In this document: piece after piece, positions 1 through 64,000 of the stretch
How the letters are laid out: each line of letters begins with the position of its first letter
Position numbering within the stretch: the stretch's first letter is position 1
Source: Blautia faecicola
GTDB lineage: Bacteria > Bacillota > Clostridia > Lachnospirales > Lachnospiraceae
Length of the DNA stretch: 64,000 bases
NCBI RefSeq assembly: GCF_004123145.1
Contig: NZ_SDKC01000001.1
Span: 2,637,501-2,701,500 of the forward strand
Reading direction: 5' to 3'
Program-made: the position numbers and the translations under genes
The notes under the pieces: model-generated
Databases searched by the model: none
The model's input: only the letters and a program-made list of their open reading frames with translations
What the model was told of the DNA's origin: nothing

Positions 1-1219
1 CCCCTTCACGTACCATGTTCATCTCACGAACCTTCAGAGGATCTATGCCGATCTTTGCCGCCAGCTGATTGACAGCGGATTCTACCGCAAACTGCCCCTG
101 AGTTGCTCCGTATCCACGGTATGCACCTGCAGACATCACATTACTGTAAACTACGTCATAGGAAAAACGATGAGCCTCCAGCGATCCCTCATATAACGGA
201 ATCGATTTATGTCCGGACAGACCAACCGTTGTCGGACCGTGCTCGCCATATGCACCGGAATTGGACAGGGTATAGACATCGATCGCGCGGATCTTTCCGT
301 TTTTCATTGCTCCCAGCCGTACCGTCACTTCCATCTCATGACGCGGGGAGGATGCCGTCTGGGATTCCTGTCTGCTGTAAATGATCATCGACGGTTTTCC
401 GGTCTTCCAGGTGACAAAAGCCGGGAAAACTTCCGCTACCACCGACTGTTTTGCCCCGAATCCACCACCGATTCTCGGTTTGCTGACACGGATCTTTGAT
501 TTTGGTATTCCCAGGGCATTGGACAGGATCCTTCGTACATGAAAGACGATCTGTGTGGAACTCACCACATTCAGTCTGCCATAAGCATCCATAAAGCAGC
601 AGGTACGGAAAGTCTCCATCATCGCCTGCTGATCTGCTTTTACATGATAGGTCTCTTCCACCATCACTTCACAGTCTTTGAAAACGGCTTCCACATCCCC
701 GTAACCGCTGGTTCCTGTTGCCACCAGATTGCGCTTATTATCTGCTCCCACCGGACATAATGCTTTCCAGTTTTCTTCCGGGTGAACCAGAATCTCATTA
801 TCTTTTGCTTTGTGAAAATCCAGAATGGCCGGTAGAACTTCGTACTGCACTTTAATGATTTTCAGTGCTTTGTCTACGCACTCCTCATTCTCTCCCGCTA
901 CGATGGCCACCGGATCCCCCACATAGCGTACATGCTGATCCAGGATCTGACGGTCATAGGGACTTGGCTCCGGATAGGTCTGTCCGGCCATGGTAAAACG
1001 CTGGGTTGGTACATCTTCCCAAGTATACACAGCTTCGATTCCCGGAACCTTCTTTGCTGCATCTGTTTTTATTGACAGAATATTTGCGTTGGCATGCGGG
1101 CTTCGAAGTACTTTTACCACCAGACAGTCAGCCGGAGCCACATCCTGTGTAAAGACCGGTTTTCCTGTTACCAGCGCCATTGCATCTTTTTTCATCACCG
1201 GTTGTCCTACTACCTGCAT
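1..1219 (-). CDS. xdhA: Molybdenum-binding subunit of xanthine dehydrogenase family (partial, 3' end outside window)
   Basis: Open from an ATG at 1219 to the window edge, about 406 codons. The start overlaps the end of the upstream [2Fe-2S] subunit gene by 10 bases, a sign of translational coupling. The translation has the features of the large molybdopterin subunit: an N-terminal hammerhead region (KPVFTQDV, RSPHANA, YVGDPVA), then IGGGFGAKQ and the GAYRGYGATQ motif that lines the cofactor site. In this family the subunit hydroxylates purines or related N-heterocycles at a molybdenum centre and passes electrons to the Fe-S and FAD subunits. The exact substrate cannot be read from this part; nicotinate or other heterocycles remain possible. 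Confidence 0.9.
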   Translation of the reverse strand, partial: MQVVGQPVMKKDAMALVTGKPVFTQDVAPADCLVVKVLRSPHANANILSIKTDAAKKVPGIEAVYTWEDVPTQRFTMAGQTYPEPSPYDRQILDQHVRYVGDPVAIVAGENEECVDKALKIIKVQYEVLPAILDFHKAKDNEILVHPEENWKALCPVGADNKRNLVATGTSGYGDVEAVFKDCEVMVEETYHVKADQQAMMETFRTCCFMDAYGRLNVVSSTQIVFHVRRILSNALGIPKSKIRVSKPRIGGGFGAKQSVVAEVFPAFVTWKTGKPSMIIYSRQESQTASSPRHEMEVTVRLGAMKNGKIRAIDVYTLSNSGAYGEHGPTTVGLSGHKSIPLYEGSLEAHRFSYDVVYSNVMSAGAYRGYGATQGQFAVESAVNQLAAKIGIDPLKVREMNMVREG

Positions 1220-1686
1220 ACTGCACCTTCTTTCTCTTTTTTATAAGCAAGAAACTGCTGGATTCCCCGGAGCTGTCCTTCGTATCCGGAACAACGGCAT
1301 AGATTTCCTGCCAGATATTCTTTGATTTCTTCCTCGGATGGATCCGTATTCTCACGAAACAGTGCCAGTGCGTTCATGATCATGCCCGGATTACAGAAAC
1401 CGCACTGTTCTGCTCCCTGATTGGCGATAAATGCACCGAACTCCGCCGCTTCCTCCTGCAGTCCTTCCAGAGTATCTACTTTATGGCCAGATACTCTCGC
1501 CACCAGAGTGGAACAGGAAAGTACCGGTTTATCATCTACAAATACGGTACACAACCCGCAGTTTGCCGTCTCACATCCTCTTTTCACACTTTTACACCCA
1601 TGGGCACGCACAAAATCCAGCAGGAGCATCCCCGGCTGAATCTCTTCTGTGATTTTTTTACCATTTAACGTCATCTGGATCTTCAT
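1210..1686 (-). CDS. xdhC: [2Fe-2S] subunit of xanthine dehydrogenase family
   Basis: 158 residues, the usual size of the small iron-sulfur subunit of molybdenum hydroxylases. An N-terminal plant-type ferredoxin domain carries Cys38, Cys43, Cys46 and Cys58. A C-terminal helical domain carries the second cluster ligands Cys95, Cys98, Cys130 and Cys132 (QCGFCNPGM and LCRCSGYEG). It wires electrons from the molybdenum subunit to FAD. It lies 4 bases downstream of the FAD subunit gene with a ribosome site GGAGG, and overlaps the molybdenum subunit gene. The order FAD, Fe-S, Mo is common in clostridia. Confidence 0.93.
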   Translation of the reverse strand: MKIQMTLNGKKITEEIQPGMLLLDFVRAHGCKSVKRGCETANCGLCTVFVDDKPVLSCSTLVARVSGHKVDTLEGLQEEAAEFGAFIANQGAEQCGFCNPGMIMNALALFRENTDPSEEEIKEYLAGNLCRCSGYEGQLRGIQQFLAYKKEKEGAVCR

Positions 1687-1690
1687 ACCG

Positions 1691-2476
1691 TTATACCTCC
1701 TGCATCTTTTCGATCTGTTTGAGCCCTCTGCCGATCAGAACTTCTGCCAGATGGCTTCGGAATTCTTTTCCCGCACGCATATTTCCTTCTGTCGGGAACT
1801 GCGCAGCCAGTTCTCCGGCCAGTGCTTCACTGCCCTTTTTCTTCCAGTCAGCCTCGGACACACACAGACAGACTGCTCTCGACGGACGGGCACCGACTGC
1901 CGTATAGATCTGTCCCTCCCGTAACGAAATACCACAGGTCAGTACCGGAAAATCTGTTTTTGAATTTCTGTGAGACAGATAGACACTTTTATCCTCATGT
2001 TTTTTCACAATCAGGCGCACCAGAATATCCCGATTCGGTTTTTGCCTGGCAAATTCGGCAAGGGGAATGCAGCCGCCTTTGTACAGTTCCACCCAGGTAT
2101 CCAGTGCCAGAAAACAGGTCAGTACATCTGAGAAACCAAATCTTCCGAAAACACTTCCGCCAACGGTTGCCAGATTTCGGAACTGTACACCGACTATACT
2201 TCTTACGCTCTCACTGACTGCACCGTTTGTGTAGCTATTCAGTCCCTCGTGCTGCTCCAGCTGTCGCAGAGTTGTCATACAGCCAATGGAAAACTCTTCT
2301 TCATTTTCCTCGATGGTATTCAGTCCCAGATTGGACAGATCGATGGCTGTCGGAACCATCCGATTTCCCATCTTCAGCCACAACATACCTCCAATAATAC
2401 AGTTTCGCTTCTTCTGATTCAATTCATACGCCTGCTCCAGGCTTTCTGCCATCACGTATTCTTTTATTTTAATCAT
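1691..2476 (-). CDS. xdhB: FAD-binding subunit of xanthine dehydrogenase family
   Basis: 261 residues from the ATG at 2476, chosen because an AGAGGTGA ribosome site lies 9 bases upstream; a TTG three codons earlier would abut that site. The protein matches the CO dehydrogenase flavoprotein / xanthine dehydrogenase FAD family: a PCMH-type FAD domain with the motif RNLATVGGSVFG near the middle and a C-terminal CO-dehydrogenase flavoprotein domain. First gene of a three-gene operon; the enzyme is cytoplasmic and transfers electrons from the hydroxylation of a purine-like substrate to NAD or another acceptor. Confidence 0.9.
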   Translation of the reverse strand: MIKIKEYVMAESLEQAYELNQKKRNCIIGGMLWLKMGNRMVPTAIDLSNLGLNTIEENEEEFSIGCMTTLRQLEQHEGLNSYTNGAVSESVRSIVGVQFRNLATVGGSVFGRFGFSDVLTCFLALDTWVELYKGGCIPLAEFARQKPNRDILVRLIVKKHEDKSVYLSHRNSKTDFPVLTCGISLREGQIYTAVGARPSRAVCLCVSEADWKKKGSEALAGELAAQFPTEGNMRAGKEFRSHLAEVLIGRGLKQIEKMQEV

Positions 2477-2540
2477 GTATTCCAATCACCTCTTTATTCT
2501 TGATGTTTACAATATTGGACATAATTCACCTATCATAAAT

Positions 2541-2569
2541 AGTATACATGAAAATACAGAACGGGTAAA
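2541..2569 (-). promoter_or_regulatory. Sigma-A promoter for the xdh-type operon
   Basis: Read on the minus strand: -35 TTTACC (2569-2564), a 17-base spacer, -10 TATACT (2546-2541). The predicted transcript starts about 60 bases upstream of the FAD subunit start codon. Pattern match only. Confidence 0.55.
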
Positions 2570-2571
2570 GA

Positions 2572-2613
2572 AAAAAATGCCATGAAAAAAGGTTTGCTTT
2601 TCCATGACATTTT
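2572..2613 (-). terminator. Intrinsic terminator after pflA
   Basis: On the minus strand AAAATGTCATG pairs with CATGGCATTTT across an A/T-rich loop and is followed by a T-run. It lies directly downstream of the pflA stop and separates that gene from the xdh promoter. Confidence 0.7.
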
Positions 2614-2639
2614 CTATTACAACGTGCCCTGTAAACACT

Positions 2640-3395
2640 TTAAACCCGCGCTCCTGTATGCAGCAGCTGATTTGCATTTTTGATTCTCTCCTGAGTTGGC
2701 GGATCGATGCCTTCCAGCGGATACTCATAACCGAGTTCTTTCCATTTGTATGCACCCAGTGTGTGATACGGCAGTACTTCTACTTTCTGTACATTGTGAA
2801 GAGACCGGATAAATGCATCCAGACGGGTCAGATATTCGTCTTTGTCGCTTCGCTCCGGCACTAACACGTGGCGGATCCACATCGGTTTTCCGATCTCATC
2901 GAGGTATCTTGCCATATCCAGAATGTTCTGGTTCGTCTGACCAGTGAGAATCTTATGCTGTTCGTCATCGATGTGTTTGATATCCAGCATCACAAGATCG
3001 GTCACTTCCAGAAGTTTTTTGATCTTCTCAAAGCGCTCGCCCTCTCTGGTAAATGGATTGCCGCTGGTATCCAGTGTGGTGTGGATGCCCTGGGCTTTGG
3101 CTTTCCTGAAAAGTTCTGTCAGAAAATCGATCTGCAGCATCGGTTCGCCGCCGGAGACGGTGATTCCGCCTTCTTTTCCCCAGTATCCTTTGTAGCGGAC
3201 TGCTTTTTTCAGCAGTTCATCTGCGGTGTAAGGCGTTCCAACTTTCATATCCCAGGTATCCGGGTTATGGCAAAACTGGCAGCGCATCGCACATCCGGAC
3301 ACAAAGATCACATATCGTACTCCCGGTCCGTCTACGGAACCGAAACTTTCCAGTGAATGAATATATCCTGTCAGTTCTTTCTTTTCTTCTGACAT
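2640..3395 (-). CDS. pflA: Pyruvate formate-lyase activating enzyme
   Basis: 251 residues from the ATG at 3395, preceded by GGAGG five bases upstream. A radical SAM protein: the CX3CX2C cluster motif is Cys35, Cys39 and Cys42 (GCAMRCQFCHNPDTW), followed by the glycine-rich SGGEPMLQ SAM-binding motif. It generates the glycyl radical on pyruvate formate-lyase by hydrogen abstraction with a 5'-deoxyadenosyl radical. It lies immediately downstream of pflB, the normal partner arrangement, with a hairpin in the intergenic gap that may lower its expression relative to pflB. Confidence 0.97.
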   Translation of the reverse strand: MSEEKKELTGYIHSLESFGSVDGPGVRYVIFVSGCAMRCQFCHNPDTWDMKVGTPYTADELLKKAVRYKGYWGKEGGITVSGGEPMLQIDFLTELFRKAKAQGIHTTLDTSGNPFTREGERFEKIKKLLEVTDLVMLDIKHIDDEQHKILTGQTNQNILDMARYLDEIGKPMWIRHVLVPERSDKDEYLTRLDAFIRSLHNVQKVEVLPYHTLGAYKWKELGYEYPLEGIDPPTQERIKNANQLLHTGARV

Positions 3396-3436
3396 AAGCT
3401 CCTCCATTTTTTCTTTTATATTTTACCATAGAAAAC

Positions 3437-3473
3437 ATTTGGCGATACAGTTTTTCACTGCACCGCCAAACGA
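3437..3473 (-). terminator. Hairpin between pflB and pflA (attenuator or partial terminator)
   Basis: The arms TTTGGCG and CGCCAAA, with further internal pairing (ACAGT with CACTG), form a stem-loop in the pflB-pflA gap. On the minus strand it is followed by ATGTTTTC, a weak T-tract, so read-through into pflA is expected. Confidence 0.55.
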
Positions 3474-3518
3474 TTTTACTTTATATTACTGTTTATTCAC
3501 CTGAATCCGTCAGACAAA

Positions 3519-5771
3519 TTACATTGTTTTGTGGCAGGTTCTTGCGATAACATCCAGCTGCTGTTCACGAGTCAGGTCGATGAACTTAACAGCATATCCG
3601 GATACACGGATTGTGAAGTTTGCGTATTCCGGTTTCTCCGGATGTTCCATAGCGTCGATCAGTTTTTCTGTACCGAATACGTTTACGTTCAGGTGATGTG
3701 CACCCTGATCGAAGTAACCATCCAGGATGTGTACCAGGTTGTTGACTCTTTCGTCATCGTCATGACCCAGTGCGCTCGGGCTGATGGTCTGTGTATTGGA
3801 GATACCATCCAGTGCCAGTTCGTATGGCAGTTTTGCTACAGAGTTCAGGGAAGCCAGCAGGCCGCTCTTCTCTGCGCCGTAAGATGGGTTAGCTCCTGGT
3901 GCCAGAGGCTCACCCAATTTTCTTCCATCCGGCAGAGTACCGGTAGCTTTACCGTATACTACGTTGGATGTGATTGTCAGGATAGAAGTTGTCGGCTCGG
4001 AATCTCTGTAAGTATGGCATTTGTTCAGTTTGTGCATGAATGTTTTCAGCAGCCAGATTGCGATATCGTCTGCACGGTCATCATCGTTACCGTATCTCGG
4101 GAAATCGCCCTCTGTCTCAAAATCAACTACCACACCGTCTTCGTCACGGATTGCTTTTACTTTTGCGTATTTGATCGCACTCAGGGAATCTACTACGTGA
4201 GAGAAACCTGCGATACCGGTTGCGAAAGTACGTCTTACATCCGTATCGATCAGAGCCATCTCTGCTGCTTCGTAATAATATTTGTCATGCATGTAGTGAA
4301 TCATGTTCAGAGTATCTACATACAGTTTTGCCAGCCAGTCCATCATGGTGTCGTAATGTTCCATTACTTCATCATAATCCATGTATTCTGCTGTGATTGG
4401 TCTGTAAGCAGGTCCAACCTGAACTTTTGTCTTCTCATCGATACCACCGTTGATTGCGTACAGTAAGCATTTTGCCAGGTTCGCACGTGCACCGAAGAAC
4501 TGGATCTCTTTACCGGTCTGAGTAGCGGATACACAGCAGCAGATGCTGTAGTCATCGCCCCATACCGGACGCATAACATCGTCGTTTTCGTACTGGATAG
4601 AACTTGTTGTTACAGAAATTCTTGCTGCGTAATCTTTGAAAGATTCCGGCAGTCTGGAAGAATAAAGAACAGTCAGGTTCGGTTCCGGAGACGGTCCCAT
4701 GTTTTCCAGAGTATGCAGGAAACGGTAATCGTTCTTTGTTACCATGGAACGTCCGTCCTGTCCCATACCACCAACTTCCAGAGTAGCCCATACCGGGTCA
4801 CCGGAGAACAGTTCTGTATAGGAAGTAATTCTTGCGAATTTTACCATTCTGAATTTCATAACCATATGGTCAATCAATTCCTGTGCTTCTTTCTCTGTCA
4901 GAACACCTGCTTTCAGGTCTCTCTCGATATAGATATCCAGGAATGTGGATACACGGCCAACACTCATTGCTGCTCCGTTCTGAGTCTTGATTGCTGCCAG
5001 ATATCCGAAGTACAGCCACTGTGCTGCTTCTTTTGCGTTTTTCGCCGGTACGGAAATATCAAATCCGTAAGATGCAGCCATTTCTTTCATTTCGTTCAGA
5101 GCTTTCATCTGATCTGCAAGTTCTTCACGAAGACGGAAATCAGTTCCTTTCATTCCATGTCTTTCGTAGCGTTTCATATCGTAGTGTTTTTTCTCCAGCA
5201 GGAAATCGATACCGTACAGAGCTACACGACGGTAATCGCCTACGATACGTCCACGACCGTAAGTATCCGGCAGACCGGTGATGATTTTATTGTGACGGGC
5301 AACTTTCATCTCGTCAGTATAGATATCGAATACACCCTGGTTATGTGTTTTATGATATTTTGTGAAGATTTCATGCAGTTTCTCACTCGGTGTATATCCG
5401 TGTGTTGTGCAAGCTTTCTCAGCCATCTTGATTCCACCGTAAGGCATGAATGCTCTCTTCAGCGGTTTGTCTGTCTGCAGACCAACGACTGCTTCCAGAT
5501 CTTTCATGCTTTCATCGATATATCCCGGGCCATATGCTGTGATACCGGAAACTACTTCTGTTTCCATATCCAGAACGCCGCCTTTTGCACGTTCTTCTTT
5601 CTGCAGCTCCTGCAGTTTTCCCCACAGTTTATCTGTTGCCTCTGTAGGTCCCTCCAGGAAAGTTTCATCTCCGTCATATGGTGTGTAGTTGCACTGAATA
5701 AAGTCACGTACATCTACGGAATTAACCCAGTTTTTACCCTGGAAGCCTTCCCACTGTTCAAACTTAGCCAT
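3519..5771 (-). CDS. pflB: Formate C-acetyltransferase (pyruvate formate-lyase)
   Basis: 750 residues, full length for this glycyl radical enzyme, which converts pyruvate and CoA to acetyl-CoA and formate in anaerobic mixed-acid fermentation. The catalytic cysteines sit in [10 protein letters not shown] (Cys411-413; a run of three instead of the usual pair). The C-terminal glycyl radical motif is RVSGYAV with Gly725. The start ATG is preceded by AGGAGG at a spacing of 7. A strong promoter lies upstream and pflA follows. Confidence 0.98.
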
Positions 5772-5825
5772 TGCATATCCTCCTGTGTTTGTGTGTATTT
5801 AGATTGTTATCTTTTTGTCAGGTGT

Positions 5826-5854
5826 AGTATAACATCACTTTTTTCAAAAAACAA
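5826..5854 (-). promoter_or_regulatory. Sigma-A promoter of pflB, extended -10
   Basis: Minus strand: -35 TTGTTT (5854-5849), spacer 17, -10 TATACT (5831-5826) preceded by TG one base upstream (extended -10). It leaves a leader of about 50 bases before the pflB start. Confidence 0.6.
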
Positions 5855-5960
5855 ATAGAAAATAATCCCAAATCCATGAAATATAGGCATGTATGCAATT
5901 TTGTACAATCTTTGGCAGATATTGTATTTATTCAGGAACAATTTCCATATCTTGTGTTTT

Positions 5961-7379
5961 TTATCCTTTTTTTCTGTTTTTCTTCTCTGTTTCATAAGAT
6001 TTCAGTGCCTTCATGGCGATTCCGGACATCGGATAAAGCATAATAATATTAAACACGGTCATCAGACCCACGCCGACGTCTCCAAGATCCCACACCACTG
6101 TGTATGCTGCCAGTCCGCCGATAAACATCATCACCAATGCAAGTACTTTATAGAGATTCTGCGGCAGCATTCCATCTCCAAACAGATATGATATATTTGA
6201 TCTTGCATAATATAAAATACCGAGAAAAGTGGAGAAACTGAACAGCCAGAGTGTCGCTGCAATGAAAATCACACCAAACTGTCCCAGATGGTAGCCCATT
6301 GCTGCCTGTAAAAGTTCCATTCCTACCGCCCCTTCGGTCAGGCTTTCCGGCGTCAGAAGCATGATCATCGCCGTACAGCTGCAGATCACGATCGTATCAA
6401 TAAAAACTCCCAGTGCCTGGGTCAGCCCAAGTTTTACCGGTTGATCGCTTTCTGCTGCCGCTGCCGCACAGGGAGCTGAGCCGGAACCGGCTTCGTTGGA
6501 AAACAAACCACGTTTCACACCATTCATCACCACCGTACCAAGTCCTCCTGCCACTGCCTGACGAATACCAAACGCTTCCTCAAAGATTCTGGAAAACACT
6601 CCCGGAAGAGCAGAAAAATTCATACAGATCAAAATCACAGTAATCAGAAAATAACATCCTGCCATAACCGGTACCAGCACATCAAGCACTTTTACCGTTG
6701 CAGTTTTTCGAAAAATGATCACTGCCGCAAGTGCTACCAGAACCACTGTGGTATAGATTGGCGGAATGTGAAAGGCATTGTGGAATGCAGAAGTCACGGA
6801 ATTGCTGATAACCTGACTGATTCCACACCAACAGATCAGTCCTGAGATTGCAAAGAGAACGGATATTCCCACATAACGTTTCTTTTTTCCTCCCCGCCTT
6901 TCCTGTATAAATCTGTGCATATAATAGGCCGGTCCACCACGGTAGCCACCATATACCGGGTCTTTTTCTTTATAGATCTGTGCAAGAGTTGCTTCCACAA
7001 AGGCCGTGGACGAGCCGATGAGTGCCGTCACCCACATCCAGAAAACCGCACCCGCTCCTCCGGCGGAAATTGCCGCAACCACACCGACTAGGTTTCCCAT
7101 ACCGACACGTGTAGCGGTAGAGACGATCAGTGTCTGTAATGCCGACAATGTACTGTTATGGCTCTCCCCTTCCGCCTTTCCCTTTTTTTCAAACAATGTA
7201 TGCAGCATGTCCGGAAACAGACGGATGGGAAGAAATCTCGTCCGGATCGTAAACCAGATTCCTGCCGGAATCAGTATCAGTACGAGCAGGGAAAGCCGAA
7301 AAGAACTTCCTCCCGGAAGCGGAAGCACGATCCAGTCACCCCATAAAAACTGATATACTTTTTCAATTATCGCTATCAT
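5961..7379 (-). CDS. Sodium:alanine symporter, AGCS family
   Basis: 472 residues with about ten hydrophobic segments. The family signature region is visible near residues 85-110 (VGMGNLVGVVAAISAGGAGAVFWMW) and NEAGSGSAPCAAAAAE lies in the middle. Members of this family import alanine or glycine with sodium across the cytoplasmic membrane. The start ATG has an AAGGA ribosome site about 9 bases upstream. No terminator is obvious downstream. It follows the PIN-like gene by 21 bases and may be cotranscribed with it. Confidence 0.92.
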   Translation of the reverse strand: MIAIIEKVYQFLWGDWIVLPLPGGSSFRLSLLVLILIPAGIWFTIRTRFLPIRLFPDMLHTLFEKKGKAEGESHNSTLSALQTLIVSTATRVGMGNLVGVVAAISAGGAGAVFWMWVTALIGSSTAFVEATLAQIYKEKDPVYGGYRGGPAYYMHRFIQERRGGKKKRYVGISVLFAISGLICWCGISQVISNSVTSAFHNAFHIPPIYTTVVLVALAAVIIFRKTATVKVLDVLVPVMAGCYFLITVILICMNFSALPGVFSRIFEEAFGIRQAVAGGLGTVVMNGVKRGLFSNEAGSGSAPCAAAAAESDQPVKLGLTQALGVFIDTIVICSCTAMIMLLTPESLTEGAVGMELLQAAMGYHLGQFGVIFIAATLWLFSFSTFLGILYYARSNISYLFGDGMLPQNLYKVLALVMMFIGGLAAYTVVWDLGDVGVGLMTVFNIIMLYPMSGIAMKALKSYETEKKNRKKG

Positions 7380-7400
7380 ATGACTTATCCTTTTCTTTTT

Positions 7401-8240
7401 TTATTCTCCTGCTGAGAGGATTGGACGGATTACCTTGGAAGATTCCTGTGTTTTTCTGTTTTTCTGCGGATACTTCCGGTAATTGCGGTATTTTCTGTAT
7501 TTGCGATGTTCCGGTTTTCTGATTTCTGCACCGTTATTCTCCTGACGGACTGCAACTTCTTTTACCTGCTGTTCCTGTTTTTCTTCTGTCAGCACCTTTT
7601 CTGCCACCGGAATCTCTGTGTTTTCCACATCCGGTTTCTGCTGCGCCGGATTCTGTGATTTTGTTTCCTGTTTTCTTGTGTGTACCTGCAGTCTTGTTGT
7701 CTGCCCCGGATGTGCATTTCCCTTCTTCTGCTGTTTTTTTCCATGGAATTTCTTCTGCTGATCAGGTTTTTCTCTCTCTTCACCGGATTCCTTTTCCGCT
7801 TTTTCCATTTTTTCTGGTTTTTCTTTCTTTTCTTTTTTTTCTGTTTTTGAAGATTTTTCTTCTTCCAGATCTTCCTTTGCTGCTGCAATATCTGACGCAG
7901 TCTTCACATTTTCTCCACGTTCTGCCCAGTAACCTGTCAGGATCGCAAGCCCTTTATCCTCAGACACAATATAATATGTCTCGTTTTTACCTTCATTTTC
8001 ACTGATCAGATATCCCAGATATGTGGACAATTGAAAATCCAGTGCATTTTTCACACCGACTTCAACTTTTTGCAATACGATTTTTCCTTTTGTCTGATTC
8101 AGTTTTTCGTGAAGACCGAAGGTAAGTGTGGATGCGTTCTCACTGTAGAAAATACAAACACAATCCTTCTTACCAAGCTGATCCACCCCGTACATTCCGT
8201 CAGCTTTTACATTTTCATAATCTACGAGATAATATGCCAT
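7401..8240 (-). CDS. PIN/NYN-like nuclease-fold protein with long basic low-complexity tail
   Basis: 279 residues from the ATG at 8240, which has GGAG 9 bases upstream; a longer start at 8264 lacks a ribosome site. The N-terminal half (about residues 1-120) looks like a PIN/NYN fold: LVDYENVK at the start, FYSENAS, ALDFQLSTYLG and the acidic YIVSEDKGLAIL, which would supply the metal-binding aspartates. From about residue 125 the chain is a Lys/Glu/Gln-rich, disordered tail ending in RKYRKYRNYRKY, a composition often linked to RNA binding. Function is not established. A strong promoter precedes it. Confidence 0.75.
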   Translation of the reverse strand: MAYYLVDYENVKADGMYGVDQLGKKDCVCIFYSENASTLTFGLHEKLNQTKGKIVLQKVEVGVKNALDFQLSTYLGYLISENEGKNETYYIVSEDKGLAILTGYWAERGENVKTASDIAAAKEDLEEEKSSKTEKKEKKEKPEKMEKAEKESGEEREKPDQQKKFHGKKQQKKGNAHPGQTTRLQVHTRKQETKSQNPAQQKPDVENTEIPVAEKVLTEEKQEQQVKEVAVRQENNGAEIRKPEHRKYRKYRNYRKYPQKNRKTQESSKVIRPILSAGE

Positions 8241-8302
8241 AATTTTTTTCTCCATTTCTTCCATGTTTGTGAAGTACTATTCTTTTAACCGCACATCATT
8301 TT

Positions 8303-8331
8303 ATTTTACCCTTTCCCGACATTACTGTCAA
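8303..8331 (-). promoter_or_regulatory. Strong sigma-A promoter for the PIN-like gene
   Basis: Minus strand: consensus -35 TTGACA (8331-8326), spacer 17, -10 TAAAAT (8308-8303). About 60 bases upstream of the gene start. Nothing else recognisable lies in the gap up to the terminator at 8470. Confidence 0.7.
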
Positions 8332-8469
8332 ACGCTCTGTGCATTTCTCTGCTACTTTTTTCTCTTACAGCTTTCCCAATGATCCATTGGTAAATGCCTG
8401 TCTTATCATACACGCCAAATGTTTATCCAGATGTATGTACTTTAGAACAATCATAGCAACTTCAGGCAA

Positions 8470-8509
8470 AAAAAGACGAATCTACTAAAAATGTATGATT
8501 CGTCTTTTT
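8470..8509 (-). terminator. Intrinsic terminator (likely bidirectional)
   Basis: Perfect 13-base arms AAAAAGACGAATC and GATTCGTCTTTTT around a 14-base loop. With A-run and T-run on both sides it could act in either direction. It ends the transcript coming from the transporter operon and the gene remnant next to it. Confidence 0.8.
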
Positions 8510-8544
8510 CCTTTTTCATATTGGCTGTCGATTGTTTCCATCCA

Positions 8545-8713
8545 TCAGAACTTTCCGGATGTTCCTCCATGGCTTCTTCCGGAAGAGCTTGTGTGTGTGG
8601 AGCTTCCGCAGCAGTCTGCATGTTTATCTGATTTGTAGAATTTCTCTCCTATGATCTGAGGCTTTTGTACCTGACTGTTGTTATTCTGAACACCAGTAAC
8701 TGTTAATTTTCTT
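8545..8713 (-). pseudogene. 3' remnant of a gene encoding a Gly/Ser/His-rich C-terminus
   Basis: In one minus-strand frame about 55 codons remain open and end at TGA (8547-8545), just before a good terminator. The peptide contains DKHADCCGSSTHTSSSGR and ends SHGGTSGKF. Such a Ser/Gly/His-rich tail with a final SGKF resembles the ends of TPM-domain membrane proteins, but that is a weak resemblance. There is no start codon or ribosome site: the frame is closed upstream by a TGA next to the ATPase stop. It is most simply the tail of a gene whose body was deleted. Confidence 0.5.
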
Positions 8714-8718
8714 CAACG

Positions 8719-9804
8719 TTACGATTTCTTTTTTGCGGCTCGGATCAGTTCCTCCAGTCCTTTGTTGCATTCTCCGATAGGCACATCGGCACAGATCACT
8801 TTTTTGCATTTTCCCATAACCTGCAGTGCTTTCTGCAGATGCTCCCGGGTGATTCGGTAAAAAGGTTCCTCTGTGATCACCTCAGTGGCCAGAAGGCGGG
8901 CTAACTGATAATCCACATCGTTGGTGTACAGGATGCCTGTTGCAAAGGGGATATTATCCTTTTGTAATTTTCTGTAGATGGGTATTCCCCTTCCGCATCC
9001 GGCGATCACGAAGACCTCCGGCTCCCCCTCAACCTTTGGAAGCTCAATGCTGCCAAATCTTGGATCATAGAATCCGTTTTCGATTCCGTATAATTCCCGG
9101 ATGGTCTGTTCTTCAAAGATCTGTTCCGGAGTTCCGTAATAGCAGACATGATCTCCTTTTACGCAAAGGATCTGATCTGCAATCTTCTGGGCCAGATCGA
9201 TCTCATGGAGAGACATGATCACGGTTATGCCCTTTTCTTTTGCCATAGAGCGGAGAATGGATAACAGTTCCAGCTTATGACGGATATCCAGAAAAGAGGT
9301 AGGCTCATCCAGCACGATGATCTCCGGTTCCTGGCAGATAGCTCTTGCCAGAAGGACTCTCTGGCGCTGCCCGTCACTGATGGCATTAAAATCCCGGCTT
9401 CCCAGTTCTTCCGCATGGACGATCCGCATGGCCTCATCCACTTTATTCTCGTCTTCCCGGCTTAAGATGCCCAGGCGACCCGTATAAGGATAGCGACCGG
9501 TTGCCACAATATCATGACAGGTCATCAGCTCCGGCCGCATGCGTTCTGTCAGGACTACCGCCATCCTGGTGGAAAGTTCTTTGTAAGAAAGCTTGTGCAG
9601 ATCATTTTCTTCATACAAAACCTTACCGCCTAGTATCTTCAGCTGTCGGGTGATACTCTTTAAAATTGTTGATTTTCCGGATCCGTTCGGTCCAATCAGT
9701 GTGACAATCTCTCCTTTATGGATACCTACCTGAATCTGATTGATCAGAGGCTTTCCGTTGTATCCCACCGTCAGCTGATCCAGATGAAAATAATATTCTC
9801 CCAT
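8719..9804 (-). CDS. ABC transporter ATP-binding protein (FecE/BtuD type) with extra C-terminal domain
   Basis: 361 residues; the usual ATPase of this class has about 255. Residues 1-250 are a normal nucleotide-binding domain: Walker A GPNGSGKST (38-46), signature SDGQRQRVLLARA, Walker B IIVLDEPTSFLD and the switch histidine in SLHEIDLA. Residues from about 258 to the end form a separate domain (VFVIAGCGRGIPIYRKLQ...ILYTNDVDYQLARLLATEV) of unknown function. It follows the permease gene by one base. With the riboswitch at the head of the operon, the best reading is energy supply for corrinoid import. Confidence 0.9.
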   Translation of the reverse strand: MGEYYFHLDQLTVGYNGKPLINQIQVGIHKGEIVTLIGPNGSGKSTILKSITRQLKILGGKVLYEENDLHKLSYKELSTRMAVVLTERMRPELMTCHDIVATGRYPYTGRLGILSREDENKVDEAMRIVHAEELGSRDFNAISDGQRQRVLLARAICQEPEIIVLDEPTSFLDIRHKLELLSILRSMAKEKGITVIMSLHEIDLAQKIADQILCVKGDHVCYYGTPEQIFEEQTIRELYGIENGFYDPRFGSIELPKVEGEPEVFVIAGCGRGIPIYRKLQKDNIPFATGILYTNDVDYQLARLLATEVITEEPFYRITREHLQKALQVMGKCKKVICADVPIGECNKGLEELIRAAKKKS

Positions 9805-9805
9805 G

Positions 9806-10870
9806 TCAGTTTCCTTTCTTCCGGTGCAGCATCATGAAAATAACCACCGGCGCACCAAATATAGAAGTCACGGTACTGATATTCAGTTCCAGCGGTGCAA
9901 ATGCCATACGCGCGATCAGATCACACATCATACAGAAGACACCGCCGCCGAGGAAGGTGGCAGGTATCACGACCAGTGGTCTTGAAGTTCCGAGACTGCG
10001 TTTTACCAGATACGGTACCGCGATTCCGACGAAAGAGATCGGTCCCGCGAATGCGGTCACACAGGCGGACAGCACACTCGACGTCAGAATCAGCATGATC
10101 CGGAAAAATTTGATGTTCACACCCATACTCTGTGCATACGCTTCTCCCAGCTGATACGCACCGATCGGCTTTGACATCAGAAACGTGATCAGAATGGTGA
10201 TTCCGATGACGATCACAGCCACTTTTACATTGCTCCAGTTCATGCCGGAAAAGCTTCCCTGACTCCATCCATGCAGATTGACGATGTCCGAGTCCTCCGC
10301 AAAGGTTACCACAAAGTCTGTCACTGCCGAACAGATATATCCGATCATGATACCCGCTACCAGAAGTGTTGCCATATGGTGGATTCTCCGCGATACCAGA
10401 AGGATGAATCCGGTCGCGATCAAGGCACCAATAAATGCCGCGATGATCAGCGTATACGAAGATACCACCTGGAATTTTCCAAGGAAATAGATCATCGCAA
10501 GAGCAACCACCATCTTCGCGCCGGAAGAAATACCCAGCACGAACGGACCGGCAATCGGGTTTTCAAAAAACGTCTGTAATAAAAATCCGGAAAGAGAAAG
10601 GGCTCCTCCAAGAATCGCCGCCATCAGGATACGCGGCAGACGGATCTTCCAGATGATATTGTACTCCATCTTTTCTCCTTCCCGAAGGAAGATGATCCGC
10701 AGAATCTTTGAAATGGAAATATCTACATTTCCCGTATTAATATTCAGAACTGTAATCACACAGAAGGCAGCCACCAGCACCAGAAATACGGTGGTGTATC
10801 TGCTTCTGCGCAGAAAATTTTCATAATGAAAATCGTTCGCTCCCTTCGGAGCTTCCTGTCTTTTTCCCAT
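9806..10870 (-). CDS. FecCD-family ABC transporter permease (putative corrinoid importer)
   Basis: 354 residues from the ATG at 10870, chosen because GGAG lies 6 bases upstream; an in-frame ATG at 10882 lacks a site. It has the FecCD/BtuC pattern of about nine to ten membrane helices, with RLPRILMAAILGGALSLSGFLLQ and NPIAGPFVLGISSGA near the N-terminus, and GPISFVGIAVPYLVK with GGGVFCMMCDLIAR near the C-terminus. The family imports siderophore iron, heme or cobalamin. The upstream cobalamin riboswitch points to corrinoids. The gene is coupled to the ATPase gene. Confidence 0.93.
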   Translation of the reverse strand: MGKRQEAPKGANDFHYENFLRRSRYTTVFLVLVAAFCVITVLNINTGNVDISISKILRIIFLREGEKMEYNIIWKIRLPRILMAAILGGALSLSGFLLQTFFENPIAGPFVLGISSGAKMVVALAMIYFLGKFQVVSSYTLIIAAFIGALIATGFILLVSRRIHHMATLLVAGIMIGYICSAVTDFVVTFAEDSDIVNLHGWSQGSFSGMNWSNVKVAVIVIGITILITFLMSKPIGAYQLGEAYAQSMGVNIKFFRIMLILTSSVLSACVTAFAGPISFVGIAVPYLVKRSLGTSRPLVVIPATFLGGGVFCMMCDLIARMAFAPLELNISTVTSIFGAPVVIFMMLHRKKGN

Positions 10871-10897
10871 TATTTTCTCCATTGTAACTGTTTCATA

Positions 10898-12208
10898 CTA
10901 ATTTACTTTTGTGAGGAAGGTCATATCCTTCTCATCCCCGCCTGTCAGCATCAGATGGAAATCGGTGATCAGCTGACCGACGATATCGGTTGCCTGGTAC
11001 ATGTATTTTCCAACGCACCATACATTGCCGTCCTGCACTGCCTTAAAGTCAGAAAACAGGTCGTTCTTTGCGATCAGTTCGTCCACGGACTGGATCGGAC
11101 TGTCGATGGTGGCGTTGTATACCAGATAATCGGCATCCGCTGCTGTCGCATAGAATTCTTCCATGCTCATCGATACCGAAGCACTGTTGCTCTCTTCATT
11201 TGTCAGATCCTGGAACACATACCGGCCGCCGGCGATCTCGATCATACTCGGGATATAATCTTTCGTTCTTCTGACTACGATGGAACCATCGGTACTTACA
11301 AAGAAGAAGGCTACGGTTTTTTCCGTATTTTCAAAATCTTTCAGATCTTCGATAACTTTTGCCTGCTCGTCAAAGAAGCTGTAGGCTTCCTCTTCTTTAT
11401 CCATCATCGCACCGTAAAGTTTGATCCATTCTGTTCTTCCGAGCGGATGTGTCTCATAACTGGAACGGTCGATAAATACCGGGATGTCCAGGTCTTCGAT
11501 CATTTCCTGAACCTTCGGTGTATGCAGGATCATGGTGGACTCGATGGCGATATCACAGTCCTGGTCGATCAGCATCTCATAATCCGGTTCGCTGTATTTT
11601 CCGGCAAACTGGATCTTGCCGTCTTCCATTGCCTGTTTTGCTTCCTCAATGTACCAGCCGGACGCATCGATTCCGCTCATCTTGATATTGTCGATAGCGT
11701 CCAGGGCACGGAACAGTGCCATCGTGGAACTTGCTGCCAGATAGATTCTGTCCAGAGGTTTTTGCAGTACGATGATACTCTCATCCAGACCTTCCGGTGC
11801 TTCGGCTCCTTCCGGTACCAGCAGATACTGTGCACTGTCGTGTACATCGATCAGCTGATAGTCGTCATCGTAATAGTAGACATCGTAACACTCCGCATAG
11901 TCCAATTTCAGTTTTCCCTGGCAGGTCAGACCGGAAACTTCCGGGGCATCCGGTGCGTCTGTCAGATATGACGTTTCGCTGTCGGCTGTACTCTCTGTAT
12001 CCTCCGCCGTATCCGCTTCTTCTGCGTCTGTGGTATCGGTTTCCTGCTGTTCTTCCGTTTTGGTATCTGCTGCTTCCGTTGTCTGTGTTTCCTTAGAATC
12101 TGCGGAACTGCTCTCGCCGGCTCCTGTTCCGCATCCTGTCAGCATCAGGGCTGCCGCAAGGAAAATGGCTGTCATATGGCTGCATGCTGTGTATATTTTT
12201 TTTCTCAT
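10898..12208 (-). CDS. Substrate-binding lipoprotein of the FecCD-type transporter (putative corrinoid-binding)
   Basis: 436 residues. A lipoprotein signal ends in the lipobox LTGC with Cys26. A Thr/Glu-rich linker (to about 85) precedes a two-lobe class III binding protein. The N-lobe covers roughly 95-285 (KLDYAECYDVYYYDDDYQLIDV, YLLVPEGAE, PVFIDRSSYETHPLGRTEWIKLYGA). The C-lobe runs from about 300 to the end (KTVAFFFVSTDGSIVVRRTKDYI...DGNVWCVGKYMYQ). The N-lobe is clearly related to the C-terminus of the giant protein encoded just upstream. GAGGA lies before the ATG. It likely delivers the ligand to the permease. Confidence 0.88.
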   Translation of the reverse strand: MRKKIYTACSHMTAIFLAAALMLTGCGTGAGESSSADSKETQTTEAADTKTEEQQETDTTDAEEADTAEDTESTADSETSYLTDAPDAPEVSGLTCQGKLKLDYAECYDVYYYDDDYQLIDVHDSAQYLLVPEGAEAPEGLDESIIVLQKPLDRIYLAASSTMALFRALDAIDNIKMSGIDASGWYIEEAKQAMEDGKIQFAGKYSEPDYEMLIDQDCDIAIESTMILHTPKVQEMIEDLDIPVFIDRSSYETHPLGRTEWIKLYGAMMDKEEEAYSFFDEQAKVIEDLKDFENTEKTVAFFFVSTDGSIVVRRTKDYIPSMIEIAGGRYVFQDLTNEESNSASVSMSMEEFYATAADADYLVYNATIDSPIQSVDELIAKNDLFSDFKAVQDGNVWCVGKYMYQATDIVGQLITDFHLMLTGGDEKDMTFLTKVN

Positions 12209-12239
12209 CTTTTTTCCTCGTTTATGTACGATTACCGGA

Positions 12240-12316
12240 AAACAGTCACGTTTCCTTCTGGAGTTCTGACCGCTTCCGGTAATTCGTTAATTCACGTTTT
12301 TTCGTTGTGACTGTTT
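12240..12316 (-). repeat. Inverted repeat in the gap between the giant protein gene and the binding-protein gene
   Basis: Ten-base perfect arms AAACAGTCAC (12240-12249) and GTGACTGTTT (12307-12316) enclose a 57-base loop that can fold further (ATTACCGG can pair with CCGGTAAT just outside the repeat). There is no T-run directly after the arm, so it is not a standard terminator. It could be a processing or stability element that sets different levels for the surface protein and the transporter. Confidence 0.5.
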
Positions 12317-12324
12317 ACTGAAAG

Positions 12325-15300
12325 TTATTTTTTCTTACTCTCCGCAGCTTTTACCACTTTGTTGTATAATTTATCGGTTTTCTTGCTGCATCCGAATACT
12401 GCACCGTATACTTTCAGCCATTCTGCTTTTGCAAGCTCTGTCTTTTCATCTCCCGAACGGTCGACGATCAGCGGTACTTCCAGCGTTGCAAAGTTATCTG
12501 CCAGAGAATCCAGTACCGTGGTTTCTTCTGTATCGGTGTCAGCAGTTGTTGTCTTGCTGTCCGCTGTCTTTGTCTTACTGTCCGTCTTGTCTGTGGAAGT
12601 ATCCGCAGTCTTCGTTGTCTTGCTGTCTTTCTCTTCCTCTTCTTTCGCTGCTTTTTCTGTCTTGCTTCCCGGAAGGATCTCAGAGGATACAATGGCAAGA
12701 TCAACTTTATTTTTCACCAGTTCCCGGAATTTCAGATCTTCTCCGGATCCTACATAGATCATGTCTTCCTCTTCCAGCGCTTCGTTGACTGCATCAATAT
12801 CTGTTTCGTCCTGATCAAATCCCACTGCTGCGATCTTTTTCAGAAGTTTCAGCTCATCCATGGTATTCAGACTTTCCTCAGAATCCACATACGCATGTTT
12901 GACCGGCAGATTGACAACGATCATTTCTTTCTCGATACCAACCGGCAGTTCCACATCAGAATCTTCCGGAACGATCAGATATTTGACAACATTTGCCCGA
13001 TACAGATCTGCGGTACGCTCTTCCTGTGTCTTTCCGATCACTTCACCCTCATCGCTGTAGGTTACGCTCTCGCTGTCTGTGGTTTTGCTGTCTGTTTTTG
13101 TTGTTTTCTTCGTGCTGGTCTTGGAAGCCTTCTTACTGTCTGTCTTTGTAGAAGTTTTCTTTGTATCGGACTTCTTCGTATCGCTGTCTTCCGTGTCTTC
13201 TTTTACCTTATCCGGATCGTTGTCCGTATCTTTTGTCATATCAATTTCCAGAAGTGTTACATCTTTGTCATAATGATAGATTTTAAAATACTTCGCATAA
13301 TCCAGTTTGGTTTCGGATTTGTACTCCAGACCAATGATGTCCGGTGCTTTTTCATCCAGTTTCTTGTTGGTTCCAAAGTTCAGACCGCCGTCTCCGCTTG
13401 CAGAACCGCTGCCGTCTCCGTCAGCTGCTGCCAGATAAACCAGAATACTGTAAGTGATTTCATGTGCGGCGCTCATCTTGGTTGTCATACCGATGATCGT
13501 ATTGTTTTTGTTCAGTTCTACCGGAATGACAAAAATGGATTTTCCGCCGGTATGTGTCGGCAGATATTTGTTTCCGTTTGCTTTTACATACTGATAAGCG
13601 GAACTGCTGAATACGATCGTAGCCAGTGCCTGTCCGTTTTTGATCGTTACCTTGTCACAGGTGATATTGACCTTTCCGGTACCGCCGGACCAGCTGAATT
13701 TGTCCGGTTTGTATACACCGTCTTTCAGTTTCGTCTTGCTGTTGACTGCTTTGGTGGAACCACTGGTGTCGGATTCGTATTTGGATTCGCTATCCGGCTT
13801 GGTGTCCGTTTTTGTTGTGGTATTTCCGGTTGTGTTACCATTTCCGCTGTTGTTGTTTCCTCCGGTCGTACCGTTATTGTTGTTTCCGTTATTTCCGTTG
13901 TTTCCATTGTTGTTATCAGAAACATCACCGATCTTTGTCAGATCTTTGGAACTGAATGTGATGGTTCTGTCGTACCATTTGTCATGGCTTTCGGAATGGG
14001 ACGCTACGGTAATCGGCTGATCGAGTGCGGATACCGGGATCTCGTATGTTCTTCCGGTCTTGGTCCCGCCGTCCAGTGTGTAGGTTGTCGTTCCATTGTA
14101 TTTGATCCAGTTTCCGGTATCGGTTGCCGCATCGGCTGCGCTTCCCATATACAGGTAATCATAGCCAACACCGCTCAGTGTGATCAGTGCTGTCATCTTG
14201 CCGTTTTTCACGGTCAGTTTTGTTCCCACTACTTTGAACATGGCTGCGCCGGTTACAGCACTTGTGCTGTAGATACCATCTGCCGGTGTTCCCTCAGCCG
14301 GAACATCTCCGATCTTCTCCAGATTTTTGGAGCTGATCGTAACAGTTCTGTCATACCACTTCTGCTGACGTTCGGAATGAGACGCCATCGTGAGCGCGGT
14401 ATCCAGTGCGGATACCGGAATCTCATACGTTCTTCCGGTTTTAGTCTCGCCGTCCAGTGTATAGGTAGTTGTTCCGTTGTATTTGATCCAGTTGCCGGTA
14501 TCGGTTGCCGCATCGGCTGCGGTTCCCATATACAGGTAATCATAGCCTTCACCACTTAATGTGATTAATGCTGTCATTTTACCATTTTTCACGGTCAGTT
14601 TGACACCAACCACTTTGAACATGGCTGCACCGGTCTCTGCGGTAGTGTTGTAGATACCGTCTGCCGGAGCATTGGATGGTTCCTGTGTAGGTTCCTGGGA
14701 TGGCGTTGCATCCACATCCGGAGCTTTTGCATCTGCATACGGATCATCCGCGCTCTCTACCTGACTTTTTCCTGTTCCCGCATCTGTGCAGGCTGTCGTC
14801 ATGGTATCCGGAGCCGGAATGGTCATCTGATACGTTCCCTCGGACCATTTTCCGGTTTTCGTGCTGTAGAGTACATAAGAAAATGTCTTTCCGGTAATAT
14901 CTGTGGTGAATCCATCCCAAATATATCCATACGCACCATTGGTCAGTTTCCACAGAGACAGATAATTTCCGCCGTCTCCGCTCTTGATTGCTTTGTTGAT
15001 TTCGTCTCTGGTTCCAAAATACATTCTGTCATAGATATCGCTGTCCGTAGCCATCACCACACGACCAAGTGCTCCACTGGTAACCATGTAGTAACTCTTG
15101 TCTGCGTTGATGATAAAATCTTTTGCATCGGTCGTGAGATTGGCTTTCCGGTAAATGATATCTTCCGGTACATCCCCGATCTTTGTCATAAACTGCGGGA
15201 TCTCCAGATAATCCTGTTTTGTCAGCCATTTTGCTGTTCCTTTTGCGTTATGTAATACAAACGGAACTTTGGTTCCCAGCTGGGATTTTTTCAGGGTGAA

Positions 15301-17763
15301 GGTATATACCCGGTATTCCGGACGGCTCGGATCCGATTCTCCGAGAAGTTTTCCTTCTACTGCATTGGCATCTTTGACATCATCACTGTCTCCGACTTCA
15401 CCGATATACAGTTTATCGTAAGAAGTAGAACCAGAGTAAATGGTAACTGTGATCTCGTCTCCCTTTACCGTGATCGTACTGTCATCTTCAATGTTAAATA
15501 CACCATTCTGCGTATGGGCATTGCCATAAACATCATATATTCCGTTCGGATAGCTTGCCGCATCAAAGGTTTTCCCTACGTTCGGAATCTTGATAAACAG
15601 ATTTCTTCCGCTGGTCAGCCAGCTTCCGTTGGTACGTCCCGGCGTAATCGGAACGTAGATTCCCTGCTGATCTGCAGATACCTGGAAGGTAAATGTGGTC
15701 TGGTCATCTTTCTTTCCAAGATAAATTCTGTCATAGATCGTTCCGTCTACGGTAAATGTAACGGTCACCTGATCGCCGGAGAGTTTCGCAGAAGAACTTA
15801 CTACCTTAAATCCGTTTAATGTTGCCGCAGTACCGCCCTGTTCTATGGTTACACCTGCCTCCGGCAGTTCAACATCTTCGCTTCCCTTTACTTCCGGCAC
15901 AACCAGATACAACTGCTGATTGCTGTACCAGTTACCGTCCGGTTTTCCGAGAACAACCGAAATGGCTTTTCCTGTCAGGCTCTTATCCACGCTGAAGCTG
16001 AATCTCCATACCCCGTTGTCCTGTGTTCCGTTGATCACCGGTGTCTTATTTTCATCACTGTTTTTACCAAGATACAGCTTGTCAAACGATGTGTTTGTGG
16101 TCTCCACGGTCAGATCGATCTTATCTCCATTCACCTTTGCCTCAAAGGTTGAGATCTGGAACATCTTGAATTCTGTTCCGTCCGCTTTGATCACCTGTGC
16201 TTTGGAGGTATCTGACGGTGTCACATCCGGATCCGGTGTTTCGGTCGGTTCCGTGGTCGGCTCCGGGTTTTCCCCGTTACCTTTGAACTCCGGAATCGTC
16301 AGATACAGGTCTGCTCTGCTGTAGAATGTTCCGTTTGCTTTGATCGGTACAAACTGTAATTTTGTTCCTGCTTTGCTCAGCGGAATGCTGAATTTGTATA
16401 CCTGATTGTTATCCTCGTTGATCGTTCCCTCAATGACCGGTGTTTTCTCTTCATCTTCTTTACTTCCCAGGTAAATACCGGTGTATGAGAACTTTCCGGA
16501 TGCATTCGCTTTCAGGTACAGTTCAATATTAATGTTTTCTCCATTCACTGTTGCGGTGGATTTTTCCACATTGAACATCGTAAATGCAGATCCGTCTGCT
16601 TTTTCTGCTGTGATACTGTTTTCCACTTTGCTTCCGTCCGGTACGGATGGTGCCGTGGTCGGTTCCGGATCTGTATCAGTGCTTCCCAGTGTCGGCAGTT
16701 TCAGTGCAATTTTACTGGAACTGAACTTCTGTGTTCTTCCGTTTCTCGGTACAAAGATGACTTCCTGACCATTTTTCTCTGCCGGTACGCTAAACGCGAA
16801 TTTCTCCAGATTCAGCTCAGTATCCACTTCGCCCATTACCAGCGGTTCCTTGGTCTCGTCATCCCATCTTCCGATATACAGTGCATCGTATGTAAACCTT
16901 CCACTGCTCGCCGGACTTACATAGATTTCCACATCGATCTGATCCCCGTTCAGGGTTGCTGAAGATTTTGCAATTTTGAACATGGAATAATCCGTTCCTG
17001 CTTTGTCTCCGTTAGCTTCATCCGTCGCATATACTGCTTTGATTACATTCTCTGCTGTACTGCTGTTGTCTGCTGTGGTAACTACAGATTTCTCTTCTTT
17101 CTGATCCTCTGCCTGCGTCTGCTCTTTTGTCTCTGTCTTTGCAGATGCTGTCTGAGATTTCTCCGGTACCTGGCAGAAGACATCTTCTTTTGTGTACCAC
17201 TCACCGGATGCTTTCATGCCCGGTACGATCTGTAATTTGCTGCCAAGCTTCTCCTCGCTGACGACAAACTGGAAGGTGTACTGTCCGTTCGGACTCTTCT
17301 TTCCTTCTACGACCGTTTTTTTCTCGGTATCTTCTTTCTTTCCTACATATAACTGATCATACACATCGCTGTCTGTATAAACCGTAACCAGGTATTCGTC
17401 TTTGGTTTCAATCAGCTCTGTCTTTGTCACTTTCAGATCCGGTAACTCTTTTACAGTTTCTGCATCCGCTGCACTGTCCTTTGTTTCCGTTGCTGCTTCT
17501 GCTTTTTCCTGTTTACTTTCCGTTTCCTTTTCTTCCTGTGTTGCTTCCTCTTTTACAGGTTCTTTCGTTGTCTCCGAAGTCTCTGTCACCTGCTGTGTAA
17601 CTTCCACAGTCGCTTCCGGCTCTGTTGTCACCGGAACTTCCGCTTCGCTCACCTGCCCGGCCACTTCCGTATCCGGAGCAGCAGCAAATGTGCCCGACGG
17701 CATACCCAGTGCCATCATTACAGACAGAGATACCGAAAGTACTCTCTTTCCTGTTCCTTTCAT
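12325..17763 (-). CDS. Giant secreted multi-repeat surface protein ending in a half substrate-binding domain
   Basis: 1812 residues. Signal peptide 1-28 (VSLSVMMALGMPSGTFAAA), then a Thr/Glu-rich stretch to about 104. Ten beta-rich repeats of about 95-130 residues follow, starting near 106, 256, 380, 523, 631, 734, 868, 1034, 1161 and 1345. Nine share a core Y/F-x-x-[LIM]-Y-x-G (YDQLYVG, YDALYIG, FDKLYLG, YDRIYLG, YDYLYMG). Pro/Thr and Asn/Gly linkers separate them. From about 1474 to the end the chain matches the N-lobe of the neighbouring lipoprotein (KLDYAKYFKIYHYDKD, KYLIVPEDSD, VPLIVDRSG, AKAEWLKVYGAVFG), with two Ser/Lys/Thr/Asp-rich insertions, and stops where the C-lobe would begin. 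No LPXTG or membrane anchor is seen. It heads the riboswitch-controlled operon. Surface capture of corrinoid is an inference; repeat fold and ligand are unknown. Confidence 0.85.
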   Translation of the reverse strand: MKGTGKRVLSVSLSVMMALGMPSGTFAAAPDTEVAGQVSEAEVPVTTEPEATVEVTQQVTETSETTKEPVKEEATQEEKETESKQEKAEAATETKDSAADAETVKELPDLKVTKTELIETKDEYLVTVYTDSDVYDQLYVGKKEDTEKKTVVEGKKSPNGQYTFQFVVSEEKLGSKLQIVPGMKASGEWYTKEDVFCQVPEKSQTASAKTETKEQTQAEDQKEEKSVVTTADNSSTAENVIKAVYATDEANGDKAGTDYSMFKIAKSSATLNGDQIDVEIYVSPASSGRFTYDALYIGRWDDETKEPLVMGEVDTELNLEKFAFSVPAEKNGQEVIFVPRNGRTQKFSSSKIALKLPTLGSTDTDPEPTTAPSVPDGSKVENSITAEKADGSAFTMFNVEKSTATVNGENINIELYLKANASGKFSYTGIYLGSKEDEEKTPVIEGTINEDNNQVYKFSIPLSKAGTKLQFVPIKANGTFYSRADLYLTIPEFKGNGENPEPTTEPTETPDPDVTPSDTSKAQVIKADGTEFKMFQISTFEAKVNGDKIDLTVETTNTSFDKLYLGKNSDENKTPVINGTQDNGVWRFSFSVDKSLTGKAISVVLGKPDGNWYSNQQLYLVVPEVKGSEDVELPEAGVTIEQGGTAATLNGFKVVSSSAKLSGDQVTVTFTVDGTIYDRIYLGKKDDQTTFTFQVSADQQGIYVPITPGRTNGSWLTSGRNLFIKIPNVGKTFDAASYPNGIYDVYGNAHTQNGVFNIEDDSTITVKGDEITVTIYSGSTSYDKLYIGEVGDSDDVKDANAVEGKLLGESDPSRPEYRVYTFTLKKSQLGTKVPFVLHNAKGTAKWLTKQDYLEIPQFMTKIGDVPEDIIYRKANLTTDAKDFIINADKSYYMVTSGALGRVVMATDSDIYDRMYFGTRDEINKAIKSGDGGNYLSLWKLTNGAYGYIWDGFTTDITGKTFSYVLYSTKTGKWSEGTYQMTIPAPDTMTTACTDAGTGKSQVESADDPYADAKAPDVDATPSQEPTQEPSNAPADGIYNTTAETGAAMFKVVGVKLTVKNGKMTALITLSGEGYDYLYMGTAADAATDTGNWIKYNGTTTYTLDGETKTGRTYEIPVSALDTALTMASHSERQQKWYDRTVTISSKNLEKIGDVPAEGTPADGIYSTSAVTGAAMFKVVGTKLTVKNGKMTALITLSGVGYDYLYMGSAADAATDTGNWIKYNGTTTYTLDGGTKTGRTYEIPVSALDQPITVASHSESHDKWYDRTITFSSKDLTKIGDVSDNNNGNNGNNGNNNNGTTGGNNNSGNGNTTGNTTTKTDTKPDSESKYESDTSGSTKAVNSKTKLKDGVYKPDKFSWSGGTGKVNITCDKVTIKNGQALATIVFSSSAYQYVKANGNKYLPTHTGGKSIFVIPVELNKNNTIIGMTTKMSAAHEITYSILVYLAAADGDGSGSASGDGGLNFGTNKKLDEKAPDIIGLEYKSETKLDYAKYFKIYHYDKDVTLLEIDMTKDTDNDPDKVKEDTEDSDTKKSDTKKTSTKTDSKKASKTSTKKTTKTDSKTTDSESVTYSDEGEVIGKTQEERTADLYRANVVKYLIVPEDSDVELPVGIEKEMIVVNLPVKHAYVDSEESLNTMDELKLLKKIAAVGFDQDETDIDAVNEALEEEDMIYVGSGEDLKFRELVKNKVDLAIVSSEILPGSKTEKAAKEEEEKDSKTTKTADTSTDKTDSKTKTADSKTTTADTDTEETTVLDSLADNFATLEVPLIVDRSGDEKTELAKAEWLKVYGAVFGCSKKTDKLYNKVVKAAESKKK

Positions 17764-17853
17764 CTCACATTTCCTTTCTTTATAAATGTATCATCTGTGG
17801 CGGTCAAACGAGAAGTGACCGTAAACCCGTCAGCATACAAGTTTCCTGAACAT

Positions 17854-17895
17854 AAAAAAGTAGCCATATCCTTCTCAAAAGTCAGATACAACTAC
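17854..17895 (-). terminator. Riboswitch expression-platform terminator
   Basis: On the minus strand GTAGTTGTATC pairs with GATATGGCTAC (11 pairs including G-U) around a 14-base loop and is followed at once by six T. It lies between the cobalamin aptamer and the giant protein gene. A competing upstream hairpin (ACAG...CTGTAG) shares the GTAG part of the first arm and could be the antiterminator. This is a transcription-termination design: ligand bound, transcription stops. Confidence 0.65.
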
Positions 17896-17986
17896 AGACA
17901 CACAATCCCTGTCTTCAGACTGAAACAACATAATAATGCTTTTCGATCTTTTGGAGTTCTGCTTTCTTCGGAAGCTCATCACCAAC

Positions 17987-18166
17987 TTTCCCAGCAGGTT
18001 TTCTGACTCACAGATCATCGCCTTGTCAAACCTTCTCACATGATCTCTCCATGCAATGGCATCCCATGACAACACTCCCTGTTCACAGTGACCGGATCGT
18101 TCAGGACTCCCACCTGATTCCCTATTATCCCCGCAGCAGCAACCGCCACCTTGAGGCACTGGAAAA
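17987..18166 (-). ncRNA. Cobalamin riboswitch aptamer
   Basis: Read on the minus strand it has the cobalamin aptamer landmarks in order: P1 5' arm TTTTCCAG (18166-18159), GTGCC, the core AGGGAATCAGGTG (18123-18111), GATCCGGTCACTGTGA, a large variable arm, then the B12-box-like GTCAGAAAACCTGC (18007-17994) and the closing P1 arm CTGGGAAA (17994-17987). Family knowledge: such riboswitches bind coenzyme B12 and switch off transport and synthesis genes. It lies upstream of the giant surface protein and ABC transporter genes and assigns the operon to corrinoid uptake. Confidence 0.88.
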
Positions 18167-18180
18167 CTCTGTCATCAGTA

Positions 18181-18208
18181 AGTATAACAAAGTCCCCAAA
18201 TAAGTCAA
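18181..18208 (-). promoter_or_regulatory. Sigma-A promoter of the cobalamin-riboswitch operon
   Basis: Minus strand: -35 TTGACT (18208-18203), spacer 16, -10 TATACT (18186-18181). The predicted start lies about 8 bases before the aptamer P1 arm, which fits a riboswitch leader. The rest of the gap up to 18404 is A/T-rich with one short palindrome (ACATATTTTAAATATGT, 18319-18335) and no gene. Confidence 0.7.
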
Positions 18209-18404
18209 CCCTTCTTTCCCGCTAATTCTCCCTCCATCGAATACCTATTTTATTTGCATAATCGCTCCCACGTTTTCTAATGAATGACTCTCTTTTCACT
18301 TTTTTCACTTCACAAATACATATTTTAAATATGTGTGTAAAAAGTACTATTATTCTTTTCAAACTTATCAGTTACCACCAAACTCAGAAACGCCTCACAC
18401 TTTT

Positions 18405-20432
18405 CTAAACTCTAACCCAAACCTCCATCTCATTCTCCCCCCTGTTAGCCCACGTATAATAAGGCACAAACCTCAACTCCACAGGCTTTCTCTCCTTCTT
18501 CTTATACACATGATACAATTCCCCCTCTTTCTTCGCCGTATCCACAACTCTATATCCCTCCATCAGCACAACCTTCACCTGATTTCTACAGATCTCCCCA
18601 TCCGAAACCCGTGCCTCAGCCTCCGGCTCCACCTCCAGAAGATGCAGATTCTCCCCATTATCCACCGCTTCCAGACAATACACAACCGGTCCGCGCATCA
18701 CTGCCACCCTGCCGGCATCCTCACGAACCCTTTCGTCCGCCTCTACCAGCCGTACCGGCATCGCAAAATGAAGCTTCACCGTATCACTTTCTCCCCATGC
18801 CTTCTTCACATACAGATACCCGTCTTTCACTGATACCTCGTCCTGCTCGGCGCCTTCCAGGGTATATGCCCCTTCACACCATCCCGGAATCCGCATCGCA
18901 AGTACAAACTCCGTTCCCTTCGCCTCTACCGTGACCGCAACCTCCCCGTCCCACGGCATCTGCGAATCCACACGCACCTGTACCTCGCGCTCGCCAACCA
19001 TTTTCTTCAATGTACTTCCCATATACAGATGTACAAACAGCGTATCCTCTTTCTCCGTAAACGCATACGCCCCGATCGAACTGATCAGTCTCGCCAGATT
19101 CGGCGGGCAGCATGCACAGCCAAACCATTTCTGCCGTACCGGTTTGACATGGAATTTTCTCTCATCCTTATGACACGCTTCCGGCAGTACCTCCAGCGGA
19201 TTTACATAGAAGAAACTCTTTCCGTCCAGTGCCATGCCGCTTAAAATCCCATTATACAGCGCCAGTTCCATCACATCCGCATATTTTGCATCCGGGCAGA
19301 TCTCCAGCATCCTTCTTGCAAAAAATACCAGACCGATCGAAGCACAGGTCTCCGCATACGCCGTATCATTCGGCAGATCATAGGGAAAGGAAAATGCTTC
19401 GCCGATATGTGTACCGCCGATTCCACCGGTGATATACATTTTCTCTTTTGTGATGCTGTCCCACAATTTCTCACACGCTGCATACAACGATTCGTCCCCG
19501 GTCATCCTTGCGATATCTGCCATACCGGAATACAGATACACCGCGCGCACCGAATGACCAACCGCTTCGTCCTGTTCCCTCACCGGCATATGTGCCTGAT
19601 TATATGCATATCTCAGATCATCCTCATGACCACGTTTCACCTCTTCCGGGTGCTCTTTATCAAAATAATACGGACGTTTTCCACGCTCATCGATAAAGAA
19701 TTTGCTCAGTTCCAGATATCTCGCCTCTCCGGTCACATCATACAGGCGAACCAGCGCCATCTCCGCAATCTCATGTCCCGGATAGCCCTTGCATTTTCCT
19801 TCCTCCGCGCCAAAATGCGCCGCCGCATAATCCGCAAACCGCGCCGCTGCCTTCAACAGCTTGTCTTTTCCCGTCGCCTCATAATAAGCCACCGCACCCT
19901 CGATCAGATGTCCCATACAGTACAGTTCATGATGATCTTTCAGATTGGTAAAAATATGATTCTTTCCATTAATAATATAGTAAGTATCCAGATATCCGTC
20001 GTCCTGCTGTGCCGCACACACGATATCGATCGCACCGTCTGCGATCCTTTCCAGTTCCGGATCCGGATGCTGGGTCAGAGAATAACCCACCGCCTCGATC
20101 CATTTGGAAAAATCACTGTCCTGAAAGACAAATCCATAAAATTTATCTTCCAGATGCTCCGGATCTTCCGGCAGTGTCTCAAAACCGCGGAAGGTATATT
20201 CCGGTTCCTTAAATGCATCTCCCCGTTCTCTTCTCTCCTGATTCTTTTTTGCCGCCACCTTAAAATTCCGCATGGCAAAACTCGGAGCCGCCCCCTCGAC
20301 CCGATCGTTCAACGCTTCCCACTGATACGGAATCACTTCTTTCCTTACCAGTTCCATCTCCCGCTTCCAGAAACTGTCATTGATCTGCATGCTGCGCAGT
20401 GACAGCGGATGTGAATACATTTTTTTATCCAT
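18405..20432 (-). CDS. Glycoside hydrolase family 127 (beta-L-arabinofuranosidase, DUF1680)
   Basis: 675 residues from the ATG at 20432, which has AGGAGG 8 bases upstream. The protein has the (alpha/alpha)6-barrel layout of GH127 followed by beta domains. The zinc-thiolate catalytic centre is visible: AETCASIG supplies a Glu and a Cys, and WFGCACCPPNLAR supplies the Cys pair whose one member acts as nucleophile. The family releases beta-L-arabinofuranose from plant arabino-oligosaccharides. No signal peptide, so it acts on imported oligosaccharides in the cytoplasm. Divergent from an AraC-type regulator that probably controls it. Confidence 0.9.
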   Translation of the reverse strand: MDKKMYSHPLSLRSMQINDSFWKREMELVRKEVIPYQWEALNDRVEGAAPSFAMRNFKVAAKKNQERRERGDAFKEPEYTFRGFETLPEDPEHLEDKFYGFVFQDSDFSKWIEAVGYSLTQHPDPELERIADGAIDIVCAAQQDDGYLDTYYIINGKNHIFTNLKDHHELYCMGHLIEGAVAYYEATGKDKLLKAAARFADYAAAHFGAEEGKCKGYPGHEIAEMALVRLYDVTGEARYLELSKFFIDERGKRPYYFDKEHPEEVKRGHEDDLRYAYNQAHMPVREQDEAVGHSVRAVYLYSGMADIARMTGDESLYAACEKLWDSITKEKMYITGGIGGTHIGEAFSFPYDLPNDTAYAETCASIGLVFFARRMLEICPDAKYADVMELALYNGILSGMALDGKSFFYVNPLEVLPEACHKDERKFHVKPVRQKWFGCACCPPNLARLISSIGAYAFTEKEDTLFVHLYMGSTLKKMVGEREVQVRVDSQMPWDGEVAVTVEAKGTEFVLAMRIPGWCEGAYTLEGAEQDEVSVKDGYLYVKKAWGESDTVKLHFAMPVRLVEADERVREDAGRVAVMRGPVVYCLEAVDNGENLHLLEVEPEAEARVSDGEICRNQVKVVLMEGYRVVDTAKKEGELYHVYKKKERKPVELRFVPYYTWANRGENEMEVWVRV

Positions 20433-20526
20433 TTGCAATACCTCCTGTTTGCGATTATACTTACGGTAGGACTTGAACCTCACGTTTTTCTGGTTCTATC
20501 CTAATATAATTTTGCTGATTTATACA

Positions 20527-20555
20527 TTGATCATATGGAAACCGGCATGTATAAA
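20527..20555 (+). promoter_or_regulatory. Candidate promoter of the AraC-type regulator gene
   Basis: -35 TTGATC (20527-20532), spacer 17, -10 TATAAA (20550-20555). The pattern is good, but the predicted start leaves hardly any leader for the ribosome site before the ATG at 20572, so the true start codon may be the ATG at 20590 or another promoter is used. On the other strand a GAACC...GGTTC inverted repeat (20475-20496) lies upstream of the glycosidase gene and could be an operator. Confidence 0.35.
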
Positions 20556-20571
20556 CTGGAAAGGTCTTACG

Positions 20572-21411
20572 ATGGTACTTCTTGAGAAAATGAAACTGCA
20601 TACGGTCGCAAGTGGCAACTATGTTACATCCGTCCACGGGATGCTGCACCCGGACCGTATTTTAAAAGAACACGATTTTTTATATATTTTAGATGGAACC
20701 TGGGAAATCCGGGAAGATGGCGTGATCTATCAGCTGCACAGCGACGATCTTCTGATTCTTGCTGCCGGACGTCATCATTATGGACTGAAGATGTGTAATC
20801 CAGGAAACCGTCATATGTATATCCATGTACTTCCCACCCGCGCGGAAGAACAGTATAACCCGTCTCACACCACAACGGATGACCTGCCCGGAACGGAAAA
20901 CGAGCTGTTCTCCTATTCCAGTCTGCTGCACTGTCAGCAGGCTCCCCGCGTCCGGCAGTATATCCAGGATATGATCTCTGTCTTATGGAGCCAGTCCATA
21001 GAACGGGAAAACCGGCTTTCTTTACTTTTTTCGCTTCTTCTGTGTGAACTTTCCCAGTTAGAAGCACAAAAAAACAGCCGGAAACCCTCCGATCCTATGA
21101 TTGAAGAGATCATCCGACTGATTCATTCTACACCGCAGACCTTTTTTTCCGCTTCGGAAATCGCCTCCCGATATTATATCTGTGAGCGTACCCTGAACAA
21201 CCGCTTTCATAAAAACTGTGGAAAAACCTTCCCTGCGTTTCAGATGGAAACCCGGCTTGAGATGGTCCGCCAGTTTCTCCTAGCCCAGCCAGACACCAAG
21301 TTGCGTGAAGCCGCTATCAACTACGGATTCTGCGATGAATTTCATCTGAGTAAAGCCTTTAAAAGGCAGTTCGGCCTCTCTCCGTCCCGTTACCGACAGA
21401 TTCATGGATAA
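20572..21411 (+). CDS. AraC-family transcriptional regulator with cupin sensor domain
   Basis: 279 residues from the ATG at 20572, which has GGAAAGG 7 bases upstream. The N-terminal 100 residues look like an AraC-type cupin ligand domain (LYILDGTWEIREDGVIYQLHSDDLLILAAGRHHYG). The last 100 residues carry two helix-turn-helix motifs (TFFSASEIASRYYICERTLNNRFHK and REAAINYGFCDEFHLSKAFKRQFG) ending in SPSRYR, typical of AraC/XylS. The divergent neighbour is a GH127 arabinofuranosidase, so a role as sugar-responsive activator of that gene is likely. Confidence 0.88.
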   Translation: MVLLEKMKLHTVASGNYVTSVHGMLHPDRILKEHDFLYILDGTWEIREDGVIYQLHSDDLLILAAGRHHYGLKMCNPGNRHMYIHVLPTRAEEQYNPSHTTTDDLPGTENELFSYSSLLHCQQAPRVRQYIQDMISVLWSQSIERENRLSLLFSLLLCELSQLEAQKNSRKPSDPMIEEIIRLIHSTPQTFFSASEIASRYYICERTLNNRFHKNCGKTFPAFQMETRLEMVRQFLLAQPDTKLREAAINYGFCDEFHLSKAFKRQFGLSPSRYRQIHG

Positions 21412-21424
21412 CACAGGAAAAATC

Positions 21425-22207
21425 CTAGCCTTTCATCCGCTGATGCAGAGCTGCCACCAGATGAGCGACCTTTTCTTTTGTATCTTCCCGGCTGTACGGT
21501 ACTCTGGCTGCAATCCGGTCGATATAATGATTCTCCCGGATGATCTGCCAGGTTTCCGGGAAATTGATATCAAAATACAGTGCCAAGTAGGACACCCAGT
21601 AATCCATCCCCGATACGCGGTTCGCAGAAAGCACGGATTCTCCCGCCAGACAGGACGCCCACACTTTTTCAGAAATCGGACTTGCTCCCACGGTCGCTTC
21701 ATCCATATCCAGCAGCGTCTCCATCGTCTCTTCCAGTTTTACCCGGCAGTTATCCAGCTTGTCTGCATCCCGGATCAGCCGTGCATGCAGCAGCGTGTGC
21801 GCATCGCTAATCCCTTCCAGACGAAAATCGCTGTGTTTTGCGATTGCTGTCTCGATCAGTTTGTCAAACGTATCTTCTTTTACAAACCGTCGTATCATTT
21901 TCTCCGGTCCGAAAAGCAGCTCTGCGCCATACACCGCATGATCCATGGTTCCCGGCTCAAAACTGTGGAATCGCCTGATCTGCTCAAACCGTCCGATATC
22001 GTGCAGCAGCCCGATGATCTTCGCCAACTGAACATCTTCCTGTCCCAGATGCATCCGGGTTGCGATCTTTTCCGCACATTCTACCACACAGTAGGTATGT
22101 ACGATTTTCAGATGAATCTTGTCATCCGTCCTGTCATATTCATCCAGATACGTTTCAAAAGCCGCCTTTGCCGCTTCAAAATCAATATGCAATTCCTGTT
22201 TCTCCAC
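21425..22207 (-). CDS. HD-domain phosphohydrolase
   Basis: 260 residues from a GTG at 22207, chosen because AGGAGG lies 7-8 bases upstream; a longer GTG start at 22297 has no ribosome site. It has a metal-binding HD domain with His (HTYCVVECAEKI), the His-Asp doublet in IIGLLHDIGRFEQIRRF, and a downstream Asp (LIRDADKLDN). Family members hydrolyse phosphate esters of nucleotides or signalling nucleotides. The substrate is unknown. Its neighbours give no clear link. Confidence 0.8.
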   Translation of the reverse strand: MEKQELHIDFEAAKAAFETYLDEYDRTDDKIHLKIVHTYCVVECAEKIATRMHLGQEDVQLAKIIGLLHDIGRFEQIRRFHSFEPGTMDHAVYGAELLFGPEKMIRRFVKEDTFDKLIETAIAKHSDFRLEGISDAHTLLHARLIRDADKLDNCRVKLEETMETLLDMDEATVGASPISEKVWASCLAGESVLSANRVSGMDYWVSYLALYFDINFPETWQIIRENHYIDRIAARVPYSREDTKEKVAHLVAALHQRMKG

Positions 22208-22227
22208 CCTTTTTTCCTCCTGTTTTA

Positions 22228-22254
22228 GTAACTGTTCCGTACCTTCACAGTTAC
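22228..22254. repeat. Short palindromic hairpin upstream of the HD-domain gene
   Basis: Perfect 8-base arms GTAACTGT and ACAGTTAC around an 11-base loop, lying just upstream of the AGGAGG site of the HD gene. The 9-mer GTAACTGTT also occurs in two other intergenic places (8696-8704 and 10884-10892), more than expected by chance in 64 kb, so it may be part of a small dispersed repeat. Confidence 0.4.
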
Positions 22255-22393
22255 CCGTTTTACAACAATGCTTCGCAGACTTTTTCCAGATTGTCACGGA
22301 TCTTGAACCGAAATTTCCAAGAATACCTTATTATTTTGTTTTCAGAATCCTTGTATATTATAACATATTTTTTTCATACCTTACTACTCTATT

Positions 22394-23215
22394 TTATCTT
22401 CCAAGTTCCCAGAACGCAACCGCACTCGCCGCTGCCACATTCAGAGAATCCACGCCGTGGCTCATCGGGATCTTCACAGTATAATCACACGCTTCCATCG
22501 TCTCTGCCAGAAGTCCCTCTCCTTCCGTTCCGAGAATGATCGCCAGTTTTTCTTGGCTTTTCAATCCGGGATCATCGATCTCCACGGAATCATTCCGAAG
22601 TGCCATCGCCACGGTTTTAAAACCGATTTCTCGTAACTGCTCTATCCCCTGTGCCGGCCACACCGTCTTTTTATCAAAATACGTCCACGGAATCTGAAAT
22701 ACCGTTCCCATACTGACTCTCGCCGCCCGGCGATAGAGCGGATCGCTGCACCCTCCGGTCAGAAGTACGGCATCCATGTGAAGTGCCGCCGCCGAGCGAA
22801 AGATAGCTCCCACATTCGTCGGATTCACAACATTTTCCAGAATCGTAATCCGCCTTGCTCCCCGGCAGACCTCTTCCACCGAAGGAAGCTCTCTCCTTCT
22901 CATTGCACAAAGCATCCCTCTCGTCATGGCAAAACCGGTAAGTTTCCGTAACACCGCATCCTCCGCCGTATAGACCGGGACTTCGTCCCACCGCTCCAGA
23001 ATCTCCACCGCTTCCCGATCCATATCCTGATGCGCCACCAGAAAAGAGATCGGCTCATACCCCGCCTGCAGCGCCCGACCGATCACCTTCGGACTCTCCG
23101 CAACAAAAATCCCCGGCTTCGGCTCCGCATACCGCAGCAGCTGCACTTCCGATAATCGCGCATACAGATCCAGGTTCGGGTCGTTGAAATTTGTGATTTC
23201 TATATGATTTTTCAT
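22394..23215 (-). CDS. SpoU/TrmH-family RNA 2'-O-ribose methyltransferase
   Basis: 273 residues from the ATG at 23215, preceded by AGAGGT. An N-terminal substrate-binding region (about 1-110) precedes a knotted SPOUT domain with the three SpoU motifs: NVVNPTNVGAIFRSAAAL, AIILGTEGEGLL and IPMSHGVDSLNVAAASAVAF. These bind SAM in the trefoil knot and methylate the 2'-OH of a nucleotide in 23S rRNA or tRNA. The exact RNA site cannot be told. It lies just after a broken YhcG-type gene. Confidence 0.88.
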   Translation of the reverse strand: MKNHIEITNFNDPNLDLYARLSEVQLLRYAEPKPGIFVAESPKVIGRALQAGYEPISFLVAHQDMDREAVEILERWDEVPVYTAEDAVLRKLTGFAMTRGMLCAMRRRELPSVEEVCRGARRITILENVVNPTNVGAIFRSAAALHMDAVLLTGGCSDPLYRRAARVSMGTVFQIPWTYFDKKTVWPAQGIEQLREIGFKTVAMALRNDSVEIDDPGLKSQEKLAIILGTEGEGLLAETMEACDYTVKIPMSHGVDSLNVAAASAVAFWELGR

Positions 23216-23225
23216 GATTATACCT

Positions 23226-23614
23226 CTACTCTTCATCTAACATCTGTTCTTCCAGCAGTTTTTGCAGAGCTTCTTTGCTCGGTAAAATTGTCTCGTACTT
23301 GCTTGCAAAAATCTGTGTATTATCTTCCGGTAAAGTCATTTCTACAACAGCATTATTCTTATCTCTGCACAGCACAATACCTATTGTTGGGTTCTCGTCA
23401 GACAGCTTTACCTTGCGGTCATAGTAATAAACATACATCTGCATCTGACCGATATCCTGATGCTTAAGTTCACCGATTTTCAAATCAAACAGTACAAAGC
23501 AGCGCAACAGCCGATTATAAAAAACCAGGTCAACCATGAAGTATTCTTTAAAAATTCCTGATCAATAGCTGGATCTTTCTTTTTATGTGATGTTTTTGAT
23601 AACATATCTCCCAT
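23226..23614 (-). pseudogene. Broken YhcG/DUF1016-type PDDEXK nuclease gene
   Basis: The last 103 codons (23226-23537) match the C-terminal nuclease domain of the DUF1016/YhcG family (VDLVFYNRLLRCFVLFDLKIG, LKHQDIGQMQMYVYYYDRKV, IGIVLCRDKNNAVVEMTLPE). Full members have about 330-360 residues, so most of the gene is missing. A start ATG with AGGAGG exists at 23614, but its short frame (about 24 codons before the junction) is out of phase with the nuclease part, and the nuclease frame is closed upstream by TGA. This looks like an internal deletion. Inactive. Confidence 0.7.
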
Positions 23615-23685
23615 GCTGCGCCTCCTTATCATTTATTTCATACTCTTTCTGATTTCACATCCGTAAGATATGTTTTCATATAAAA

Positions 23686-23730
23686 GATCCGAGCTTTTCC
23701 GGAATGTTGCCCATACCTGAAAAGCTCGGA
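23686..23730 (-). terminator. Hairpin terminator after the TrmA-family methyltransferase gene
   Basis: Eleven-base arms CCGAGCTTTTC and GAAAAGCTCGG; on the minus strand followed by ATCTTTTATAT. It lies about 25 bases after the stop of the methyltransferase gene and closes the long operon that begins near 28735. Confidence 0.65.
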
Positions 23731-23751
23731 AATGCACTTGCCTGCTATTAT

Positions 23752-24912
23752 TTATTTCTCTTTTCTCACCATCGACACGATACATTCCACATGCTCCGTG
23801 AACGGGAACATATCGACCGGGCAGATTTTGGATACTTCGTATTTTTTCTTAGTCAGATATTTCAGATCCCTTGCCATTGTCTCCGGGTTGCAAGAGATGT
23901 AGACAATTTTTTTCGGAGCCAGTCTGGCTACGGACTGTAAGAATGCCTCGGCGCTTCCGGCTCTCGGGGGATCCATGAAGACGACGTCCATGCTCTCTCC
24001 GCGTTCTGCCATCGCTACCATGAATTCGCCGGCGTCTGCCTGGTAGAAACGGATATTTTTCACACCGTTTCCTTTTGCGTTGCCGATCGCATCTTTTACC
24101 GCTTCACGGTTCAGTTCCACACCGATGACCTCTTTCGCATGCTTGGAAGCGATCATACCGATGGTTCCGATTCCACAGTAGGCATCCAGTACCCGTTCTT
24201 TTCCTTTCAGATCTGCCAGACGAATCGCTTTTTTATACAGGCGTTCGGTCTGTACCGGATTGATCTGATAGAACGAATGTGGGGAGATACGGAAGATATA
24301 TCCGCAGAGTTCATCCTGAATATAGCCTTTTCCATACAGCACAATGTTCCGTTCTCCAAGAATCATGCTGGTCTTTTTATCGTTGATATTTAAGAACACA
24401 GAAGTAACCTCCGGGTGCTCTTTTCGCAATGCTTTGACGAAATTATTTTTCGAAGGAAATACCGGGGATGCAGTTACCAGAACCACAAGCATCTCGCCGG
24501 TCTTTCTTCCGGTGCGGATCAGAACGTGACGCAGCAGACCATAGCCGCTGTCCTCATTGTAAATCTTGATCTTAAAGGACTTTGCCAGTTTCCGGATCGT
24601 CTGGATCACCTCGTCCGCTTTCTGATTCTCAATCTGACAGACATCAATCGGCACCAGACGGTGGCTTCCTTCTTCGTATCGTCCGACGGCAATATCGCCG
24701 GTACGCATATGCTTATATGTCGCATGTACCTTGTTCCGGTAATAATATGGATCGTCCATTCCCATGATCGGTTCCGGTTTTCCAAAATCTTTTAACAGTT
24801 TCCGTACTTTCTTTTCTTTCTCCTTCAGCTGCTTTTCATACGGAATTCCCTGATATTTGCAGCCACCGCATTTTTTCTCATACGGACATTTTGCTTTTTC
24901 TTCAATCTTCAT
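23752..24912 (-). CDS. rlmD: 23S rRNA (uracil-5-)-methyltransferase, RlmD/RlmCD type
   Basis: 386 residues, TrmA/RumA family. The N-terminus carries the Fe-S cysteine set CPYEKKCGGCKYQ. The C-terminal Rossmann domain has VLDAYCGIGTIGMIA (SAM binding), VFMDPPRAG and the catalytic cysteine in VYISCNPETMARDL. No TRAM domain is seen, so it is the short form common in Firmicutes. It makes 5-methyluridine in 23S rRNA. It follows the HPr gene by 2 bases. Confidence 0.92.
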   Translation of the reverse strand: MKIEEKAKCPYEKKCGGCKYQGIPYEKQLKEKEKKVRKLLKDFGKPEPIMGMDDPYYYRNKVHATYKHMRTGDIAVGRYEEGSHRLVPIDVCQIENQKADEVIQTIRKLAKSFKIKIYNEDSGYGLLRHVLIRTGRKTGEMLVVLVTASPVFPSKNNFVKALRKEHPEVTSVFLNINDKKTSMILGERNIVLYGKGYIQDELCGYIFRISPHSFYQINPVQTERLYKKAIRLADLKGKERVLDAYCGIGTIGMIASKHAKEVIGVELNREAVKDAIGNAKGNGVKNIRFYQADAGEFMVAMAERGESMDVVFMDPPRAGSAEAFLQSVARLAPKKIVYISCNPETMARDLKYLTKKKYEVSKICPVDMFPFTEHVECIVSMVRKEK

Positions 24913-24914
24913 TT

Positions 24915-25178
24915 CTATTCGCCCAGTCCTGCTTCTATGGCTTCCACCATTTTTTTCAGTGCTTCTTCTTCGTCCTCACCCTCGCAGATCAGTTCGATCT
25001 CATCCCCGCTTTTCACGCAGGCACCAAGTACGCTCAGCACACTCTTTGCATTAGAAGTACCGCCGTCAAAAGCAAAGGTGACCTTCGATTTGAACTGGAT
25101 TGCTGTCTTGCATAATTCTCCTGCAGGACGCAGATGCAGTCCGGTAGGATTCTTTATTGTAACTTTTTTACTAACCAT
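24915..25178 (-). CDS. ptsH: HPr-family phosphocarrier protein
   Basis: 87 residues, the normal HPr length. The phosphorylation site His15 lies in PTGLHLRPAG, and the regulatory Ser46 in SNAKSVLSVL. Both are present, so it can carry phosphate in the sugar phosphotransferase system and could also serve as a CcpA co-effector. No enzyme I gene is nearby; instead it sits in an operon with c-di-AMP genes and an rRNA methyltransferase. GAGG lies upstream of the ATG. Confidence 0.93.
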   Translation of the reverse strand: MVSKKVTIKNPTGLHLRPAGELCKTAIQFKSKVTFAFDGGTSNAKSVLSVLGACVKSGDEIELICEGEDEEEALKKMVEAIEAGLGE

Positions 25179-25189
25179 TTCTAATTCCT

Positions 25190-26476
25190 CTACTCGCTTG
25201 TTTTATCTGCCTGGTTCAGCTGTACGGTAGCCTGCACTTCTTCTACCTGTTCATAGCCATCCGGCAGCGTAATCGTAACCGGAATCGTATATTCTCCGGC
25301 TGTTTTTCCTGTCAGGTCGATCACGGCTTTGATATCTCCTGTTTTCAGGGCATCCAGATTCGCTTCCGTTCCTTTGACACGGATCGAGATCTCATCTTTG
25401 TTATAACTTGCCCTCAGGTCAGAAGCCAGCCCCTGTATCTGGATCGCATCTGTTTTCAGATTATATTCCCTGCTTCCGTATGGCAGAATGCTGACTTTTA
25501 CAGCCACAGACTGTCCCACTTCTTCCGGAATCTTCAGTTCATCTTCTTCCGAAATCAGTGCACTGAGTTTTACATTTGCCTCCAGATCCGAATTGATACC
25601 GTCTACATTGATCAGCTCGCCAGGGATCTCCAGCGTATTTCCATTATCCTCCAGTTTCTTTAACGCCGCTTCACTTCCGGCGATGGAAATCGTCTCCGGC
25701 GTTGTGGTGATCTTATCCACCTGATATCCCTTTGCCGGTGTTCCGCTGTAATTTGCCTTGATCTTTACATCATCCTGTACCCGCCACAGCTTCATCAGCA
25801 CATTCACATAATGGTCATCGCTGATATTGAAAAATTGCAGGTATTCCTCCGACATCGGTTCCCCATTCTGATCGATCAGGGTGATCTTTGCTTTCTTCGT
25901 GGCATCCATCGTCATACCGTCCGCCGACACAGTAGCCACCACACTCTTAATCTTATTTACCACAGATTCCGGTCCCTGAATCTGAATCTTTTCCGGATCT
26001 GTTGTACATTCGCCTACCACATAACCGCTTCCCGGTGTTCCTGTGGACATACCGGTTACCAGAAATTCCTTCGTCGCAGTATCTTCAATCGTTACCGGGA
26101 TCGTCTTCGGAATGATGGTCACATCTTCTTCCGAAATTCCGCTGACAGACTTCAGCGTAACCGGTACATATGCCGGATTCGTGTCCATGTTGACGATCTG
26201 TGTCAGATCTGCTTCCACGGCAATATCCGTTCTTCCTTCCACCACCGATTTTTTCCCGGTCACATACACCGTTACGGTCTGGTATTCGTCTGCAATCTGA
26301 TACGATTTTCCCGCATCCAGGATATATCCGTCATTTTTCACTTCTACTTTTACACCGGAATACCGTACATTGGTGCGTACCGGATCAACCGTCCCGGAAA
26401 CAAGAATCCAGATCACACAGGCAATCAATACGGAAATGACCTTCAGGCTGAGATTATTCGCCAGTTTTTTCTTCAT
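25190..26476 (-). CDS. cdaR: YbbR-domain protein, regulator of diadenylate cyclase (CdaR)
   Basis: 428 residues from the ATG at 26476, which overlaps the end of cdaA by 23 bases. One N-terminal membrane helix (SLKVISVLIACVIWILVSG) anchors an extracellular part made of four YbbR-type beta domains, recognisable by repeated xVxVxxxG...GYxV segments such as GTPGSGYVVGECTTDPEKIQIQG and GTPAKGYQVDKITTTPETISIAG. In Firmicutes CdaR binds and modulates CdaA in the membrane. The cdaA-cdaR order here is the standard pair. Confidence 0.9.
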   Translation of the reverse strand: MKKKLANNLSLKVISVLIACVIWILVSGTVDPVRTNVRYSGVKVEVKNDGYILDAGKSYQIADEYQTVTVYVTGKKSVVEGRTDIAVEADLTQIVNMDTNPAYVPVTLKSVSGISEEDVTIIPKTIPVTIEDTATKEFLVTGMSTGTPGSGYVVGECTTDPEKIQIQGPESVVNKIKSVVATVSADGMTMDATKKAKITLIDQNGEPMSEEYLQFFNISDDHYVNVLMKLWRVQDDVKIKANYSGTPAKGYQVDKITTTPETISIAGSEAALKKLEDNGNTLEIPGELINVDGINSDLEANVKLSALISEEDELKIPEEVGQSVAVKVSILPYGSREYNLKTDAIQIQGLASDLRASYNKDEISIRVKGTEANLDALKTGDIKAVIDLTGKTAGEYTIPVTITLPDGYEQVEEVQATVQLNQADKTSE

Positions 26477-27353
26477 GCTTTGCCCGTCCTTTCCATATTC
26501 TTGCAAGACCCGTCGTCTCTTTGTGGTCTTTGCGTGTCTTCATACTGTTCAGCCGCTCTCTGAGTGCACCCGGTGTCACACCGATCACAATCTTGCCACC
26601 GTAAGTATAAGAAACTTTTCCGGTCTCCTCCGAAACGATGATCGTCAGTGCATCACTGACTTCGCTGATTCCCACACCGGCACGGTGACGGGTTCCCAGG
26701 CTCTTGTTCAGTTCCAGATTGTCTGACAGCGGCAGATAACAGGTTGCTGATACGATCCTGTTATTTCTTACGATAACAGCGCCATCATGAAGCGGTGTAT
26801 TATGTTCAAAGATATTGATCAGCAGCTGACTGCTGATCAGAGAATCCATTGCAATTCCCGTCTTTTCATACTCCTGCAGAATAATGTTCTGTTCCACAAC
26901 GATCAGCGCACCCGTCTTTACTTCTCCCATCGCATATGCTGCATGGATCAGTTCCCCGATCGTCCGGTCTGTGATACGCTCATCCACCTGTTTTCCATTG
27001 TCAAACGAAATCAGATTGGAAAACATCTTTTTTTCTCCCAGCTGTTCCAGCGCACGGCGAAGTTCCGGCTGAAAGATGATCAGCACACCGGTGATTGCAA
27101 CCACACTCAGCTGCTGACAGATCCACAGGATCGTATCCATCCGCAGAATTGCTGCAATAATTAGAAAAATACTGACAAACATGACACCTTTTAACAAGGT
27201 ATACGCCCTGGTATTCTTGATCCATACCATCAGATAATATACAAAGATCGCAATCAGCAGAATCTGTACGATATCTATGACTCTGATGGAAGACGGCAGC
27301 GAAAATTTTGTCATTCGCAGATGGTATTTGATAAATTCCATCACATTTCCCAC
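26454..27353 (-). CDS. cdaA: Diadenylate cyclase CdaA
   Basis: 299 residues. Three N-terminal membrane helices precede a DAC domain with the catalytic motifs DGA (PLHDGAVIV, near residue 187) and RHR (GTRHRAGVGISE, near 221), which make c-di-AMP from two ATP. The start is taken as a GTG at 27353 because GGGGAG lies 7 bases upstream; an ATG at 27341 is the alternative. The product controls potassium balance and cell wall homeostasis in this phylum. Followed by cdaR. Confidence 0.94.
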   Translation of the reverse strand: MGNVMEFIKYHLRMTKFSLPSSIRVIDIVQILLIAIFVYYLMVWIKNTRAYTLLKGVMFVSIFLIIAAILRMDTILWICQQLSVVAITGVLIIFQPELRRALEQLGEKKMFSNLISFDNGKQVDERITDRTIGELIHAAYAMGEVKTGALIVVEQNIILQEYEKTGIAMDSLISSQLLINIFEHNTPLHDGAVIVRNNRIVSATCYLPLSDNLELNKSLGTRHRAGVGISEVSDALTIIVSEETGKVSYTYGGKIVIGVTPGALRERLNSMKTRKDHKETTGLARIWKGRAKHEEKTGE

Positions 27354-27357
27354 TGAT

Positions 27358-28323
27358 TCACTCCCCTTCCTGTTCTCTTATAACATCGGGATACACCGGC
27401 GTTTCTTCCATTTTGTATTCCCTGCTCTTTTTCGCACCTGTTATTTTAGGTACTGCTTTTACATAATAATAATATTCATCATCTTCGAACTGCAGCCGTT
27501 CTGTCCTCTTATAATCCACATGAAAGAGGAAGAACTCCAGAATTTCTCCGACGATCACACTGACAATCGTTCCTGCCACCAGCGGTATCGCCGGAATCGG
27601 TGCTTCAAGGAAAATCCCTCCGGCAGCCATAACAAGCATGTATACCATACCTCCTACGAGGATGGCAATATTCCATGCATATTCCACTTCCAGTCTCCGC
27701 ACCACATGAACAATCACCAGAACCGTGACAAACGCGATGATGGTAATCATCATCTCCTGATTCTGCATCAGCCCGTCTGCAAGAAATTTCAGATTCTGTA
27801 TCTTCCCTTCCTTGTCCGCTCCGATCATCGCCGAAGCATTCCCGGAAACCAGTTCCATAAAGTAATACAGGATCACGCCAAAACTTGCGCTGATCGCAGA
27901 TGACGGCGCTTTCGTCAGTCCATAACCAATCGGGATCAGACACGGGACACCGAACGCAAATGCCACCGGTGTCAGAAGCATCACCAGTGCATCCTGCGGT
28001 GTAAAACGCAGATATAAAATGACCATGATCACCATCAGAGCCAGCGCAAATCCTGCCACCTCTATGCCAACACCGTAACACTGTCCGACGATCAGTCCCA
28101 TCCCGCAAAATACCATCAGATTCCATGGCATGATCGAACAGATCAGTGCTGCAAGCAGCACCACAAACAGCTGATCCAGTACCTCCACATACGGAAGGAT
28201 CCCGTTGATTTCTTCGAATACAACCAATGCCAGAAGGAACTTAAACAGCACCACCAGATAACTGCCATAACCGGCATAGACCAGTTTCATTTTTTCTTTC
28301 AATTCCAGCAAAGCATTTTCCAT
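27358..28323 (-). CDS. Polytopic membrane protein of unknown function, upstream of cdaA
   Basis: 321 residues from the ATG at 28323, preceded by GGGAGG. About nine to ten hydrophobic helices, beginning LVVLFKFLLALVVFEEINGILPYV, and a cytoplasmic C-terminal tail of about 55 residues with an acidic EDDEYYYYVKAVPKITG segment. I do not recognise a characterised family. The position 4 bases upstream of cdaA and 16 bases after another small membrane protein gene suggests a role linked to the envelope or to c-di-AMP synthesis. Confidence 0.75.
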   Translation of the reverse strand: MENALLELKEKMKLVYAGYGSYLVVLFKFLLALVVFEEINGILPYVEVLDQLFVVLLAALICSIMPWNLMVFCGMGLIVGQCYGVGIEVAGFALALMVIMVILYLRFTPQDALVMLLTPVAFAFGVPCLIPIGYGLTKAPSSAISASFGVILYYFMELVSGNASAMIGADKEGKIQNLKFLADGLMQNQEMMITIIAFVTVLVIVHVVRRLEVEYAWNIAILVGGMVYMLVMAAGGIFLEAPIPAIPLVAGTIVSVIVGEILEFFLFHVDYKRTERLQFEDDEYYYYVKAVPKITGAKKSREYKMEETPVYPDVIREQEGE

Positions 28324-28339
28324 CCTGCTGTCCTCCCGT

Positions 28340-28735
28340 TTATCTTTCTTCCTCTTCGTACAGTGCTTCCAGTTCCCCGAGTTTTCGCTCATAGGCGGCA
28401 ACTCCCTTTTTTGCCCGTCCATACCGGATCGAATGTATCGTATAGGTGACCGCCGAATACACACCGATCGTCACCAGATATTCGACGACAATCAGGATAC
28501 CGATCCACGCGATATTCAGCGTATGCAGGCTCTCTGCAAGAAATTCTGCAAAATAGGCACCCGCCAACAGCAGAATCACCAGATAAGCAAGGCTTGCCAG
28601 GAAAAAATTGCGAAACATTGCCAGACCGATATAATCACTGCGATAATACCGGGCAATCCGCAGTTCTTCTTTTCCTTCTCCGCTTTCGTACCTCGCTAGT
28701 TTCGTCATCAGACGAATCCTTTTTTCATTCAGCAT
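28340..28735 (-). CDS. Small membrane protein of unknown function
   Basis: 131 residues from the ATG at 28735, with AGGTGAG just upstream. A charged N-terminal cytoplasmic part (about 1-45) precedes two membrane helices (FFLASLAYLVILLLAGAYF and IGILIVVEYLVTIGVYSAVT) and a charged C-terminal coil (ERKLGELEALYEEEER). No known family is recognised. First gene of the operon that continues through cdaA, cdaR, HPr and rlmD. Confidence 0.7.
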   Translation of the reverse strand: MLNEKRIRLMTKLARYESGEGKEELRIARYYRSDYIGLAMFRNFFLASLAYLVILLLAGAYFAEFLAESLHTLNIAWIGILIVVEYLVTIGVYSAVTYTIHSIRYGRAKKGVAAYERKLGELEALYEEEER

Positions 28736-28836
28736 ACTCTCACCTGACCGTTTCAACTACTTCTCTGCCCTTGTTTTCTGACAAACTCATACATAGTTTA
28801 TTCTACCATATCTTTCCTTTCATTAAAAGGGACTTT

Positions 28837-29550
28837 TTAAATTCCTTTGCCGATACAAATCGTCAGAACATAGACATTTTTCACCCCGACAGCCCGCAGT
28901 TTTCCGGCGATCGCATTCGCCGTGCTTCCCGTGGTGTAAATGTCATCGACAAGAAGAACATCCCGGTACACACCTGCCTCTTTTTTCACGACAAATGCCT
29001 GCTCCATGTTCTTTTTTCGCTCTTTTCTGCTCAATTCTTTCTGTGCTTTTGTGGATTTTTTTCGCAGTACCAGATCGGTACGAAGGGGTATGGAAAACCC
29101 TCTGCTGATTTCCCGTGCAAGAACTTCTGCCTGGTTATAGCCCCGCACGCTTTTCTTTTTTCTGTGAATAGGAACCGGAAAGATCACCTGTGGATGCACC
29201 TGTCGGATAAATTCTGCTCCGTACAGCACCATCAGTCTCCCAAGAAAGACACCGTATTCTTTCCGCTCTCTGAATTTTAACCCCATCAGGGACTCTTTTA
29301 AGGGGTCTTCATAGAGAAACAGCCCCTTCGCCCTGGTAAATGCAGGCTCCTGTCTGCTGCAGTCGTAACAGTATTCCTGTTCTGTGTGAAGCAACGGTTT
29401 CCCGCATTTTTTACAGTTCGGCTCTCCGATCGGTTTCGGCATGCTGCGCTGGCAGCTGTGACACAGATACTTTTCTGTGCCGTCCAGCACCTCATCGCAG
29501 AATGCGCACCGCCTCGGATACAGCCAGTCCAATATTTTCTTACTGTTCAT
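28837..29550 (-). CDS. comF: ComF-family phosphoribosyltransferase-like protein
   Basis: 237 residues. The N-terminus has a zinc-binding set of cysteines (RRCAFCDE, YLCHSC, NCKKCGKPL, YCYDC). The C-terminus has the phosphoribosyl-diphosphate loop VLLVDDIYTTGSTANAIAG. ComF proteins act in late steps of DNA uptake or processing during competence; the biochemical role is not settled. The gene overlaps the end of recD2 by 11 bases, and comEC and comEA occur elsewhere in this window. Confidence 0.9.
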   Translation of the reverse strand: MNSKKILDWLYPRRCAFCDEVLDGTEKYLCHSCQRSMPKPIGEPNCKKCGKPLLHTEQEYCYDCSRQEPAFTRAKGLFLYEDPLKESLMGLKFRERKEYGVFLGRLMVLYGAEFIRQVHPQVIFPVPIHRKKKSVRGYNQAEVLAREISRGFSIPLRTDLVLRKKSTKAQKELSRKERKKNMEQAFVVKKEAGVYRDVLLVDDIYTTGSTANAIAGKLRAVGVKNVYVLTICIGKGI

Positions 29551-31801
29551 TCATTTCCTCGATCCGCTGGCACAGGCTGGTATACCGTTCCTTTTCCTGT
29601 TTGTTTCGGATCATCTCTTCAAACGTCACTTCACTTCCAAGGATCGTCACGCAGGTACGTGCTCTGGTGACAGCTGTATACAGAAGATTCCGGCTCATCA
29701 GCATCCTCGGTCCTCCGAGAAGAGGCAGGATCACCGCCGGGTATTCGCTTCCCTGTGATTTATGTATCGTGACTGCATAAGCAAGTTCCAGTTCATCCAG
29801 TTGTTTAAAGGAGTATTCCACATACCGGTTTTCCTCGAAAACAACCGTCAGAGTCTCCGCAAACGTATTGATTTCTTCTACGATACCCATATCGCCGTTG
29901 AAAACACCGACTCCTTTTTCCACAGCGATCCCGTATTTGCCGCGGATCTCCCACTCCAGCTGATAATTATTCCGGATCTGCATGACTTTATCGCCCTCGC
30001 GAAACAGTCCTTTTCCGGTTTCTTTTTCTTTCTTCTTCGCATCCGGCGGATTCAGATATTTCTGTAACACTTCATTTAACCGTTCCACACCGAGCAGACC
30101 TTTCCGCATCGGTGTGAGTACCTGGATATCCAGTGGTTTTGCCTTCACATACGGCGGCAGTTTCTTCTGCACCAGATAAACGATACCAGCCACGATCACA
30201 TCGGCATCGTACCGCTTCAAAAAGAAGAAATCTTTGCTTTTGTTATCAATCTTTACCGGTTCTCCCCGGTTGATCTTATGGGCATTCATGACAATATCAC
30301 TTTCTGTCGCCTGCCGGAAGATCTTATTCAGTTTCACCACCCGAAAGCACTGGGAATCGATCACATCTTTTAAGACTCTTCCCGGTCCCACACTCGGCAG
30401 CTGGTTGACATCCCCTACCAGGATCAGTCGTGTTCCCACCTGTACGGCACGAAGCAGGGCATGCATCAGCGAAATATCCACCATCGACATCTCATCGATA
30501 ATGATCACATCCGCCTCCAGCGGATTGTCCTCGTTCCGTTCAAAATGTACCGCTGCGGACGAGTCATCCATCATCCCGGACAGCTCAAGCAGCCGGTGGA
30601 TCGTGGAAGCCTGATAGCCGGTCGCCTCCGTCATTCGTTTTGCCGCTCTTCCTGTAGGTGCCGCAAGGAAAATATCCATGCCTTCCAGTTCAAAGTATTG
30701 AATAATCGCATTGATCGTCGTGGTTTTTCCGGTACCGGGACCTCCGGTGATGATCAGAAGACCGTTTTTTACCGCCTCCACCACCGCTTCCCGTTGCAGT
30801 TCATCCAGCTCCAGCTCATTTCTTTTTTCGATATTTGCCAGGCGTTTGCGGATCGTTTCTTCCTTCTCTTCCGACTGAATATTCAGCTCGCACAGACGGC
30901 GCGCCGTATCCAGTTCCAGGTAATAATACTGGCTTCCGTAGATGATTTTTTCCATCACCGGCTCCCCGTTTTCGTCAAATGCACCTTCCACCGGAATCTC
31001 TTTTACTACCACTTTACGCTCGATTGCCAGATCCATGACATGTTTTTCCATGTGCTGCGGCTCCACACCGAGAAGTTCCGATGCTTTTGCAAGCAGCACC
31101 CGCTCCGGCAGATAGACATGCCCGTCCTGTGCTGCCAGTGTCAGGGTATAAAACAGACCGCTCCGGATCCGGTAATCGGAGTCTGTATGGATTCCAATTC
31201 TTCCGGCGATCTCATCTGCGATCCGAAAACCGATCCCCTGGATATCTTCCGCCAGCTGATACGGATTTTCTTTTAATACCGTATAGACACGGGAACCGTA
31301 TTTTCCATAGATTTTCACTCCCAGATTGACCGAGATTCCATATTGCTGCAAGAACATCATCGCACTTCGCATCTCCGATTTTTCTGCTACCTGCTCCGCG
31401 ATCTCTCTGGCTTTCTTCTCACTGATTCCCTTTACCTCTGCAAGCCGCTCTGGTTCCTCATCGATGATCCGCAGGGTATCATCCTTGAACTTCCGGACGA
31501 TCCTTGCAGCCAAAGCGGCTCCCACGCCTTTGATGGCGCCGGAGCCGAGATACCGTTCCATGGCGATCGAATCTTCCGGAAGTTTCGTCTCATAGGACTC
31601 CATCTTAAACTGCTGCCCGTATGTGGCATGTTCCACATAAGAGCCGTGCAGTTCCAGAAGTTCTCCCTCGCCCACATATTCAAATGTTCCCACACAGGTC
31701 AGTTCTGATCCCTTCACGATCAGATTCAGCACTGTGTATCCGTTATCTTCGTTTCGAAATATGATATGATCGACATATCCTTCGACTGTATCCTGTGACA
31801 T
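29540..31801 (-). CDS. recD2: RecD2-type ATP-dependent DNA helicase
   Basis: 753 residues. The N-terminal third has the RecD2 OB-like and helix-hairpin-helix region (LGSGAIKGVGAALAARIVRKF, EVKGISEKKAREIAEQV). The helicase core begins near residue 345 with Walker A GGPGTGKTTTINAI, then IIIDEMSMVDI, and near the end VTIHKSQGSEYPAVILP and NLLYTAVTRAR (motifs of superfamily 1B). It unwinds DNA 5' to 3' in repair. RecB and RecC partners are absent, as usual for this form. It lies 3 bases after mreB and overlaps comF. Confidence 0.95.
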   Translation of the reverse strand: MSQDTVEGYVDHIIFRNEDNGYTVLNLIVKGSELTCVGTFEYVGEGELLELHGSYVEHATYGQQFKMESYETKLPEDSIAMERYLGSGAIKGVGAALAARIVRKFKDDTLRIIDEEPERLAEVKGISEKKAREIAEQVAEKSEMRSAMMFLQQYGISVNLGVKIYGKYGSRVYTVLKENPYQLAEDIQGIGFRIADEIAGRIGIHTDSDYRIRSGLFYTLTLAAQDGHVYLPERVLLAKASELLGVEPQHMEKHVMDLAIERKVVVKEIPVEGAFDENGEPVMEKIIYGSQYYYLELDTARRLCELNIQSEEKEETIRKRLANIEKRNELELDELQREAVVEAVKNGLLIITGGPGTGKTTTINAIIQYFELEGMDIFLAAPTGRAAKRMTEATGYQASTIHRLLELSGMMDDSSAAVHFERNEDNPLEADVIIIDEMSMVDISLMHALLRAVQVGTRLILVGDVNQLPSVGPGRVLKDVIDSQCFRVVKLNKIFRQATESDIVMNAHKINRGEPVKIDNKSKDFFFLKRYDADVIVAGIVYLVQKKLPPYVKAKPLDIQVLTPMRKGLLGVERLNEVLQKYLNPPDAKKKEKETGKGLFREGDKVMQIRNNYQLEWEIRGKYGIAVEKGVGVFNGDMGIVEEINTFAETLTVVFEENRYVEYSFKQLDELELAYAVTIHKSQGSEYPAVILPLLGGPRMLMSRNLLYTAVTRARTCVTILGSEVTFEEMIRNKQEKERYTSLCQRIEEMNEQ

Positions 31802-31804
31802 GCT

Positions 31805-32794
31805 TTATTTTCCTAACTCTTCCATCACTTCAGCATACCGTCCGGTGCCTTCTGCTACGACGCATGCCGGGTTCTCCGCTGTCATGGTGTTGATTCCTGT
31901 TCTCTGGCTGATGACTTCTTCAAATCCATCCAGAAGAGAGCCTCCTCCCGTCAGAACGATTCCCCGGTCTACAATATCCGCTGCCAGTTCCGGCGGTGTC
32001 TTCTCAAGTACACTGTGGACTGCCTCGACGATCTTCGTCGTACATTCCTGCAGTGCCTCCCGTACTTCTTCTGAAGTAACGGTGACCGTTTTTGGAAGAC
32101 CTGTGATCACATTTCTTCCCTTCACTTCCATCGTCTCTGCCTGCGGCCGTTTGCATACCGTTCCGATCTTCATCTTCACCGCTTCTGCGGTCTGTTCTCC
32201 GATAAACAGGTTATGTGCTTTCCGTACATGACGGATGATCGCTTCGTCAAAATCGTTTCCCGCCACTTTGATTGAGGAGGAAACGACCACGCCACCGAGA
32301 GAGATCACCGCGATATCCGTGGTTCCTCCTCCGATATCGACAACCATGTTGCCGAATGGCTTCGTGATATCGATACCCGCACCGATGGCTGCTGCAATCG
32401 GTTCTTCAATGATGTAAACCTCTCTCGCTCCCGCCTGATATGTGGCTTCTTCCACCGCCTTGCGCTCTACTTCTGTCACGCCGCTTGGCACGCAGATACT
32501 GATGCGCGGCTTGCGAAAGGCCTTTCTCCCCATGGCTTTCTGTATAAAATGCTTCAGCATCTTTTCTGTAATCGTATAATCCGAGATTACTCCCTGCCGC
32601 AGCGGACGGATCGCCATAATGTTGCCCGGTGTTCTTCCGATCATCTGACGGGCTTCCTCCCCGATGGCTTTCACCTTGTCTGCATCTTTATCATACGCTA
32701 CTACGGAAGGCTCTTTTAACACGATTCCTTTTCCTTTTGTATAGACCAGAATACTGGAAGTACCCAGATCGATTCCGATATCTGCTGATGCCAT
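31805..32794 (-). CDS. mreB: MreB/Mbl rod-shape-determining actin homologue
   Basis: 329 residues, the full length for MreB/Mbl. The nucleotide-binding motifs are IGIDLGTSSILVYTKGKGI (phosphate 1), NMVVDIGGGTTDIAVISLGG (phosphate 2) and GIVLTGGGSLLDGF (adenosine). It polymerises under the membrane and guides cell wall elongation. MreC and MreD are not next to it; instead recD2 and comF follow, so it may be an Mbl- or MreBH-like paralogue. Confidence 0.93.
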   Translation of the reverse strand: MASADIGIDLGTSSILVYTKGKGIVLKEPSVVAYDKDADKVKAIGEEARQMIGRTPGNIMAIRPLRQGVISDYTITEKMLKHFIQKAMGRKAFRKPRISICVPSGVTEVERKAVEEATYQAGAREVYIIEEPIAAAIGAGIDITKPFGNMVVDIGGGTTDIAVISLGGVVVSSSIKVAGNDFDEAIIRHVRKAHNLFIGEQTAEAVKMKIGTVCKRPQAETMEVKGRNVITGLPKTVTVTSEEVREALQECTTKIVEAVHSVLEKTPPELAADIVDRGIVLTGGGSLLDGFEEVISQRTGINTMTAENPACVVAEGTGRYAEVMEELGK

Positions 32795-32877
32795 AATAAT
32801 CCCCTTTCCTGTTCACTGCCTGTCCTTTTTCCGGTGAAGCTTCTGTACTTCTTCATCCTGTGACAGGCTTTCAGTTT

Positions 32878-32906
32878 ATTATAATCAATTCCAGATGAAA
32901 TGAAAA
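32878..32906 (-). promoter_or_regulatory. Promoter of the mreB-recD2-comF operon
   Basis: Minus strand: -35 TTTTCA (32906-32901), spacer 17, -10 TATAAT (32883-32878). Between promoter and gene lies a GCCTGTC...GACAGGC inverted repeat in the leader (about 32824-32869), without a T-run. Confidence 0.6.
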
Positions 32907-32913
32907 GTTTTTT

Positions 32914-35751
32914 TTAGAGGTATTTTTCGACATACTTTCCGGTATACGAGATCGGGCTTTTTGCGATTTCTTCCGGTGTTCCCTTCGCGATCACCGTACC
33001 GCCCCGGTCGCCGCCCTCCGGTCCGATATCGATAATATAATCTGCGGTTTTGATCACATCCAGATTGTGTTCGATGACAACCACCGTGTTTCCGCCTTCC
33101 GACAGGCGCTGTAAGATCTCGATCAGCTTGTGTACATCCGCAAAATGCAGACCGGTCGTCGGTTCATCCAGAATGTAGATCGTCTTTCCTGTGCTTCTTC
33201 TCGACAACTCCGTAGCCAGTTTCACACGCTGCGCTTCCCCGCCGGAGAGCGTCGTGGAAGGCTGTCCCAGACGGATGTAGGAAAGTCCCACATCGTAAAG
33301 TGTCTCGATTTTTCTTCGGATGGACGGAACATTTTCAAAGAACTTCACCGCTTCTTCCACCGTCATATCGAGCACATCATAGATGCTTTTTCCTTTATAT
33401 TTCACTTCCAGTGTTTCCCGGTTATAGCGTTTTCCTTGGCAGACTTCACACGGAACATAAACATCCGGTAAAAAGTGCATCTCGATCTTGATGATACCAT
33501 CACCGCTGCACGCCTCACACCGTCCGCCTTTTACATTAAAGCTGAATCTTCCCTTTTTATAGCCTCTGGCTTTCGCATCCGCAGTTGCCGCAAACAGGTC
33601 ACGGATCTGGTCAAAGACACCGGTATAGGTAGCCGGATTCGACCGCGGCGTTCTTCCGATCGGTGACTGGTCGATATTAATGACTTTATCCAGCTGTTCC
33701 ATGCCGAGAATCTCTTTGTGTTCTCCCGGAATCGTCCGCGCACGGTTCAGCTTCTTTGCCAGGCTCTTATACAGGATCTCGTTGACCAGCGAGCTTTTTC
33801 CCGAACCGGACACACCGGTCACACAGGTAAAGACACCCAGCGGAAACTTCACATCGATGTTTTTCAGATTGTTCTGTTTTGCTCCTTTTACCGTCAGCCA
33901 TCCGGTCGGCTTTTTGCGCTCGGCCGGCACCGGAATCTTGATCTTACCGCTCAGATAAGCACCTGTGATGGAATTTTCATTCTTCATCAGCTCTTCCGCC
34001 GTACCGATTCCCACCAGTTGTCCACCGTGTTCCCCGGCTCCCGGTCCGATATCCACGATACAGTCCGCTGCCCGCATCGTATCCTCATCATGTTCCACCA
34101 CGATCAGCGTGTTTCCGAGATCCCGCAGATGACATAAGGTCTTTAACAGCTTGTCATTATCTCTCTGGTGCAGTCCGATGCTCGGCTCATCCAGGATATA
34201 GGCAACGCCCACCAGTCCGGAACCGATCTGTGTGGCAAGACGAATTCGCTGTGCCTCTCCGCCGGAAAGGGTTCCCGTTGCACGCGCCAGTGTCAGATAG
34301 TCCAGTCCCACATCCACCAGAAAGCCCAGACGGGCACGGATCTCTTTTAACACCTGTTCGCCGATCAGTTTCTGTGTTTTGGAAAGTTCCAGTTCTCTCA
34401 TAAACCGGTTCAGATTCTCAATGGACATTTCCGTGATCTGAGAAATGTTTTTCTCTCCGACCGTCACCGCCAGTGCTTCCGGTTTCAGACGCTGTCCCTT
34501 GCAGGCACGGCACGGTGTGATCTGCATAAAGGTCTCATATTCCTGTTTGCTGCTTTCCGAACCGGTCTCCCGGTATCTGCGCTCCACATTTTTGATCAGC
34601 CCTTCAAAGGCAACATCGTAGACGCCCTCTCCGCGCTGACCTTTGTAATATACTTTTACTTCATGACCGTTCGTTCCGTGGATCAGGATATCGTGGATCT
34701 CCTTCGGATAGTCCTGAAACGGTGTCGACAGATCAAAATGATATTCTTTGCACAGGGCATCCAGAATGGCTCTGGTAAAGCTTCCTTTCGTAGCACAGGA
34801 CTGCCAGCCGAGCACTGCGATTGCCCCTTCCTCGATGGATAATGACGGATCCGGAATCATCAGCCGTTCATCAAATTCCATCTTATAGCCAAGTCCCAGA
34901 CACTCCGGGCAGGCACCGAACGGGTTGTTGAAAGAAAAACTTCTCGGCTCGATCTCATCGATACTGATTCCGCAGTCCGGGCAGGAAAAACTCTGGCTGA
35001 AATTCAGATAATTTCCATCCATCGTATCCACCACCAGCAGTCCGTCCGCCAGAGCCAGCACGCTCTCGATGGAATCGGTCAGACGCTTTTCAATCCCCGG
35101 TTTTACTGCCAGACGGTCTACCACGATCGCGATCGTATGTTTGATATTTTTATCCAGTTTGATCTCCTCGGACAGTTCGTACATGTTTCCATCGATCTGC
35201 ACACGCACATAACCGCTTCGTTTTGCCTGATCCAGCACCTTTTCATGACGTCCTTTTCTTCCGCGCACCACCGGTGCCAGAAGCTGGATCCTGGTGCGCT
35301 CCGGCAGTTCCATGATCTGATCCACCATCTGGTCCACCGACTGTTTTGCGATGACCTTTCCACATTTCGGACAGTGCGGAATACCGATTCTCGCATACAA
35401 CAGACGGAAATAATCGTAAATCTCCGTCACGGTTCCCACGGTAGAACGCGGGTTTCTGTTCGTGGACTTCTGATCGATGGAGATCGCCGGTGACAGTCCT
35501 TCAATGCTCTCCACATTCGGCTTTTCCATCTGTCCCAGGAACTGGCGGGCATAGGAAGAGAGGCTTTCCATATACCGCCGCTGCCCTTCCGCATAGATGG
35601 TATCAAAAGCCAGGGAACTCTTTCCCGAACCGGACAGCCCGGTCAGAACGACAAACTCATCTCTCGGAATATCCACATCCAGATTTTTCAGGTTATTTTC
35701 ATTGGCTCCACGAATCTTTATATATTGTTTTCCAGTCTTACGCACTGCCAT
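32914..35751 (-). CDS. uvrA: Excinuclease ABC subunit A
   Basis: 945 residues, full length. Two ABC ATPase modules: Walker [13 protein letters not shown] near the N-terminus and [15 protein letters not shown] near residue 645, and signatures [14 protein letters not shown] and [14 protein letters not shown]. Zinc-binding cysteines occur in CPDCG...CPECLG and CEACSGDG...CEVCQGKRY. UvrA finds bulky DNA lesions with UvrB in nucleotide excision repair. GGAG precedes the ATG. A strong promoter and a LexA-type box lie upstream; uvrB is not in the window. Confidence 0.98.
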
Positions 35752-35783
35752 TACATTTTCTCCTTCTATTTTCGTGTATATCA

Positions 35784-35795
35784 GAACAAACGTTC
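35784..35795 (-). promoter_or_regulatory. LexA (SOS) box upstream of uvrA
   Basis: GAACGTTTGTTC on the minus strand fits the Gram-positive LexA operator GAAC-N4-GTTC exactly. It lies between the -10 element and the uvrA start, at the predicted transcription start, a position where bound repressor would block initiation. Confidence 0.75.
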
Positions 35796-35805
35796 TTTTT
35801 TTTTG

Positions 35806-35834
35806 ATTCTACTCTATTTTCACTCTGCTGTCAA
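35806..35834 (-). promoter_or_regulatory. Sigma-A promoter of uvrA
   Basis: Minus strand: consensus -35 TTGACA (35834-35829), spacer 17, -10 TAGAAT (35811-35806). The LexA box follows directly downstream. Confidence 0.75.
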
Positions 35835-35903
35835 TCCGCCGTTTTTTATTTTGATACTTTCGATACCGAATTGTCCCGACCTTTTAACTCTGGTCTCACA
35901 CTC

Positions 35904-37037
35904 TTACTCATCCAGCAGAAAATCCGCCATGATCGGATTGCTGACGCTGATTCCTGCCCGGGTCAGTGCGATCCGGTCACCTTTGATCTGCAAAAGTCCC
36001 ATCCTGCTGTATTTTTCCAGCATCGGTCCGTAGATTTCTCCCACAGACACTCCGAAGTTTTTCTGAAACTCACTTCTCGATACACCGCGGATCAGCCGCA
36101 GTCCAAGAATCATCGTCTCTTCCATCTGCTCCCGCACTGTCAGTGTTTCCAGGTCGCGCCGGATCGATTCCACCTTTCCGTCAAAGGCTGCGTACGCGCT
36201 CCGGTCTCTCAGATTGGTAAACCGCTGGTTCTGAAAGAGCGACGCGCTTCCCACACCGAATCCCAGATATTCTCTTCTGGTCCAGTATCCCAGGTTGTGC
36301 TGACACTCTTTTCCCGGCTTTGCATAGTTGGAAATTTCATACTGCTGATATCCATAAGACTGTAAAATCTCCCCGGTCCGCTCATACATTTGCCGTTCTT
36401 CCTCCTCATCGGGAAGTTCGAGTGTTTTCTCAGCAAACGGAGTTCCCTCCTCGATGATCAGGCTGTACGCGGAAATATGCTCCGGTTCCATCCGGGCAAT
36501 GGTTTCCAGACTTTCCTCCCAGGAAGCCAGATGCTGACCCGGCAGACCAGACATCAGATCCACATTCAGATTGATAAATCCCGCCTCTCTCGCCATCCGG
36601 AAACTCTCCTGAAACTGCGCCCAGGTATGGATCCGCCCCAGTAGTTTCAGTTCCGCATCATCCGTGGACTGGCATCCCAGGCTCAGGCGGTTGATCCCCG
36701 CCCTCCGATAGCCTGCAAGATTTTCTTTCGTCAACGTTCCCGGATTGGCTTCCATCGAAATCTCCGCATCTTTCGCCAGACAGTAGCCTTCCCGGACGCC
36801 CGCCATCAGTTTCTCCATCCATTCTCCCGGAAGAAGCGAAGGCGTACCTCCACCGATATACACGGAGGTCACCTCATAGTCTTCCGCCTGTGGTCCCACC
36901 GCCGCAAGTTCCCGCAACAGGGCATCCAGATACGTTCTCCTGTTCCTCTCATCGGCAGGTCCGGATAAAAAATCGCAATATTCACATTTTCGGATACAAA
37001 ACGGAATGTGCAGATATAATTCCAGTGCTTTTTTCAT
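35904..37037 (-). CDS. hemW: Radical SAM coproporphyrinogen III oxidase-like protein, HemW
   Basis: 377 residues. The radical SAM cluster motif is at the N-terminus: IPFCIRKCEYCDF (CX3CX2C), without the extra cysteine usual for true HemN. Next come YIGGGTPSLL and ISMEANPGTL. The C-terminal HemW region (ISNYAKPGKECQHNLGYWTRREYLGFG) keeps the heme-binding HNxxYW-type element. HemW is a heme chaperone. The place after lepA matches the Firmicute lepA-hemW order, here with a glycosyltransferase gene inserted between. Confidence 0.93.
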   Translation of the reverse strand: MKKALELYLHIPFCIRKCEYCDFLSGPADERNRRTYLDALLRELAAVGPQAEDYEVTSVYIGGGTPSLLPGEWMEKLMAGVREGYCLAKDAEISMEANPGTLTKENLAGYRRAGINRLSLGCQSTDDAELKLLGRIHTWAQFQESFRMAREAGFINLNVDLMSGLPGQHLASWEESLETIARMEPEHISAYSLIIEEGTPFAEKTLELPDEEEERQMYERTGEILQSYGYQQYEISNYAKPGKECQHNLGYWTRREYLGFGVGSASLFQNQRFTNLRDRSAYAAFDGKVESIRRDLETLTVREQMEETMILGLRLIRGVSRSEFQKNFGVSVGEIYGPMLEKYSRMGLLQIKGDRIALTRAGISVSNPIMADFLLDE

Positions 37038-37066
37038 CGCTCATACTCCTCTAAAAACGCCAAACT

Positions 37067-37094
37067 GCCGACAGAAACGTTCCTTCTGCCGGCA
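37067..37094 (-). terminator. Hairpin terminator upstream of hemW
   Basis: Arms TGCCGACAGAA and TTCTGCCGGCA (one mismatch); on the minus strand followed by GTTTGGCGTTTTT. It could end transcripts from the glycosyltransferase gene or attenuate hemW. Confidence 0.4.
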
Positions 37095-37106
37095 ATTATT
37101 TTCTCA

Positions 37107-37320
37107 CATGTTATGATATTGGGGGCAAAAGATATTTTGCCCCCTTTGATACCGGATTGTTCTGTACTTCGTACTCTCACAATCCACAAAAACATTCGCA
37201 ATCCGCTCATTTTTCTTCGAAAAATGGCTACTTACTCATGTTTTTTGGCGGGTCAAAAGTTCAGAAATCTTCCTGCAAGCAAGCTTGCGTCAGATTTCCG
37301 ACCTTTTGACCCTGGTATCA
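37107..37320. repeat. Highly structured 210-base intergenic element with four stem-loops and imperfect terminal repeats
   Basis: Four hairpins in a row: GGGGGCAAAA/TTTTGCCCCC (37121-37144), GGATTGT/ACAATCC with inner GTAC/GTAC (37154-37185), CATTTTT/AAAAATG (37208-37226), and GGGTCAAAAG/CTTTTGACCC with inner pairs AGAAATCT/AGATTTC and GCAAGC/GCTTGC (37250-37312). The outer ends are imperfect inverted repeats of each other (ATGATATTGGGGGCAAAAG versus the complement of the other end, ATGATACCAGGGTCAAAAG). No reading frame of note. It could be a small non-autonomous mobile element or a structured RNA. Confidence 0.6.
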
Positions 37321-37322
37321 TG

Positions 37323-38642
37323 TTATTGCAGTACCTTCTGCATATTCTTTTTGATTTTTTCTGTCAGATACGCATACTGCAACAGTTCGTCCTCGCTGAA
37401 ATTCTGATAGCGTGTCTCGTCATACTCCCGCTGTACGTTGGCAAGCGCTTCTTCCACCTGCGCTGCTTCCGGCAGCATCCAGAAGGTGAGTCTGCGATCC
37501 TGTGCCTTTTTTTCTCTGCTCTCCTGGATGCGGATATATCCCCGTGCCGCCAGTTTTTGCAGATACAGCGCCAGACTTCTCCTGCTCATATTCGTATAAT
37601 CGCTCAGCTCTCTTCTGCTGACCGGCTGTTTCAGATGACTCAGATACAACAGTAACCGTATCTCCGGAAAGGTAAGATCAAACTGGCTTGCCACCGGCTC
37701 CAGATACCGGTCCAGAAGCTTCCGGCTCCGGTATTCATCCATCAGAACGCCCTCTCCCTCCACGGCTTCCAGATACAGGCTGCTTCGTTCTTCCCCAAGT
37801 TTCTGTGAACCGGGCAGGATCGTCGGCGCTACCATGCCATCCCCCGCCGCATCGATGAGAAAACGATAGACCTGTAAGCGATTTTTCTCATATTCCTCTT
37901 CGTCCAGAACATTTTTATAAAAATCATTATAGTAGGCAAATACGGTCAGCTTCATCTTGATCGTCTTCGACAGGTTGATGCCCTGGCTCGCCAGAGAACC
38001 TTTGGTCTTCACATAATAGTAGATCGGCGTGTGCAGCGCATAGAACCTTCTGGCATGACGGATATATTCCAGATTAAACATAAAATCCTCACACCAGTTG
38101 ATCTCCGGATTCATCTGTAACTGATGCTCCTGGATAATATCCCGCCGGTACAGCTTGTTCCAGAGCACACCGTAATAAAAATCCGCCGGTTTCTCCATCA
38201 TACAGCCCACAAAGGCTTCCTGATCCATCACGCCGTCGATTCCGATGTCGCCTTTATGAGACAGACGCTCCCCGATCACCCGATAAAAGTCAGCGATCAC
38301 AAGATCTGCCTGTTCTTCCCTCGCCGCCCGCACCAGAAGTTTGGTCGCATCCGGCGTGATCCAGTCGTCGCAGTCGAGAAATTGCAGATATTCCCCGTGT
38401 GCCTGGGCGATCGCCATATTTCTGCTCTCCGAAACTCCGGAATTTTCCTTGTGGATCACCAGCACCCGCTCATCCGAAGCGGCATACCGGTCACAGATTT
38501 CCCTTGTTTTATCGGTACTGCCGTCATTGACCAGAAACAGTTCAAAATCTTCATATTCCTGTTTCAATACACTGTCCACACACCGCTCCAGTGTCTTTTC
38601 TCCATTATAGACCGGAACGATAATACTTACTGCAGGTTTCAT
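37323..38642 (-). CDS. Family 2 glycosyltransferase fused to a MarR-like winged-helix domain
   Basis: 439 residues. Residues 1-110 are a GT-A fold family 2 glycosyltransferase (VSIIVPVYNGEKTLERCVDSVL, LVNDGSTDKTREIC, the DCDDW metal-binding motif), continuing to about 250. Residues 317-439 read as a MarR-type DNA-binding domain: FDLTFPEIRLLLYLSH, then VSRRELSDYTNMSRRSLALYLQKLAARGYIRIQES (helix-turn-helix and wing) and long C-terminal helices. There is no frameshift: one continuous frame with a ribosome site overlapping the lepA stop. A transferase that also binds DNA would be unusual; the C-terminal part might instead be a protein-binding winged helix. Confidence 0.82.
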   Translation of the reverse strand: MKPAVSIIVPVYNGEKTLERCVDSVLKQEYEDFELFLVNDGSTDKTREICDRYAASDERVLVIHKENSGVSESRNMAIAQAHGEYLQFLDCDDWITPDATKLLVRAAREEQADLVIADFYRVIGERLSHKGDIGIDGVMDQEAFVGCMMEKPADFYYGVLWNKLYRRDIIQEHQLQMNPEINWCEDFMFNLEYIRHARRFYALHTPIYYYVKTKGSLASQGINLSKTIKMKLTVFAYYNDFYKNVLDEEEYEKNRLQVYRFLIDAAGDGMVAPTILPGSQKLGEERSSLYLEAVEGEGVLMDEYRSRKLLDRYLEPVASQFDLTFPEIRLLLYLSHLKQPVSRRELSDYTNMSRRSLALYLQKLAARGYIRIQESREKKAQDRRLTFWMLPEAAQVEEALANVQREYDETRYQNFSEDELLQYAYLTEKIKKNMQKVLQ

Positions 38643-38647
38643 AACTC

Positions 38648-40462
38648 CTAATCCTCATCCAGCTTCAGTACACTCATAAATGCTTTCTGTGGAATCTCTA
38701 CATTTCCCACCTGACGCATTCGTTTCTTTCCTTCCTTCTGTTTTTCCAGAAGTTTCTTCTTACGGGAAATATCACCACCGTAACATTTTGCCAGAACGTC
38801 TTTTCTCATCGCACGGACGGTCTCTCTGGCAATGATCTTTCCGCCTACTGCTGCCTGGATTGGGATCTCAAACAGCTGTCTCGGGATCTCTTCTTTCAGT
38901 TTCTCGCACATCTTTCTTCCGCGCTCATACGCGGATCCCTCAAATACGATAAAGGAAAGGGCATCCACTTCTTCTTTATTTACCAGAATATCCAGTTTCA
39001 CCAGTTCGCTTCTCTCGTAGCCGATCATCTCATAGTCAAAGGACGCATATCCTCTGGAACGGGATTTCAGTGCATCGAAGAAGTCATAGATGATCTCGTT
39101 CAACGGCATATGATAGGTCAGCAGGGCACGGGTAGTCTCCATGTATTCCATTCCCTGGTACTGTCCTCGGCGCTCCTGGCAAAGATCCATAATCGGTCCG
39201 ATAAATTCTGTTGTCACCATGATCTCGGCTTTTACCATCGGCTCTTCCATATATTCGATCGTGGACGGATCCGGAAGATTGGACGGATTCGTCAGATCCA
39301 TCACTTCACCGTTTGTCTTATGCACTTTATAGATAACACCCGGTGCGGTTGTTACCAGATCCAGGTTGTATTCTCTCTCCAGACGCTCCTGGATGATCTC
39401 CAGATGCAGCAGTCCGAGGAATCCGCAGCGGAAACCAAATCCAAGAGCGATCGATGTCTCCGGTTCATACTGCAAAGACGCATCATTTAACTGCAATTTT
39501 TCCAGCGCATCACGAAGATCCCCGTATTTTGCTCCGTCTGCCGGATAAACACCGCAGTATACCATCGGATTTACTTTCTTATAACCTGGCAGCGGTTCAC
39601 TGCACGGTCTGTTGTTGTCAGTCACGGTATCACCGACACGGGTATCTTTGACATTTTTAATACTTGCGGTGAAATAACCTACCATACCGGCGGATAACTC
39701 CTCACACGGAATAAACTGTCCGGCTCCGAAATAGCCGACTTCCACAACATCTTCCACCGCACCGGTCGCCATCATGCGGACAGACGTTCCCTTGCTGATC
39801 TTTCCTTCTTTGATCCTGCAAAATACGATAACACCTTTATAGGAATCGTACACGGAATCGAAAATCAATGCCTGTAACGGTGCATTCGGATCTCCGGTCG
39901 GTGCCGGAACTTTTTCTACGATCTGTTCAAGAACTTCTTCCACGTTCAATCCGGTTTTTGCGGAAATCTGCGGGGCATCCTGTGCCTCGATACCGATCAC
40001 ATCCTCGATCTCATTGATGACACGCTCCGGCTCTGCGCTTGGCAGGTCGATCTTATTGATGACCGGCACAACATCCAGGTCATGATCGAGCGCCAGATAA
40101 ACATTTGCCAGGGTCTGCGCTTCGATTCCCTGTGCGGCATCCACAACAAGGATCGCGCCGTCACACGCTGCAAGGCTTCTGGAAACCTCATAGTTAAAGT
40201 CGACATGTCCGGGGGTGTCGATCAGGTTGAAAATGTATTCCTCCCCGTCTTTTGCCTTATATACGGTTCGCACGGTCTGTGCCTTGATGGTAATTCCTCT
40301 CTCACGTTCCAGATCCATATTATCCAGTACCTGGGACTGCATCTCTCTTTCTGTCAGAAGACCGGTCATCTCGATGATCCGGTCTGCCAGGGTAGATTTT
40401 CCGTGATCAATATGGGCGATAATACAGAAATTACGAATTTTACTTTGATCAAAATCTGCCAC
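38648..40462 (-). CDS. lepA: Elongation factor 4
   Basis: 604 residues, full length. GTPase motifs: AHIDHGKST (16-24), DTPGHVDF and NKIDL. The C-terminal LepA domain ends in the family-typical [32 protein letters not shown] ribosome-bound GTPase that affects elongation and subunit biogenesis. Starts with GTG, preceded by GGAGG at a spacing of 7. It follows spoIIP as in Bacillus. Confidence 0.98.
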
Positions 40463-40529
40463 TTTTGTACCTCCGATTTCTTTTTATATTCAGGTGATTG
40501 TTACTGTTTAATTTTTTACATTGCCTTTT

Positions 40530-40559
40530 ATTATAACATAGTTTTTACTCTCCCTTCAA
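40530..40559 (-). promoter_or_regulatory. Promoter of lepA
   Basis: Minus strand: -35 TTGAAG (40559-40554, inside the end of spoIIP), spacer 18, -10 TATAAT (40535-40530) with an extended TG. It lets lepA be made in vegetative cells although spoIIP upstream is a sporulation gene. Confidence 0.6.
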
Positions 40560-41966
40560 TACTTTATCCAGAATCACACTGAAGGGTTCCATCGCGTTCA
40601 TCGCCTCTTCCACCGTATTCGTCTGCGCGCCCACTTCCAGCAGGATCGAACGCGGCCGTACATGAAGATTATATCGGTAGCCTTTCAGATAAATGCACCG
40701 TGTCAGCTGCGGATAATACCGCGCCGCCTGATAGGACAGCTGAAAGGAAAAAGAAAGATTATCCTCGATATAGGGGTTTGGCAGGGTATCCAGATTGCCG
40801 TTTTTTACGGTTCTGCTCAGTCCGTTAAAATACATGATCTGCGCCGTCGGTTTCCCGTTGATCTCCGTCACCAGATGTTTCCCCTCCGGCACCCCGTCTC
40901 TGTGAAGGTCGATGACCACCTGGATCGTCGGATTTTCCGCAAGCACCTGTTCGATCACCGGCAGGGCATAATTATACGCCTTGCTCCGGTCCAGCTGTCC
41001 TTCCATCAGATCAAAGGCATCTTTTCGGTGGATCACCTGATACCCGTAGACATCCTGCAGGATACTCGTAAGATAGTCACCCACACCGATCACACTCGTT
41101 GCCTCATCCCCCTCAGTGGAATCGGCAAATCCTTCCTGCGAGTGGGTATGGTAAATGAGGATCTGCGGGACACTGCTGTCCTCTTCCAGTGCCAGGGAAT
41201 CCCCTAAAAATGTACCGGCATTGATCTGTGAACCGTCCACGGTGGTGTTCGGATCCACCACAAAGAAATTATTGAGTAAATACTGAAAATCACTGAGACG
41301 ATCCAGGGACAGATCCATCTTCGGCGTTGCCTCCACGGCTGTCGTCCATGCCGGAAGCGGCGTGGTGGTTGTAGCTGCATTCTCTGAGTCACTTTCCTGC
41401 CCTGCAGTCGTTTCACCTTCTGCCTGCGCCGTCTCCTCTTTTTGCCCGTCTGTCTCTCCGCTCTGCTCCTGTTGCCGGGTTTCTGTGTTCCCGTCGGTTC
41501 CGCTCTTTTTCTCCTGCTGTGTACCCGGATCATTCTCCGTCTTTCCCTTCGCCGTTTCATTTTCCTGTGTTACCGCCTCACTCTGATTTTCTCCCAGCAG
41601 CCGGTCAGCGATCGTATTGCCGTTGGCATGGATCATCTCATAACAGGTACTCTCGTCTTCGATCACCGGATGGGATTCTTCCTCCTGCTGTTCTTTCAGA
41701 TAAGCGCCGAGCGGATACCAGTTTTCAATCTTCGTCCACAGTTTTGTTATCATCGGCGTCGTATTTCCCTCTTCATAAAAAATCCCCGGCATGTACCACA
41801 GATACGCTTCCCGTTCCGTCTCCATACAGACATCCCCGAGGATCTGCTGCGCACGCTCTCCCGGTGACTGCCTCAGGTACAGATATCCCCGCGCCGCAAG
41901 ATACCCGCCCAGACAGACGCATAATCCCCATACTACTGCCTTTATAATCTGTTCTGATCTTCTCAT
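40545..41966 (-). CDS. spoIIP: Stage II sporulation protein P
   Basis: 473 residues from the ATG at 41966, with AGAGGG upstream. A short N-terminal membrane anchor (AVVWGLCVCLGGYLAARGYLYL), a conserved region, a long Gln/Glu/Thr-rich linker (about 130-205), and the C-terminal SpoIIP amidase domain with zinc ligands in ILIYHTHSQEGFAD and VVIDLHRDGVPEGKH, and LEVGAQTNTVEEAMNA. It cleaves peptidoglycan during engulfment of the forespore. It sits between gpr and lepA, the conserved order. Confidence 0.93.
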   Translation of the reverse strand: MRRSEQIIKAVVWGLCVCLGGYLAARGYLYLRQSPGERAQQILGDVCMETEREAYLWYMPGIFYEEGNTTPMITKLWTKIENWYPLGAYLKEQQEEESHPVIEDESTCYEMIHANGNTIADRLLGENQSEAVTQENETAKGKTENDPGTQQEKKSGTDGNTETRQQEQSGETDGQKEETAQAEGETTAGQESDSENAATTTTPLPAWTTAVEATPKMDLSLDRLSDFQYLLNNFFVVDPNTTVDGSQINAGTFLGDSLALEEDSSVPQILIYHTHSQEGFADSTEGDEATSVIGVGDYLTSILQDVYGYQVIHRKDAFDLMEGQLDRSKAYNYALPVIEQVLAENPTIQVVIDLHRDGVPEGKHLVTEINGKPTAQIMYFNGLSRTVKNGNLDTLPNPYIEDNLSFSFQLSYQAARYYPQLTRCIYLKGYRYNLHVRPRSILLEVGAQTNTVEEAMNAMEPFSVILDKVLKGE

Positions 41967-42012
41967 CTTTCCCTCTTTTATATTTCTGACTCCTTGTTCG
42001 CGTACATGCAAG

Positions 42013-42044
42013 AAGGACAGGCGCTTCCTCACGGCCTGTCCTCC
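42013..42044 (-). terminator. Hairpin terminator after gpr
   Basis: On the minus strand GGACAGGC pairs with GCCTGTCC and is followed by TTCTTGC. It lies between gpr and spoIIP and may separate their expression. Confidence 0.5.
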
Positions 42045-42140
42045 TGTCTGACTTTCTGTCCTCCCGCAGTTTTCCAACTCTTACTTTTGCACCTGATTGC
42101 ACAGGAGTACATACTTGTATTATATGAGTTTCCCCGTCTC

Positions 42141-43046
42141 TTATGCTTCCATCGCGATATTGATGCCCTCCGAGATCGTATAACTGAGCCGCTTGACCGT
42201 CTCATCCACATCCTTCGGTGTGACAAACATGCTGTGCAGCCGCGGTGTGATCAGTTCCTGTAAAAATTCTTCCATCTCCGACTCTTCCAGATTTTCCAGA
42301 AGGTGAGCAATCGCATCGTGCACGATCGTCGCTCCGTCTACTACGGTTGGCACACCGATTCCGATCACCGGGATTCCCAGGGATTCCTCATTCAGCCCGC
42401 ACCGGTGGTTGCAGACACCGGATCCCGGATTGATCCCCGTATCCGTCACCTGGATCGTGCAGTTTAATCGCCGCACACTGCGCGCCGCCAGCGCATCGAT
42501 CGCGATCACTGCGTCCGGATCGGTCTCCCGGATCACGCCCCGGATGATCTCCATCGTCTCCATCCCGGTCTGCGCCATAACGCCCGGAACCAGGCTGCTG
42601 ATCTGATGCACCCTCTCCTTTCCCATCCCTGCTTTTCCGTACTCTTTCACAATATGTCTGGTGATCTTTAAGTTCTGGATCACCCGCGGACCGAGCGCGT
42701 CCGGTGTGATCTCCCGGTTGCCAAGCCCCACCACCAGAATGGATTTTTCTTTCTCCAGATGGAGCAGTTCCCGCAGATGATGAGCAAGTGCCACGGAAAT
42801 CTCGCGGTGATAATCCTCATCCGGCACGATCAGATTCGGAGCTTCCATCGTAATATACGTTCCTCTTGGCTTTTCCATCGCCCGCGCTCCCTGTTCCGTC
42901 TGAATCCGCACCACCGTCGTATTCAGGTCCAGAGACTCCTCATATTCCTCATGAATCGCCACACCCTTAATCTCCACATTGTCCTTCTCATACTTCTCCT
43001 TACTCTCCACTGCAAGATCCGTTCGTATCCCAAAACTCCCAGACAT
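42141..43046 (-). CDS. gpr: GPR endopeptidase (germination protease)
   Basis: 301 residues from the ATG at 43046, with GGAAGGG upstream. The first residues MSGSFGIRTDLAVESKEKY include the conserved RTDLAxE motif near the propeptide cleavage site. Next come VGLGNREITPDALGPRVI and VIAIDALAARSVRRLNCTIQVTDTGI. GPR degrades small acid-soluble spore proteins when the spore germinates. It faces away from rpsT as in Bacillus, and confirms that the organism forms spores. Confidence 0.95.
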   Translation of the reverse strand: MSGSFGIRTDLAVESKEKYEKDNVEIKGVAIHEEYEESLDLNTTVVRIQTEQGARAMEKPRGTYITMEAPNLIVPDEDYHREISVALAHHLRELLHLEKEKSILVVGLGNREITPDALGPRVIQNLKITRHIVKEYGKAGMGKERVHQISSLVPGVMAQTGMETMEIIRGVIRETDPDAVIAIDALAARSVRRLNCTIQVTDTGINPGSGVCNHRCGLNEESLGIPVIGIGVPTVVDGATIVHDAIAHLLENLEESEMEEFLQELITPRLHSMFVTPKDVDETVKRLSYTISEGINIAMEA

Positions 43047-43174
43047 AGCCGTCACCCTTCCTTTCTGCACGCTGTTTTCCCATCTGCGTCCTTTTCTCCT
43101 TTTAGATTTCCCGTTTTCCTGCAGATTATCCCTGAAAATCCTTGTATTTTTACACCTTTTTTTCTGAAAAACCA

Positions 43175-43203
43175 TTGACAAACCCCGGTAAATGGCATAA
43201 ACT
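43175..43203 (+). promoter_or_regulatory. Sigma-A promoter of rpsT
   Basis: -35 TTGACA (43175-43180), spacer 17, -10 TAAACT (43198-43203). It leaves a leader of roughly 75-80 bases, long enough to hold a control element for S20, though none is recognised. Confidence 0.65.
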
Positions 43204-43288
43204 GTATGGGTATTTTGAGATTAGCCTGTCCGTGTCTGGGCTGATGAATATGATAAATGATTGAATAATTTATTGGAGGTTATGGAAA

Positions 43289-43552
43289 ATGGCAAACATT
43301 AAATCCGCTAAAAAAAGAGTTATCGTAAACAGAACAAAAGCTGAAAGAAATAAAGCAATCCGTTCTGAAGTTAAAACATCTATCAAAAAAGTAGAGGCAG
43401 CAGTTGCAGCAAAAGATCTGGCAGCAGCTCAGGCAGCTCTGAAAGTAGCTACCGCTACCATCGAAAGCGCTTGTTCTAAAGGTGTATACCACAAAAACAA
43501 CGCAGCAAGAAAAGTTTCCCGCGTATCCAAAGCAGTGAACTCTATTGCTTAA
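43289..43552 (+). CDS. rpsT: 30S ribosomal protein S20
   Basis: 87 residues, Lys/Ala-rich, with the S20 N-terminus MANIKSAKKRVIVNRTKAE and the C-terminal NNAARKVSRVSKAVNSIA. It binds 16S rRNA early in assembly of the small subunit. GGAGG lies 9 bases upstream. One of only two plus-strand genes here, flanked by gpr and holA on the opposite strand, as in Bacillus. Confidence 0.97.
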   Translation: MANIKSAKKRVIVNRTKAERNKAIRSEVKTSIKKVEAAVAAKDLAAAQAALKVATATIESACSKGVYHKNNAARKVSRVSKAVNSIA

Positions 43553-43582
43553 TTCTAACTGATAGAATAAATAAAGAATTTT

Positions 43583-43620
43583 AAAAAGAACAGTCATCCC
43601 GTCAGTGACTGTTCTTTTTT
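43583..43620 (+). terminator. Intrinsic terminator of rpsT
   Basis: AAAAAGAACAGTCA pairs with TGACTGTTCTTTTT across a short loop, ending in a T-run. Directly after the rpsT stop. Confidence 0.85.
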
Positions 43621-43668
43621 GTTACTCTGTATTCCTTAGAAGCTGCCGTGGCAACTTCTGCAGGTATG

Positions 43669-43715
43669 CAAAAATCCCGGAACCTGTCCCTTTCAAACAG
43701 TTCCCGGGATTTTTC
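43669..43715 (-). terminator. Intrinsic terminator of holA
   Basis: On the minus strand AAAAATCCCGGGAACTG pairs with CAGGTTCCGGGATTTTT, followed by a T-rich tract. It lies just past the holA stop and faces the rpsT terminator. Confidence 0.8.
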
Positions 43716-43723
43716 TTTATCCA

Positions 43724-44713
43724 TCACACCGGATTCTTCCGTGCATATTTCACGATCAGAAGTTCCACACTCAGCACATCGCTCAGCCTTCCGGTCTTCA
43801 CATCTTCCTCTGTCTGTGTAAAGTCTTCCACCGCCTGACGAAGCTGCGCGGTCGTATATCTGCCGGTACAGCCGGTATAATTGCGGACCACAAAGCTTTG
43901 CAGTCCCGTTCTTGATGCGATGGTTTTCTGATCGCAGCCGAGACGCTGCAGCTCTTTCACCTGTAACAGCAGATTGAACTGCCGCGCCAGGAGAAAGAGG
44001 ATCCGCATCGGCGGCTCCTTCAGGGCAAGCAGATCGTAATACAGATCCAGTGCTTTCTTCTGGTTCTGCTCCGCCACTGCCTGCACCATCGCAAAGATTC
44101 GGTTGTTGATCTGTGTCGTACACACCGCATCGATATCTTCCCCGGTGATCACCGACCGATCCATCGTATAGCATAACAGCTTTTCCAGTTCTTTCTCGAT
44201 GTTGCTCATATCCGTACCGGTTTTCGACAGAAAACGTTCCATATCCCTCTGGGTGATCTGTTTTCCCTCGCGTTTCAGGATTCCAAGCACCCAGCGCATC
44301 AGTGTTTTCTCATCCTGCACCGAGAAATCCACCACCCGGCCGATCTGTTTGACCGTTTTGAACATTTTGCTTCGCTTATCCACCTCTTCTTCCACAAACA
44401 GAAGATACAGATAGTCCGGCAGACTGTTCAGGTATTCTGTCAGTTCCGGGCACTGATTCTTGAAAAATCCGGTATTTTCCATCAGGATGATCCGCCGCTC
44501 GGCAAAAAACGGCATCGTCTCTCCCAGTGAGATCACTTCTTTCACATCAATCCCTTTTCCCTCAAACCGGGAATAGTTCATCGTATCCCCGTCCGGGTTC
44601 CACGCCTGGATCAGCTTGTCGCGATACTGCTTTTTCAGATATCCTTCCTCCCCGAAAAAGAGATATGCCTGCTTATATTCCTGATTTTTGATATCTTCCA
44701 ATACACTTTTCAT
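43724..44713 (-). CDS. holA: DNA polymerase III subunit delta
   Basis: 329 residues, HolA family. The N-terminal AAA-like domain contains AYLFFGEEGYLKKQYRDKLI (a degenerate nucleotide-binding site), then the clamp-opening region FAERRIILMENTGFFK. The C-terminal collar domain ends with QLRQAVEDFTQTEEDVKTGRLSD and LLIVKYA. It opens the sliding clamp as part of the clamp loader. It follows comEC in the conserved competence/replication block and has its own promoter. Confidence 0.92.
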   Translation of the reverse strand: MKSVLEDIKNQEYKQAYLFFGEEGYLKKQYRDKLIQAWNPDGDTMNYSRFEGKGIDVKEVISLGETMPFFAERRIILMENTGFFKNQCPELTEYLNSLPDYLYLLFVEEEVDKRSKMFKTVKQIGRVVDFSVQDEKTLMRWVLGILKREGKQITQRDMERFLSKTGTDMSNIEKELEKLLCYTMDRSVITGEDIDAVCTTQINNRIFAMVQAVAEQNQKKALDLYYDLLALKEPPMRILFLLARQFNLLLQVKELQRLGCDQKTIASRTGLQSFVVRNYTGCTGRYTTAQLRQAVEDFTQTEEDVKTGRLSDVLSVELLIVKYARKNPV

Positions 44714-44755
44714 CGAATCTTTTAACCTTTCACCCAGTTTTTCTCATATGGATTT

Positions 44756-44784
44756 ATTATACTGTTTTTTTCCCGGTTCGGCAA
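44756..44784 (-). promoter_or_regulatory. Promoter of holA
   Basis: Minus strand: -35 TTGCCG (44784-44779), spacer 17, -10 TATAAT (44761-44756). The -35 lies in the loop region of a CCGGTT/AACCGG hairpin. Confidence 0.55.
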
Positions 44785-44827
44785 CCGGCATCGTCAAGAA
44801 CACTGCCGTTGAGCACAAATCAACTCC

Positions 44828-47101
44828 TCACTGTCCGCCAGTCACATATTCTTCCACCCGGATCTCCTTCCCCCTCTGCCTTACCGTGACCGCACCGCCT
44901 TTCATCGTATAGCGGATCTCGCATCCGTTTTTTTCCAGCCGTCCTACCGTATCTGGTGCCGGATGCCCATACCGGTTTGTCAGCGCGCAGGAGATTACCG
45001 CCAGGGAAGGTTGTACCCGATCCAGAAACTCCTGACAGGTGGATGTGGCAGAGCCGTGATGTCCCACCTGCAGGATCTCACAGGCGGGCAGTTTTTGCAG
45101 CAGTTCCCGCTCTTTCTCCTCCGGCAGATCCCCGGTAAAGAGAGTCCGGACTCCTGCCCATTCCCAGCAAAGTACCAGGGATCCCGCATTTGGCTCCGTA
45201 ACCGTTTCTTCGTCTCCCGGATAGATTACCGCAGCTTCTGCATTTCCCAGTTCTAACTGATCGCCTGCCCGGATCCCCTGGCAGGATGCTCCTGCTTCTT
45301 TCGCCAGTTTTTGCAGTTCTCTCCCCTGTTCCGTCTCTTCCATCCAGCAGGGATACAGAAGATGTTTCACCGTCAACCAGCCCTTTTTCCCTTCTTCAAG
45401 CACTTCCATGACACCATTGATGTGATCCTGATCCGTATGTGTGAGCACCACCGCTTCCAGACAGGAAATGCCCTGCTGTTTCAGGTATGGCAGGATCACA
45501 TACGTTCCCACCTTTTTCTGGCTGGTGCTTCCCCCGTCAAGCAAAAGTGCCTGTCCACCACTCTGTAACAGACTGGCATCTCCCTGCCCGACATCGAGAA
45601 ACGTGATCTGTTCCCTCTGCTGCCAGGGATGTGCCATCATTGAAAGCAACAGCACCATACTGCACAGTTCCAATGCCAGACAGATCTTCCCCTTTTTCCA
45701 CCGGTTTTCACTCTTTATCATCTGTTTTTCCACCAAAACCACCATGATCATCACCAGATAATACACAGCGATCACTATTTTGGGCGGCTGCCCCGGCGTC
45801 CACATCCCAACCGGCAGTTTCTCAGAGATCTGCCCGATCCACTGATATACTTTTAAGAGCCCGTAAGCCGGACTTCCCGCCACACTCCCCAAAAGTACAT
45901 TCCAGCCTGCCAGAAGCACTCCCATTCCCCCGGAGGCAATCACGATCGGAAGCAGCGGGATCACCACCAGATTCCACAGAATGCCCGCCACTGACACCTG
46001 ATAAAAGGTATCCAGCATCACCGGCAGCGTAAACATCCACAGATACCAGCCGGTGCGTATATGTTCCGGTATTGCTCTGACACCGCTCTTTTTTTCTTTC
46101 TTCTTTCCTTTCTCTTTCTTCCCAAGTCCCCGAAAGATTTTTTGTTTCTCGCTGACATACCATCCCACGCCGATCACAGCGCAAAAGGACAGCTTGCATC
46201 CGCCATCAGCGACCAGATCCGGGTTATCCAGAAGCATCAGGATCCCGGCAAATGCCAGCGCGGATAAGAGATCGTAGGAACGGCCCAGCAGCCGCCCGCC
46301 CTGAAGCACACAAAACATCAGAAGTGCCCGAACCGCTGTGGTCGGCTGTCCGATCAGTATGCCGTACCCACACAGCACCCCCACAGATAGCAACACCCAT
46401 ACCGGCATCGGAAGTCCCAGCCGTCGGAGGATCCCGGCAGCTGCCAGTGCAAGAAGACTGATATGCAGACCGGATATGGCAAGCACATGGCTGATCCCTG
46501 CTGCCTGATAAAATCCCTTGACCTCCCCGGTAAGTTCACTCTTTTCCCCGAACAGCATCGCCTCAAGGATCCCCGCCTCCGTGTCGGGATAGAGCCGTTT
46601 GCACCGTTTCTTTATTTCTTCCCGCCACGCTCGCAGCATCCCGGTGCTCCCGGAGGATCCTTCTTTGCTCCATACAATTGCCGGATTTTCCAGATAAAAA
46701 TCGATCTTTTTCCCGCTTTCATAGACTCTCCGGTTAAACTGTCCGGGATTGCGCGGAAGTTCCGGAAGCGCAAGGGTTCCTTCCAGCCGGACACGCATGC
46801 CTTCTCTCAGACTGTTCAGTGCTTCTTTTTTTCCTGTACATTTGATATTTCGAATGGGATATTTTTTTGATGATCCGGAACGGATCAGAATTGTTTTTTT
46901 CAGATAAATCATTGTGCGGGTGTCTTTTTCGATGCGGTACACCACGCCTTCCGCCTGTATGCTCTGCTCTTGTTCTGCCCACTGCCAGGATTCCTTCCCG
47001 GCGGGAGATTTCCAAAGCCAGGAACCTCCGCACCAGTCCGTCACCAGAATACACAGGATCAGCCCTGCAAACAGCAGGCAGAGAGGACGTTTGCTTTTCA
47101 G
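44828..47101 (-). CDS. comEC: ComEC/Rec2 DNA-uptake channel, apparent CTG start
   Basis: 757 residues if started at the CTG at 47101-47099. This start puts AGGAGG 6 bases upstream, overlaps the stop of the preceding gene (CTGA), and includes an N-terminal membrane helix PLCLLFAGLILCILVTDW. No ATG, GTG or TTG exists in frame before a GTG at 47044, which has no ribosome site and would cut off that helix. Domains: N-terminal DUF4131 region (about 50-170), Competence helices (about 185-480; HVLAISGLHISLLAL), and a C-terminal metallo-beta-lactamase-like domain (ITFLDVGQGDASLL, LTHTDQDHINGV). It forms the membrane channel for single-stranded DNA in transformation. Confidence 0.88.
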   Translation of the reverse strand: MKSKRPLCLLFAGLILCILVTDWCGGSWLWKSPAGKESWQWAEQEQSIQAEGVVYRIEKDTRTMIYLKKTILIRSGSSKKYPIRNIKCTGKKEALNSLREGMRVRLEGTLALPELPRNPGQFNRRVYESGKKIDFYLENPAIVWSKEGSSGSTGMLRAWREEIKKRCKRLYPDTEAGILEAMLFGEKSELTGEVKGFYQAAGISHVLAISGLHISLLALAAAGILRRLGLPMPVWVLLSVGVLCGYGILIGQPTTAVRALLMFCVLQGGRLLGRSYDLLSALAFAGILMLLDNPDLVADGGCKLSFCAVIGVGWYVSEKQKIFRGLGKKEKGKKKEKKSGVRAIPEHIRTGWYLWMFTLPVMLDTFYQVSVAGILWNLVVIPLLPIVIASGGMGVLLAGWNVLLGSVAGSPAYGLLKVYQWIGQISEKLPVGMWTPGQPPKIVIAVYYLVMIMVVLVEKQMIKSENRWKKGKICLALELCSMVLLLSMMAHPWQQREQITFLDVGQGDASLLQSGGQALLLDGGSTSQKKVGTYVILPYLKQQGISCLEAVVLTHTDQDHINGVMEVLEEGKKGWLTVKHLLYPCWMEETEQGRELQKLAKEAGASCQGIRAGDQLELGNAEAAVIYPGDEETVTEPNAGSLVLCWEWAGVRTLFTGDLPEEKERELLQKLPACEILQVGHHGSATSTCQEFLDRVQPSLAVISCALTNRYGHPAPDTVGRLEKNGCEIRYTMKGGAVTVRQRGKEIRVEEYVTGGQ

Positions 47102-48018
47102 TCCTCTCCTCCTTTCTCCAGTTCATGATTCACCTGGAATAACTGATTCATATCTACTTCGTCCTTAAATACCAGTGAAGTATCGCCGTTGATCGAAATC
47201 TGCACCTGACTGACATTTCCAGCTGCGATCAGCGAATTGACGATCGAATATACCGGAATCTGTGCATCCACAGGCAGCGCCTCATCGACAAACTGCTCGC
47301 CCAGATTCACATAGGCGATCCCGTCCGCCACCGACACGCCGACGATTCTTGTATCGGACGGCAGTGTGGCATAATGTCCGCTCTCTCCCGGTCCGCGAAG
47401 CAACTGCTCCACGATGACTTTTTCGATCGGTGTGTTGCCGTTATAGTAAACCTGTCGGGTCTCCGGCACCAGCTGATTCCCTTCCTCGTTGGTAAAATAA
47501 AGGTTCAGCTCTTTATACTGATACGCCATGATCTCTTTTCCGGTATTTTCCAGAAAATTATCCAGACTCATGGCTCCGATCTCCTTTCCCTGCGAATCGA
47601 CGATCGGCTCTCCTACGACAGTGATCGTAACGAGATAAATATCCGGAATCTGTACATAATCTTTTACGATCGATGCCCGCAAAAGCACCTCATCCACCGG
47701 ATTCAGCTCCCGGTATTCCGGTGTAAAGTCCACCAGAAGCATTCCGTCATCGTTCACACATTCCCGGATCTGCACGCCATTCGGAAGAAGGGTATGTCCT
47801 TCTGCATTTTTCTTATTTAATTTATCCGTCATCTCATCTACCATCGTCGATGTCTTCTCTTCGGACGGCAGAAAACTTTCGGCAAGGATCTCTCCCTGAT
47901 CTTCGTTGACATAATATACTTTGTATTTGCTGTCCGCATCCTTTTTTCCGCAGCCGGAAAAGGCGGCAACGCCAAGCACCAGTGCCATCACCAGTGCTGT
48001 GATTCTTCTTTTTCTCAT
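47098..48018 (-). CDS. GerMN-domain lipoprotein
   Basis: 306 residues. A lipoprotein signal ends in AFSGC with Cys23. Two GerMN domains follow, about 35-165 (YYVNEDQGEILAESFLPS) and 180-295 (LNLYFTNEEGNQLVPE...LLRGPGESGHYATLPSDTRIVGVSVADGIAYVNL). In Bacillus GerM is needed for sporulation and germination; in this place, after a WalKR-like pair, the protein may be an accessory envelope lipoprotein. The stop overlaps the comEC start. Confidence 0.88.
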   Translation of the reverse strand: MRKRRITALVMALVLGVAAFSGCGKKDADSKYKVYYVNEDQGEILAESFLPSEEKTSTMVDEMTDKLNKKNAEGHTLLPNGVQIRECVNDDGMLLVDFTPEYRELNPVDEVLLRASIVKDYVQIPDIYLVTITVVGEPIVDSQGKEIGAMSLDNFLENTGKEIMAYQYKELNLYFTNEEGNQLVPETRQVYYNGNTPIEKVIVEQLLRGPGESGHYATLPSDTRIVGVSVADGIAYVNLGEQFVDEALPVDAQIPVYSIVNSLIAAGNVSQVQISINGDTSLVFKDEVDMNQLFQVNHELEKGGED

Positions 48019-48035
48019 ATTCTCACCGTCCTTGA

Positions 48036-49472
48036 TCAGTCGATAAATGTCAGCGGGATCCGCACGGAAAATGTCGTTCCTTCACCCACCTGGCTCTTCA
48101 CCCGGATCGCTCCGTGATGCATCATGATGGCACTTCTGGTAATCGCCAGCCCCAGACCGGTTCCCTCGATCTCGGTGGAGTGCGATTTGTCTACCCGATA
48201 GAATCGCTCGAAGATATGGTCGATGGATTCCTCCGGAATACCACGGCCGGAATCGGTTACCGTCACATAAAAATACTTGTGATCCGCGTTCAACGATACA
48301 CGCACCCAGCCTTCGTCCTTATTGTATTTGATCGCATTTTCCACCAGATTGCTGATGGCAAGGGACAATTTTGTCTCATCGATCTCCGCATCCACCGGCC
48401 GGAAGCCTTCCAGGATCAGTTCGATATTTCTCTTCGCCGCGATCGGCCGCAGCCGTTTTAAGATCAGATCCAGCAGCTCATTGATGTTGACCTGTTCGAT
48501 GTTCATGTTCGAAGCTTTCTTATTCAGCTTTACGAGTGTCAAAAGATCCGTGATGATCTTGCTCTCCCGGTCAATCTCCGCTGCGATATCCTGCATGAAT
48601 TCCTGATACAGTTCCACCGGTACATTTTCCTGTCCTACCAGCGAATCCGCCAGTACCTTCATCGAAGTCAGCGGTGTTTTCAGCTCATGGGACACATTCG
48701 ATACAAATTCCTGACGGGAGGTGTCTAACGACTGCACACGCCCCAGCATCTTGTTAAATGCATCCGTGATCAGTTCCGTCTCCGTATAATCCGGAACCGA
48801 AATTTTCTCATCTTGGAATCCGTCCGTGATATCTTCGATCGCTCTTGTTACCTTTGCAAACGGTTTCATCAGAATCCCCGCCAGAAGATAGCCGAACACC
48901 AGCACCAGCGCACCGATGATCACAAGGATCGTCAGACCTTTCTGTTCCAGAATATCAATGCTGGATACGATCTCTTCCGTGGAAATGCTGATCAGCAGCA
49001 CACCCTGTGTCGTCTCCCCGTCCGTTCCCGGAATCGGCATCGTCAGCTCGATGTAGCTGTTTTTCCGGTCATAATGACTGCTCTCTTTCATCTTCTGGAA
49101 ACACTTGACCACTTCCTTTGAGATCATGTATTTTCCTTTATCCAGATCATAGGTGTCCTTGATCACCTGAAAATCCTGATTGACGATCAGGATCCGTCCG
49201 CTGTACACGTTTGTGAGCATCGTCAGCTCGCTGTTGATCCCCTCCGAAGACGGATCTTCCAGATAATTCTCTTTTGCCAGCTGATTGACCAGAATATCAC
49301 ACTGGTTCTTTACATTCAGCTGCCGGTTCGAGACTGCCCGATCCTCGTAACTGTTTACGATTCCCTTTTCCACGATGATACTCGGCACGATACCGATAAT
49401 GATCAGAATCACCAGGATCCGGAACCGCAGACTTTTGACAAACTTAAATCTGACTTTCCAATTCACTTTCAT
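48036..49472 (-). CDS. Sensor histidine kinase, WalK/ResE type
   Basis: 478 residues. Membrane helix 1 near 12-32 (SLRFRILVILIIIGIVPSIIV), an extracellular sensor region of about 130 residues, membrane helix 2 (LTILVIIGALVLVFGYLLAGILM, near 180-200), a HAMP domain, then the phosphoacceptor His near 258 in FVSNVSHELKTPLTSMK and the ATPase boxes N (LAISNLVENAIKYNKDEG), G1 (VTDSGRGIPEE) and G2 (GTGLGLAITRSA). No PAS domain is evident, unlike Bacillus WalK. Gene order with the response regulator suggests cell wall sensing, but this is an inference. Confidence 0.9.
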   Translation of the reverse strand: MKVNWKVRFKFVKSLRFRILVILIIIGIVPSIIVEKGIVNSYEDRAVSNRQLNVKNQCDILVNQLAKENYLEDPSSEGINSELTMLTNVYSGRILIVNQDFQVIKDTYDLDKGKYMISKEVVKCFQKMKESSHYDRKNSYIELTMPIPGTDGETTQGVLLISISTEEIVSSIDILEQKGLTILVIIGALVLVFGYLLAGILMKPFAKVTRAIEDITDGFQDEKISVPDYTETELITDAFNKMLGRVQSLDTSRQEFVSNVSHELKTPLTSMKVLADSLVGQENVPVELYQEFMQDIAAEIDRESKIITDLLTLVKLNKKASNMNIEQVNINELLDLILKRLRPIAAKRNIELILEGFRPVDAEIDETKLSLAISNLVENAIKYNKDEGWVRVSLNADHKYFYVTVTDSGRGIPEESIDHIFERFYRVDKSHSTEIEGTGLGLAITRSAIMMHHGAIRVKSQVGEGTTFSVRIPLTFID

Positions 49473-49496
49473 ATCTGTTCCTCACTGCCATTCATT

Positions 49497-49551
49497 AAAA
49501 AGAAAATGCAGGCTAACACGCCTGATACACCGGCTGTGTTTGACCTGCATT
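49497..49551 (-). terminator. Terminator or attenuator between response regulator and kinase genes
   Basis: On the minus strand AATGCAGG pairs with CCTGCATT, with an inner ACAC/GTGT stem, followed by TTCTTTTT. It occupies the 86-base gap between the two genes and would lower kinase expression relative to the regulator. Confidence 0.6.
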
Positions 49552-49558
49552 CCGGATC

Positions 49559-50248
49559 TTACGCCTGAAAATAATATCCTACGCCCCATTTGGTATGTAC
49601 ATATTTTGGTTCGCTCGGATTGCTCTCGATCTTCTCACGCAGCCGGCGGATATGCACATCCACCGTCCGCACATCTCCGGGATACTCATAACCCCATACG
49701 ATATTCAACAGATTTTCACGGCTGTATACTTTATTTGGATTAAATACCAGAAGTTCGAGTACATCGAATTCTTTTGCAGTCAGATTGATCTCTCTGCTGC
49801 CGATAAATACCCGGCGGCTTTCGCAGTCCAGTCGAAGTTCTCCGACTTCTACCACCTTGGCTTTCGTCTCCTGAGCCGCTGTCTTTCCGGCACGGCGCAT
49901 GATGGCTTTGATTCTGGCTTTCACTTCCAGAATATTAAAAGGCTTGGTAATATAGTCATCCGCTCCGTACTCCAGACCAAGGATCTTATCCATATCCTCA
50001 CCCTTCGCCGTCAGCATGATGATCGGGACATCTGAAAATTCCCGGATCTGCTGACATACCTCAAGTCCGTTCATCTTCGGCAGCATCAGATCCAGCAGAA
50101 TCATATCATATTCTTTATTCTTTGCACATTCCAGGGCTTCCTCCCCGTCATAGGCACAATCCACTTCCATGCCGTCCTGCTCCAGACTGAACCGGATTCC
50201 TTTCACGATTAATTTTTCATCGTCTACAACCAATACTTTCTTCGCCAT
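49559..50248 (-). CDS. OmpR-family response regulator, WalR-like
   Basis: 229 residues. A receiver domain (1-115) with acidic pocket VVDDE, phosphoacceptor Asp53 (MILLDLMLP), Thr in MLTAKGE and Lys in ITKPFN. A C-terminal winged-helix DNA-binding domain (about 130-227) ends VHIRRLREKIESNPSEPKYVHTKWGVGYYF. Partner of the kinase encoded next. It lies 10 bases after the comEA stop, with GGAG before the ATG. Confidence 0.93.
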   Translation of the reverse strand: MAKKVLVVDDEKLIVKGIRFSLEQDGMEVDCAYDGEEALECAKNKEYDMILLDLMLPKMNGLEVCQQIREFSDVPIIMLTAKGEDMDKILGLEYGADDYITKPFNILEVKARIKAIMRRAGKTAAQETKAKVVEVGELRLDCESRRVFIGSREINLTAKEFDVLELLVFNPNKVYSRENLLNIVWGYEYPGDVRTVDVHIRRLREKIESNPSEPKYVHTKWGVGYYFQA

Positions 50249-50258
50249 TCTTTACTCC

Positions 50259-50918
50259 TCAATTGATCCTGATCTGATTTTTCAGCTTTTCATATGTTTT
50301 TTCTTTAATGCCGTCCACCTGCATCAGCTCCTCCACACTGGAAAATTTCCCGTGGGATTCGCGATATGCAAGAATTGCCTGTGCTCTGGTCTCTCCGATT
50401 CCGGTCAGCGTCATCAGCTCTTCTTTTCCCGCCCGGTTGATATCCACCCGACCGTCTGAAGCGGTCTGACTGTCCGTCTCCATCCCCTGCGATTCGTCCC
50501 GCAGATCATCTCCCATCTGCTCCGTTTCCTCTCTGGTATAGATCCGGATCTTCTGACCGTCCGATAACAGATCTGCCTGATTCACCGTCTCCAGCGAGGC
50601 ATCCTCGGTACAGCCGCCCGCCTGCTCTAACACCTGAAATACCCGGCTTCCGGCTTCGATCCGATAAACTCCGGGGTTTTCCACCGCTCCACAGACATCC
50701 ACGTAGATCCATTCCGGCAAAGATTCCTCTGTTTGTTCCGGATTTTCTTCCTGCCCGTCTTTGGTCTCTGCGCCGTCTGCCGTTTCCGGTTCTTTCTCCT
50801 GAGTTTCCAGCAAACTGCTTTCCTCCTGCGTGCGTTTCAGCACACTGCCTTGCGAACCGCACCCGCCAAATACCAGCACCGGTAAAAGCATCCATAGAAT
50901 TTTCTTTTTCTGTTTCAT
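50259..50918 (-). CDS. comEA: ComEA-type helix-hairpin-helix DNA-binding lipoprotein
   Basis: 219 residues from the ATG at 50918, with AAGGAG 7 bases upstream. A lipoprotein signal ends in FGGC with Cys20. A Glu-rich linker is followed by an SLBB domain (WIYVDVCGAVENPGVYRIEAGSRVFQVLEQAGG) and a C-terminal helix-hairpin-helix pair (VDINRAGKEELMTLTGIGETRAQAILAYRESHGKF). ComEA binds incoming double-stranded DNA outside the membrane and passes it to ComEC. Usual ComEA has a membrane helix; a lipid anchor is a variation. A MITE-like element lies just upstream. Confidence 0.9.
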   Translation of the reverse strand: MKQKKKILWMLLPVLVFGGCGSQGSVLKRTQEESSLLETQEKEPETADGAETKDGQEENPEQTEESLPEWIYVDVCGAVENPGVYRIEAGSRVFQVLEQAGGCTEDASLETVNQADLLSDGQKIRIYTREETEQMGDDLRDESQGMETDSQTASDGRVDINRAGKEELMTLTGIGETRAQAILAYRESHGKFSSVEELMQVDGIKEKTYEKLKNQIRIN

Positions 50919-50943
50919 CTGCACGCTCCTTATCGCTTCCGCT

Positions 50944-51109
50944 CTAGAGCGTGTCTGAAAAAGGCTTTTCGTGAGCTGCGAGTCTCAGTTTGTGGGAGAT
51001 TTTATCCGAATGAGGGCGGCGTAGCGGGCTACGGCAACCGAATGAGGGTAAAATATACCGCAAAGTGGGGCTTGCAGATTGCGGAAATGATTTTTCAGAC
51101 ACGCTCTAG
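50944..51109. mobile_element. 166-bp MITE-like palindromic element
   Basis: Perfect 19-base terminal inverted repeats: CTAGAGCGTGTCTGAAAAA at the left and its complement at the right. The interior is an imperfect long palindrome and contains CCGAATGAGGG twice. It has no coding capacity. It lies directly upstream of comEA, so it may influence comEA expression. Other copies are not seen in this window. The remaining gap to 51204 holds nothing recognisable. Confidence 0.75.
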
Positions 51110-51204
51110 GGCTCCCTCCATGCATACACAATTCATTTTACCCAATTTTTCTCTGAATTACAAGACCATAAACCTGAAATAATTATTACGATCTTCTCCC
51201 AAAA

Positions 51205-51636
51205 TCACTCCCATTTAAAAAGGATAATCCCGCCGACAACGATCGCCGTACCTGCCAGCTTTTTCCAGTCAAACGGCTGTTTTTCCACGCCGAAGATTCC
51301 GAACAGTTCGATCAGATAGGAAACCACCAGCTGGGCGATCACGATCAGCATCGTTGCCTGTGCCGGACCCAGTTTTCCCATACTCTGGATCACGGTCACG
51401 GTGATAAATGCCCCCAGGATTCCGCCGAGCAGGGTATATTTGTTCTCTACCTGCCACAGTGCCCCGACCGGATCTCTCCCGGTAAAAAACCAGGCTGTCA
51501 CACAGACCAGAAGTGCCGTCAGCTGCACCCAGCCCGTCGATACCCACAGACTGGACTGTTTGGTCACCTGCGTATTCCACACGCCCTGGATACTCATCAA
51601 AGCTCCTGAAAGAACTGCAATCCATATTCCAAGCAT
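51205..51636 (-). CDS. YdcZ-family (DMT superfamily) small membrane transporter
   Basis: 143 residues from the ATG at 51636, which has GGAGGG 6 bases upstream. Five hydrophobic helices: LGIWIAVLSGALMSIQGV, WVQLTALLVCVTAWFF, LLGGILGAFITVTVIQSM, QATMLIVIAQLVVSYLIELF and GTAIVVGGIILF. This is the DUF606/YdcZ pattern within the drug/metabolite transporter superfamily; such proteins are half-size units. Substrate unknown. Not clearly linked to its neighbours. Confidence 0.82.
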   Translation of the reverse strand: MLGIWIAVLSGALMSIQGVWNTQVTKQSSLWVSTGWVQLTALLVCVTAWFFTGRDPVGALWQVENKYTLLGGILGAFITVTVIQSMGKLGPAQATMLIVIAQLVVSYLIELFGIFGVEKQPFDWKKLAGTAIVVGGIILFKWE

Positions 51637-51715
51637 AAAAAATCCCTCCATACCATAGATGTATTCTGTACTATAGTATGGACGGATTTTATTCTTTTAT
51701 GATGATAAAAACAGA

Positions 51716-53983
51716 TTATTTTAATTTCCAGATATCTTCATTGTACTGCGCGATCGTTCTGTCAGAGGAGAAGAATCCCGCCTTTGCAATGTTGATCAGT
51801 GCTTTTTTGTTCCAGGTCTTACGATCTTCATAATCTGCATAGACCTTTTCTTTTGTTGTGATATATTCTTTTGTATCCAGCAGTGTCATAAACCAGTCTT
51901 TTCCGATCAGTTCTCTGTGCAGACGGGTCAGACTTTCTTCATCACCGATCGCAAGCAGTTCTTCTCCTGTGATAAAATCTACCAGTTTGTGGATAAGCGC
52001 ATCCTCTTCATAGATTTCTTTGGAACTGTAAGTACCTGCCTCATACAGATCGATGACATCCTGTGGTTTTCTTCCGAAAATATAAATATTCTCTTCACCA
52101 ACCAGATCCCGTATCTCCACATTTGCTCCATCTTCGGTTCCCAGCGTCAGCGCACCATTTAACATGAACTTCATATTACCGGTTCCGGATGCTTCTTTGG
52201 ATGCCAGCGAAATCTGTTCGGAAATATTGGCTGCCGGAATAACCTTTGCTGCTTTGGAAACATTATAGTTTTCAATCATCAGTACACGGAAATACGGTCT
52301 TACCTCCGGATCTTTCTCAATCAGTTCCTGCAGACACAGGATCAGATGAATAATATCTTTTGCAATCACATACGCCGGTGCTGCCTTTGCTCCAAAGATC
52401 ATTGTGATCGGTGTGGACGGTTTGTTGCCCGCTTTGATGTCCAGATATTTGTAGATTGCATAAAGTGCATTCATCTGCTGACGTTTATACTCATGAAGAC
52501 GTTTTACCTGTACATCAATGATGGAATGTTCATCAATAGTCAGTCCCTGGGTTTTTTCCATGTATTCTTTGAATTCCAGTTTCTTTTCCATCTTGATTTC
52601 TTCCAGTTTGTTCAGCACTTCTTCATCATTTTCGAAAACCAGCAGTTTTTCCAGTTCTGTGGCATCTTTCTTGAAGCCGTTTCCGATCAGAGACTCAATG
52701 TATCTGGTCAGAGTCGGATTGCAGTGCATCAGCCAGCGGCGGAAGGTAATTCCGTTCGTCTTGTTATTAAAGCGTTCCGGATACAGATCATAGAAGTTTT
52801 TCAGTTCTGAATTCTTCAGGATCTCTGTGTGAAGCGCTGCCACACCGTTGACAGAGAATCCGTAGTGGATATCCATATGTGCCATATGCACTCTGTCCTG
52901 CGCATCGATGATGTAAGTGGACTCATCTTTTACTGTTTTTCGCACTCTTTCATCCAGTTCTTTGATGATCGGAACAAGATTCGGAACCACTTCTTCCAGG
53001 TATTCCATCGGCCATTTTTCCAGTGCTTCCGCAAGAATGGTATGATTGGTATATGCACAGGTCTTACTTACCACTTCCACTGCCTCATCCATAGTAAATC
53101 CTTTTTCTTCGGTCAGCAGACGGATCAGTTCCGGAATCACCATGGAAGGATGGGTATCATTGATCTGGATCACTGCATGATTATTTAATTCATGCAGATC
53201 ATATCCTGCATCCTCCATCTCTTTTAAAATCAGCTGTGCCCCGCAGCTTACCATAAAGTACTGCTGATAAATACGGAGTTTGCGTCCGGCATCATCAGAA
53301 TCGTCCGGATACAGAAAGAGCGTCAGATTTTCCTGTACTTTTTTCTTATTAAAATTGATACTGTTTTCCGGTACGATACTTTCATCAATCGTATCCACAT
53401 CGAACAGATGCAGGCGGTTACATCCGGAATCATATCCCGGCACATCGATATCGTACAGAACACCGTCCATTGTGAAATCTTTAAATGGTACTTTACAGGT
53501 AAAAGACTGTCTGTTTAACCAGCTTTCTTTTGTGATCCACGGATTTTTCAATTCCTGCTGTTTATGATTGGTGAATTTCTGCTGAAACAGACCAAAATGA
53601 TAATTCAGTCCGATACCGTCTCCCGGAAGACCAAGCGTAGCAATAGAATCCAGGAAGCAGGCAGCCAGACGTCCCAGTCCGCCATTTCCAAGAGAAGGCT
53701 CCATTTCCAGTTCCTCAATCTCACACAGTTCATATCCATGAGATTTCAGGACTTTTTCTGTCTCCTCATACAGACCCAGGTTGATCAGATTGTTAGATAA
53801 CAATTTACCGATCAGGAATTCTGCGGAGATATAATACAGTTTCTTCGATCCCTCGTTTCTCTTCAGGTTACCGGTCGCTTCTTTCGTGATCTCCATCAGT
53901 GCATGAAACAGTTCTTCTTTTGTACATGTATCCAGTGTCTTATGAAATCTTTTTTCCAGTACTTCCTGCAATCTTTTTTCCAT
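51716..53983 (-). CDS. glgP: Glycogen/starch/maltodextrin phosphorylase
   Basis: 755 residues. The pyridoxal-phosphate lysine lies in the family signature [28 protein letters not shown]. Also visible are [14 protein letters not shown], the phosphate-site region [12 protein letters not shown] and FGAKAAPAY. It releases glucose-1-phosphate from alpha-1,4-glucans. GAGGAG precedes the ATG. It lies 32 bases after the LacI-type regulator gene and after malQ, forming a maltodextrin/glycogen breakdown operon. Confidence 0.96.
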
Positions 53984-54015
53984 AATAATTTTCTCCTCTA
54001 AATAATCTCCTCAAT

Positions 54016-55044
54016 TTACTGTTTACATCGGGCAGTTGACTCCCTTTGTATTAACTCCCCTTCATAGATCAGCTGCCGTGGCTTTTCTTTTCCTTTGATC
54101 AGATCAAATAAAAGTCCTGCCGTGGCCTTCCCGATCTCTTCCACCGGCTGACGGATCGTTGTAAGACTCGGAATATAAAATCTTCCGGCATCCATACCGT
54201 CAAATCCCGCCACAGAACACTCCTCGGGAACAGATATTCCCGCCTCCTTCAATGCCCTGCAGGCTCCGATCGCCAGTGTATCTGCCGTCGCATAGACGGC
54301 AGTAAATGTTTCTCTTTTCAAAAGCTCCTGCATCAGCCGGTAACCGGACTGATAAGAGTATGTGTCCCTTTTTTCATCCATGTAACACACCAGTTCTTCC
54401 CGGTAAGGGATCTGATACTGCTCCAGTGCTGTCCGGTATCCCATCAGACGCAGCTTTCCGATACTGACATCATTTTTCGGGGCTGTAATAAAAGCAATCT
54501 TTTTATGCCCCAGCCCGATCAGATACTCCGTCATCTTATAGCTTTCCTTAAAATCATCCACCGATACGGAAGCCAGGGATGCACCCGGCATCCCCACCGT
54601 ACAGATGGTACTGAGTACGCAGGGAATCTCCATCTGACTGATCTTTTCCTGACTCTGAGAAAAACTTCCTCCCAGAAACACCAGCCCCCGCAGTCTTTTT
54701 TCTTTTCCCACACGGATCGCCACATCCCACTCATCTTCCTGTTCGTCCACATATTGCAGGATACAGCTGTAACCCTTCTTTTCGCACTCCCGTTCCAGAA
54801 TTCCTACCAGTTCACTGAAAAAGGTATTGCCGATACCTTTGACAAGCACCGCGATAGCCTTTGCATCATTTCGTTTCAGATTTCTGGCACTGTTATTCGG
54901 CACATAGTTGGCTTCCTCAATGGCTTTTAATATTTTTTCCTTGGTTTCCGGATTGATATCCGGATGATTATTCATAGCCCTGGACACGGTACTGACGCCA
55001 ACATGGCATTTTTTTGCGATATCTTTGATTGTCATGCCTGCCAC
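54016..55044 (-). CDS. LacI-family transcriptional regulator of the maltodextrin operon
   Basis: 342 residues from a GTG at 55044, which has AGGAAG 7 bases upstream; the ATG at 55035 is the alternative. The N-terminal helix-turn-helix is TIKDIAKKCHVGVSTVSRAMNN, followed by the hinge NNSARNLKR and a periplasmic-binding-like sensor domain (AIAVLVKGIGNTFFSELVGILE to TTIRQPVEEIGK). It lies between malQ and glgP, so it most likely responds to maltose or maltodextrin and controls this operon, probably through the palindrome at 56573-56596. Confidence 0.92.
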   Translation of the reverse strand: MAGMTIKDIAKKCHVGVSTVSRAMNNHPDINPETKEKILKAIEEANYVPNNSARNLKRNDAKAIAVLVKGIGNTFFSELVGILERECEKKGYSCILQYVDEQEDEWDVAIRVGKEKRLRGLVFLGGSFSQSQEKISQMEIPCVLSTICTVGMPGASLASVSVDDFKESYKMTEYLIGLGHKKIAFITAPKNDVSIGKLRLMGYRTALEQYQIPYREELVCYMDEKRDTYSYQSGYRLMQELLKRETFTAVYATADTLAIGACRALKEAGISVPEECSVAGFDGMDAGRFYIPSLTTIRQPVEEIGKATAGLLFDLIKGKEKPRQLIYEGELIQRESTARCKQ

Positions 55045-55064
55045 AAGACCACTTCCTCTCTCTT

Positions 55065-56540
55065 TTACAATCTTCCGAACAGCTTGTTCAGATGACACAT
55101 CTTTTCAAGCACCTCGTCCGTTACCTGCCCCGGCACCAGACGCCACTTCCAGTTGTTGCCAAGAGTGGACGGAAGATTGATTCTTGCCTCTGTTCCCAGA
55201 CACAGATAATCCTGCAGCGGAATTACCGCAAGGTCAGCCACGGAACCGAGTGCCAGACGGATGAACTCCCACGGACGTTCATCTTTCGGTGTATCCGCAT
55301 TGTTCATGTAATCTTCTGCCAGTGCGTTGTCTTCCTCACACATATCGTCCAGCCATCCACGAACCGTATTATTATCGTGAGTTCCGGTGTAAACCACACA
55401 GTTATGCGGATAATTATGTGGCAGATAGTTACTTTCCTCTCTTGAATCAAATGCAAACTGTAATACTTTCATTCCCGGATATCCTGTATCTTCCACCAGT
55501 TTCATAACACTTTCCGTCAGATATCCCAGGTCTTCTGCAATGATATTTGCATCGCCCAGTTCTTTTTTCACTGTATGGAACAGATCAATTCCCGGACCCT
55601 TTTTCCAGACACCGTTTTCTGCTGTCTTATCTCCGTACGGGATCGCATAATACTCATCAAATCCGCGGAAATGATCCACACGAACCACATCATACAGTGT
55701 AAAGCAATGTCTCAGACGGCTGATCCACCAGACATATCCTGTCTGTGCGTGGTAATCCCAGCGATACAGCGGATTGCCCCAGAGCTGTCCGGTAGCTGCA
55801 AAAGCATCCGGCGGGCATCCTGCCACTGCCAGCGGTGTACTGTTCTCGTCAAACTGGAACAGTTCCGGATTCGCCCATGCATCTGCACTGTCAAATGCAA
55901 CGTAGATCGGAATATCACCGATGATCTGGATATCTTTTTCATTGGCATACTGTTTCAGTTTCTCCCACTGTTTTGCAAATTCATACTGCTGAAAACAGAT
56001 AAAATCCATCTGTTCTTTTAATTCCACTCGTTTTTCTTCCAGGGCAGCTTCCTGTCTTGTCTTCAGTGGTGCCTCCCACTCGCTCCAGGCAATTCCGCCC
56101 AGGCTGTTTTTGATCGCCATATACAGACTGTAATCTTCCAGCCATTTTTTATTTTTTTCCACAAAGGTTTCATATGCCTGATCCGGTACAAATCTGTGGA
56201 ACGCTTTCTCCAGAAGTTCAAATCTGCCCATATAAATTTTTTCGTAATCCACATATGCCGGATTACTTCCAAAATCCACACTGTCACATTCTTCTTTTGT
56301 CAGCAGTCCTTCCTCGATCAGTGTTTCCAGATCAATAAAATACGGATTACCCGCATAGGTGGAAAAGGACTGATACGGGGAATCTCCATATCCGGTCGGT
56401 CCCAACGGCAGAATCTGCCAGTACTTTTCACCGCCTTTTTCCAGCTGGTCCACAAACTCATAAGCTTCCTTTGAAAAACAGCCGATACCATACGGAGACG
56501 GCAGGGATGTTACAGGAAGTAAGATACCACTTGCTCTCAT
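55065..56540 (-). CDS. malQ: 4-alpha-glucanotransferase (GH77)
   Basis: 491 residues. GH77 landmarks: SPYGIGCFSKEAYEFVDQL and QILPLGPTGYGDSPYQSFS near the N-terminus, VRVDHFRGFDEYYAIP (nucleophile Asp), NIIAEDLG (acid/base Glu) and YTGTHDNNTVRGW. It moves alpha-1,4-glucan segments between maltodextrins, giving longer chains for the phosphorylase. AGGAGG precedes the ATG. First gene of the operon; an operator palindrome lies in its leader. Confidence 0.96.
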   Translation of the reverse strand: MRASGILLPVTSLPSPYGIGCFSKEAYEFVDQLEKGGEKYWQILPLGPTGYGDSPYQSFSTYAGNPYFIDLETLIEEGLLTKEECDSVDFGSNPAYVDYEKIYMGRFELLEKAFHRFVPDQAYETFVEKNKKWLEDYSLYMAIKNSLGGIAWSEWEAPLKTRQEAALEEKRVELKEQMDFICFQQYEFAKQWEKLKQYANEKDIQIIGDIPIYVAFDSADAWANPELFQFDENSTPLAVAGCPPDAFAATGQLWGNPLYRWDYHAQTGYVWWISRLRHCFTLYDVVRVDHFRGFDEYYAIPYGDKTAENGVWKKGPGIDLFHTVKKELGDANIIAEDLGYLTESVMKLVEDTGYPGMKVLQFAFDSREESNYLPHNYPHNCVVYTGTHDNNTVRGWLDDMCEEDNALAEDYMNNADTPKDERPWEFIRLALGSVADLAVIPLQDYLCLGTEARINLPSTLGNNWKWRLVPGQVTDEVLEKMCHLNKLFGRL

Positions 56541-56572
56541 TTTTTATCCTCCTTTAGATTTCCAGTACTTTC

Positions 56573-56596
56573 GGAAACGTTATCGGTAACGTTTCC
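56573..56596 (-). promoter_or_regulatory. LacI-type operator upstream of malQ
   Basis: Ten-base inverted arms GGAAACGTTA and TAACGTTTCC with a 4-base centre; AACGTT half sites are usual for LacI/CcpA-family operators. A candidate -10 TATAAT (56627-56622) lies upstream, which places the palindrome just after the transcription start. Best candidate site for the LacI-type regulator encoded in the operon; control by CcpA is also possible. Confidence 0.7.
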
Positions 56597-56631
56597 ATTC
56601 CTTGTAATCTGACAGTATCATATTATATGAA

Positions 56632-56685
56632 AAAAAGCAAGAAAAAAATGTAGATTTATCTCACATTCTTTTCCTGCTTTTTATA
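56632..56685 (-). terminator. Terminator of the DegV gene
   Basis: AAAAAGCA...TGCTTTTT arms with further pairing (ATGT with ACAT) around an A/T-rich loop, 23 bases after the DegV stop. Symmetric enough to work in both directions. Confidence 0.6.
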
Positions 56686-56707
56686 TTTTGCTTTTGTAAC
56701 CTTTTTC

Positions 56708-57577
56708 CTACCGATATTCTCCCATAAAGAACAGCGCTACTGTTCCCGGTCCGGAATGGGTTCCGATCGTAGCCCCGATCGTATTGATCAGAAAACTTTC
56801 ATATCCGAACTTTTCTCTGACCAGTTTTGCCACATACTGTGCATCCTCCTCACAGTCACCATGACTGATAAAGATAATATCATTTTTATCTTTCCAGCTT
56901 CCGATGCGCTCTTCCATCATGGAGACCAGCGTCGCCAGAGATTTCTTTCTTCCCCGTACCTTACTTAATGGAATCAGATGTCCCTCGTCATCCACGTGAA
57001 GCAGCGGTTTCAGATTGATCATTGTTCCCACGATAGCTGCGGCTTTTGATACTCTGCCACCTCTGTACAGATGGAACAGATCATCTACGGTAAATACATG
57101 GCAGAAGTTCTGTTTGTGTTCTTCCAGCCATGCAGCCACTTCCTCCATGGACGTTCCCTCTTCTTTCATCTGTACTGCCTTGTAGACAAACAGACCTTCC
57201 CCGAGAGATGCACACAGCGAATCCACTACGATGATCTTTCTGTCCGGATATTCCTCTTTCAGTTCTTCTGCTGCCAGCCGCACACTGTTATAGCTTCCGC
57301 TCAGTCCGGAAGAAAATGCCAGATGCAGCACATTATTTCCCGCTTCCAGAATCGGACGAAGTACATCTTTCGCTTCCTCACTGTTGACCTGAGATGTCAT
57401 CGGCATGGAACCCGCCCGCATCCGGTTGTAAAACTCTTTCACATCCAGTTCATTTTCTTTGTTGTATGTGACACCTTCCAGCTGGTAAGTCAGATACATA
57501 TATTCTACCTGATGTTCTTTGTAATAAGAATAAGGCAGATCAGCAGTATTGTCTGTCGTAATTACATAGTTTTCCAT
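56708..57577 (-). CDS. DegV-family fatty acid-binding protein
   Basis: 289 residues from the ATG at 57577, with GGAGG upstream. DegV fold: ITTDNTADLPYSYYKEHQVEYMYL at the start, the TSQVNSEEAKDVLRPIL region that contributes the lipid-binding Thr/Ser, LAFSSGLSGSYNSVRLAAEEL, and the C-terminal TIGATIGTHSGPGTVALFFMG. In Firmicutes such proteins (FakB) bind fatty acids and present them to the kinase FakA. It lies 37 bases after the S41 peptidase gene. Confidence 0.92.
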   Translation of the reverse strand: MENYVITTDNTADLPYSYYKEHQVEYMYLTYQLEGVTYNKENELDVKEFYNRMRAGSMPMTSQVNSEEAKDVLRPILEAGNNVLHLAFSSGLSGSYNSVRLAAEELKEEYPDRKIIVVDSLCASLGEGLFVYKAVQMKEEGTSMEEVAAWLEEHKQNFCHVFTVDDLFHLYRGGRVSKAAAIVGTMINLKPLLHVDDEGHLIPLSKVRGRKKSLATLVSMMEERIGSWKDKNDIIFISHGDCEEDAQYVAKLVREKFGYESFLINTIGATIGTHSGPGTVALFFMGEYR

Positions 57578-57614
57578 AAGCTGTCCTCCTTCGGCACTTT
57601 TTCTCATTTTACCA

Positions 57615-58868
57615 TTACTGCTCTCCCTGTGCAACCTTCTCGGCAAGAACCTCTTTTGCTTTTTTCATCTGTGCATCCTTACTCTCCCATTCTTCCTGGG
57701 AAAGTTCGTTAAACTGCGACGGACTGGTAAATTCTTCCGCATCCTCCGGCCAGCCAACCTCCACATCCGGAGTGATACCGGTTCCCTGGATGTTTACTCC
57801 GTTCGGTGTGTAATATTTCGAAGTGGTCAGTTTGACCGCGCTGCCATCTCCCAGGGCAAAGGTCTGCTGTACGATTCCTTTTCCGAACGTCGTGGTTCCC
57901 ACCAGGGTTCCAACCTCATGATCTTTGACAGCCCCGGAAAAGATCTCTGCTGCACTGGCACTGTTTTCATTGACCAGAACCACCAGCGGAATATCGATCG
58001 GTGTTTTTCCTTTACAGGTATGCTCCGTCCGATGTCCGCTCTTATCTTCGGTATACACGATCATACCTTTCGGAAGAATCTGTTCCAGCGTATCACATAC
58101 CGCTGTCAGAAGTCCGCCCGGATTTTCCCGCAGATCGACCAGCAACCCCTTCATTCCCTGTTCGTTCAGTTCACTGTAAGCCTTCTTAAACTGTTCCGAA
58201 GTACCGTCGGTAAATTCTGTGATCTGAATATATCCCAGAGAATCGTCGAGCATCCGGCTCTTTACCACCGTGACCTCCACTTTTTCCAGTGATACCGTGA
58301 TATCCGTCGCTGTGCCGTCACGTTCGATTGTTAAAACTATCTGTTTTTTGTTATCTTCCCGGATGATTTTTGAGATCTCCGACAGTTCTTTTCCTGTAAT
58401 ATCCTCTCCGTCCACCGCAGTCAGGATATCACCTTTCTGGATCCCCGCCTGCTCGGCCGGACCGCCTTCTGCCAGATCTACAATACTCACCACACCGCTG
58501 TCCGGATCCTTGGACATCGTAAGTCCCACGCCGGTATACACTCCCTGTGTGGATTCCTGCAGTTGTTTATAGTCCTCTTCTGAATAATATCCGGAATATG
58601 GATCCTGCAGGCTTGCCACGATTCCGCTGTACATGCCATCCTCCATCGTATACTGACTTTTTTCATCCTCATCCTTGTAGTCCAGATAATATGTGTCCAC
58701 TAGCTTTGCGATCTTGGACGCTTTCGCCAGATCACTCATGCTCAGTGCCTGATCCCCGATCAACGGAAGGGAACCAAAGCAGATAAAATATCCGGCACCG
58801 CCCACAACCACGCAGGCTGCTACGCCTCCCACAAATCCCCTGATCCAGGTTTTCATTTTTTCTGTCAT
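57615..58868 (-). CDS. S41-family C-terminal processing peptidase (CtpA/CtpB-like)
   Basis: 417 residues. An N-terminal membrane anchor (FVGGVAACVVVGGAGYFICFG), a PDZ domain (about 95-180; GVGLTMSKDPDSGVVSIVDLAEGGPAEQAGIQKGDIL) and the S41 protease domain. The catalytic Ser is about residue 303 in VNENSASAAEIFSGA and the Lys follows in TFGKGIVQ. It cuts proteins at the C-terminal end outside the membrane; in Bacillus CtpB works in sporulation signalling. It follows ftsEX, a common arrangement. Confidence 0.93.
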   Translation of the reverse strand: MTEKMKTWIRGFVGGVAACVVVGGAGYFICFGSLPLIGDQALSMSDLAKASKIAKLVDTYYLDYKDEDEKSQYTMEDGMYSGIVASLQDPYSGYYSEEDYKQLQESTQGVYTGVGLTMSKDPDSGVVSIVDLAEGGPAEQAGIQKGDILTAVDGEDITGKELSEISKIIREDNKKQIVLTIERDGTATDITVSLEKVEVTVVKSRMLDDSLGYIQITEFTDGTSEQFKKAYSELNEQGMKGLLVDLRENPGGLLTAVCDTLEQILPKGMIVYTEDKSGHRTEHTCKGKTPIDIPLVVLVNENSASAAEIFSGAVKDHEVGTLVGTTTFGKGIVQQTFALGDGSAVKLTTSKYYTPNGVNIQGTGITPDVEVGWPEDAEEFTSPSQFNELSQEEWESKDAQMKKAKEVLAEKVAQGEQ

Positions 58869-58943
58869 TTCTGTTGTCTCCCGTCTGTTCCTATGATACC
58901 CCGTATTTTCCGTTTGCTCTTTTTCCGGGCATAGATAAGTGTA

Positions 58944-58980
58944 GAAAAGGGGCTGCCGCTTTCCCGCTGCATCCCCCTTT
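58944..58980 (-). terminator. Intrinsic terminator between ftsX and the S41 peptidase gene
   Basis: On the minus strand AAAGGGG pairs with CCCCTTTT, with an inner GC-rich stem, followed by CT-rich sequence. It ends the ftsEX transcript. Confidence 0.6.
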
Positions 58981-59026
58981 GTATCTTTCTTTTATAAATC
59001 TCTGTTTCCTTACTGTTCCCTTTTCA

Positions 59027-59944
59027 TCAGACTCTCAGATGTTTACGGATCGTGATCACACTACCGAACAGTCCGATACCCATACCAAGGATCAGCGCCA
59101 CCGGTGTCAGTACTTCAAATACCTGTGTGACACTCATAAACTGTACCACACTGCTCAACATACTGAACTTGGTAAGAACATATTCGATCACTTTCTTGTA
59201 CATGACAAAAAGTAATACCAGCGGAATGATCGCTCCGATCAGACCGATGATCATACCTTCGATCAGAAACGGTGCTCTTACAAAGAAGTTCGTCGCACCG
59301 ATCAGTTTCATGATTCCGATCTCCTCTTTACGGATCGAAATACCGATTGCTACCGTGTTGCTGATCAGGAAGACCGCCACACAAAGCAGGATCAGGATGA
59401 TCGCCACGGATATGTAAGTCAGTAAGGTATTAAAGGAAGATAAGGTCTGTGTCGCTCCCTTTAACTGGTTGACTTCCCGGACACCATCAAGTCCCTCGAT
59501 ATATTTTACCAGGGCATCCTGATGCTCGATCTTGTCCACATAGACAGAATAACTGGATGAGTTTGCCAGCGGGTTATCGTTCTTGAACCCTTCTGCCATC
59601 TCAGATGCCAGTTCTGTATTACCAAAATACTGTTTGGACCATTCGTCCCAGGCTTCTTCCGCCGACACATACTCTACTTTCGTTACGCCTTTATAGGACT
59701 TGATCTGTTCCCCGATGCTGTTGATCGTCGCCTGATCCACCCCATCATCAAAAAGTACGGTAACTGCCACCCCCTCCTCTGCATTCTTTACGATATACCG
59801 GAAGTTGATCAGCAGTGAAAAGAACAGACCAAATAAGAAGATACATGCTGTCATGGTAGCTATGGAAGCCGCGGAGAACATGATATTTCTCCATATATTT
59901 TTGATTCCCTGTTTGGCACTGTAGCCGATTGTACTAATCCTCAA
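59027..59944 (-). CDS. ftsX: Cell division protein FtsX
   Basis: 305 residues from a TTG at 59944 that overlaps the ftsE stop by 11 bases; AAGGTGG lies 5 bases upstream. A first membrane helix (IMFSAASIATMTACIFLFGLFFSLLINF), an extracellular domain of about 110 residues, and three C-terminal helices in the FtsX/permease pattern. With FtsE it forms an ABC-like complex that activates peptidoglycan hydrolases at division or elongation, and in Bacillus takes part in sporulation. Confidence 0.93.
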   Translation of the reverse strand: MRISTIGYSAKQGIKNIWRNIMFSAASIATMTACIFLFGLFFSLLINFRYIVKNAEEGVAVTVLFDDGVDQATINSIGEQIKSYKGVTKVEYVSAEEAWDEWSKQYFGNTELASEMAEGFKNDNPLANSSSYSVYVDKIEHQDALVKYIEGLDGVREVNQLKGATQTLSSFNTLLTYISVAIILILLCVAVFLISNTVAIGISIRKEEIGIMKLIGATNFFVRAPFLIEGMIIGLIGAIIPLVLLFVMYKKVIEYVLTKFSMLSSVVQFMSVTQVFEVLTPVALILGMGIGLFGSVITIRKHLRV

Positions 59945-60617
59945 GATATCCACCTTCCTCTTCGTCGCTGACAATTACACCTTTTCTCATGGTAATTACG
60001 CGCTTTCTGAATGAATTGACGATTTCTCTGTTATGGGTTACTACCAGAACGGTAGTTCCTCTCTCGTTGATCTCTTCGAGCAGTTTCATAATCTCCAGTG
60101 AATTCTTCGGATCCAGATTACCGGTAGGCTCATCTGCCAGAAGAATATTCGGACGGTTTACCAGTGCACGGGCCAGTGCCACACGCTGCTGTTCCCCACC
60201 GGATAACTCTCTCGGAAATGATTTGTACTTTTCTGCCAGTCCTACCAGTGTGAGAATCTCCGGCACACGCTTTTTGATCACACGGTTCGGCCGCTCGATC
60301 ACGCGCTGTGCGAATGCCACATTCTCATATACGTTTCTGTCTTTCAACAGCCGGAAATCCTGAAATACAACGCCTACCCCACGACGGTATTTCGGAACCT
60401 TTCTGCGTTTCATCTTGCCAAGATCCTGATCATTGACAATGATCGTTCCGGAAGTCGGTTCCAGTTCCTTTAACAGTAATTTGATCAGCGTGGATTTCCC
60501 GGATCCGCTGTTTCCTACTATAAATACAAATTCCCCTTTATCAATGTGCAGTGATACGTCGTTTAAGGCCGGCTGACCTTTGGCGTAAGATTTGCTTACA
60601 TTTTCCAACGTAATCAT
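59934..60617 (-). CDS. ftsE: Cell division ATP-binding protein FtsE
   Basis: 227 residues. ABC ATPase with Walker A GNSGSGKST (35-43), Q-loop VFQDFRLL, signature ELSGGEQQRVALARAL and Walker B ILLADEPTGNLD, then VTHNRE. The short length and the FtsE-type NVYENVAFAQRVI region fit FtsE and not a general lipoprotein exporter. AGGAGG precedes the ATG. Coupled to ftsX. Confidence 0.96.
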   Translation of the reverse strand: MITLENVSKSYAKGQPALNDVSLHIDKGEFVFIVGNSGSGKSTLIKLLLKELEPTSGTIIVNDQDLGKMKRRKVPKYRRGVGVVFQDFRLLKDRNVYENVAFAQRVIERPNRVIKKRVPEILTLVGLAEKYKSFPRELSGGEQQRVALARALVNRPNILLADEPTGNLDPKNSLEIMKLLEEINERGTTVLVVTHNREIVNSFRKRVITMRKGVIVSDEEEGGYLED

Positions 60618-60644
60618 ATACTCCTCCTGTTTCTATTCATCTCA

Positions 60645-61730
60645 TCAATAGTCTAAGGTTTCCATATACTTCATATATCGTACGACCATAAGAGCAATCT
60701 TGAAAGTGATCGCATCTTCGAATACTCTCAGATCAAGACCGGTGCTCTTCTGGAGCTTATCCAGCCGATATACCAGTGTGTTTCTGTGAATGTACAGCTG
60801 ACGGGATGTCTCTGATACATTCAGGCTGTTCTCAAAGAACTTGTTGATGGTTGTGATGGTCTCCTCGTCGAAATCATCCGGCGATTTATTCTCGAAGATC
60901 TCCTTGATAAACATCTTGCACAGCGGAATAGGAAGCTGATAGATCAGCCGGCCGATTCCCAGTGAGCTGTAGGCAATGACCTCTTTTTCGTCAAAGAAGA
61001 TTTTTCCGACATCCAGTGCCATCCTTGCTTCTTTATAAGAACGGGAGACTTCCTTAAGTTCTTTTACAATGGTTCCGTATGCGATATGCACCAGTTCATC
61101 CTTCTCGCGTACCGCCTGAAGAATCGCCTCTGCGATCTTCTGCATCTCTGCATAGCCGTCGCCCGGATTCACTTCCTTCACCACGATAATACTCTTCTCA
61201 TCGACAGCGGTGATAAAGTCACCCTTTTTTCCCTGGAAAATATTTTTCACATTTTCAAGAGCCGTGTAGTCTTTTCCCTGAGCGGTTTCCAGGATAAACA
61301 CCACGCGCTTTGCCTCCACTTCAATGTGCAGCTTTTTGGCTCTGTTATAGATATCCACCAGAAGCAGGTTATCCAGTAACAGATTCTTGATAAAGTTGTC
61401 TTTATCAAAACGCTCTTTATAGGCCACCAGCAGATTCTGAATCTGAAATGCTGCCATCTGACCAATCATATAAATATCTTCACTGCCTCCGCTGACAACC
61501 AGTACATACTCCAACCGGTTTTCATCGTATACTTTGAAAAACTGGTTTCCCTGTACTACCTGACTGTCCGCAGGAGATGCGGCAAATCCTAAAATATCAC
61601 TGCTGCTTATTTCCGGATTCTGTGCGGTGAACGCCAAGATTTTCCCCTCTGTATCGGCAACACAGAAATCACTTCTGGAAATATTTTTCAAACCATCCAG
61701 TGTGTTTTGCAGTATCTGATTTGAAATCAT
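60645..61730 (-). CDS. PucR/CdaR-type transcriptional regulator
   Basis: 361 residues from the ATG at 61730, which has GAGGG 7 bases upstream. An N-terminal sensor-like region (SDFCVADTEGKILAFTAQNPE), a GGDEF-like middle region without the catalytic motif, and a C-terminal PucR helix-turn-helix (FFENSLNVSETSRQLYIHRNTLVYRLDKLQKSTGLDLRVFEDAI). The family regulates sugar-diacid or purine use. No obvious target lies next to it, so the role is open. Confidence 0.85.
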   Translation of the reverse strand: MISNQILQNTLDGLKNISRSDFCVADTEGKILAFTAQNPEISSSDILGFAASPADSQVVQGNQFFKVYDENRLEYVLVVSGGSEDIYMIGQMAAFQIQNLLVAYKERFDKDNFIKNLLLDNLLLVDIYNRAKKLHIEVEAKRVVFILETAQGKDYTALENVKNIFQGKKGDFITAVDEKSIIVVKEVNPGDGYAEMQKIAEAILQAVREKDELVHIAYGTIVKELKEVSRSYKEARMALDVGKIFFDEKEVIAYSSLGIGRLIYQLPIPLCKMFIKEIFENKSPDDFDEETITTINKFFENSLNVSETSRQLYIHRNTLVYRLDKLQKSTGLDLRVFEDAITFKIALMVVRYMKYMETLDY

Positions 61731-61883
61731 AATCATACCCTCTTTCAGTACATAGTTTATTTAGAATCTGCTATCCACCCCTGATAAGCAAAGTCTCTTA
61801 AATCATATTCTAATATAAAATGCACAAAAAATAAAGAGAAAAACATGAAAAAGTAACAATCAGAGCAGATTTTCACATTTTGT

Positions 61884-62759
61884 TCACACTTTATATTCCT
61901 GAAATCCCTCTCCAAGAACCTCTCTCGCATCCGTAACGATCATGAATGCTCTCGGGTCTACCTCTGCAACTGCCTCTTTCAGCTGTACGATCTGTTTCTT
62001 TCCAACGACGGAAAAGAGCATCAGACGTTCTGTCCCTGCATACATCCCCTGTGCATGCACACCGGTCACTCCGCGGTCCAGATCCTCAAGGATCCTTCGC
62101 GATACTTCTTCCTGATGATCCGTGATAATATAGACTGCTTTTGCATAATTCAGACCTTCCTGCAGACCGTCCGTTACTTTTCCCACGATATAGATCGCCA
62201 CAATGGCATACATCGCTTTGGTCGGTCCGAAGACAAAGGCTCCGATCACCACGATCATTCCGTCGATCACCTGCATGATCCGCGCAATGGAAATATGTTT
62301 TACATACCGCTGGATCAGCGATGCCACCAGGTCGGTTCCACCGGTGGTTCCGCGTCCTAAAAAGACCAGACCGATGCCGGTTCCCTGGATCACACCACCG
62401 ATCAGCACTGCCAGCACCATATCGCCTTCCACCAGCGGGATCACCGGGATCACGGTCAGCCAGAAGGACAGACTGACAGTTCCCCAGATGGTTTTTGCCA
62501 TAAAGCCAAAGCCCATAATTTTGATACCAAGGAAAAATATGGGGATATTCAGCAACAGGTTGGTCACTCCCAGCGGAATACCACCCGGAATCAGCGGTTC
62601 CGTCACCGATTTTACAATAATTGCGATGCCGCTGAAACCACCGTCTACGATCCCATTCGTATCAAATGCGGACTTCAGTGCGATCGACATCAGTGCCGTA
62701 CCGATAAAAATCAGAAGATAATCTCTGATCCATGGTTTTTGTTTGATCATACTCTTCAT
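61884..62759 (-). CDS. YitT-family membrane protein
   Basis: 291 residues from the ATG at 62759, preceded by GGTGAAG. About five to six N-terminal membrane helices (YLLIFIGTALMSIALKSAFD, GGFSGIAIIVKSV, GVTNLLLNIPIFFLGIKIMG) of the YitT (DUF161) type, then a cytoplasmic DUF2179 domain from about 205 (AVYIITDHQEEVSRRILEDLDRGVTGVHAQGMY...AFMIVTDAREVLGEGF). Function not well known; some members are linked to export or nucleotide sensing. It stands alone. Confidence 0.88.
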   Translation of the reverse strand: MKSMIKQKPWIRDYLLIFIGTALMSIALKSAFDTNGIVDGGFSGIAIIVKSVTEPLIPGGIPLGVTNLLLNIPIFFLGIKIMGFGFMAKTIWGTVSLSFWLTVIPVIPLVEGDMVLAVLIGGVIQGTGIGLVFLGRGTTGGTDLVASLIQRYVKHISIARIMQVIDGMIVVIGAFVFGPTKAMYAIVAIYIVGKVTDGLQEGLNYAKAVYIITDHQEEVSRRILEDLDRGVTGVHAQGMYAGTERLMLFSVVGKKQIVQLKEAVAEVDPRAFMIVTDAREVLGEGFQEYKV

Positions 62760-62927
62760 TTCTTCACCACGCCTTTTCTTTACCTCAAAAAAGTATCCTG
62801 AAAACCAAAATTGGTCCATTGAACCACACTATGCCCGCTGTCTGAAAACTCTGTCCTCCCGGTTATTCTGCCCGAAATACAGATTTTCATTATTTTGCAT
62901 AGTAAGGATTCAGTGAACCAATTTCAG

Positions 62928-63266
62928 TTATTTTTTATAAGTGATATATTTGTTCTCTGCCAGAATGCGGAAGAACGTTGTCAGCCGTTCATAAAGAGGT
63001 TCTGCCTCTTTGCCGAAATATTCTTTCACCTTCTGTCCGATCTCATAGATGTTCTGCTCTCCGTCAATTTCTTTCCAGATAAAACTTCCGAATACATCCA
63101 TGTGAATATGACTTACCTTCGGGCGGTTGAAAGCAACCTGCGCCACTTTTGCGGCGATGCCGCGGTGGGTAACGTCCACCGTGACGATGCCTTCCTCATC
63201 CGCCTGCCAGGGAAGCTCCGGATTCTTTACAGGAACAAAATCCAGATAATTTCTTTTATCTCTCAT
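62928..63266 (-). CDS. PqqD-like peptide-binding protein
   Basis: 112 residues. The centre and C-terminus match the PqqD fold: VFGSFIWKEIDGEQNIYEIGQKVKEYFGKEAEPLYERLTTFFRIL. PqqD proteins bind precursor peptides and present them to radical SAM enzymes, but solitary members exist. No radical SAM maturase lies nearby. Its ATG overlaps the stop of the upstream OPT transporter gene (TAATG), so the two are translationally coupled. Confidence 0.8.
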   Translation of the reverse strand: MRDKRNYLDFVPVKNPELPWQADEEGIVTVDVTHRGIAAKVAQVAFNRPKVSHIHMDVFGSFIWKEIDGEQNIYEIGQKVKEYFGKEAEPLYERLTTFFRILAENKYITYKK

Positions 63267-64000
63267 TATTTACTTTTTGTCTTACTCCATACAGAGAATT
63301 TCAGCAGACTCAGGATCATCAGAGCCAGCACGATCAGTCCGACGATGTTTCCTGCAGCACCGGACAGATTAAACAGACCACCGATAATAGCAGCGATACT
63401 GTTGTCACCCACTTTAATGATAGCAAGAACTGCCATCAGGATACCAACCAGACCTTCGCCGGCGATCATACCGGCACAGTACAGCGTACCGTTGCTGATC
63501 ATTTCTTTCTTCTTTGCTTCTGCTTCTTTCTTCTTATCCAGGAACAGACGAACCACACCACCTACCATAATACCGCAGGACAGGTAGATCGGCAGATACA
63601 GACCGATAGCAAACGGCATAACCGGTACACGAAGTACTTCCAGAGCCAGAGCCAGGAATACACCCATGAATACCAGTACCCACGGAAGTTTTGCATCCAT
63701 GATACCTTCCACGATCATTTTCATCAGAGTAGCCTGTGGTGCAGGGATCTCTGCGGAACCAAAGCCCCATGCTTTGTTTAACAGAGACATAACGCCTGCA
63801 ATTGCAAAACCGGAAGCAACAACACCGATCAGCTCACCTACCTGCTGTTTTGCAGGAGTCGCACCTACGATAAATCCGGTCTTTAAGTCCTGAGAAGTAT
63901 CACCTGCGATCGCTGCGATGACACAGATGATAGAACCGATTGCGATAGCACCGGTCATACCTGCCATACCGGTGTTACCGGTAGCTTTCAGTACGAAAGT
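63266..64000 (-). CDS. OPT-family oligopeptide transporter (partial, 5' end outside window)
   Basis: The frame is open from the window edge to a TAA at 63268-63266, about 244 residues. Several membrane helices and the OPT features AAIAGDTSQDLKTGFIVGATPAKQQVGELIGV, PFAIGLYLPIYLSCGIMVGGVVRLFL and YCAGMIAGEGLVGILMAVL are seen. OPT proteins import peptides or metal-peptide complexes with protons. Coupled by a TAATG overlap to a PqqD-like gene. Confidence 0.93.
   Translation of the reverse strand, partial: TFVLKATGNTGMAGMTGAIAIGSIICVIAAIAGDTSQDLKTGFIVGATPAKQQVGELIGVVASGFAIAGVMSLLNKAWGFGSAEIPAPQATLMKMIVEGIMDAKLPWVLVFMGVFLALALEVLRVPVMPFAIGLYLPIYLSCGIMVGGVVRLFLDKKKEAEAKKKEMISNGTLYCAGMIAGEGLVGILMAVLAIIKVGDNSIAAIIGGLFNLSGAAGNIVGLIVLALMILSLLKFSVWSKTKSK

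What the first reader, a model, noticed from the sequence alone, without database searches (positions are those of the whole stretch)
8719..18208. Cobalamin-riboswitch operon with a giant secreted repeat protein: candidate Gram-positive surface system for corrinoid capture
One promoter, a cobalamin aptamer and an intrinsic terminator precede four genes that are close together on one strand: an 1812-residue secreted protein, a binding lipoprotein, a FecCD permease and an ATPase. Seen directly: the riboswitch landmarks, the signal peptide, ten related repeats and the transporter motifs. Known: cobalamin riboswitches control corrinoid uptake. Inferred: the giant protein catches corrinoids at the cell surface and hands them to the lipoprotein, a Gram-positive counterpart of the outer surface B12 proteins of Bacteroides. 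Its size and repeat design do not match any B12 protein I know.
Basis: partly seen in the sequence, partly recalled or inferred. Interest (0 to 1): 0.88.

Follow-up and report, generated by a model that had tools for sequence, protein, structure and literature searches.

The report
Gut bacterial surface vitamin-B12 capture operon
A gut bacterium makes, under a vitamin B12 RNA switch, a giant secreted protein built from ten copies of a heme-hemophore-type domain joined to half of a transport-binding protein; it most likely catches vitamin B12-like molecules outside the cell and passes them to an importer.

The parts
18181..18208 (-). putative sigma-70 promoter TTGACT-16-TATACT
   Evidence: 10 of 12 matches; no excess over shuffles, supported by position only
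17976..18174 (-). cobalamin riboswitch aptamer
   Evidence: RF00174 80.6 bits, E 2.9e-18; own model R1 147.1 bits, but this sequence is a row of that model
17854..17895 (-). leader hairpin followed by six U, candidate intrinsic terminator
   Evidence: RNA fold -19.2 kcal/mol, 7 of 200 shuffles as good
12325..17763 (-). 1812-aa secreted multi-NEAT protein
   Evidence: ORF; signal peptide by eye at residues 1-28; no LPxTG-like motif
17152..17463 (-). repeat R1 (NEAT-like)
16684..17013 (-). repeat R2 (NEAT-like)
16276..16614 (-). repeat R3 (NEAT-like)
15880..16194 (-). repeat R4 (NEAT-like)
15568..15837 (-). repeat R5 (NEAT-like, shortened)
15181..15552 (-). repeat R6 (NEAT-like)
14800..15165 (-). 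repeat R7 (NEAT-like)
14308..14664 (-). repeat R8 (NEAT-like); structure predicted
13924..14283 (-). repeat R9 (NEAT-like), 85% identical to R8
13408..13725 (-). repeat R10, second NEAT-like subtype with a Cys and a His invariant in 18 rows
12328..13365 (-). C-terminal half substrate-binding protein (N-lobe only)
10898..12208 (-). substrate-binding lipoprotein (BtuF-like)
   Evidence: Peripla_BP_2 E 9.7e-41; lipobox LTGC by eye; the only match of that family in the genome at E <= 0.001
9806..10882 (-). FecCD permease (BtuC-like)
   Evidence: FecCD E 3e-78; best NCBIfam match is BtuC, below its cut-off
8719..9804 (-). ABC ATPase with C-terminal extension (BtuD-like)
   Evidence: the extension 8722-9057 matches only PRK09536 corrinoid ATPase in NCBIfam, 21.1 bits, E 1.4e-4

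Best explanation
This is a cobalamin-riboswitch-controlled corrinoid acquisition operon of a Gram-positive gut bacterium (inferred to be of the genus of Oliverpabstia intestinalis). When intracellular B12 is low the leader is read through. A secreted string of NEAT-fold domains, related to heme hemophores but mostly lacking their usual heme-ligand motif, binds corrinoids outside the membrane and holds or relays them. The chain ends in a second NEAT subtype and half of a FecCD-class binding protein, which docks on the membrane partners (most likely the lipoprotein) and hands the ligand to the lipoprotein, permease and ATPase for import. Shown here: riboswitch, gene order, NEAT fold of two predicted repeats, half-binding-protein fold, and family-wide linkage to cobalamin riboswitches and corrin genes. 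Inferred: corrinoid binding, the relay, and docking of the half protein.
For: Cobalamin aptamer directly upstream. NEAT fold of R8 and R10 and profile homology to canonical NEATs (hhalign 94.8%, E 4.9e-8 for the single pair). Homologues with cobalamin riboswitches: Rfam in 32 of 38 regions scanned; own model on the same strand in 53 of 79 named loci, at a median of 161 nt before the first gene of the system and within 500 nt in 51 of 53; Rfam agreed in 9 of 9 loci re-checked. Corrin-gene motifs in 45 of 79 loci, 10 of 10 genes tested confirmed as CbiD, CobQ/CbiP, CobA/BtuR, CbiA or CbiE-CbiT; union 67 of 79. Canonical NEAT control regions: 0 of 11 for both. The order giant, binding protein, permease, ATPase is found in 17 of 21 giant loci. 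A second copy of the domain in the same genome is fused to a secreted CbiK behind its own cobalamin riboswitch.
Against: No binding data. The lipoprotein's nearest NCBIfam and PDB sequence matches are heme-type (IsdE 40.5 bits; Lmo2184 E 3.5e-5), though weak. The host has CbiC, so it probably makes corrin rings itself and need not depend on uptake. No LPxTG-like anchor was found, so retention at the surface is unexplained. Some homologues with upstream sequence lack a riboswitch (L061 = L099, L069). 12 of 79 loci show neither signal, though one of them, L152, has CbiE-CbiT next door. The Glu-to-Lys/Arg change could also mean that the half protein does not dock at all.
Confidence: 0.68

Rival explanations
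1. A heme or porphyrin hemophore system that happens to be B12-controlled: the NEAT repeats bind heme as in Isd systems and the lipoprotein is IsdE-like.
For: NEAT is a heme-binding family and the best structural matches include many heme-bound NEATs; lipoprotein best NCBIfam match IsdE, 40.5 bits; only PDB sequence match Lmo2184.
Against: No YxxxY near the C-terminus in 85 of 87 repeats; separate canonical NEAT loci exist in the same bacterial family without cobalamin riboswitches or corrin-gene motifs; corrin biosynthesis neighbours.
Confidence: 0.1
2. Capture of cobalt, or of a cobalt-tetrapyrrole precursor, rather than finished corrinoids: the domain works with CbiK to load or deliver cobalt for corrin synthesis.
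For: CbiK lies in the same locus in 53 of 79, and 30 of 52 such genes have a lipobox-like start; patterns GTVE-type and DHA-type are kept in 54 of 54 CbiK domains, a GHG-type pattern in 36 of 54; the host also has a third CbiK in a 265-aa frame without room for the long secreted N-terminus.
Against: The giant's operon in the window has no CbiK, and its transporter is of the BtuCD/FecCD class.
Confidence: 0.12
3. A retention system: the bacterium makes corrinoids and the secreted chain recaptures those that leak from it.
For: CbiC present in the host; homologous systems often lie inside corrin-synthesis clusters.
Against: Shares the binding step with the best explanation and cannot be separated from scavenging by sequence.
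Confidence: 0.08
4. An adhesin or structural surface protein with no corrinoid ligand.
For: Large, repetitive, secreted protein with low-complexity linkers.
Against: Conserved operon with a binding protein, permease and ATPase, terminal half binding protein, B12 regulation.
Confidence: 0.02

Closest known systems
NEAT-domain heme hemophores (Isd systems; IsdX2, Hbp2)
   Same: NEAT fold; tandem domains in a secreted protein (recalled for these hemophores); a FecCD-class binding protein and permease beside them
   Different: cobalamin riboswitch in the leader; YxxxY near the C-terminus missing in 85 of 87 rows; ten domains here; terminal half binding protein; below Pfam's NEAT cut-off
BtuFCD vitamin B12 importer
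   Same: Peripla_BP_2 protein, FecCD permease and ATPase behind a cobalamin riboswitch; ATPase extension weakly like the PRK09536 corrinoid ATPase
   Different: preceded by a giant NEAT-repeat protein; NCBIfam equivalog cut-offs for BtuC and PRK09536 not reached
BtuG, BtuH and DUF4465 surface B12 proteins of Bacteroides (PMC6143338: listing abstract; PMC13398666: listing abstract and one passage; PMC8941943: listing abstract and passages)
   Same: surface-exposed or secreted accessory proteins in cobamide transport loci with riboswitches; PMC8941943 also predicts btuH homologues in three Firmicutes species
   Different: beta-propeller or jellyroll folds, mainly in Bacteroidetes; here a NEAT fold in a Gram-positive
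CbiK anaerobic cobalt chelatase
   Same: fused to, or next to, the same domain in sister operons
   Different: not part of the giant's operon; 30 of 52 sister copies have a lipobox-like start

Membership tests
Cobalamin riboswitch RF00174 | covariance model score above gathering | tested here: met
   80.6 bits vs 31.5
NEAT superfamily (fold) | NEAT beta sandwich | tested here: met
Canonical NEAT family PF05031 | Pfam gathering score 32.8 | tested here: not met
   R8 20.5 bits; best of the eight proteins tried, L083, 28.5 bits; no match at E <= 0.001 in G000
Canonical NEAT family PF05031 | YxxxY heme-ligand motif (recalled) in the last strand | tested here: not met
   pattern in the last 32 residues of 2 of 87 rows, one of those ahead of the last strand; R8 lacks it
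Canonical NEAT family PF05031 | heme binding | not testable with these tools
   needs protein
Class III substrate-binding protein (for the giant's C-terminus) | two lobes | tested here: not met
   only the N-lobe is matched and the protein ends there
BtuFCD importer | Peripla_BP_2 + FecCD + ABC_tran genes in one gene row | tested here: met
BtuFCD importer | NCBIfam BtuC and corrinoid ATPase equivalog cut-offs | tested here: not met
   212.5 of 334 and 190.3 of 537 bits
BtuFCD importer | corrinoid transport | not testable with these tools
   needs uptake assay
Isd system | sortase-anchored (LPXTG-type) surface proteins (recalled) | tested here: not met
   no LPxTG-like motif in the giant
BtuG/BtuH/DUF4465 B12 surface proteins | beta-propeller or DUF4465 domain | tested here: not met
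   Pfam on the giant lists only a C2 match at E 0.72

The most novel reading that the evidence does not exclude
A widespread, undescribed class of Gram-positive surface corrinoid-capture systems in which NEAT domains were switched from heme to corrinoids. Multi-domain chains end in a half binding protein whose reversed charge lets it clasp the importer's own binding protein for direct hand-off, and sister operons join the same domain to a secreted cobalt chelatase, so that cobalt-tetrapyrrole handling takes place outside the cell.
Probability: 0.4. Interest if true: 0.92.

Novelty: new variant of a known kind. Interest (0 to 1): 0.8.

Why it matters
Competition for B12 shapes gut communities, and surface capture has been worked out for Bacteroides; [quoted passage not shown] This work gives Clostridia a concrete, testable candidate apparatus with a recognisable domain, so that many unannotated secreted proteins and lipoprotein-like CbiK proteins can be assigned a role. 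It would also be a clear case of a heme-binding scaffold re-used for another metallo-tetrapyrrole.

Tried and rejected
Sequence search of PDB with the repeat profile gave nothing meaningful; fold comparison, profile-profile comparison and sub-threshold Pfam hits showed NEAT. Pfam on the whole giant listed only C2 at E 0.72. ProI and sulfate-ATPase NCBIfam hits on the repeat (E 9.9e-5 and 0.07, far below their cut-offs) were judged chance. The guess that the 766-aa protein of L017 ends in a DUF4430 (transcobalamin-like, recalled) domain got only E 0.017, 16 bits against a 23.8 cut-off, and no PDB sequence match; not claimed. A Foldseek 'pdb' listing was collected only for R8; the R10 + C-terminal model had VIA only. 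I did not test Fur or iron boxes. The hhalign comparison is a single pair; its canonical side, A7, has ten rows, nine of them from matches over the Pfam cut-off. Base rate: G000 has 6 cobalamin riboswitches in 3.74 Mb, so chance adjacency within 1 kb is about 0.2% per gene.

Counting limits: the 40 regions were chosen by hand from the (cut) match list. Rfam scanned 38 of them; a hit means a riboswitch in the region (in L079 it lies after the repeat gene and before CbiK). L070 and L071 were scanned only with model R1, which hit L071 and not L070. Rfam misses: L072, L061, L062, L065, L067, L069; in L072, L062, L065 and L067 the repeat gene is at or close to a contig end. One search kept the best 80 of 108 relatives (79 loci). 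By equal contig lengths nine of them repeat contigs of L052-L066 (L092, L094, L095, L098, L099, L100, L103, L106, L110), and six of those (L092, L094, L098, L103, L106, L110) correspond to rows used to build R1. L156 and L159 overlap on one contig. Of the 53 riboswitch loci, L169 has it after the matched repeat gene and before a second system. Two weak matches on the other loci (L158, L117; E 0.011 and 0.019) were not counted. Of the 26 loci without a same-strand riboswitch, 15 have the first gene of the system within 1 kb of a contig end. Corrin-gene counts (37 core, 45 any) rest on short peptide motifs recalled by me; 10 genes were checked by NCBIfam. The Glu versus Lys/Arg count used 55 full binding proteins without repeats and 17 half proteins that passed score filters. 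My note said 22 giant loci; the recount leaves out L152, a fusion with a full binding protein, and gives 21.

Full report
The observation. On the minus strand, 18208 to 8719, a promoter-like site, an aptamer and a hairpin precede four close genes. Rfam scores the leader as a cobalamin riboswitch at 80.6 bits, full length. A 12-pair hairpin followed by six U lies between aptamer and start codon, as expected of a transcription-terminating switch. The genes encode an 1812-aa secreted protein, a Peripla_BP_2 lipoprotein, a FecCD permease and an ABC ATPase, spaced 116, 15 and 1 nt. The lipoprotein is the only Peripla_BP_2 protein that the family search found in the 3.74-Mb genome at E <= 0.001. The genome holds six cobalamin riboswitches and CbiC, so it probably makes corrin rings. 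The genus is inferred to be that of Oliverpabstia intestinalis, because the same-genus genome G102 has a contig of the same length as the named O. intestinalis record.

Family and context. With the repeat profile, 107 of 299 genomes of the same family have the domain. Two operon types recur. Type A is giant, binding protein, permease, ATPase; that order is found in 17 of the 21 giant loci among L092-L170 (L096 has the giant last, L099, L100 and L104 show part). Type B is CbiK, with the domain fused to it or next to it, usually with binding protein and permease; 30 of 52 CbiK genes have a lipobox-like start. In the window's genome, type B is present as two secreted CbiK genes, each behind a cobalamin riboswitch, the second with one repeat at its C-terminus, besides a third CbiK in a 265-aa frame.

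Linkage to cobalamin. Rfam found RF00174 in 19 of 20, 8 of 8 and 5 of 10 regions. A model built from 26 of these leaders found a same-strand match in 53 of 79 named loci, including Clostridium sulfidigenes and Hornefia butyriciproducens; the first gene of the system starts a median of 161 nt further on, within 500 nt in 51 of 53. Rfam agreed in 9 of 9 checked. Corrin-gene motifs occur in 45 of 79 loci, and 10 of 10 genes tested by NCBIfam are corrin enzymes. Together 67 of 79 have one or both. As a control, 11 regions from nine genomes of the same family whose NEAT passes the Pfam cut-off (9 of 120 genomes searched) gave 0 of 11 riboswitches, 0 of 11 corrin motifs and no match to the repeat profile at E < 1. 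So two separate NEAT-based worlds exist in this family: one canonical, and one tied to B12.

Results against. The lipoprotein's best named matches are heme-type, though weak. Of 21 giant loci, four have no riboswitch in the held sequence: L099, L100, L102, L118. L100, L102 and L118 start within 1 kb of a contig end; L099 has 6.6 kb upstream and none. L069 also lacks one. 12 of 79 loci have neither riboswitch nor motif, one of which, L152, has CbiE-CbiT next door. No LPxTG-like anchor was found.

Mechanism. Low B12 opens the leader. The chain of NEAT-fold domains is secreted, binds corrinoids and passes them along to R10 and the half binding protein, which meets the lipoprotein; permease and ATPase import. 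Regulation and the presence of an importer rest on strong evidence; binding and relay are inferred by analogy with Isd relays.

Literature. 'NEAT domain' with 'cobalamin riboswitch' gave no paper; with 'cobalamin' five, incidental by their listings; with 'Clostridia' and 'riboswitch' none. A broader search of five terms held 781 papers, of which 15 were listed, none with 'NEAT domain'. Searches on CbiK with cobalamin riboswitch (18 listed), DUF4430 (2), surface protein and riboswitch terms (1) and Lachnospiraceae uptake (10) listed no title on such a system. Passages of PMC12670364, PMC8941943, PMC6593275 and PMC13398666 were seen, the listing abstract of PMC6143338, and a find in PMC12751083 returned none of its terms. 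The library holds only open-licence papers, so this is not proof of absence.

Noticed in passing
L016 2673-12205 and L017 69-14476 (G000:C1 about 177172-200000): Cobalamin riboswitch (44.5 bits) upstream of two secreted beta-propeller/cadherin-like proteins with dockerins, two cohesin proteins (one with a dockerin, one with an anchor-like C-terminus), a transglutaminase-family protein and a 1661-aa surface protein: a possible cohesin-dockerin surface complex under B12 control. Three of the four dockerin matches found in the genome lie here.
   Followed up: partly
L013 5314-9412: Two tandem secreted CbiK cobalt chelatases, each with its own cobalamin riboswitch; the second carries one NEAT-like repeat.
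   Followed up: yes
L014 3981-9608: Cobalamin riboswitch before an SBP_bac_5 (oligopeptide/nickel type) ABC transporter: candidate cobalt, corrinoid or peptide importer.
   Followed up: no
L015 9580-9777: Cobalamin riboswitch followed by about 570 nt without an obvious gene, then a GH2 beta-mannosidase-like gene; perhaps a remnant.
   Followed up: partly
L056, L108, L114, L128, L136, L167: Double-CbiK fusions: two chelatase domains in one protein, with the repeat domain after or between them except in the 1595-aa protein of L167.
   Followed up: no
L128, L136, L142, L156, L159, L162: Back-to-back cobalamin riboswitches on opposite strands within a few hundred bases.
   Followed up: no
L169 908-9402: Repeat protein with a C-terminal membrane segment (by eye) beside genes that look like HemL, HemC, CobA/HemD and CbiL (by eye), an ABC-2-like transporter and a CbiK without signal peptide.
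   Followed up: partly
window 37147-37320: Clostridiales-1 RNA (RF01699), 134.1 bits, minus strand.
   Followed up: no
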